Assembly (NCBI GenBank): GCA_903913865.1
Contig: CAIWMU010000036.1
Location: forward strand, 1-32,733
Direction: 5' to 3'
DNA: 32,733 nucleotides
DNA from: an uncultured Verrucomicrobia subdivision 3 bacterium
Lineage (GTDB): Bacteria > Verrucomicrobiota > Verrucomicrobiia > Limisphaerales > UBA8199
Below, in pieces: positions 1-32,733 of this stretch. Under the pieces are notes generated by a model, which worked only from the letters and a program-made list of their open reading frames with translations, was not told the DNA's origin and did no database searches. The stretch's first letter is position 1; the number at the start of each line of letters is the position of its first letter. A program made the position numbers and the translations under genes.

Positions 1-8
1 CTACGATT

Positions 9-22
9 CAGACACTGGGGGA
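9..22 (+). repeat. Left terminal inverted repeat of the IS
   Basis: CAGACACTGGGGGA is repeated in inverted orientation at 2440-2453. Only eight bases of flank (ctacgatt) are present to its left, so the other half of the interrupted gene lies outside the window. Confidence 0.8.
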
Positions 23-108
23 GGGGCGTCTAAACCCTTGCAAAACGGGTCCAATTCGGGGGCCTGCCGGTCTGCGAGCCGGTTTTTCACCTTTTCCAAC
101 ATTTCTTC

Positions 109-137
109 TTGTCAATCTGTATCTCCTATAGTATAAA
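109..137 (+). promoter_or_regulatory. Sigma-70-like promoter of the IS genes
   Basis: TTGTCA at 109-114 and TATAAA at 132-137 are separated by exactly 17 bases, close to the standard vegetative promoter. The expected transcription start, about seven bases beyond the -10 box, is near 144, only a few bases before the GTG at 147. The first IS gene would therefore be translated from a leaderless or almost leaderless message. Confidence 0.6.
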
Positions 138-146
138 AGATGCAGA

Positions 147-542
147 GTGAACAACGACCCGTCCAGACTCCGCCAGCAACTCTGGCGTGCCTACGCATCC
201 GTGGCCAACACCCTGCGCCGCCTCCAGCGCTCCGAACCGATGGTCCCCGGCTCCTTCTACCTCCTCCGGCGCAAGTGCGGAAAGCCCAACTGCCGTTGCA
301 CCACCGGCCAACCGCACGCCAGCTATGTCCTGACCCGCAGTGAAGGGGGCAAGGACCGGCTTTACACCGTTCCCAAAGACCAGCGGGCTCAGGTCCGCAA
401 ATGGGCCGCCGAATACCGCCGCTATCAGCGCGCACGGGCCGTTTTGACCAAACGCCATATCCACATCCTGGGCCTGGTGGACCAGATGGCCCAGCCGCGG
501 CTCATGACCTGGCCGCAGAAAAAGGATGTGCCCCCTGCGTAA
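147..542 (+). CDS. DUF6788-like IS accessory protein
   Basis: This 131-residue basic protein matches what I know of the DUF6788 family. It has a VPGSFYLLRRKCGKPNCRC segment (around residues 33-51) with a C-G-K-P-x-C-x-C cluster that could bind a metal, followed by a threonine/arginine stretch and a helical tail. Such proteins are commonly encoded just upstream of, and overlapping, a DDE transposase, as here. Their biochemical role is not established as far as I know; a DNA-binding or regulatory helper is a guess. The start is GTG at 147, chosen because the conserved region lies in this frame; an ATG at 140 opens a different, shorter frame. The stop overlaps the transposase start by 17 bases, so coupled translation or a programmed shift is possible. 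Confidence 0.82.
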   Translation: MNNDPSRLRQQLWRAYASVANTLRRLQRSEPMVPGSFYLLRRKCGKPNCRCTTGQPHASYVLTRSEGGKDRLYTVPKDQRAQVRKWAAEYRRYQRARAVLTKRHIHILGLVDQMAQPRLMTWPQKKDVPPA

Positions 543-2193
543 CCTGAGCCTCATCGAACATCGTCCGAAGCGGGTGCTGGAAGCCTTCCGCCGGGGCGAG
601 TTTGACCAGATCGAGATCGTCGGCCAGGCTGACGAGAAGGAGTTTTTTGAACTGTGCTTCCGGGAGAAGTTGCTTGATGCCCTGGCCAGGGAGATGCCCA
701 CGGACCGGGAGAAGGAGGAAGTGCCGCGGTGGTTCGTCCTGTCGGCCAATCTCAGTTTGAAGCTGCACCTGGAAAACTCGTTCAAGGGTTTTGAGCGCGT
801 GGTGCAGTGCGGCGGATTGCTCTCGGCCCTGCCCCCGGAGATGGCGGCCAGGCATCTGGACACGCAGACCCAGCAGGTCCTCCTGGAGTGCCGCGGGTTC
901 AATGACAAGAACCATTACCCGCGCACCACGCCCTGCAATCACGATTTCCTGCGCAAGTATGTCAAAGATGTTTCCTCGGATAAATGGGCCGCCTGGTTTA
1001 ACGGGCCGGTGCAGCGCACTTTCCAGGCCCATGGTTTTTTTGACCCGGCCGGCGTTTTTATCGGCGATGGGAGCTATCTCTTCGTGCCCGACAATGCGGC
1101 CTACGAAGGTTCGGTGGTGATGTGGTTTGATGAGCACAACCACCCGGTGGAGTATGCCAAGCTCACCGTCCAGGAGCGGGGGCGGGCCCACCGCGAACGT
1201 TGCTACAAACTGGTCAGCCTGCTCCATCTGCGCGGGGACTGTTACGTTTACGCCGCGCTGGCGGTGGTTCCAGGCAACGATCACGAATGTCCGGTGCTCT
1301 ATGGGCTGGTCGAGCGGTTCGTCCAGGCGGTGGGCAAAGGCGTAATCAAACGCCTGATCCTGGACCGCGGGTTTGTGGATGGGAAAAACATCACCCGCTG
1401 CAAGCAGGAGTGGGGTATCGACGTGCTGCTGCCCATGAAGCGCAAGATGGATATTTGGAAGGACGCCTGGGCCCTGGGAAAGGAATGCCCCTGGCAGAAA
1501 GTGGCGGCGCCAGCACCTGAGCCCAGGCTGCCCCCAAGCCACCGCCCCGAAGCCATCGTCCGGCGGGAGCGCAAACGCCAAGAGACCCTGGCCTCCAACC
1601 AGGCCAAGGAACCGCCGCCCGATCCGGCCAGACTGCCGGTCGGCACGGAGGTCTGCCCCATCAAGGGATTCACCAGTTGGTCGGAGTGCGGCGTGCCCAT
1701 CAACGTCCTGCTCCAACGGGAAACCTACGCCGATGGCCATCGGGAGGAGTGGGCCTTGATGGATACCGCTGATTTTAGGGACCCCTGCCAACCCAGACAG
1801 CAGTACCAACTGCGCACCAAAATCGAGGAGCGGCATCGGATGTTGAAATGTTACCACGACTTGAGCCACTTTCACTCCCGCCACCTTAATGTCATCGTGG
1901 CTCAAGTCGTGTTCATTCTGCTGAGCTACACTCTGCGCCAATGGCAGCTTTGGAAGTGCCTGCAAGAGGAGTTGGCGGGCAAGACCCCGGGGCTGATGAG
2001 GTGCCAACTCAATGTTCACACTCAGAAGGTAGTCATCTACCACCAGAATGCCTACACTCGGATGCCCCTCATAACTTTCACCCGGGAACTGATGGAAATG
2101 GAGGCCGAGGCTCGCGCCAAAGCACTGCTCACGATCCGCCGGCTGGAGCAAAGTCTTCTGACGCCTCTGGAAAACTTGCGAGCCCCCCCATGA
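526..2193 (+). CDS. DDE transposase, IS4 superfamily
   Basis: The 555-residue protein catalyses cut-and-paste or copy movement of the IS through a DDE active site. Visible motifs are an aspartate in VFIGDGSY (about residue 185), a second in LILDRGFVDG (about 280) and the C-terminal YQLRTKIEERHRMLK segment near residue 428. The spacing in that last motif is exactly Y-x2-R-x3-E-x6-K, the signature of the IS4 superfamily. A proline- and arginine-rich insert (about residues 330-370) lies between the second Asp and the Glu, in the beta-strand insertion region of this fold. The frame is intact, so the copy may be active. It starts within the end of the DUF6788-like gene, and both would be driven by the promoter at 109-137. 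Exact IS family (IS1634-like or other) cannot be fixed from the sequence alone. Confidence 0.9.
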   Translation: MCPLRNLSLIEHRPKRVLEAFRRGEFDQIEIVGQADEKEFFELCFREKLLDALAREMPTDREKEEVPRWFVLSANLSLKLHLENSFKGFERVVQCGGLLSALPPEMAARHLDTQTQQVLLECRGFNDKNHYPRTTPCNHDFLRKYVKDVSSDKWAAWFNGPVQRTFQAHGFFDPAGVFIGDGSYLFVPDNAAYEGSVVMWFDEHNHPVEYAKLTVQERGRAHRERCYKLVSLLHLRGDCYVYAALAVVPGNDHECPVLYGLVERFVQAVGKGVIKRLILDRGFVDGKNITRCKQEWGIDVLLPMKRKMDIWKDAWALGKECPWQKVAAPAPEPRLPPSHRPEAIVRRERKRQETLASNQAKEPPPDPARLPVGTEVCPIKGFTSWSECGVPINVLLQRETYADGHREEWALMDTADFRDPCQPRQQYQLRTKIEERHRMLKCYHDLSHFHSRHLNVIVAQVVFILLSYTLRQWQLWKCLQEELAGKTPGLMRCQLNVHTQKVVIYHQNAYTRMPLITFTRELMEMEAEARAKALLTIRRLEQSLLTPLENLRAPP

Positions 2194-2268
2194 TCTCCAC
2201 GCCTGTGGTCCAGCGCATCTGAATCAAATCCCGAGGGAATCGGGCCGGCACCGGGGACTTCTTCTCAT

Positions 2269-3477
2269 TCATTGCGGCAGGAGATCCCCTGGCACCCCGT
2301 TGCTCGGCCCCCCCAGGCCGTGAGATCTGCCAGAGGCTGGCACGCCACTTCGGTTAGCAAACCACCAAAAAAAAGCCCCCCGACTCAGCTTGCTCGCCAG
2401 GGTTTCTATCCCACGTTCGCCAGACCGGGGTCGCCTCCTTCCCCCAGTGTCTGATTTGCAGCAGCTTCCCCCTTGTGGAATGTGCTTCAGACGCTCAAGA
2501 TTTATCTTGGACAAATTTGACCCTTCGTGGTTGTGCAAGATCGTCGCCCCATTTCTAAGCAGTTTTTGATACTCTGATTTGGGCTCGCACTTGTATGTGC
2601 TCGAGTGCACATGGTTGTTGGTTAAATCGGGCAAATCAGAGATCGCATCATAAACTTTCGGTGCTGGCTTCATCATTGGCCGCATCAACTCCAAGAGAGG
2701 CAGACAAAGCTCCGATGCTCCAGTAAAATTCGCACGCGCCTCGGTGTAGTGGGTCGGCTCAGGCCATCCCGGCAATCTGCCGGTTCTGGACGCGATAAAG
2801 AACGTTCTGAACCGGAGCTGAGGGATGCCATAGTGCCCCGCAAACAGGATTTTGTGTTCAACTTTATAGCCAAGGCTTTCGATCGCTCGGTATATTGCTT
2901 TGACCGTACCACCTTTGTCAAAACTGACGATTCCTGGAACGTTCTCAATCAGGAGCATTTTTGGATGAAGAGCCTCAGCAACTCGAAGATACTCCAGAAA
3001 CAAATGATTTCTGCGATCGCTTGTTGATCGTAAGGGTGCGTTGATGGAGAAGCCTTGGCAGGGAGGCCCCCCGGCGAGCAAATCGATTTCCCCCTTCTTG
3101 AGACCCGACTGTTGGAGTATGTCGTCCGGGTCCAAGTCACGAATATCCTTACACGAGCAAACTGTGTTGGCGTGATTTCTTCTAAAGGTGGATGCATAGA
3201 CAGGCTCAAGCTCCGAGGCGTAGATCGGAGTGAATCCAGCCATCTCGAGTCCACATGAGAGGCCGCCAGCTCCAGCAAACAGATCAACAAAGTAGAGCCT
3301 CTCCCGACCGCTGTTAACCTTGGCAGGATACCCGGCAGGGTTTTCGCGTAGTATGAGATTGTCGTTTTGAGACTGAACCTCGGTGGAATTTGCGGTGCTT
3401 GAGCGGTTGACCACACGGGATCGATAGGTGCCCTTGCTTCGATGTTCTACTTTTGGAGTTTTTGGTTTCTTCTTCAT
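2269..3477 (-). pseudogene. C5-cytosine DNA methyltransferase, 3' end cut off by the IS
   Basis: Only 3477 down to 2454 is native; the rest of the open frame to 2269 is IS sequence. The first 341 residues contain motif I (DLFAGAGG), motif IV with the catalytic Cys (GGPPCQGFS), motif VI (ENV) and motif VIII (QLRFRTFFIA), then the start of the target-recognition region ending at HIPQGGS. Motifs IX and X, needed to complete the cofactor and DNA-binding fold, are missing, so methylation activity is most unlikely. I chose the ATG at 3477 (MKKKPK...) with AGGGG upstream; a TTG at 3528 gives 17 more residues and is less likely. The N-terminal 60 residues are basic and low in complexity, as in some restriction-system methylases. 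No restriction endonuclease gene is recognisable within the window; it could lie to the left. Confidence 0.85.
2440..2453 (-). repeat. Right terminal inverted repeat of the IS
   Basis: TCCCCCAGTGTCTG is the exact reverse complement of bases 9-22. It marks the junction where the methyltransferase coding sequence stops being native and reads into IS sequence. Confidence 0.8.
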
Positions 3478-4126
3478 CGCGCTCAGTTGCCCCTGAAGTT
3501 GATAAGGGTGAGTCTGCAAAGAAAGCAAATCACGCTTGGACAGCCATCATGGAGGCCCCCCTGCCCTGCCAAAAGGTGCAGGCCATCCGCCCATTTGCAC
3601 CTTACGTTTCTCACTACTAGATAGTCTGCCGAGTCCATGCGTTTGAACGACCGGTTGGCGCGAAACCGTGCGCCGCTTTGCAAAGGACCCGCCTCGCGTC
3701 CAGGTCGGTTGCGTCTCGCGCCACGACCTGTGTCAGGACCGATGCTCGAATCAAGGTCGCCGATGGGTGCATCCTCGCGGTGTCTCAGACTGCGCTCCTG
3801 GAGGCTGACAGGGCTGCCTGGCATCGCAAGAGGACGCAGGCGGTGTCGCCGCAACTCTGGTAGGATTGTGGTGCGAATCAGGGACATATCCGAGGGCTAA
3901 GTCTTATGTGTTTGCGGCCTGTGCGCAAGGGCTATTCGAAAAAATGCAGCGTTTCGCGCCTGGCCAGAGATAGCTCACGTCGCCCTTAAGATCGCTGTCG
4001 TCCCGATCCGCGTTCGCGTATTGGAACTACGATGCCGCTACTACCTCGCCTCACTCTCCAATGTGGAATAGCGCCTAGCAATGTCATCCGCCTCCGACCC
4101 GCATCGTTCTTGCGAGTCAACGCATC
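3478..4126. other. About 650 bases without a recognisable gene
   Basis: Open frames of up to 134 codons cross this stretch on both strands, but none shows a known motif, a hydrophobic segment or a good start site, and their arginine- and serine-rich products look like translated GC-rich noncoding DNA. The region separates the truncated methyltransferase from the glucanase pair and should hold the methyltransferase promoter. I see no RNA gene or repeat in it. It may be decayed remains of a restriction-modification locus, but this is a guess. Confidence 0.4.
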
Positions 4127-4501
4127 TCACCGGTTGCCCCCGGGCCCGGGAATGTCAATAGCACCGGGCATCGGCCTTGTTGGGCTGGGCCGCCCGGGAA
4201 TGGGATCCCCGCCGGTGTCAACAGCAGCAGAACCGCTCTTTTTACGCAGGGCGATGAGAACGGCGATTGTCCACGTGGGAGCAAGGTTCGCTATTGGGAC
4301 CACCTCCAGCAGGAAAGATGGCAGGAAAGCGATGTGCCAGCCAATGAGCAATGTCAGACCCAGACAGACTGCCACATCCAGAAAATCATTGAAGGGGGAA
4401 AGGAACCCCTCGCCGAAGAACATCGGGAACACGATCTGCACAAGATCGGCACAAATCGCCACAACGAGTGCCATGGACCTTTGTTGTTTGCTCGCAGCCA
4501 T
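4127..4501 (-). CDS. Small integral membrane protein, unknown function
   Basis: I do not recognise a named family. The product of about 124 residues has three hydrophobic stretches: residues about 11-28 (around VVAICADLVQIVFPMFF), about 38-60 (LDVAVCLGLTLLIGW) and about 70-85 (PTWTIAVLIAL). A short basic stretch (RKK) and a proline/glycine-rich tail of about 35 residues follow. It lies directly downstream of the GH16 gene: a GTG at 4507 overlaps that gene's TGA as GTGA, and an ATG lies two codons later at 4501. I list the ATG, but the GTG would give classic start-stop coupling. Function cannot be inferred from the neighbour, although co-translation is likely. Confidence 0.65.
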   Translation of the reverse strand: MAASKQQRSMALVVAICADLVQIVFPMFFGEGFLSPFNDFLDVAVCLGLTLLIGWHIAFLPSFLLEVVPIANLAPTWTIAVLIALRKKSGSAAVDTGGDPIPGRPSPTRPMPGAIDIPGPGGNR

Positions 4502-4503
4502 AA

Positions 4504-6110
4504 TCACTCACTTATCCGCACCACCCTCAAAAACCCGCTCGAGGAGGCCAGCCCCATGGAACCTCCGGAGATGCCCCCATTTCCACTGATGTTCGTCAGC
4601 ACCGTCCAGGCCGGGTCGGAAAGGCGGGACTTCCAGCGCAGTTGATATGGGGAGTCGAGATAGGAAACAAAACCAATGTTCAGGTCGTTGCCGCTGCGAC
4701 TGGCAGAAACAGGCACGGCAAACTCCCCACCCCCACCGCGACTGAGACTCAAATCATCGAAATAAACCGCCCCATTGGCCGTCGCGGGTTGACGAAAGAC
4801 AATCTGGCAACTCGCGGTGCTTGTCCCAACCGGGGCAACCAGCCTGGCAACAGATCCAGTCACCGCCGATGTTGCGGGATTCAATTGATTGGTCACCGCA
4901 AGCCTGAGCCATACCCCGGGAGGAGTCGAGTTGGTGATGAACGCAGTCCGGTAAAGCCCAAGAACGGTCGAGGAAGCGTTACGAAACGACACCTCCATCC
5001 ATGCCGCATTCCCGATCGCGATCTGGTCTGATACCGGGGTCATCATCCAGGTCCGTGCGGTAAAACTCTGTCCCGGCACCACCGGGATGTCCTGCCGGAT
5101 GCCGGACAAATTCAAACCGCCTGTGAACTGGCCGTAGAGTTTGAGAGAGTCCACCCCCGACCTGACCAGTGACCCGTTGGTCTGGGCAAGTTGAACATTG
5201 CTGATTGCGTTGCCGAAAGCCGTCCAACCGGAAAGGCTGTTGGACTCGAAACCGGGGTTCAGCAGGGCGTTGGTCCCGGATGCAGGCAGGTTGGTGGGAG
5301 CATAGACCCGCACATAGTCCACCACCATGCGGACGGGAAAGGTTGTTGTGGCGTTCGGACTCCCGGGCCAGTTGCCCCCCACAGCAAGATTCAGAATGAT
5401 GAACTCCGGTTGTGAGAATACCCACGTTGTGCTCTGGGGAAGATTCGCTGGATTGACCCTGAAATACTGCTGACCATCCACCAGCCACCTGATCAGATTC
5501 GTGGTCCATTCGACCGCATAGACATGAAAATCATCCGCGAACGCCACACCACCCGGAAGGCGCCTTTCTCCGCCGATGCCACCCCCCCCGAATACCCCGG
5601 ACCATGGATCGTGCCCTTGACCGTGTTGGTGTCAGAGCCAACGTTTTCCATGATGTCGATCTCGCCGCAGGTTGGCCAACTGACCGACGTGATGTTTGTT
5701 CCCAGCATCCAGAAGGCGGGCCAGATTCCCTGCCCCCGTGGGATCTTGATCCGTGACTCGATCCGCCCATACCTCCACGACACCTTCCCCTGCGTTTTGA
5801 TCCGTGCCGAAGTGAAGGCACTCCCCAGATAACTTTCCTGCCGGGCTTCAATCACCAGCTGCCCATTTTCGACCCGGATGTTGTTGGTGCGGGCGGTGTA
5901 ATATTCGAGTTCGTTGTTGCCCCAGCCGCCACTCCCGGTGCCAGTGTCATGAGCCCACCTGGCTGGATCGGGAGAGCTGCCATTCACCTGACTGAATTCA
6001 TCCGCCCAAATCAGCGACCACCCCGGCGTCTCCTGCGCAACGGCATGAAGGCGAAGCAGGAATGAACAAAAAAGAACCGCGACAGCCTTTAACGTTGCCT
6101 GCTTTGTCAT
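4504..6110 (-). CDS. Secreted GH16 beta-glucanase (laminarinase type), frameshifted
   Basis: A signal peptide (MTKQATLKAVAVLFCS... to about residue 26) leads into a GH16 catalytic domain that cuts beta-1,3- or mixed-linkage glucans outside the cytoplasm. The active-site motif GEIDIMEN is present, with E150 (nucleophile), D152 and E155 (acid/base), and WRYGRIESRIKIPRGQGIWPAFWML-like text (split here: YGRIESRIKIPRG, GIWPAFWMLG) fits the family. The first frame loses homology after HGPGYSGG. A second frame, open from 5547 to 4504, carries on with FADDFHVYAVEWT and DYVRVYAP, then a carbohydrate-binding-like domain (NPGFESNSLSGW) and a C-terminal domain ending in FLRVVRI. Adding one G to the 8-G run (plus-strand C run 5582-5589) joins both frames through SGGGGIGGERRLPGGVAF. 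The gene is thus either a sequence error or a recent one-base lesion. Confidence 0.85.
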
Positions 6111-6183
6111 TGGTGCCTCACAAAATCCGCTGTGAACGGGGTTGGATTGATACCGTGCGAACCAAAAACTTAAGCTCTCCCCC

Positions 6184-6357
6184 TTAGTGCCCCGTGGCTC
6201 CTCCCGGCAGCCACTTGCTTACAAAATAGAGAATCACCAGCAGCGAGAATCCGATCCCCAGACTCCAGGCAATCAGCTTTTTCTCGATAGGGAGCAGCGG
6301 CTCATACTCCTGCCGCATTTTCTCCATTTCCTCACCGATCTTAGGTTGCTCATCCAT
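6184..6357 (-). CDS. 57-residue single-span membrane protein
   Basis: A short gene starts with ATG at 6357 (MDEQPKIGEEMEKMRQEYEP) and ends with TAA at 6184-6186. The N-terminal 28 residues are charged and probably helical; residues about 31-49 (AWSLGIGFSLLVILYFVSKW) form one transmembrane helix, and the tail is LPGGATGH. It follows the YeiH-type transporter by 47 bases on the same strand, so it may be co-transcribed and could be an accessory subunit of that transporter, but nothing in the sequence proves a partnership. The regular codon use and the clean helix make it a convincing gene despite its size. I do not recognise the family. Confidence 0.7.
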   Translation of the reverse strand: MDEQPKIGEEMEKMRQEYEPLLPIEKKLIAWSLGIGFSLLVILYFVSKWLPGGATGH

Positions 6358-6404
6358 AAATCAATCTCCCAACAGGACCATGCCCCCATGCCATCCCTGG
6401 CGCC

Positions 6405-8018
6405 TCAGTGCACAATCGGCGGATGCACCCCGCCGAAGAACAGCCAGGAAATCACCAGGCCAAACCAGATGATGAATCCAAACAGGCCCACCACATAAAC
6501 TGCCGCAAGCCTCCCGATGCCCTCCTCCCATAGCTTCCTGAAATTGGAAACCACCCCGATTGTGAAAAACGTCAGGCAAAAGAACAGAACGCGGAACACA
6601 TTTGACTGGTCGGTGGCGAGCCTCGCCGGGCCGGGCCTTGTTTCCTGCTTTGTCTCCGCGACCTTCGAAACCGTCACCTGACCGGTCGCTGGATCTTCGG
6701 TGCGGATTTCCTTCATCACGGGCACCATCTCCATCTTCTCCTTACCCGTTGTGGGATCGGTTACTTTCTGTTCCTTTGTCACCGGGACCGTCACGCTGGA
6801 CTTGACCATGGATGGCCAGGCAATCCCCAGCCCCAGAAAGATGAGGAAGGTAAGCAGGTAACCGATCACGAACTTGGGAAAACGCTGCCAGATCTCTATC
6901 ACCCGGACCTTGTCCCCTTCCCGCTTTTCGATGTAGTTGGCCCAGATGTAGGCGAGCACAAAAGCCCAGATGCCGATGAAGATGTCTATAAACACCTTGA
7001 TGCTGGTGGCGGTATTGAGAATCCAGTCCTTCTCATAGAAAACCCCGTTGGCTGCCGCCTTGGCCAGAATCAGGGCATCGGTGACCGCACCGGCCGCCGT
7101 GGCCGCCCCATCTGTTTTCACCGCCAATCCCATCCAGGCCCCTGCGACCAGAGGTTCCTGCCAGAGAAATGCCTGAGCCAGAAAAGGGAGCAGCAAAAGC
7201 TCCACCACCGCAAACACAACCACCAGCGATGACACCATGATGGGCACAATCGGCCGGGCCCGGATCGCCCCGCCCGTGGCGATCGCGGCGGAGACACCGC
7301 AGATCGAAATCCCGGAGGCCAGCGGCGCGGCCCACTCGCGGTTGAACTTGAAAAACTTTCGGGCGATGTAATACATCACCGCCCAGTAGATCAGATAGGC
7401 CTCAACGATCGCACAAAATCCACGGAACATGATCCCCCAGGCCAGCCCGGAATTTTCCAGGGCCTTGATTCCCACCCCTGCACCCATGATCACAATCGCC
7501 GTCTTCACAAACAGTTCCGGCCGGACCGCCTCCTTCAGAAGGGCCGCCAGCCGGGGAAAGAAATTTCCAATCGCCAACCCGGCAAGGAGTGCCAGAACAA
7601 ACCCGGCCTCCCCGGTCAGTTTGAGCGACCAGGTGATCCCGAACTTTTTCAACTCCGCCGGAGTGGTTGCCGCGATGTTCGCCTGGCTCCCCAGAAGGTG
7701 GCAGGCAAAGGTGATCCCGAACACGAGCGTGAATGCGATGACAAACTTCCGGGTGCAGCCCCCGAGCAACCAGTTGCCTGTTCCAATCACGACCCCCATG
7801 AACAGGAAGGTTGAGAGCACTGAAACCCCGGCGGACATCCACTTGAACGCGCCCGACACAGGGGTGATCGCCTTCGAGATGTCGGTCCATACACCCACTT
7901 TGGCCCCGAAGCCGAGGAGGTCCGTCCCCGCAAAAACTCCAAGCGACAACAGGAAAACCGCGACGCCGGTCCACAATGCGAGCCAATCCTCACTGATCAA
8001 AGGTTTTCGCCCAGTCAT
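6405..8018 (-). CDS. YeiH/UPF0324-family putative sulfate or sulfite exporter
   Basis: The 537-residue protein has about ten to twelve membrane helices and the family's typical segments: GLAIGNFFP, KTAIVIMGAGVGIKALE, SGISICGVSAAIATGGAIRA and VKTDGAATAAGAVTDALILA. The family (PSE, formerly conserved hypothetical 698) is annotated as putative sulfate exporters, with little direct proof. It is much longer than the usual 330-360 residues. There is an extra N-terminal region of about 130 residues with additional helices, and a soluble insertion around residues 405-465. The insertion contains two imperfect copies of a TDPTTGKEKMEMVPVMKE / TEDPATGQVTVSKVAETK motif. It lies 51 bases downstream of the sulfite reductase gene on the same strand, which supports a role in moving a sulfur oxyanion. 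Direction of transport and substrate remain inferred. Confidence 0.85.
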   Translation of the reverse strand: MTGRKPLISEDWLALWTGVAVFLLSLGVFAGTDLLGFGAKVGVWTDISKAITPVSGAFKWMSAGVSVLSTFLFMGVVIGTGNWLLGGCTRKFVIAFTLVFGITFACHLLGSQANIAATTPAELKKFGITWSLKLTGEAGFVLALLAGLAIGNFFPRLAALLKEAVRPELFVKTAIVIMGAGVGIKALENSGLAWGIMFRGFCAIVEAYLIYWAVMYYIARKFFKFNREWAAPLASGISICGVSAAIATGGAIRARPIVPIMVSSLVVVFAVVELLLLPFLAQAFLWQEPLVAGAWMGLAVKTDGAATAAGAVTDALILAKAAANGVFYEKDWILNTATSIKVFIDIFIGIWAFVLAYIWANYIEKREGDKVRVIEIWQRFPKFVIGYLLTFLIFLGLGIAWPSMVKSSVTVPVTKEQKVTDPTTGKEKMEMVPVMKEIRTEDPATGQVTVSKVAETKQETRPGPARLATDQSNVFRVLFFCLTFFTIGVVSNFRKLWEEGIGRLAAVYVVGLFGFIIWFGLVISWLFFGGVHPPIVH

Positions 8019-8069
8019 AAATCAATAAAAATTAAACCTATCTAACGTGTTGACACTTCACAATTCTGC

Positions 8070-9749
8070 TCAGGCCTTCTCCCATAACACACGCGCCACC
8101 CAGTCCCCGAACCGCTCGCCACCCAGACGACCATCCTTGTAGCGCAGCAGCAGGGGCCTCAGTTCGTTGACAATCTCCCCGTCCTTCACAGTCTCGAGAA
8201 AGAGACGGTTCAGGCGGGTTGATGATTCGTTGCCGCCCAGATAGAGCTGATACTTCCCGGGTGCCTTGCCAACCAATCCAACCTCCGCCATATAGGGCCG
8301 GGCGCAGCCGTTGGGGCAACCCGTCATCCGGATGATGATCTCCTCGTTCTCCAATCCCACCTCGGCGAACAAACCTTCAATCTCGGTGATCAACCCGGGG
8401 AGATAGCGCTCACTCTCCGCAAGGCCCAGTCCGCACGTCGGCAGTGATACGCAGGCCATTGACCCCAGTCTGACAGCCGAGCCCTGATTCTCAACCGGGA
8501 GTCCATGCTTCGCAAGCATGGCGGTAATCGCTTCCCGCTGCCCGGAGGGAATGTTCGCGAGGATCAAGTTGTTCCCGGGCGTCAACCGGATCTCCGGTTT
8601 GAACTCTGCAACCACCTCCCGCAGAGCCGCCTTGATTCTCCGGGCCGGGGTGTCCTTGATGCGTCCGGTTTCAACGCAGAGACCCACGAACCAGTTTCCA
8701 TCGGTTTGCTTGTGCCACCCGAAACGGTCCCCCTGATGCGTGAAGGTGAAGGGGCGGGCAGCGCCCAGCTTCAAACCACTCCGCTGCTCCAGTTCAGCCC
8801 GGAACCAGTCCACACCACGGTCGGCCAGAACATATTTCAACCTCGCCCGCTTCCGGTTCGTGCGATCCCCGAAATCCCGGTGGATCGTCACTGTGGTCCT
8901 CACCGCGGCATCCACCTGGTCCGGCGTCAGAAATCCAACCACATCCGCCAGGCGCGGGAAGGTTTCCTCGTTTCCATGGCTTCGGCCCATGCCTCCACCG
9001 ACGAGCAGGTTGTAGCCCGCGAGCACCCCATTCTCCACGATGGCCACCAGTCCCAGGCAGTGTGTGAAAACATCCACCTCGTTGTGGGGCGGAATCGCGA
9101 TTCCGATCTTGAACTTCCTCGGCAGGTAGGTTTTCCCGTAAAGCGGGTCCGAAAAATCCCCGACCGGCCGACCGGTCCCCAATTCCAAAGGCTGACCCTC
9201 CAGCCATATTTCTGGGTAGGCGGGTGTCGTGGGGGCAAGATCTTTGGAAAGCTTGAGCGCCGACGCCAGCACCTGCTCCCGCACCGCACCATTCCCGTCG
9301 GTGCCGGGATAGGGCGGCGCCATCACATTTCGAACCACATCACCGCAGGCCGCGATGGTCGTTAGAAGGGTGTCGTTGATTCCCTTCACGGTTCGGGCCA
9401 GCCTGGATTTGACCACCCCATGAAATTGGAGCGCCTGCCGGGAGGTGATCCGCAGGGTGTCGTTCCCGTATTCGGAGGAGAGCCGGTCCAAATCCAGGTA
9501 TTGCGCGGGGGTCAGCACGCCGCCCGGCATCCGGACCCGGACCATCATGATGAACTTTTTGCCCGTCTTGCGGAGATCCCGGTCATCCTGCTGGTAGATG
9601 CCGTGGAACTTCAGAAACTGGTTGTCGTCATCAGAAAATCGGTCTGCCTGGGGATCGGCAAGGGTTTGGGCGATCGTCCCGGCAAGGGTCGGGCTTCCCT
9701 GCTTGAGGAGTTCATTCGCCGAGGGTGCCGCTGTCTGCTTATTGCTCAT
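8070..9749 (-). CDS. cysI: Siroheme sulfite reductase, hemoprotein (CysI-type)
   Basis: The enzyme reduces sulfite to sulfide with six electrons in cytoplasmic sulfate assimilation. The 559-residue product has two ferrite-reductase-like halves (for example GDTL-type text YGNDTLRITSRQALQFHG in the first) and the [4Fe-4S]-siroheme ligands C433, C439, C478 and C482 in CVSLPTC and TGCPNGCARPY. The spacing C-x5-C-x38-C-x3-C is standard for this family. The start is ATG at 9749; a TTG six bases upstream is less likely. No flavoprotein (CysJ) gene lies next to it, so the electron donor may be ferredoxin or a distant reductase. A nitrite reductase of the same fold cannot be ruled out, but the alignment with CysI text and the neighbouring YeiH-type gene favour sulfite. 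Confidence 0.9.
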   Translation of the reverse strand: MSNKQTAAPSANELLKQGSPTLAGTIAQTLADPQADRFSDDDNQFLKFHGIYQQDDRDLRKTGKKFIMMVRVRMPGGVLTPAQYLDLDRLSSEYGNDTLRITSRQALQFHGVVKSRLARTVKGINDTLLTTIAACGDVVRNVMAPPYPGTDGNGAVREQVLASALKLSKDLAPTTPAYPEIWLEGQPLELGTGRPVGDFSDPLYGKTYLPRKFKIGIAIPPHNEVDVFTHCLGLVAIVENGVLAGYNLLVGGGMGRSHGNEETFPRLADVVGFLTPDQVDAAVRTTVTIHRDFGDRTNRKRARLKYVLADRGVDWFRAELEQRSGLKLGAARPFTFTHQGDRFGWHKQTDGNWFVGLCVETGRIKDTPARRIKAALREVVAEFKPEIRLTPGNNLILANIPSGQREAITAMLAKHGLPVENQGSAVRLGSMACVSLPTCGLGLAESERYLPGLITEIEGLFAEVGLENEEIIIRMTGCPNGCARPYMAEVGLVGKAPGKYQLYLGGNESSTRLNRLFLETVKDGEIVNELRPLLLRYKDGRLGGERFGDWVARVLWEKA

Positions 9750-9907
9750 GTTCAAAAAAACGAAATGCCAGTATCCAGAAACAGTAAGTCCACGACAAAC
9801 ATTTACTTCCCTCCTGCATCCCGCGCTGAATCCGCTCTGCGGCGATGGGAGTGAGCAGGCTCGTCACACCACTGCGACCAGAGCGCTCCAAACGTATGCT
9901 GCCCTGC

Positions 9908-10144
9908 TTACTGCCGCTCGTATTCCCCCTTGCTCACCCTCTTCAGAACCGTGAATCCGGCCTTTTTTGCGTCTGAGAACGAGACTGTCTTGGGGGAGTT
10001 AAAACTTGAGAAAAGCTTCCGCACCGGCTTCTTGCAGGCAGGGCATTGGGTGAGCGGCGCTGCATCCAGAGGGCGGTTCAATGTGAACTTCCCACCGCAG
10101 ACCTTGCAGTCGCCGTCAATCAATTCGTATTCGTAAATGGGCAT
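9908..10144 (-). CDS. FmdB-type small zinc ribbon protein
   Basis: The 78-residue protein begins MPIYEYEL, the nearly invariant start of the FmdB/CxxC-CxxC family. It has two Cys pairs, CKVC (residues 13-16) and CPAC (34-37), which should hold one zinc. A polar tail rich in serine and lysine follows. Members are called putative regulatory proteins, but their function is not established in most bacteria. The ATG at 10144 is clear from the family start; the open frame continues upstream without homology. The gene lies between the sulfite reductase and a structured intergenic region, 158 bases upstream of the sulfite reductase start and on the same strand. Confidence 0.88.
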   Translation of the reverse strand: MPIYEYELIDGDCKVCGGKFTLNRPLDAAPLTQCPACKKPVRKLFSSFNSPKTVSFSDAKKAGFTVLKRVSKGEYERQ

Positions 10145-10168
10145 GGCTATAATCCAGCTTCCTACCCA

Positions 10169-10197
10169 AAGCATCCAGTAAACCGCACCACTGTCAA
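10169..10197 (-). promoter_or_regulatory. Possible promoter of the FmdB-type gene
   Basis: On the minus strand, TTGACA (plus 10192-10197) is followed after 17 bases by ATGCTT (plus 10169-10174). The -35 box is perfect, but the -10 box is poor. It would start transcripts about 18 bases before the ATG at 10144. It lies within bases that can also pair in the candidate structured RNA, so the two readings compete. Confidence 0.3.
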
Positions 10198-10351
10198 GCT
10201 GGCTCCCTCGAACAACTTCCGCACATACCCAACGCAGGATCTCAGCATCAGAGGAGAGAGCCCCTGTTTCGTGGCAGGGGGGAACCATGGGCTTATGCTC
10301 CCGCCCGGCAACCAGACAGTCGGCTGGTGCCAAACGGGGTCTCCCACCGAA

Positions 10352-10378
10352 CAAAAAAAACCACCCGAAGGTGGTTTT
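10352..10378 (-). terminator. Rho-independent terminator of the small basic protein gene
   Basis: On the minus strand AAAACCACC-TTCG-GGTGGTTTT continues into a run of eight T. The stem is nine base pairs with a stable UUCG tetraloop. Read on the plus strand the same hairpin ends in TTTT, so it may act in both directions. A second perfect 7-bp hairpin (GCCCCGC-ATG-GCGGGGC, 10385-10401) lies just before it in the minus direction. Confidence 0.82.
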
Positions 10379-10419
10379 AATGGTGCCCCGCATGGCGGGG
10401 CTTAATCAGGTGCCCTGAC

Positions 10420-10545
10420 TCAGGCGTTGGCCGGAGTCTTGGCAGAGGCTTTTGCCCCCGTCTTGGCGTTAACCAGCGCCTTCTTCCGCTTGATATAACT
10501 CTCACGGCGACTGCGTTTCTCAGCTTTATTGTGTTGCTTACTCAT
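10420..10545 (-). CDS. 41-residue highly basic protein
   Basis: ATG at 10545 opens MSKQHNKAEKRSRRESYIKR, followed by KKALVNAKTG and a short Ala/Lys/Thr tail ending in PANA before TGA at 10420-10422. About one third of the residues are Lys or Arg. I recall very similar short proteins beginning MSKQHNK or MSQHNKVEKR in Verrucomicrobiota, so I regard it as a conserved gene, although I cannot name a family. The composition suggests binding to nucleic acid, for example to rRNA or DNA; this is an inference. A strong terminator follows the gene. Its start is only 43 bases from the divergent lipoprotein gene at 10589, so the two promoters must overlap or lie inside the neighbouring genes. Confidence 0.72.
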   Translation of the reverse strand: MSKQHNKAEKRSRRESYIKRKKALVNAKTGAKASAKTPANA

Positions 10546-10588
10546 ATCGATCTTTACTTTGGCAATTCGTTACGATTGTTTTAAGAGT

Positions 10589-11137
10589 ATGAAGATTCTC
10601 TCGAGGCGATTCAATCTCTATTTCCTGATCTTTTTGGCCGGGCTCCTTGCCGTGGGATGCAGTTCCCCCGAAAAGAAGCGGGGAAAAGCTCTGAGTTCCC
10701 TTCGGGTTCATGGGGAAGGGGCCAAGGATGCCGGTGGGCGGACCTCAGGAATCACCGTATTCCGGGCAAAACCCATTCCCATCCAGATCGAGCGCTCACC
10801 TCTGGCAACCGAGGGGAATGTTCGTGAGGCAAAGCTGGTCGATGTGATGGGCGGATTCGCCATCCAGATCCAGTTCGACCGGCGCGGATCCTGGTTGATC
10901 GAGCAATTCACCACAATGAACCGGGGCAAGAGGTTGGCCATTTTTTCCCAGTTCGTAAGCCCTCCTGCCGTGAAACCCAACGATGAACGCTGGCTCGCGG
11001 CACCCAAAATCTCCCAACCGATCACCAACGGTCTCCTGATCTTCACCCCGGATGCCACAGAGGAGGAGGCCCGACAAATCGTCCAGGGCCTCAATAACGC
11101 CGCCAAGAAATATCAGGACAAGGAACTCGATCTCTGA
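10589..11137 (+). CDS. Lipoprotein with SecDF P1-head-like domain
   Basis: The 182-residue protein begins MKILSRRFNLYFLIFLAGLL, with the lipobox LAVGC and C24 as the lipid attachment site. The mature part has a region, ending in FTPDATEEEARQIVQGLNNA, that resembles the P1 head of SecD (a G-x-x-I-x-G-x-F-T-x-E-E-A type pattern) and a preceding LVDVMGGFAIQIQFDRRGSW strand-rich part. It has no SecD membrane helices, so it is not the translocase itself. A periplasm- or outer-membrane-anchored protein of unknown role is the safest reading. The start is ATG at 10589, where the signal begins; the upstream in-frame codons cross the divergent promoter region. It is convergent with the GH116 gene. Confidence 0.7.
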   Translation: MKILSRRFNLYFLIFLAGLLAVGCSSPEKKRGKALSSLRVHGEGAKDAGGRTSGITVFRAKPIPIQIERSPLATEGNVREAKLVDVMGGFAIQIQFDRRGSWLIEQFTTMNRGKRLAIFSQFVSPPAVKPNDERWLAAPKISQPITNGLLIFTPDATEEEARQIVQGLNNAAKKYQDKELDL

Positions 11138-11143
11138 CCCCCA

Positions 11144-11173
11144 CCGGGCGCGGCCGGAATGGCCGCCGCCCGG
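11144..11173. terminator. GC-rich hairpin between convergent genes
   Basis: CCGGGCGCGGCC (11144-11155) pairs with GGCCGCCGCCCGG (11161-11173) around a GGAAT loop with one bulged base. It lies seven bases after the lipoprotein stop and 24 bases before the end of the convergent GH116 gene. There is no clear U run, so termination strength is uncertain, but the position suits a shared transcription end. Confidence 0.5.
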
Positions 11174-11196
11174 GATTTGAGCCAATCTGCCCGGCG

Positions 11197-14100
11197 TCAA
11201 CTGAAGGTCACAACCAGTTCCGTGTTTGTCTTTAGGGTTGTCTCGGCGGCGAGAACAACCCTGGCACGAGTGCCAGTGACTTCGAAGGTGGCGGGGAGTG
11301 TGGATGATCCCAACTTCACCTCCACACGGCTCGGGATTTGACCTTCCCTCACGCCAAAAGCCAGCGTTTTGATCCGCAGACGGCCATATCTCACTGACAG
11401 GGTTTCGACCTGGCGTGCCCCCTCACGCACCTGCTGGAAGGTCCCCCACCCCTCCGCAGCGGTAAATGCCGATTTGAACCGCTCGGGCGTGATGCGGGGA
11501 TCAAACCCGATGTGCCTGCCGGGACCGTGATGCTCGTAACCACTGGCCGCGATGAAGCTCCCATGGCTGGACATCGCCCGGGTGTAATGATCGGAACATT
11601 CCACCTCGTTGTAGGGATTTCTTTTTGAGGCATGATGACGGTCATGCAGGATGCGGGTGATGATCATGGCAGGCTCAACCATCCCCTCCCAGATCATGTG
11701 TGCCGCCAATTGATGCTCCTGACCGGTCCAGACCTCGTTGAAATAATAGCCGAATCCGCTCTGACCCGCCGCCTGCTCGATACCCCCGCGCGGAAAGGTG
11801 GTCATTACAACGCCACCCTCACCCGCCATGGCATACCAGCGCCCTCCCTTGATGAACGACTCCTTGCGGTAGGGGCCGACATCCGGTGTGAAGTTATACT
11901 TCCAGATCGCCTGCAGCGCCGAGCGGGACTCGGCGGCTGGAATGACTCTGGGCAACCCGACCTGCATCGCCCATGCCTGGCCCATCAACTGGTCGATATG
12001 GCATCCATCGTTCGTGTTGGTGGCCTTCGGATGCTGGGGATCCGGTTTATGGATGAAAAACTCCCCGTTGTAGAGCTGCTTCACCAGTTCCTGGCTGCCA
12101 CGGCTCGCGATCCGCTGGCACTGCACGGCAAAATCGGTGTCGCCCAACTCCCGGGCCATCGCCTCCCCGGCGCGGAGTGCCGCCACATAGAAGGAACTGA
12201 TCCAGGCCATCGGGCCAAACCATGCGGCATCGAGGGTGTTGTATTGTTCCCCCTCAAGCAACCCATCCTCCCCGCCATCCAGCCCGATCAGGTATGAAAT
12301 GGATTTGCGGATTCTCGGCCAGCAGGCCCGGAGATAGCGGTCATCCGGGGCCATTTGATGCTCGCGCCAGGCCCTTAAAATCACCCCGCACTGACCATCA
12401 TGCGCCACGTGGCGGGCACACTCGCCCCGATAGTCAATCGCCCCGTTCTCGTGCCACGATGTGCCAAAATCGGTCCTCTCCCTGAGATCCCGCTCCAATT
12501 CCGGGAAGATGCGGGCGACAGAATGCGCATAATTCCAGACGTGCTGGCAGGTCCCCTCGCAGCAATAGACCCCCTCAAAGGCATAAAACCGGCCTGAGGT
12601 GAACTGGTAGCAGGTGCTCGTCGCCAGGGTGCAGATGGGGGCAAACGTGCGGTCCAGAAACCAGTATGGCAAAGTGGATTCATACCATGTCTTGTTCCAG
12701 AGCATTGTATCACCGGCGAGCCGTTTGTAGTCGCGGGCCACATAACGGGCCACCCCGGCGGCCGACTTGAACCGTGACGCATAGGACCGCCTGAGGGTTG
12801 CGAGGTCCTTCAGCGGACCCAGCCTCCGCCGGAGCAGGCCCGGGAAATGCCAGGCCACAACAAACACCACATCACCCTCCGCCCCGGAGGCCAGCTTGAG
12901 TTTCCGTCCCACCGCCCCAACCAGCTTTCCACCGGCGGAGAGCACTGCATCCTCCCGGCCGCCGGAAGTCATCTCGGCAAAGGCACCCTCGGCAAAGGGG
13001 GCGGAAACACGGGTCTGTGCAAAAGGATCAGACCCCTTCCCCACCAGCGCGATTCCCATCGACCCGTAATCCTCCCGCGCTTCCAGTGGCACGCGGGCGG
13101 CGGCCGTCTCATCCGTGAAGACAATCTGGTCCACATTGATATGGCCCCATCCCTCTGTGGAGTCGTCCACGATTTCAATCCGGCCGGTCCGCCCCTCAAA
13201 CTCGCTCACATCCCATTCCTGCCACGAGAGGGCCTCCGAATTGTGCCCGGTGGCGGTCCGGACCTGCCTGTCATCCACAAACAGGTTGATGCAGGTGCGC
13301 TTCGCCATGGCGCCGCCACCCACAAGAAAGGAGATGAATCGCCGCTCAATCTTGAAACCGGGGGAGGTCAACCGCCCCTTGGTGGAATCCCCGTCCAGGA
13401 ACGTGTTCACCAGCTTCTTGCCAAGGAAACCACTGACTGCCTGCTGCCCGGGCAGCGTGCCCTCAGCCGGGGCGGAGCCGAATGCCGTCCCCTCCGCCTT
13501 CCACGCCCCATAACCATTCTCGAAGGTCTCAAAGACAATCTCGGGACGGGATGGGGTTTGATCCCGATTTGGCAACGGTTCGACGGCACATTCCATGAAA
13601 GTCACCCCGCCATCCCTGCTGAGCCTGTTCCGACGCCGGGCCAACCCTCCGAGGCCGCTTCCGAGACAGACCGCATTCTCGATCCATCCAGACAATTCGA
13701 CCACCACGGCCTTTTGCGAATGGTTCTTCACAGAAAACCGCATCACAGTGGCAGGCAGCGACGAATCCGGCACGTTCAGCGGGATGAAAGGGGAAAAGGC
13801 CTCCAGAGCGATGGTGACCGGCAGTTCCGGATCGCGGTAATCCACGAACGCCACCGGGTATTGTCCCCGAAAAGTGATGTGCTTCGGATCAAACCCTCGG
13901 CTGTCCAGCACCCGGGTCTGCGCCCGGCCATCCGATTCGATCCTGATGCCGAACCCCTGTTCGATGGGCGATTCCGGCTTAGGGGGATGGGCATAATTGG
14001 GCCCGCCCGTGTCACTGAAATGGGAGGGCTGCGGGAGGTTGAAGATATCCCAGTGCCAGAGACGGCCGTCCCCTCCCAGGTAAAGCTGCCCGGCACAAAT

Positions 14101-14385
14101 GCCTCCGATCGGCATGCCGATGGTTTCCAGTTCCCCGCCCCGATATTCGGTTGGATTACCACGCTCCTGGATCAACTTCACCCAGGCCGGATCCAACCGC
14201 TTGTCGGCCGGGATCAGCTTTTCAAAATCGGCCCCTTCAAAAGGCCCGGCGATCGCCCCCATGCGGCTCGCCGTGGCACCTGCGACAGCAAGGCCCGTCC
14301 ACCGGATGAAGTCACGCCGCGTGAGCGGCTGGCTGCATCCGCAGGATGGGGAGTTGCACGATGATGATTCAGAGGGTGTATTCAT
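11197..14385 (-). CDS. Tat-exported GH116-type glycoside hydrolase with an inserted lectin-like module
   Basis: The 1062-residue protein belongs to the GH116 / DUF608 group (bacterial beta-glucosidases and GBA2-like glucosylceramidases). The N-terminus has a Tat signal (LTRRDFIRWTGLAVAGATAS, about residues 21-40). The GH116 N domain begins near GMPIGGICAGQLYLGGDGRL. The catalytic part holds CCEGTCQHVWNYAHS (about residue 610, probable nucleophile Glu) and NTLDAAWFGPM (about 719, probable acid/base Asp). The C-terminal region has YNEVECSDHYTRAMSSHG. Between residues about 278 and 425 lies an extra beta-sandwich-like module (FETFENGYGAWKAEGTAFG ... WGHINVDQIVFTDE) that I otherwise know from levanase-type and DUF1080-type proteins. 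It probably cleaves beta-linked glucosides or xylosides in the periplasm or outside; the substrate is not known. A putative TCCGG-N10-CCGGA palindrome lies in the 188-base upstream region. Confidence 0.85.
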   Translation of the reverse strand: MNTPSESSSCNSPSCGCSQPLTRRDFIRWTGLAVAGATASRMGAIAGPFEGADFEKLIPADKRLDPAWVKLIQERGNPTEYRGGELETIGMPIGGICAGQLYLGGDGRLWHWDIFNLPQPSHFSDTGGPNYAHPPKPESPIEQGFGIRIESDGRAQTRVLDSRGFDPKHITFRGQYPVAFVDYRDPELPVTIALEAFSPFIPLNVPDSSLPATVMRFSVKNHSQKAVVVELSGWIENAVCLGSGLGGLARRRNRLSRDGGVTFMECAVEPLPNRDQTPSRPEIVFETFENGYGAWKAEGTAFGSAPAEGTLPGQQAVSGFLGKKLVNTFLDGDSTKGRLTSPGFKIERRFISFLVGGGAMAKRTCINLFVDDRQVRTATGHNSEALSWQEWDVSEFEGRTGRIEIVDDSTEGWGHINVDQIVFTDETAAARVPLEAREDYGSMGIALVGKGSDPFAQTRVSAPFAEGAFAEMTSGGREDAVLSAGGKLVGAVGRKLKLASGAEGDVVFVVAWHFPGLLRRRLGPLKDLATLRRSYASRFKSAAGVARYVARDYKRLAGDTMLWNKTWYESTLPYWFLDRTFAPICTLATSTCYQFTSGRFYAFEGVYCCEGTCQHVWNYAHSVARIFPELERDLRERTDFGTSWHENGAIDYRGECARHVAHDGQCGVILRAWREHQMAPDDRYLRACWPRIRKSISYLIGLDGGEDGLLEGEQYNTLDAAWFGPMAWISSFYVAALRAGEAMARELGDTDFAVQCQRIASRGSQELVKQLYNGEFFIHKPDPQHPKATNTNDGCHIDQLMGQAWAMQVGLPRVIPAAESRSALQAIWKYNFTPDVGPYRKESFIKGGRWYAMAGEGGVVMTTFPRGGIEQAAGQSGFGYYFNEVWTGQEHQLAAHMIWEGMVEPAMIITRILHDRHHASKRNPYNEVECSDHYTRAMSSHGSFIAASGYEHHGPGRHIGFDPRITPERFKSAFTAAEGWGTFQQVREGARQVETLSVRYGRLRIKTLAFGVREGQIPSRVEVKLGSSTLPATFEVTGTRARVVLAAETTLKTNTELVVTFS

Positions 14386-14573
14386 GGCGTGAATGTGTAT
14401 GGGGAACGCGGGGTGTGTTCATGCGGTGCGACGGCCGCGCCGCTGCAGACATTGGCAACACTGGCGGCGACCGATCCGGGATATACTCTCCGGATGTCTC
14501 CAGGCGGTGCATAACATGCCCGGCAGAGCCAAAGTTCCAGTTGTCATGGGGAAGGATTTAAGCAGCCGCGCGT

Positions 14574-17500
14574 GTGAAACACAAGAAACCAACGCGCAAG
14601 TCCTACCTCGCCAATCACCTCCCGACCCTCTACTTTGCCTTCATGAAGGCGATCCATCCTTGTTGGGTTCTTATGGCTTCAGGTCTGTCAGCCATGGCAG
14701 CCATCACAGGCCAGTGGGATTTTGAGAACGGCGATCTGGCGGCGACGATCGGCACCCCCCTGCAATATCGCGGCACGACGGCCAGCCAGACGCAGTTTGG
14801 CACCACGACCGCCTTCGGCATCGCCTCCATCAATGGCCAGGCGGGTCGCGTCATGCGCTTTCCAGCAACCACGGCGGGCCAGGGTTACATTGTGCCACAT
14901 GGTGCCCTCCCCAACGGATCCGGGACGAAGGTGAACCAATATACGGTGGTCCTGGACATTCTTTACCCCTCCAGCAGCACCGGCTACCGCTCCATCTGGC
15001 AGACCGACACCAACAACGCCAGTGATGGCGAGATTTTTGTCAATGGGGCCAACGGGATCGGCATCAACGGATACTACAATGGCAATCTTTCCCCGGATGT
15101 CTGGCACCGTGTGGCCTTCACCATCGACACGACACGGCGCGAGCTGGGAAAATATATCGATGGAACCAGTGTGCTATCCTCAGCGATTGGCTCCGCGCCG
15201 TTGGGAACAAACCGCATGCAATATCTGGACGCGACCCCCAGCGCGGTTGACGGCCGGTGGGCTCTGAACACAACAGCACTGCTTTTTGCTGATGAGAACA
15301 ACGAAACGGGTGTCGGGTATGTGAGCAGCATCCAGATCCATGATCGCGCACTTGCCCCCGAGGAGATAGCCCTCCTCGGCCTCCCGAATGCGGCGGGAAT
15401 TCAGAAATGGTCCGGCGCCGGAATCGCGCAGTGGGATTTCAACGGGAACCTTGCATCCTCAAGCGGTGGCGCGAGCCTGGCCCCCGGTGCCGCCGCCCCG
15501 GCCTCAACTCCCGCCATCGAATTCACAAACATGCTCATCAAGGGCCAGACGGCACAGGTCGCAGGCTTCACGCGTGGCACCTTTCTCCGGCTCACACATG
15601 GATTCCTGGCGAATGGGGGGGGCACTGCGATTAACCAATACACACTGCTCATGGATGTGATGTTCCCCTCCCGCCCGGGAGGCTGGGCGGCCCTCCTGCA
15701 AACGGCCCCGGGAAATAACAACGACGGGGACTGGTTCATCAATCCCTCCAACGGGCTTGGGATCTCCGGTGTTTACACGGGAAATGTCCCGGATGGAACC
15801 TGGAACCGGATTGCCCTCGTCGTGGATTGTGCCGCCGGAACCTACACCAGCTATCTCAACGGTTCCCAGGTCCAGCAAATCTCCGGTTTGAGCCTGGATG
15901 GCCGCTGGGCTCTGGACACCACAGCACTGCTCTTTGGTGACGAAGATCAGGAAAACGCGGCGGGTTTTGTCAACAGCGTCCAAATGCGGGACCGGGCCCT
16001 GACTCCGGCGGAACTCGCACTGTTCGGCGGCCCCGAGGCAGCGGGCATTCCCCTCCCCCTGCAACCCACAGGACTGCGAGTGGCAAGCCCCAACGGCAGG
16101 GAGGTTCTTTCCGCTGGAACAACCCAGACCATCACATGGTCAGCCGTGGACCCCGGCGGGCTGGTGAAAATTGATCTCCTGCTGGGGGACCTGTTGTATC
16201 GGGCACTGGGTCAGACCCTGATGCGCCAAAGCAATTTTGCATGGGCCATCGAGCCGAGGCTGGGCGATACCAACAACTACCGGATCCGGCTCACATCCCT
16301 GGATTTTCCATCCCTTCAGGATGCTTCGGATGCCGCGTTTGCGGTCACCAACTCTGGAATGCCCCCGAACCTCCTTTTCGGGCAACCGCTCCAGACCAAC
16401 GGCGGATTCGAGTCCGGTCTCGCCAACTGGCAGGTCGTTTCGGGACATCCGGTCACGATGACGGCCGCCGCCGGCAAAGGCTCGCCTGCCTCCGGCTCCC
16501 TGTTTCTCCACGGTGGATTGAAGCCGGGTGGCGACATGATTCTCCGGCAGGATGTGGATCTCCTTGCCGCAGGATTCACTGCCGCCGATCTGGATGGTGG
16601 CGCTGTTCTGGATGCATCCGCCTCCATTCGCAACGCATACGCCACCGGCACCTTTGACAGCCAGACTTCCCTTCGCGTGGCGTTCCTGGACTCATCCCGC
16701 GAGGAGATAGCCGCCAGCCGGAGCATGGTGGCGGGAACAGATGTGTGGCTTCGCCGCGGCACCACGGGACTCCTGCCCACCGGCACCCGGGCTCTGCGTC
16801 TGGAAATCATTGGCAACCACCGCCGGGATGCGGACAACAACAGCATGGCGGATGATGTGGTCGCTCGCATCCAGAGAGCCACAACACTCACGGCCCCAAC
16901 CATCACCAAGCTCCCCCTGCTTCAGGATTACCGTCAGGATGCGATGACCCTGCAGTGGGAGACGGATGGCAATCTGGCCACCCCCACCGTTGAGTGGGGC
17001 CCCTCAAATATCACTCAGCACACCCTCATGCGAATCGAAACCACCATGATCGATTCCACCCACTTCGTCCACCGCGCCACGCTGACCGGGCTCGCGCCCC
17101 AGACCCATTACACCTACCGCGTGTGCAACGGAGCCACCCGATCCCCCACCTACGCCTTCCGCACGGCACCCTACCGGAACACTCCATTTTCAGTAGCCTG
17201 GTGGGGGGATAGCCAGGTCGGCCCCACCACCCTGCATCAGATGATCCCTGACATGCTGACCCGGGGGGTGGACTGGACGGGAGCAGCCGGGGATGTGGCG
17301 TCCAGCGGGGCATCCCTCTATGACTGGCACAACTACTGGTTCGGGGCCCTGGAATTCCAGTCAATCGGACAAACCCATCCAGCCCTGTTCGCCAGGGGCA
17401 ATCACGATGGGGAACATCCCTATTCCTATGCCTACGGAGCCCTGCCCGGCAACAGTTCCTGGTATGCCTTCGACTATGGAAACTCCCGATTCATCTTTCT

Positions 17501-18173
17501 GGATACCGAGGCAAGCACATCCGCATCCCCCGAACAATACACCTGGCTGGTCAATGAACTGGGCCGTCCGGAAACCCGGAACGCGGCGTTCCGCGTGGTA
17601 TGCTTCCACAAACCTCCCTTCGCGAACCTGTGGAATGGCGGCGGCTACACGGGTGAGGGCTGGGTGAGAAACGATTGGGTTCCCCTGTTCAGCCAATACC
17701 ACGTCGATGTGGTCATCAACGGCCACGCCCACAATTACAACCGGGGGGTGACCAACGGGGTCACCTACGTCGTCACAGGCGGCGGCGGGGGCGAGGTGGA
17801 CACCGAACGGGTCGCGTTCTGGCCGCTCTTCACCGTTGAATATTCCAGTCACCACTACGATCTGATGCACATTGATGCCAACCAGCTCATCTGGGGAACC
17901 TATGACACGACAGGCCAGCAACTCGATGCGTTTACCCTGACGAGCCGGGTGCCTCAATTGAAACTCCAGAGGAGGGATTTCCGGACGGCCACACTGGTCC
18001 TCCAGGGCAAACCCGGGGAGACCTACGTTTTGGAGCGGGGCTCCACGCCCACAGACTGGGCCGCCTACAGCACCAACACCATCCCCACCCCGAACTCCAG
18101 CCCGGCAGCGATCACAAACATGATTCCACTCGGGGAGACGCAATACTATTTCCGTGCACGTGTGCAGCCATGA
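14574..18173 (+). CDS. Exported LamG-containing purple-acid-phosphatase-like metallophosphoesterase
   Basis: This protein of up to 1199 residues is exported: a signal starts at MKAIHPCWVLMASGLSAMAA (ATG at 14643). The GTG at 14574 adds 23 residues and is less convincing, but is kept as the outer limit. Two LamG-type domains follow (about 14706-15400 and 15428-16065), both with GRWALDTTALLF-like text. Then come an Ig-like V-x-x-P-N-G-R-E-V-L domain, a NGGFESGLANWQV carbohydrate-binding-like domain and a fibronectin-type domain, as in purple acid phosphatases. The metallophosphoesterase core (about 17185-17930) shows WWGDSQVG, AGDVASSG, RGNHDGE, CFHKPP and INGHAHNYNRG, giving all five metal-binding blocks. 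A C-terminal domain ends in YYFRARV. It should hydrolyse phosphoesters at the cell surface, perhaps while bound to a polysaccharide; the binding role is inferred. Confidence 0.85.
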   Translation: MKHKKPTRKSYLANHLPTLYFAFMKAIHPCWVLMASGLSAMAAITGQWDFENGDLAATIGTPLQYRGTTASQTQFGTTTAFGIASINGQAGRVMRFPATTAGQGYIVPHGALPNGSGTKVNQYTVVLDILYPSSSTGYRSIWQTDTNNASDGEIFVNGANGIGINGYYNGNLSPDVWHRVAFTIDTTRRELGKYIDGTSVLSSAIGSAPLGTNRMQYLDATPSAVDGRWALNTTALLFADENNETGVGYVSSIQIHDRALAPEEIALLGLPNAAGIQKWSGAGIAQWDFNGNLASSSGGASLAPGAAAPASTPAIEFTNMLIKGQTAQVAGFTRGTFLRLTHGFLANGGGTAINQYTLLMDVMFPSRPGGWAALLQTAPGNNNDGDWFINPSNGLGISGVYTGNVPDGTWNRIALVVDCAAGTYTSYLNGSQVQQISGLSLDGRWALDTTALLFGDEDQENAAGFVNSVQMRDRALTPAELALFGGPEAAGIPLPLQPTGLRVASPNGREVLSAGTTQTITWSAVDPGGLVKIDLLLGDLLYRALGQTLMRQSNFAWAIEPRLGDTNNYRIRLTSLDFPSLQDASDAAFAVTNSGMPPNLLFGQPLQTNGGFESGLANWQVVSGHPVTMTAAAGKGSPASGSLFLHGGLKPGGDMILRQDVDLLAAGFTAADLDGGAVLDASASIRNAYATGTFDSQTSLRVAFLDSSREEIAASRSMVAGTDVWLRRGTTGLLPTGTRALRLEIIGNHRRDADNNSMADDVVARIQRATTLTAPTITKLPLLQDYRQDAMTLQWETDGNLATPTVEWGPSNITQHTLMRIETTMIDSTHFVHRATLTGLAPQTHYTYRVCNGATRSPTYAFRTAPYRNTPFSVAWWGDSQVGPTTLHQMIPDMLTRGVDWTGAAGDVASSGASLYDWHNYWFGALEFQSIGQTHPALFARGNHDGEHPYSYAYGALPGNSSWYAFDYGNSRFIFLDTEASTSASPEQYTWLVNELGRPETRNAAFRVVCFHKPPFANLWNGGGYTGEGWVRNDWVPLFSQYHVDVVINGHAHNYNRGVTNGVTYVVTGGGGGEVDTERVAFWPLFTVEYSSHHYDLMHIDANQLIWGTYDTTGQQLDAFTLTSRVPQLKLQRRDFRTATLVLQGKPGETYVLERGSTPTDWAAYSTNTIPTPNSSPAAITNMIPLGETQYYFRARVQP

Positions 18174-18213
18174 ATGGGCAATGTCTGATGGGGGAAAAAC
18201 CAAAGGAAAGAAG

Positions 18214-18303
18214 TGGCGGAGAGAGGGGGATTCGAACCCCCGGTGGGTTTAATCCCACTCACGCTTTCCAGGCGTGCGCGTTAAACCACTCTGCCATCTC
18301 TCC
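18214..18303 (-). tRNA. tRNA-Ser (anticodon GGA)
   Basis: Read on the minus strand, the 5' arm GGAGAGA pairs with TCTCTCC at the 3' end. The D arm is GCAGAGTGGTTTAACGC, the anticodon arm is ACGCC-TGGAAA-GCGTG with anticodon GGA, and a long variable arm (GTGGG/CCCAC) marks a class II tRNA. The T arm is GGGGGTTCGAATCCCCC. The discriminator is G and CCA is encoded (18214-18216). It decodes UCC and UCU serine codons. Confidence 0.96.
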
Positions 18304-18320
18304 AGCCAACAGCCCCCACT

Positions 18321-19793
18321 TTGGACGAACCACCCAAGCTAATCAATAATTTTCCTCGATCCACTCAACCCAACCGCATCGAACCCGGCAGGCTTGAACG
18401 GGCAGGCCCGGAACGATACCATTCGCCACCAGCAAACTTGAAAACCAGACGAACCCGAACAAAACTGCGTGGCGAGAACCTGAGCGCATGCGAACTGCCG
18501 CTCGGCTTCAACACCCCACCCCCCGAACCCGATCCCCTGCCGGAGCCCATCAAACCGATGGACTGGGCCGACTTTGTGGAGGATGTGCGGAGTTTCAAGG
18601 AATTTGGTGCCCCAAGCCGTGAGAGTGTCACCTCCTACATCGCGCCCGATGGCGAGGACGCGGGAGCACCCACCTACACCAACGAGTTTTGGACCGCCCG
18701 GCAGCGCCAGGCATCCTCGCTGCACGAAATCTCCTACCGTGCCTGCTTCAAGCCCCAGTTACCCCGCTTTTTCATCGAAAGGCTCACACGCCCGGGGGAT
18801 GTGGTTTATGACCCCTTCATGGGACGTGGCACAACCCTCGTGGAATCGGCCCTCCTCGGGCGAATCCCATACGGGAACGATGTGAACCCGCTCAGCCTCG
18901 TGCTGGTTAAGCCCCGTCTTCATCCCCCCGGCCTTGATGCCATTCAACAGCGGTTGGATCAAATCCCTTTGGATGACCCGGCCGACACCCCGGAGGATCT
19001 GCTGGCTTTTTACCATCCCAAAACCCTCGCAGGGCTCGGTTCCTTGAAAAAATATTTTCTGACCCGCGTGCAGGATGGTACTCTGGATGAAACGGACGAC
19101 TGGCTTCGGATGGTCTCGCTAAACCGCCTCACGGGACACTCCCCCGGTTTTTTCTCCGTTTACACCCTGCCACCAAATCAGGCCGTTTCGGTCAAATCGC
19201 AACTCCGCATCAACGAGCGCCGCAACCAGGCCCCACCTGAGCGCGACATCCGCTCCATCCTCCTAAAGAAGAGCCGCCAACTGCTCGGGGATGTTTCCCC
19301 AAAAGCCCGGACCACCCTCACATCAACGAACCATGCTGCCAGGCTCTTCAACCGCCCAGCCGATGACACGACAGGAATCCCCTCCAATTCAATCTCGCTG
19401 GTGGTCACATCCCCACCCTTTCTGAAGGTGGTCCAGTATCAGCAGGACAACTGGCTCCGTTGCTGGTTTCTGAACATTGATCCCGCATCTGTCCGGCTGA
19501 CCATGGACTCCAACCTGCCCGCATGGGAGGCCTCCATGAACCGGGTGTTCCGGGAACTCGCACGCGTGCTGAGGCCGAATGGGTATGTCGCTTTTGAAGT
19601 GGGTGAGGTGGACAGGGGAATGATCCAGCTGGAAAAAACGGTTCTCAGCTGCGGCACCAGAGCCGGGCTTACCCCCCTCCTCGTCCTCATCAACGACCAG
19701 GAATTCACCAAGACCGCGAATTGCTGGGGTGTGGACAACATGAAATCCGGGACCAACACAAACCGCATTGTTGTATTCCACAAGGCTCCCTGA
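18321..19793 (+). CDS. Orphan DNA methyltransferase, N4/N6 (amino) type
   Basis: The protein has the SAM-binding motif DPFMGRGTTLVE (about residue 164, FxGxG type) followed by GNDVNPLS, and the catalytic motif TSPPF (about 363). This order, motif I before motif IV, fits a beta- or gamma-like class; SPPF in place of SPPY is a conservative change of the catalytic aromatic. Text such as SVTSYIAPDGEDAGAPTYTNEFW and SSLHEISYRACFKPQLPRFF matches homologous DNA methylases I know from bacteria. The start is uncertain: TTG at 18321 gives 490 residues, but the first 50 or so residues look noncoding, and the first ATG (MDWADF) is at 18558. No endonuclease neighbours it, so it may be a solitary epigenetic methylase. 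It begins 18 bases from the tRNA-Ser gene and is divergent from it. Confidence 0.82.
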   Translation: MDEPPKLINNFPRSTQPNRIEPGRLERAGPERYHSPPANLKTRRTRTKLRGENLSACELPLGFNTPPPEPDPLPEPIKPMDWADFVEDVRSFKEFGAPSRESVTSYIAPDGEDAGAPTYTNEFWTARQRQASSLHEISYRACFKPQLPRFFIERLTRPGDVVYDPFMGRGTTLVESALLGRIPYGNDVNPLSLVLVKPRLHPPGLDAIQQRLDQIPLDDPADTPEDLLAFYHPKTLAGLGSLKKYFLTRVQDGTLDETDDWLRMVSLNRLTGHSPGFFSVYTLPPNQAVSVKSQLRINERRNQAPPERDIRSILLKKSRQLLGDVSPKARTTLTSTNHAARLFNRPADDTTGIPSNSISLVVTSPPFLKVVQYQQDNWLRCWFLNIDPASVRLTMDSNLPAWEASMNRVFRELARVLRPNGYVAFEVGEVDRGMIQLEKTVLSCGTRAGLTPLLVLINDQEFTKTANCWGVDNMKSGTNTNRIVVFHKAP

Positions 19794-19877
19794 TGTTCAG
19801 CCAGGGCCGGATGGGTGGGTGGGCTGGAAATCGAATCGAGTTGCGTCAAAAGCCCTTTGCCCGATCATGCTGTCGTG

Positions 19878-22800
19878 ATGTCGTCATGCCGTTTGTTTGC
19901 TTGGGTTCTGCTGCTCAGCGGAGCTGTCTCTTTTGGAGCATCGCCGCATTTGCGAGGGGATCTCGGCGCGCACGACCCCTCCACCATCATCAAGTGCAAG
20001 GACCGCTACTACCAAGTTGTCACAGGCTACAGCATCAAAACAAAATCCTCGGCCGACAAGGTCTTCTGGAAATCCGGCCCTCCCGTTTTTTCAAAACTCC
20101 CCTCATGGACGACCAACGCCGTCCCGGGATTTGACGGCACAGTCTGGGCGCCGGACATCATCTACTTCGCAAACGCCTATCGTGTCTATTATGCCATTTC
20201 CACCTGGGGCAGCCAGACCTCCGCAATCGGCATGGTCTCCACCCCCACGCTGGATCCAACCGACCCTGCCTATGCCTGGACCGACCACGGTCCTGTGATC
20301 CTGTCCAGCACCACAAGCCCCTATAACGTCATCGATCCCAGCCTCGTGCTGGACGCCTCGGGAAATCCATGGATGTGTTTCGGATCTTATTGGACCGGCA
20401 TCTACGTCGTGCAACTGGATCCCGTGACCGGCATGAGAATCTCGGCGGACAGCCCAACCACCCAACTCGCCTACAACAGTTCCATCGAAGCCTCATGCCT
20501 GTTTCATCGGGGCGGATATTATTATCTCTTTGTGAACTACGACTCCTGCTGTTCCGGTGTGAACAGTGGTTACAACATCCGCGTGGGCCGCAGTTCGACG
20601 ATCACAGGACCCTATTTTGACAGGGCTGGACGGGACCTGAGGAACGCGGGCAACACATTGTTTCTCGAGGGCACGGGCAAGTTCACCGGACCGGGTCACG
20701 CGGGTATTCTCTCGGAAGGAGGGCGTCAGTATTTGAGCTACCATTATTATGACGCCAACGCCTACGCCCCCTGGTATGGAGCCTACGGCCCCGCCCGGTT
20801 TGACCTCGTGCCGCTCGCATGGACTGCGGACAACTGGCCCGTTTATACGAACGATTGGTCGGCCCTCTACAACTTTGAATTCGATGCCACCGATGATCAC
20901 GGCCAATACAGCGGCATGCTCCGGGGCACAGCCCGCACGGTGCCGGATCCCACATACGGCCGGGTGCTCTCCCTTGAGGGCACCAACGCCTCGGTGGAAC
21001 TCCCTCCCGGAGTGGCCTACGCAAGGACCTTTAGCGCGGTCGTCAAATGGAGCGGTGGCGCTCCCTGGCAACGGATCTTCGATTTCGGAACGGACACTTC
21101 GCGCTATGTGATGCTCACCCCGGCCTCCGGCGACAGGCACCTGCGCTGCGACATCCGCACCGGAGCCACCTACTCGATCGATGCCCCCACCGCCGTTCCA
21201 ACCAACCGCTGGACGCATGTGGCTGTCACCTTCGATGACCAGCGCGGCATCCTCTACCTCAACGGTGCCCCGGTGGCCACCAACTCATCCCTGCCGGTCG
21301 CACCCCTGTTGGTCCGTGCGCAAACAAACCATCTCGGCCGCAGCAAATTCGCGGCGGATGCCAATTTCAACGGCCTCATCGCCGGGTTCCGGGCCCATGG
21401 CCGGGTGCTGAATGCCCAGTCCATCACCGCACCGGAGGCGCGCATCGAGCTTCCGGATTCAAAATCGACCTTCCTGCCGGGCACCCGGGTGATCCTTCGA
21501 GGCTCGGGCCGCGACTTCATGCTCACGCCCCTGGGCCCATCCTCCTGCCAGTGGCAGATCGACATCATCCGAAATGGGCGGACCAATGTCCTGAGTCCGC
21601 TCCTGATCGGCATGACGAATACATCGTTCCTGGTCCCCACCAACACCCCCGGTGATGCCACCCTCCAGGTGAGGTTGCTCGTCACCGATTCGATCGGGCG
21701 CAAAACCACTGCCGTGGCAATGGTTCCCTCTGCCAATCCAACTCCCGACTGGGATGCCCGGCACCCCCTCCAGTCCAATGCACTGGATGCCCGCGGTGGC
21801 ACAGCGGGACTGCTGCTGGGTGGTGCCTCCTTCACAAATGATCCCGACCGGGGCCAGGTGTTGCAACTGACCGGGAGTGGCCAATATGTCCAACTGCCGC
21901 AGGAGTCCTCAAGGTTCATGACCTTCTCCGCCTGGGTGAAATGGAGCGGAGGGGCGGACTCGCAGCCCGTCTTCGATTTCGGAACCGATGCAAACCGCCA
22001 TTCCGTCCTGACGCCCCGGGCGGCGGGAGGAAAACTGCGCTTCAACATGACCCTGCGCGGAGTTCCCGGGGACCAAATCATCGAAGCCCCCTGGGCCCTG
22101 CCCACGAATCTCTGGGTCCATCTCGCCGTGGTTCTGGACGGCAGCCGGGGCGTTCTCTACACGAACGGCACCCCGGTGGCGACCAACGCTGCGCTGAATC
22201 TCACTCCGGAAAACCTCGGGGCCACCAATTTCTTTCTCGGCAGAAGCCTGGGCCCGGATCCCTACTTCAGGGGATTCATCAGTGGTGTGCGCCTCACCTC
22301 CCGTGCGATCCCGGCGGCCCAAATCCTCGCACCGCTTGCCGAAATTTCATCCCCGGGCCCCGGCAGGGGCTGCGAACCGGGACAGACCATCTCCTTCTCC
22401 GGTTCCGCCCTGGATTACCGGGACAGGATGATCGCACCAACGGGAATGACATGGACAGTGCGGCATATCCTGAACGGGGTCACGAACACGGTGCTCGGCC
22501 CCGTTCAGGGGGTATCAAGCGGGTCCTACACGGTTCCCCTCTCGGGCACGATGTCCACAAACGGACTGTATCGCTTCACCCTCGAGGCTGTGGACGTGGA
22601 GGGTAGAAAATCCACAAATTGGGTGGATCTCCTCCCGCTCGCCTCAGTCTCATCCGCAGGAGTGGAGTGGCAGTCTTTTTATCCCTTCACCCTGGATGCC
22701 CGCGATGCTAGTAACCGGTTTGCTGGCACTCTGAACGGGGGGGCCTCGGTCCAGATCGAAGCGATTCGCTCCCGTGTATTAAACCTTTCGGGCACTGGCC

Positions 22801-24014
22801 AATATCTCAGCCTTCCCACCGGGAGCAGTTCGGCCCAGACGATCTCCAGCTGGGTGAAATGGCGCGGCGGCGCGGCCTGGCAACGGATTTTCGATTGGGG
22901 GGTGGATACGGAGCACTGGTTCTATTTCACACCGTTCAACGGAGGCGGAAACATGGAGTGCGGCATCACATCCGACTCGACGAGCTTCGCCCATTACATG
23001 CAACCGAACGCCCCTTTCCCCCTGAATGTCTGGACCCATGTGGCCGTTTCCCTCAACGGCCGCGAGGCTGTGGTTTACACAAACGGAGTCCCCGCCATCG
23101 TCAACAACGCGGTTTATGTGCTGCCTTCCGACCTTGGCGCCACACGTGTCTGGTTCGGTCGCAGCATGTTCCCCGCCGATGCCTACTTTAACGGACAGTT
23201 GGACTCGATCCAGATGAACAGTCTCGGACTGGATTACGAGACCCTCTTCGCACCCACGCCCGCCATCCTCCAACCCACTGCCGGATCCTCTTTTGCAGGC
23301 GGGGATGCCATCAGCTTCAGCGGATCAGCCAGTGATTTTGCCGGGAATGCCATTCCTGTGACGAATTGGAACTGGTCTGCGTCCCTGGTTCAGGACGGTC
23401 AGGTTTCAACGGTCGCCGGAGCCTGGAGCAACGCCGCCACGGGGACGTTGACCATTCCAGGGACCGGCCCGACTTCAACGAACGTGCAATACCGGCTGGC
23501 TCTCACCGCAAGCGCAACGAACGGGATCTCCTCCACCACATCTCTGGATATCAGCCCCAAAGTCCTTCCTGTAAGCTTTGAAACCGCACCTTCGGGACTG
23601 CAGATCACTCTCGATGGTTACCCGACCCAAACGCCGGTCACAGTGCCTATGGTTCAGGGGTGGTCCAGGGAGGTCTCCGCCCCCGCCTCCCAGCTGTTCG
23701 CTGGGAGCAATTATTTGTTCGTGGCCTGGTCGGATCTGGGGGATCCGACCCACCGGATCAGCCCCCTGCCCGAAAAAACAAACCATGTCGCCGGGTATGT
23801 CCGCCCCACATTGGCGTTGGGTTCAAGGGATGGACAACTCGCACTGCAATGGCCCGGATGGGCGGCCGGGATGCCCGTTTACCGTGCGGAAAGCCTCCCG
23901 AGCCCCCCGCAGGCGTGGATCCGCCTCACGAACACAGCCGGGTACTCAAACGGCCTTTCATCCCTCATCCTGCCCCGCGGGACCCCGGCAGGTTTCTACC
24001 GGCTCGGCATGTGA
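19878..24014 (+). CDS. Secreted GH43 endo-arabinanase with three LamG + Ig-like units
   Basis: The 1378-residue protein has a signal peptide (MSSCRLFAWVLLLSGAVSFG) and a GH43 five-bladed propeller, residues about 25-340. The catalytic residues are D33 in AHDPS (base), D153 in VIDPSLV and E204 in SIEASC (acid). This pattern and text such as GTVWAPDIIYF and YDSCCSG point to arabinan endo-1,5-alpha-L-arabinosidase. Three tandem units of about 300 residues follow, each a LamG domain (starts near 20863, 21763 and 22681; repeated words VKWSGGA and FDFGTD) and an Ig-like domain. A final domain ends in PAGFYRLGM. The ATG at 19878 starts the signal peptide; a GTG at 19815 opens the same frame upstream. 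LamG modules would hold the enzyme on the polysaccharide; this is an inference. The palindromic element at 24016 follows directly. Confidence 0.88.
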   Translation: MSSCRLFAWVLLLSGAVSFGASPHLRGDLGAHDPSTIIKCKDRYYQVVTGYSIKTKSSADKVFWKSGPPVFSKLPSWTTNAVPGFDGTVWAPDIIYFANAYRVYYAISTWGSQTSAIGMVSTPTLDPTDPAYAWTDHGPVILSSTTSPYNVIDPSLVLDASGNPWMCFGSYWTGIYVVQLDPVTGMRISADSPTTQLAYNSSIEASCLFHRGGYYYLFVNYDSCCSGVNSGYNIRVGRSSTITGPYFDRAGRDLRNAGNTLFLEGTGKFTGPGHAGILSEGGRQYLSYHYYDANAYAPWYGAYGPARFDLVPLAWTADNWPVYTNDWSALYNFEFDATDDHGQYSGMLRGTARTVPDPTYGRVLSLEGTNASVELPPGVAYARTFSAVVKWSGGAPWQRIFDFGTDTSRYVMLTPASGDRHLRCDIRTGATYSIDAPTAVPTNRWTHVAVTFDDQRGILYLNGAPVATNSSLPVAPLLVRAQTNHLGRSKFAADANFNGLIAGFRAHGRVLNAQSITAPEARIELPDSKSTFLPGTRVILRGSGRDFMLTPLGPSSCQWQIDIIRNGRTNVLSPLLIGMTNTSFLVPTNTPGDATLQVRLLVTDSIGRKTTAVAMVPSANPTPDWDARHPLQSNALDARGGTAGLLLGGASFTNDPDRGQVLQLTGSGQYVQLPQESSRFMTFSAWVKWSGGADSQPVFDFGTDANRHSVLTPRAAGGKLRFNMTLRGVPGDQIIEAPWALPTNLWVHLAVVLDGSRGVLYTNGTPVATNAALNLTPENLGATNFFLGRSLGPDPYFRGFISGVRLTSRAIPAAQILAPLAEISSPGPGRGCEPGQTISFSGSALDYRDRMIAPTGMTWTVRHILNGVTNTVLGPVQGVSSGSYTVPLSGTMSTNGLYRFTLEAVDVEGRKSTNWVDLLPLASVSSAGVEWQSFYPFTLDARDASNRFAGTLNGGASVQIEAIRSRVLNLSGTGQYLSLPTGSSSAQTISSWVKWRGGAAWQRIFDWGVDTEHWFYFTPFNGGGNMECGITSDSTSFAHYMQPNAPFPLNVWTHVAVSLNGREAVVYTNGVPAIVNNAVYVLPSDLGATRVWFGRSMFPADAYFNGQLDSIQMNSLGLDYETLFAPTPAILQPTAGSSFAGGDAISFSGSASDFAGNAIPVTNWNWSASLVQDGQVSTVAGAWSNAATGTLTIPGTGPTSTNVQYRLALTASATNGISSTTSLDISPKVLPVSFETAPSGLQITLDGYPTQTPVTVPMVQGWSREVSAPASQLFAGSNYLFVAWSDLGDPTHRISPLPEKTNHVAGYVRPTLALGSRDGQLALQWPGWAAGMPVYRAESLPSPPQAWIRLTNTAGYSNGLSSLILPRGTPAGFYRLGM

Positions 24015-24015
24015 C

Positions 24016-24293
24016 ACACCCCACCGGGGTCAAAACCCGCCCCCGCTCTCCCAGAACCCGGAGGGTTCCCAGATATTAGCCGGTGGTTGAGGAGCAACGC
24101 GACGACACCACCGGTATAGCCCCAAATTACAAAAGCATCCCGGAGGGGATGCCAGACCGCCATGCATACGCGCCCCATCCACCACACCCGAACGCTGGGA
24201 CCCACTGCCGGGGTCCTTGTCCCTTTCCGCGTTCGACCCGGGGTATCGCTCCGCTCAACCCCGGGCTAATTTCTTCCACCCCGCCGGGGTGGT
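24016..24293. repeat. Palindrome-rich intergenic repeat element (REP/MITE-like)
   Basis: This 278-base gap holds no convincing gene but contains a chain of inverted repeats: ACCCC/GGGGT (24018-24030), CCGGTGGT/ACCACCGG (24080-24087 with 24107-24114), GCATCCC/GGGATGC (24135-24141 with 24146-24152), CCCGGGG/CCCCGGG (24237-24243 with 24259-24265) and CCACCCC-GCC-GGGGTGG (24276-24292). The two ends carry the same ACCCCRCCGGGGT core. I recall closely similar intergenic text, with words such as CATCCCGGAGGGATGCC and AGCCGGTGGT, in many Planctomycetota and Verrucomicrobiota genomes. The element ends right at the isomerase stop codon and probably also serves as a terminator for both convergent genes. 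Confidence 0.75.
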
Positions 24294-25172
24294 TCAAACC
24301 TCGCAGAGTTTCTTCATCTTCTCCAGCGTGACAAGAGCATCCGCAGTGGGCGTGTATTCATGCGAGAGCACCCCTTTGTAATCCAGGGCGGCGATCGCCT
24401 TGCAAATCCCGGGGTAGTTCAACTCCTGCGTCTCATCAAACTCCCTCCTGCCCGGATTGCCGGCGGTGTGGAAATGGCCGATGTATTTGATATTCTCCCG
24501 AATGGTGCGGATGACATCCCCCTCCATGATCTGCATGTGGTAAATGTCGTAGAGCAGCTTCATCCGGGGTGAGTTCACCCGTTTGCACAATTCCACACCC
24601 CATTTCGTCCGGTCGCAGACATAACCCGGATGGTTGACCTTGCTGTTCAACAGTTCCATGCAGAGAGTCACCCCGAGATCCTCAGCCTGTGCTTTGATTT
24701 TGTTGAGGAATGTGGCGCAGTGCTCAAGGCTCTGCTCATCGGTGAACCCGGCACGATCCCCTGCCAAAACGATCACGTTCGGTGCACCTGCAGTAGCAGC
24801 CACCTTGAGCGCATCAACCATCTTTGGAAAAATGTCATCATGATTGGCCGGATCATTAATCCCCTTCTTGATCCCGCTGCCTCCGGGGACCATCGTGGGA
24901 ATGAGGCCATGTTTCTTGAGTGTGGGAAAGGTGTCCGCACCCACCAGGTCAATACCCACAAAGCCGAGCCGGGCCGCCTCGCGACACTGGCCATCCAGAT
25001 CCAGTTTCGTGCCGCTAAACACGCCCCGGCAGACTCCCTGCCGGATCCTTCCCTTGCCCGGGGACTCATCGACTCCCAAAGCCGAGGGCAACCCCAGCCC
25101 GCCCAGAACCCCAACCGCGCCCATGGCGGTCATAAAGCTGCGGCGGGAGAACAGTGTGGAATTATTTTTCAT
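24294..25172 (-). CDS. Tat-exported hydroxypyruvate-isomerase-like TIM barrel
   Basis: The 292-residue protein is a sugar-phosphate isomerase/epimerase-superfamily (AP endonuclease 2 type) TIM barrel, close to hydroxypyruvate isomerase. The N-terminus has a Tat signal: SRRSFMTAMGAVGVLGGLGL (residues about 9-28). Metal and catalytic residues are visible in order: E in CMELLNSK, D and H in LLYDIYHMQ, H in GHFHTAGNPGR and E in LSHEYTPT. GNPGR after the His is typical of the hydroxypyruvate isomerase branch. The ATG at 25172 has AGGA about eight bases upstream. It lies 54 bases downstream of a second, cytoplasmic TIM barrel and is probably in the same operon. The sugar it acts on is not known; export is inferred from the Tat motif. 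Confidence 0.85.
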   Translation of the reverse strand: MKNNSTLFSRRSFMTAMGAVGVLGGLGLPSALGVDESPGKGRIRQGVCRGVFSGTKLDLDGQCREAARLGFVGIDLVGADTFPTLKKHGLIPTMVPGGSGIKKGINDPANHDDIFPKMVDALKVAATAGAPNVIVLAGDRAGFTDEQSLEHCATFLNKIKAQAEDLGVTLCMELLNSKVNHPGYVCDRTKWGVELCKRVNSPRMKLLYDIYHMQIMEGDVIRTIRENIKYIGHFHTAGNPGRREFDETQELNYPGICKAIAALDYKGVLSHEYTPTADALVTLEKMKKLCEV

Positions 25173-25226
25173 ATGCGATCCTATGCGGAAAGACTTTATG
25201 GGTTTAACAGGAAAAATTGTGGTGCG

Positions 25227-26096
25227 TCATTCATCCTCCGGAATGCCGAGTTCTTTCAAGGTCTTCCTCAGCCATGCCAGCGATTTTTCAATCATGGGAC
25301 CGCCCTGCCCCTCGCATTCGATGCTGAGTGCGCCGGTGTAGCCGTGCTCGTGGAGCATTCGCAGGCAGGTCCGGATGTTGTCTGCATTGACCCCCTCCCC
25401 CAGGGAACACTGGCTGACGGCAATCCCCGTCTGCCCTCCGCGAACGGCCAGCGCGAGCGATTCGGAAACATCTTTCACATGGACGTGGCTCACCTTCCCG
25501 ATGAACCGCTTCAGGAATTCCACCGGATCCTGACCGGCGATGAATGTGTTTCCTGTGTCCATGTTCATCCGCAGGTATTGGCTCCTGCAAAATCCAAGCA
25601 TCTTCTCCATCATCTCGGGACGGGTGGTGAAATACCCGTGCGGTTCGATGTTGATAACCACCCCGTGGGCCTCGGCGACCTCGATGATCTGCTCGTAGCA
25701 ACGCTTCATCGAATCAAGCGCTTCGCCCTCACTCAACCCCTCCGGAGCATGGAGCCCATCCGTGGTATCCACACAGGTGCAGCCCATCATCTTTGCCCAG
25801 GCGATGGATTTCAGCACATAGGGCACTCCCCGGCTTGGACCATCCTTCCCCGAGAGGGGATAGGCGGCGTCCACCTGCGAAAAGCGGACACCGTAGCCAT
25901 CCATTTTGCGCAACAGCAGAGCGGGATCCTCATACAGGGCGACATGCGGTTGATAACCCAGCCCGTGAATCCAACTCACCCCATCGATCAACCCGCACTC
26001 GATGTGCCGGACCTGATTCTTCTGAGCCCACTGGAGGCATTTGTCGAACGACCAGTAGGCCGAATTGAAGGCGTCTGTGTGAAAGCCGATTTTCAT
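25227..26096 (-). CDS. Sugar-phosphate isomerase/epimerase-family TIM barrel
   Basis: The 289-residue cytoplasmic protein starts MKIGFHTDAFNS and has the AP endonuclease 2-like barrel. Likely metal ligands are E in VINIEPHGYF, D in MNMDTGNTF, H in HVHVKDVSE and E in LSIECEGQGG. Text such as VSHVHVKDV and CTCVDTTDGL fits xylose-isomerase-like and myo-inositol catabolic (IolE/IolI-like) proteins, but the exact reaction is unknown. ATG at 26096 is taken as the start; a TTG two codons upstream is less likely. It sits between the CHASE-domain gene and the exported paralogue on the same strand, in a group with a sugar symporter and a phosphofructokinase. The two barrels share little sequence beyond the fold, so they are unlikely to be a recent duplication. 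Confidence 0.82.
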   Translation of the reverse strand: MKIGFHTDAFNSAYWSFDKCLQWAQKNQVRHIECGLIDGVSWIHGLGYQPHVALYEDPALLLRKMDGYGVRFSQVDAAYPLSGKDGPSRGVPYVLKSIAWAKMMGCTCVDTTDGLHAPEGLSEGEALDSMKRCYEQIIEVAEAHGVVINIEPHGYFTTRPEMMEKMLGFCRSQYLRMNMDTGNTFIAGQDPVEFLKRFIGKVSHVHVKDVSESLALAVRGGQTGIAVSQCSLGEGVNADNIRTCLRMLHEHGYTGALSIECEGQGGPMIEKSLAWLRKTLKELGIPEDE

Positions 26097-26191
26097 AAGC
26101 AATTATGGTGACCTCCCCATCATGCCCCACAAGGTGCCTGTGTAAAGCCAATGTTTGGCGGCGTTCCCCGGGCATGAGGGCATGCTTCCGC

Positions 26192-29044
26192 TCAGATCGA
26201 AACACCGTGCTTCTTGAGGGCCTTCTTCAAGGCGTCCATCGCGGCGTGGAATTCACCGGACTTGATGCACCGCTCAAACTCCACATGGCCATCATGGGGG
26301 AAGGCTGAACGGAACGTCACCTTGTTGTCCTTCCAGCAGTCCTTCGCCCCCGGATCACCATCAACCAGCAGCGGCACGATGATCGCCACAGCCTTGCGCA
26401 GGGTCGGCAAATCGACCGCAACTGCCTGCACCGCCCTGCCACCGGAGGGCTTTTCCTCGCGCAGGTTCAAGGCCGCCTTCAGATCCATGATCAACGCCCC
26501 GAGAACCCCCTCCATCTCGGCCCAAATCGCCTCAATGTCACCCGGCTCGTAATGGTCATGAATCGCCCGCTCAAGAGTTGCCGCCGCACCATTTGCGGCC
26601 ACCGCGCCGATCTCCCCGGACTCCGTCTTGAGTGACCGGACCACCCGCCCGGCCTCATCAAACTCACCCCGCTCCAGCGCATTCCGGACCTTGATCGCTG
26701 AACCGGCCTGATGCTCCACGAATTGTGCCAGTTTCTGGAGATAGAGGACAGGATCCCCATCTGCCCAGGCCAGACCGTCCGCTGTAACCAAACCCTCGAC
26801 CACTGGCATATCCACCGGCTCCGCAGCATCCTCCTCAGGCACCGCCGGATTGGCCGCTTCCTCCACAGGAGTCTCGATCTGCACTTCCTCCGTGACCTCC
26901 TCCGGTTCAATGCCTGGGTCCGTGGCGGCTGGCTCGCTTTCGACGCTCTCCACCACTGTCTCCTTCAGGGGGGGCGGCGGCTCAATGACGGATTCAGAAC
27001 CCAATGGGGTCCCGGCTTCCAGCACTTCATCACGTTCCGGCTCGGGGGCAACCACCGGCGCCCCGAAAAGGTCCATCTGATCATCCCTGCGAACTTTTTT
27101 CCGCCGCGCCGGTTTCAGAACCGCTGCAGGCTCCAGTTCCGCAGCCACGACCGCCACCGGCTCCGTTGCTGCCCCGGTGATCTGAGCCACGGACTCCTCC
27201 CCAACAAGCACAACCGGCCCGGCATCCTCCTCCACGCTTTCGACCACAGCCTCAGTCGCAGGCTCAGGTTCCACCTTGGATTCGGTAACCGGCCCGGCCT
27301 GGTCTTCGGGCACTGGTGCCACTTCCTGAATACTCTCCTCAATTTCGTTGGAGGATTCCTCTGCTGCGGGTGGCTCGTTCAAAAAAACCAACTCCTCGAT
27401 AGGCTGAGCAGGGGCTTCCTCGGGAACCGGGGTTGCAACTGCCATGGCACTGCGTGCGGCAAGTTCCCCCTCCCTGAGGGCGATGGTGGCGAGGGCCTCC
27501 TCAAAATCTCTTTTGGATGCAGACAGTTCCGTGGCAAGTTCCGAAACCTGCCTCCTGTAAGATTCCAGTTCCCTCTGTCTGGCCTCCAGCTCCCCGGTAG
27601 TGAGCTTCGCCGTCACTGCCTGCTGTGCCTGAACAGCGGCACCCGCCGCTTCAGCCTTCTGCGCTGCCTCGAGCAGGGTCCCAAGATCTTTCATCTCCCG
27701 TGCCATCCGCGCGAACTCCTTTGCCCGCAGCGCCTCCGATTCCTTCCCGGCCCGCACCGCCTCATCCAGTCGCTCAGTCGTTTCACGGACCTGCTCCAGG
27801 GCCGCTGCAAGAACCGCAGCGGATGCCTTTTCGCCGGCCTCTCTGGCGCTGACCGCCTTCTGACTCTCACGCAAAGCGGTCTCCAGCCGCAGTTGCAGTT
27901 CCGCAGAGGCCTTTTGGGATCTGGCCAGATCCTCACGCAGAGCCGCCCCATCCTGCCGGGCCTTGAGAAACGCCTGCTCTGTCAGCAACTGGGTCTCCCT
28001 GTGGTGCGCCGAGGCTTCCTTGAGATTGGTGTTTGCAAGTTCCAGTTCCGCCTCCAGTTTTGCCTGCGCATCCTTTGAAGCCCGGGCCTCCTGCTGGGCA
28101 AGCCCCTCCGCGCGGGTGACCTGACGAAGTTGCTCCTGCATCTGCAGGAGATCCGCATCCAACCCACGAAGGCTCTGGAACAAATTCACGACCGCACACA
28201 ACAATCCGGCAACGAACAGTGCCAGCAACAGTTCCGCACCCGCACGCCAGACATCGAACCATCCACCGACAGGCTCCAACGCCAGGCGGAATTCCAGTGA
28301 ACCCACCCGGATGCTTTGTTGCACGGCACTCCCAAGCCGCAAACCATCCGTGCCCACCAACGCCTTGTATCCCCGGGTTTCCGCCAAAGCGGGCAGAAGC
28401 GCATACTTGTATCCCCTGCGGCGCACATCATCCAGACGGGCCCACTCGGCAACGTCCTGAAACCGGACTGAAACGGCCACAAGGCCCCAGAAACTCTCCA
28501 CCCCGTTCCGCGCCCGCTCGAAAAGGGGCACCCGCACCACCAACCCCTTGCCGCCACGCATGTCAACCGGCCCGCAAACAGTGGTCTGCCGTCTCTGGAT
28601 GGTTGCCGCCACCCCGGCAGCCTGCCTGGGATCTGTCCGCACGTTTACCTCCAGCAGGTGCTCGTTTCCATTCCTGGGCACCACATCCCGCACCACCCCG
28701 GAGGGCTGCAGTTCAATCGCTGCAAGTGCGGGCCGCGTCGCGAGCAATCCGGCGGCAACGCCGGCAAAGCCCGGAATGCCACCACCCACCGCCTGCCTGC
28801 CATGAACAGCAAGGATGTCGGCTGCGGAGAGTGCCTGCTGGAGCTGGGTCTCCATCAGTGCCGCGCGCGCCTGCACCTCGACCCGCGCCTCGTAACGATG
28901 GTCCTCCAACCGGTTGACAGCCCTCCACACCACCAGCCCCACACCGGTGAGCAGGGCCACCACCAGCACGACAATCGCGGGCCGGATCAACGGTGCGGAC
29001 CGGGGTGCCTCCCCGCCAGCCTCGGGCAATTTGAACATGTTCAT
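26192..29044 (-). CDS. Membrane CHASE-domain protein with coiled coil and degenerate Hpt domain
   Basis: The 950-residue protein has a transmembrane helix at about residues 19-41, a periplasmic CHASE-like sensor (about 45-265; IELQPSGVVRDVVPRNGNEH and FWGLVAVSVRF), and a second helix at about 268-290. A long Ala/Glu/Gln-rich coiled coil (about 290-540) and a Pro/Glu/Val-rich acidic linker (about 540-770) follow. The C-terminal 170 residues look like the Hpt domain and tail of hybrid kinases (RSLKTESGEIGA; LPTLRKAVAII; EFHAAMDALKKAL). The phosphorylatable His of the usual HSLKG motif is Arg (R803). No histidine kinase, receiver or output enzyme domain is present. A signalling scaffold or decoy is my inference. 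It starts at ATG 29044, 48 bases after the symporter gene, and may sense a ligand linked to that sugar system. Confidence 0.8.
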   Translation of the reverse strand: MNMFKLPEAGGEAPRSAPLIRPAIVVLVVALLTGVGLVVWRAVNRLEDHRYEARVEVQARAALMETQLQQALSAADILAVHGRQAVGGGIPGFAGVAAGLLATRPALAAIELQPSGVVRDVVPRNGNEHLLEVNVRTDPRQAAGVAATIQRRQTTVCGPVDMRGGKGLVVRVPLFERARNGVESFWGLVAVSVRFQDVAEWARLDDVRRRGYKYALLPALAETRGYKALVGTDGLRLGSAVQQSIRVGSLEFRLALEPVGGWFDVWRAGAELLLALFVAGLLCAVVNLFQSLRGLDADLLQMQEQLRQVTRAEGLAQQEARASKDAQAKLEAELELANTNLKEASAHHRETQLLTEQAFLKARQDGAALREDLARSQKASAELQLRLETALRESQKAVSAREAGEKASAAVLAAALEQVRETTERLDEAVRAGKESEALRAKEFARMAREMKDLGTLLEAAQKAEAAGAAVQAQQAVTAKLTTGELEARQRELESYRRQVSELATELSASKRDFEEALATIALREGELAARSAMAVATPVPEEAPAQPIEELVFLNEPPAAEESSNEIEESIQEVAPVPEDQAGPVTESKVEPEPATEAVVESVEEDAGPVVLVGEESVAQITGAATEPVAVVAAELEPAAVLKPARRKKVRRDDQMDLFGAPVVAPEPERDEVLEAGTPLGSESVIEPPPPLKETVVESVESEPAATDPGIEPEEVTEEVQIETPVEEAANPAVPEEDAAEPVDMPVVEGLVTADGLAWADGDPVLYLQKLAQFVEHQAGSAIKVRNALERGEFDEAGRVVRSLKTESGEIGAVAANGAAATLERAIHDHYEPGDIEAIWAEMEGVLGALIMDLKAALNLREEKPSGGRAVQAVAVDLPTLRKAVAIIVPLLVDGDPGAKDCWKDNKVTFRSAFPHDGHVEFERCIKSGEFHAAMDALKKALKKHGVSI

Positions 29045-29092
29045 GGATTCAAAATCTCTCTAGCCACCACAGCACTCACGCAGCCCGGAACC

Positions 29093-30580
29093 TCACCCCG
29101 CAGCACTCTGAACTTTGCCGCCCGCAGGGATCCGCCCGGCGCGATAACCATACAAACCATAAAAAGCGATATACCCAAAAGCCGCCATCGGCACCACAAA
29201 AGAAAATTGGATCCCGGCGGCATCCGCCACCGCACCCTGGATCGGCGGCAGGAGCGCCCCGCCCAGAATGGCGAGCACAAGAAGCGAGGATGCCTGGCTT
29301 TTCAACGGCCCCAACCCCTCAATGGCCAGTGAAAAAATGTTCGACCACATCACCGAACAGAACAATCCCACACCCAGAATCGCCCACTTGGCCGTCTCTC
29401 CCGCCCCGGCCATCCCCACCGCCAGCAGCAGGATGATGATTCCACTGAAGACCGCCAGCATCCGCTGCGGACTGGATTCCCCGAGAAAAAAGCCCGCCAG
29501 AAGCACCAGCAGCAGTGCCCCGTAATGCATCGCGTTCCCGAAGCTGCAGAGTTCGGCCGCCTGATGCCAATCCTGATGCAACAGGGTGCCGATCCGTGGC
29601 AGGGCCAGAATCACTAGAAACGCCGTCAATGGCACGCACACCACAAGCAGGTGTTTCACCTGCCGTGACAGGTCGCTCAGGGCGAACGCCCCCATGAACC
29701 GCCCGATCATCAACCCGCCCCAGTAATAGGCGAGGTAACTGCTCGCCACATCCTTCGCAATCCCCCCAAGCCGTGGAGTGCCCAGCACATTTACAATCGC
29801 ACTCCCCACCGCCACCTCGCCCCCCACATACATGAAGATCGCCACCATGCCCAATACCGTGTGGGGATGCTTCAACGCTCCGCCCCCCTCCTCAATCCGG
29901 TCCGTGTTTGTAAAATCGGGCAGATGCGCCAGCTTGAAAAAGACGGCCAGCATCAGGAACACTGCCGCAAACCCAAGGTAAGGCATCTTCACAGAATCGG
30001 CCCCATGGGTCCCGGCCCGCATGAACACGCTGAAAATCAGCCACCCGGCAATGATCGGCCCGATCGTTGTTCCGAAGGAGTTGAATCCCTGCGAAAGGTT
30101 CAGCCTGCTGGAAGCCGTCCGCTCCGGACCGAGGATCGTGACATAGGGGTTTGCCGCAATCTGGAGCATCGCAAATCCAAGCCCGACCACGAACAGTGCC
30201 ACAAGGAAGAATGGATAGGAGGCAGCCGTCGCTGCCGGATAAAACAGGGCGCTGCCCACTGCGGCAATGATCAGACCCAGGATCACCCCGTTCTTGTAGC
30301 CGATCCGGTTGATCGGATCGCCGGAGACCATCGAAACCAGGTAATACACCAGGCCACCCACCGCGTAGGCCCCGAAAAAGGCGAACTGCACCAGCATCGC
30401 CTCGAAGTAGGTCAGCGTGAAGGCCTCCTTGAACTGGGGAATAAGAATGTCATTCCACACCGTCATGAAGCCCCACATGAAGAACAAAACCGTCATGATC
30501 GCAAAGGGGCCCCGGAAGGAGCCAACCGCCTTCGCCCCGGGACCATTGGCGGTGGGAACGCTGGTGTTGATGTTTGACAT
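29093..30580 (-). CDS. FucP-type sugar:proton symporter (MFS)
   Basis: The 495-residue protein has about twelve membrane helices and the FucP/GluP family text FFMWGFMTVWNDILIPQFK near residue 35, where the WGF...N-D pattern is typical. Others are AFFGAYAVGGLVYY, GLGFAMLQIAANPYV and RLNLSQGFNSFGTTIGPI. The family imports L-fucose, glucose, galactose or similar sugars with protons; which sugar is used here cannot be told. The start is ATG at 30580 with a good GGTGGAG Shine-Dalgarno site just upstream; a GTG within that site is the other option. It lies 70 bases after the phosphofructokinase stop on the same strand. A weak hairpin is the only possible break between them, so the two may be one transcript. 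Confidence 0.9.
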   Translation of the reverse strand: MSNINTSVPTANGPGAKAVGSFRGPFAIMTVLFFMWGFMTVWNDILIPQFKEAFTLTYFEAMLVQFAFFGAYAVGGLVYYLVSMVSGDPINRIGYKNGVILGLIIAAVGSALFYPAATAASYPFFLVALFVVGLGFAMLQIAANPYVTILGPERTASSRLNLSQGFNSFGTTIGPIIAGWLIFSVFMRAGTHGADSVKMPYLGFAAVFLMLAVFFKLAHLPDFTNTDRIEEGGGALKHPHTVLGMVAIFMYVGGEVAVGSAIVNVLGTPRLGGIAKDVASSYLAYYWGGLMIGRFMGAFALSDLSRQVKHLLVVCVPLTAFLVILALPRIGTLLHQDWHQAAELCSFGNAMHYGALLLVLLAGFFLGESSPQRMLAVFSGIIILLLAVGMAGAGETAKWAILGVGLFCSVMWSNIFSLAIEGLGPLKSQASSLLVLAILGGALLPPIQGAVADAAGIQFSFVVPMAAFGYIAFYGLYGYRAGRIPAGGKVQSAAG

Positions 30581-30626
30581 GATCTCCACCTTATAACAAA
30601 GAGACCGCCGGTTTCCAGAACTTAAC

Positions 30627-30640
30627 CACCGAAAACGGTG
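30627..30640. terminator. Small hairpin between PFK and symporter genes
   Basis: CACCG-AAAA-CGGTG forms a perfect 5-bp stem with a four-base loop, 10 bases after the phosphofructokinase stop. There is no T run on the minus strand, so it is more likely an attenuating or RNA-processing hairpin than a full terminator. Confidence 0.3.
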
Positions 30641-30650
30641 TTCCCTGCGA

Positions 30651-31918
30651 TCAGGTGAACCGGGCCGGTTGGCCGGTGCTGGAAAGAACGGCCTGCCACA
30701 GCTGGCTGTCAGGATCTATCCGCTTTCGCTCCCGGGCCAGCATCGTGATCGGGATGTGGATGAACAGGTCGTGCAGGTTCCCGATCACCAGACCTGTCTT
30801 CCCCGCCATGGCGGCATGGACCGCCTGCCGCGCAAACAGGTCGCACAGGATCGCATCCTCGGCATCCGCCTTCACGCTCCGGATCAGGTAGTTCGGATCA
30901 AAATACCGCAGGGTCGCCGGTATCCCCCTGCCCTTGAAATGGGCCTCAATCTTCTGGCGGAGAAACAGGCCGATGTCCTGAAGTTTCACATTGCCGGAAG
31001 CGTCCCGTTCCAGCCCTGCCTGCTCTGTCTTCAGCAAATCCTGCCCAGCCCCCTCGGCAACCACGATCACCGCATGCCTCCGGCGGAGCACCCGCTTCTC
31101 CAGCGCAGCTAGAAATCCGTTTTCACCCTCCAGCTTGAACGGCACCTCCGGGATCAGGGTGAAATTCACGTCCTGACTCGCAATGGTCGCCCCCACGGCG
31201 ATGAACCCGGCATCGCGCCCCATCAATTTGACGAGCGAAATGCCATTCTCAACGCTGTGTGCCTCGTTGTGGGCGCAAGCCAGCACCCGCGCCGCCTCCT
31301 CAACCGCTGTTTGAAACCCGAATGTCCGGGCCACGTAGGCAACATCGTTGTCCACCGTCTTCGGAACCCCGACAACCGCCAGGTTGTGCCCTCGTCGTTG
31401 GGCCTCAAGATAGAGATCGTTGCCTCCCCGCTGGGTGCCATCCCCGCCGATCGTGAACAGGATGTCCACCCCCAGCCGGATCAGGTTGTCCACAGCAATC
31501 ACCGTATCCACAGGTCCACGGGAGGTGTCCAGCACGGTCCCGCCCTCCCGGTGGATATCGTCAACATAGTCGGGACTGAGCTCGATCGGCGATTCGCCCC
31601 GCGCCGGATCAAGACCCTTGTAGCCGCCCCGGAACCCCAGCACTTGTGTCACCCCGTAACGGTGATGCAGCTCCAAAAAGAGGGAACGGATCACGTTGTT
31701 CAATCCCGGGCACAGCCCGCCACAGGTGACAATCCCCGCCCGGGTCCGGGGACCATCAAAAAGAGCCGCGCCCTCGGTCCAGCCAGTTCAAAGCTGAGTC
31801 CATCCCCGCCCTGGTTCGTTCCATCCTGTATGATGGATACCGGCACCCGGGGCGTATCCGAAACGGTCTGCTGGTAGGGCGATGGAAACCGGCATTCTCC
31901 AAGTGTGGCGATACTCAT
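30651..31918 (-). CDS. 6-phosphofructokinase (TP0108-type), frameshifted near the N-terminus
   Basis: The enzyme phosphorylates fructose 6-phosphate in glycolysis. The main frame holds TIGGDGTQRGG and VPKTVDNDV. Gly after the Asp of GGDG together with Lys in PKT is the combination known from the ATP-using clade that groups with pyrophosphate enzymes, so ATP use is likely but not certain. The catalytic start of the family, GIVTCGGLCPGLNNVIRS, is present, but in this frame a stop (TGA) lies just upstream of TGWTEGAALFDGPR. The expected N-terminus (MSIATLGECRFPSPYQ ... FELAGPRARLF, ATG at 31918) is in another frame. One extra A in the A5 run at 31758-31762 joins them through RLFFDGPRTRAG and gives about 422 residues, a normal length. 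This is a second homopolymer indel in the window. Confidence 0.85.
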
Positions 31919-32190
31919 GCCCCCAATGTTGCCCCCCCGGACGGAATTCGTCAACCAACCGGCAAATTGCCCGCTTACGGAACGTATGCCTGAACGATCT
32001 GGGAGTCCTGTGAACGTGGGGGCGGTGGGGAGTTTGGTGTGCCGCTTCTGGCATCGATCCTCACCTGCGGCCTCCGCAGATGGTTCATGACGACAGCGGC
32101 GCGGGACGATTCTGGCGGTTGGAACATTGCCTGCCTGGCTGACTGGGGTTGCCCCTTGTCAAAAAGCATCCCGTGAGTCAGATTTGAACC
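31919..32190. other. Divergent intergenic region, no gene seen
   Basis: These 272 bases separate the phosphofructokinase and antitoxin genes and should contain both promoters. I see a perfect hairpin CTGCGG-CCT-CCGCAG at 32065-32079. On the plus strand, TTGTCA at 32157-32162 is a possible -35 box upstream of the antitoxin, but no good -10 box follows at the right distance. No coding or RNA gene is evident. Confidence 0.4.
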
Positions 32191-32490
32191 ATGCCGATGT
32201 CCCTGGATCATTTTGTGGATGAAACCCGTGAAATGCCGGCGGAAGTCGTGTCGGAGCTCGTTGACCGCATTATGCTGGCCCGGCATGGGGGCCTTGAGCA
32301 GTCCGTCGGGGCCGCTTGGAAGACCGAGACGGACCGCCGCATAGCGGAAATCGAATCCGGGAAGGTGGAAGGGGTGCCACTCGAAGCATCCCTGGCCCGT
32401 GCCCGCAAAATCGTCGGGCTGTGAAATAGATGACTCACATTTTCGCAGATGGGAAATGGTCTGCTTCCGGCATCTGCGGTAATCTGCGGA
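32074..32490. repeat. CATCTGCGG words flanking the antitoxin gene
   Basis: CCGCAGATG at 32074-32082 is the inverted form of CATCTGCGG at 32471-32479, which is directly repeated as AATCTGCGGA at 32481-32490. A similar TCGCAGATGG occurs near 32444. The nine-base inverted pair encloses the antitoxin gene. I recall related ATCTGCGTAATCTGCGGA text as a dispersed intergenic motif in Verrucomicrobiota and Planctomycetota, often near toxin-antitoxin genes; the link is from memory. Confidence 0.4.
32191..32424 (+). CDS. Addiction-module antitoxin (unstable antitoxin family), apparently solitary
   Basis: The 77-residue protein fits the small helical addiction-module component family (Unstab_antitox, PF09720). 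It has a short N-terminal helix (MSLDHFVDETREMPAEVVSELVDRI) and the conserved W-x-x-E-x-x-R-R-I-x-E-I-x-x-G-K-V-E pattern, here AAWKTETDRRIAEIESGKVE. Such proteins normally pair with a RelE/ParE-type toxin encoded immediately downstream. Here the next 300 bases contain no toxin-like frame, so the gene is either a solitary antitoxin, a remnant or separated from its toxin beyond the window. ATG at 32191 or the one two codons later (32197) may be used; neither has a clear ribosome binding site. Confidence 0.75.
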   Translation: MPMSLDHFVDETREMPAEVVSELVDRIMLARHGGLEQSVGAAWKTETDRRIAEIESGKVEGVPLEASLARARKIVGL

Positions 32491-32623
32491 CAATTATGGG
32501 CCTTGGAATTCTTTTGGCATGACCCACTTTTTTGCGTGACAAACTGATGGGTCGGGTGTCTGTTTAAACAATGGTGACGCTTTCTCAGGTCGCCGGGTGG
32601 AACATGAAATCGTGAAGGGAACA

Positions 32624-32733
32624 ATGAAATCGCTCAAACTTCCGAAGATATTGCCGCTTGAATATCCGCCCCGGGTCCATGCCCGGCAGGCTCGGAGCCT
32701 GGCCCTGTCCCATGTCGCGAGTCCACCGTTGGC
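32624..32733 (+). CDS. Possible partial gene running off the window
   Basis: ATG at 32624 with GAAGGGA just upstream opens a frame that stays open for 36 codons to the window end (MKSLKLPKILPLEYPPRVHA...). I do not recognise the product, and a short open run in GC-rich DNA can occur by chance. The upstream 199 bases (32425-32623) hold only the CATCTGCGG words and a GACCCA/TGGGTC inverted pair. Confidence 0.25.
   Translation, partial: MKSLKLPKILPLEYPPRVHARQARSLALSHVASPPL

Follow-up and report, generated by a model that had tools for sequence, protein, structure and literature searches.

A kinase-less CHASE receptor family of Limisphaerales with a conserved motif of the sliding-clamp-binding type

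RESULTS

Genomic localization and architecture of the 950-aa protein

The window, that is, the whole stretch of DNA analysed (32,733 nucleotides), comes from an uncultured Verrucomicrobia subdivision 3 bacterium of the order Limisphaerales. It carries a DDE transposase gene (Pfam DDE_Tnp_1) at 526-2190 on the plus strand, which places an insertion element near its left end. A C-5 cytosine methylase (Pfam) is encoded at 2272-3528 on the minus strand and a type II DNA methyltransferase (PADLOC, E=2.9e-173) at 18321-19790 on the plus strand. Large probable glycan-related proteins are encoded at 11200-14385 (minus strand), 14574-18170 (plus strand) and 19815-24011 (plus strand); their types are a GH116-like enzyme, a purple-acid-phosphatase-like protein with LamG domains and a GH43 protein with LamG domains.

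The gene under study encodes a protein of 950 aa and was found once in its own 6.27-Mb draft genome by a full-length search. In order, the protein consists of a CHASE-fold sensor between two predicted transmembrane helices, a helical stretch, an acidic linker, an Hpt-fold bundle and a post-Hpt module. The features are as follows.

26192..29044, minus strand: whole open reading frame, 950 aa plus stop, intact and uninterrupted
28913..28981, minus strand: first transmembrane helix, about aa 22-44 (hydropathy of 2.56 at the aa 14-44 peak; AF2 helix from aa 22)
28259..28915, minus strand: sensor with CHASE fold, periplasmic by prediction, about aa 44-262 (Pfam PF03924 and structural match)
28166..28252, minus strand: transmembrane helix 2, aa 265-293 (hydropathy peak 2.39; AF2 helix 262-309)
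27440..28162, minus strand: extended helical region, probably a coiled coil, aa 295-535 (0% Pro; 3.5-residue period in patches; weak SMC-coil match)
26810..27439, minus strand: linker rich in acidic residues and Pro that does not align, aa 536-745, with 14% Pro and a net charge of -44 (composition and alignment)
27065..27106, minus strand: basic stretch and clamp-binding-type motif RRKKVRRDDQMDLF, aa 647-660 (12 of 12 members)
27065..27079, minus strand: QMDLF, aa 656-660, the pentapeptide of RRKKVRRDDQMDLF
26450..26809, minus strand: His-less Hpt-fold four-helix bundle, aa 746-865 (AF2 model; Hpt structures best, Z 14.7)
26636..26638, minus strand: codon of R803, which occupies the place of the phospho-acceptor His (alignment with hybrid kinases)
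26195..26416, minus strand: helical module after the Hpt bundle, conserved and ending in a basic tail, aa 877-950 (retained where the Hpt bundle is lost)

A CHASE-fold sensor without kinase or receiver domains

Searching the Pfam profiles with aa 1-315 revealed a marginal match to CHASE (PF03924; 25.8 bits, E=1e-5, cut-off 25), and the full protein scored 23.6 bits against the same cut-off. A CHASE match was obtained for 8 of 10 members of the family described below. The AF2 model of aa 1-310 (pLDDT 83) had the CHASE sensor domain of AHK4 (Protein Data Bank entry: 3t4j) as its best structural match (Z 17.8, 207 residues, 2.8 A) and also resembled other Cache-type sensors. These results bear out the CHASE sensor proposed in the initial annotation. 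Because the hydropathy peaks at aa 14-44 and 265-293, taken as two transmembrane helices, flank the sensor, the rest of the protein is predicted to be cytoplasmic.

HisKA, HATPase and receiver domains, already reported as missing by the initial annotation, were not detected by Pfam profile search in the 950-aa protein, in any of the 10 members or in the PAS-bearing relatives L086 and L087, so that their absence is lineage-wide. A sequence search of the PDB with the full protein returned no matches, and PADLOC returned none for this protein. NCBIfam gave a single weak match, to an SMC coil (E=0.0045).

The stretch between the second transmembrane helix and the Hpt bundle had been described as about 480 residues of coiled coil and acidic linker. 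Its length is about 450 residues, and the acidic linker was recovered. The coiled coil is only probable, since the 3.5-residue periodicity of aa 295-535 was patchy and confined to local windows and the global Fourier test gave no signal; it is supported by this patchy periodicity and by composition (no Pro, 3% Gly+Pro). With 26% Asp+Glu, the linker that follows is probably disordered and, from the topology, cytoplasmic.

The Hpt-fold bundle has lost the phospho-acceptor His

Profile search of the C-terminus detected Hpt (PF01627) only at 13.3 bits (E=0.1), below the cut-off of 24.6, whereas structural comparison was clear. The AF2 model of aa 746-950 (pLDDT 78) adopted the four-helix Hpt fold and matched the Hpt structure 3myf best (Z 14.7, 114 residues, 2.6 A), and the first 15 rows of structural matches were all Hpt proteins. 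When the protein is aligned with 14 hybrid kinases that have a homologous C-terminus, R803, part of VRSLKTESGEIGA, falls on the His of AHTLKGVAGNIGA; all 14 carry His at this position. In the eight kinase-less relatives with a complete Hpt bundle the acceptor position is occupied by R, R, R, S, Q, Q, Q and D. The initial annotation was therefore right about the missing His, and the window copy is not simply a mutated one, His being confined to the hybrid kinases (0 of 8 kinase-less copies). Arg itself occurs in three of the eight. The C-termini of the kinase-less proteins and of the hybrid kinases were separated with 100/100 support (midpoint root, which does not give the direction of change).

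The Hpt bundle was among the less well conserved parts of the protein, with a mean column score of -0.1 to -1.3 over most of its length, and the bundle is absent in three relatives (L034, L035 and L038). The non-His residue in all complete copies and the loss of the bundle in these three indicate that the His was lost early and throughout the family and that the bundle is expendable. The same three relatives retain the post-Hpt module, roughly 70 residues long, with 35-57% identity, so that this module probably has a function of its own. No Pfam name was found for it.

A family of kinase-less relatives in Limisphaerales

The search for relatives began with 58 related genomes and was widened to 320 Limisphaerales genomes, in which 12 kinase-less relatives were identified, including the window protein; these 12 span several families and have no stop inside the match. 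Since their distribution is patchy (12 of 320 genomes), the role of the protein is not essential. Gene order at the 12 loci shares only phosphofructokinase, and only within the genus; the sugar-use gene group, which the initial annotation had given as the context, was for this reason abandoned as a functional clue. No replication or repair gene was recognised among the conserved neighbours at the 12 loci.

Two relatives, L087 (1636-5391, minus strand) and L086 (1-3201, minus strand), have CHASE, PAS domains after the sensor, a His-less Hpt and QLSLF or QMSLF, and lack the kinase. The L086 gene is split between two contigs, and its acceptor position, aligned by eye, is apparently Gly. These two proteins are possible intermediates between sensor kinases and the form found in the window. 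A contig-end fragment (L100, G012:C377:2995-3525) was nearly identical to the N-terminus of the orthologue in G003, a genome of a different genus, possibly as a result of contamination of the draft genome or of recent transfer.

The linker carries a conserved motif of the clamp-binding type

The most informative part of the linker had been overlooked in the initial annotation. All 12 kinase-less relatives contain, exactly once per protein and in an otherwise unalignable linker, a basic stretch with Q[L/M/I][S/D/N][L/F]F after it. The window protein has the version RRKKVRRDD-QMDLF, and its linker peptide containing QMDLF is KPARRKKVRRDDQMDLFGAPV. The pentapeptide variants across the 12 proteins are QMDLF, QMDFF, QIDLF, QMNLF, QLNLF, QMSLF and QLSLF, with Q1 and F5 invariant. 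Conservation peaked at aa 642-660 (mean BLOSUM +2.5), whereas most other linker columns scored -1 to -3.7. From the composition of the linker (14% Pro, 26% Asp+Glu) and its failure to align, the motif appears to sit in an exposed, flexible segment.

Shuffling of the 255 aa around the motif recreated the pentapeptide at P <= 1e-4 in each member; the members are related, so these values are not to be multiplied across them. A product of the shuffle probabilities (10^-51) was accordingly dropped as evidence. The codons of the motif vary synonymously between members, and the motif is thus conserved at the protein level. It was absent from about 20 hybrid kinases with homologous CHASE or Hpt parts and from CHASE proteins of other lineages (G435 and G611). 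The pattern [DN][DN]Q.[DN].F occurred 14 times in the 58 related genomes. Eight of these occurrences are orthologues of the window protein; the other six are antisense or short spurious reading frames or a folded peptidase, and none of them has the basic stretch.

Bacterial clamp-binding motifs follow the consensus QL[S/D]LF or QxxLF, position 3 being preferably D or S, and QLDLF has a KD of about 6.9 nM for the Escherichia coli clamp (PMC12309361). QMDLF fits this consensus, and the motif of L087, QLSLF, is an exact copy of it. QMDFF, found in L030 and L035, departs from it at position 4, and the strongly basic run before the motif lies outside the published consensus. The genome of the window encodes a canonical DnaN with the C-terminal VVMPMRL seen in solved clamps, a MutS whose C-terminus ...APAPQLDLFT carries a clamp-binding motif (L113, G000:C160:51223-51237) and a DnaE with an internal QSSLF. 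On the grounds of sequence, the QMDLF-type motif is predicted to bind the hydrophobic pocket of the beta sliding clamp (DnaN).

DISCUSSION

Relation to known systems

The window protein belongs to a receptor family akin to those CHASE/PAS sensor kinases that carry an Hpt module at the C-terminus. The hybrid kinase L088 (CHASE-PAS-HisKA-HATPase-REC-Hpt) comes from the order Limisphaerales as well and has a sensor homologous to that of the window protein, and other hybrid kinases have homologous Hpt and post-Hpt modules. In contrast to these kinases, the window protein lacks HisKA, HATPase, the receiver and the His and adds a clamp-type motif that the kinases do not have. Arabidopsis AHP6 is likewise an Hpt-type protein in which the acceptor His is replaced (PMC3572949). 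AHP6 is described as a phosphotransfer-type protein, whereas the pseudo-Hpt of the window family lies at the tail end of a membrane receptor and is missing altogether from some members.

Clamp binders beyond polymerases and repair enzymes do exist, as E. coli CrfC and Caulobacter SocB demonstrate. CrfC, a nucleoid partition factor, positions clamps and nascent DNA by means of a clamp-binding motif (PMC6374313). It belongs to the dynamin-like GTPases and has no typical membrane-binding motif, whereas the window protein is a CHASE transmembrane receptor; a dynamin-like GTPase was not matched by Pfam in the 950-aa protein or in the 10 members. SocB is a clamp-binding inhibitor of replication, and the likeness is that in both cases the clamp pocket would be occupied by a clamp-binding motif (PMC9690074). 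SocB, however, is the toxin of a toxin-antitoxin pair, and a sensor or membrane part is not described in that review (PMC9690074). MutS and DnaE share the kind of motif with the window protein, but both are soluble DNA enzymes. A membrane receptor or kinase with a clamp-binding motif was not found in the open-access literature, within the limited cover of that search.

Candidate functions of the family

The reading we consider fairly probable is that these proteins form a kinase-less transmembrane receptor family of Limisphaerales in which the output is docking of the sliding clamp instead of phosphotransfer and the pseudo-Hpt is structural. The signal-dependent scaffold suggested in the initial annotation is compatible with this architecture, given the confirmed CHASE sensor and the missing kinase and His. 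Decay of a hybrid kinase into a protein without function of its own would explain the loss of kinase, receiver and His as well as the patchy distribution. It is very improbable in view of the 12 relatives spread over several families, all stop-free within the match, of the conserved sensor, motif and terminal module, and of the synonymous nature of the codon changes in the motif. A role as competitor, in which the His-less bundle would bind the receiver domains of other relays and damp them, had also been put forward and has a precedent in AHP6, a pseudo-HPt without His that inhibits cytokinin signalling (PMC3572949). The Hpt fold has been kept although the His is gone from all complete copies, and several of the genomes concerned (e.g., G001, G009, G011 and G051) also encode hybrid kinases with a homologous Hpt. 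As the main role, competition is nevertheless improbable: the bundle is poorly conserved and missing in three members that keep the linker motif and the terminal module, the LKG surface around the His position diverges too, and the window's own genome yielded no second match to the full-length protein.

A stronger contender, though still an unlikely one, is that the motif docks a partner other than the sliding clamp, e.g., a nucleoid, division or polarity protein, and that the protein is another kind of signal-dependent membrane scaffold. Pentapeptides can be kept for different partners, the basic run foreign to the clamp consensus is conserved along with the pentapeptide, and clamp binders do not usually sit in the membrane. 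On the other side, the substitutions that are tolerated (L/M/I, S/D/N and L/F, with Q and F invariant) suit a clamp motif, one relative has QLSLF itself, and MutS and DnaE of the same genome bear motifs of like kind.

Under the clamp-docking reading, the CHASE domain would bind a ligand outside the cell, and the signal would pass from the sensor through the second transmembrane helix into the helical stretch, a long rod that may provide reach and dimerisation. The linker would present the motif to DnaN, while the basic stretch may contact DNA or the acidic linker. Assembly or the binding of a second partner may be the task of the pseudo-Hpt and the terminal module. If the motif binds DnaN, the membrane receptor would act on the clamp and its riders by tethering, sequestering or recruiting them, putatively under control of the CHASE ligand. 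The likeliest outcome would be that replication or repair traffic near the membrane is tuned by an outside small molecule. That the receptor senses such a molecule and signals directly, without a kinase, to the replication and repair machinery through the sliding clamp is a tentative proposal, with somewhat less than an even chance of being correct.

If the motif binds the clamp, the protein would be, to our knowledge, the first membrane sensor wired directly to the hub of the bacterial replisome. A single protein would then carry an outside signal through to replication or repair, and a phosphorelay module would have found new use as a scaffold.
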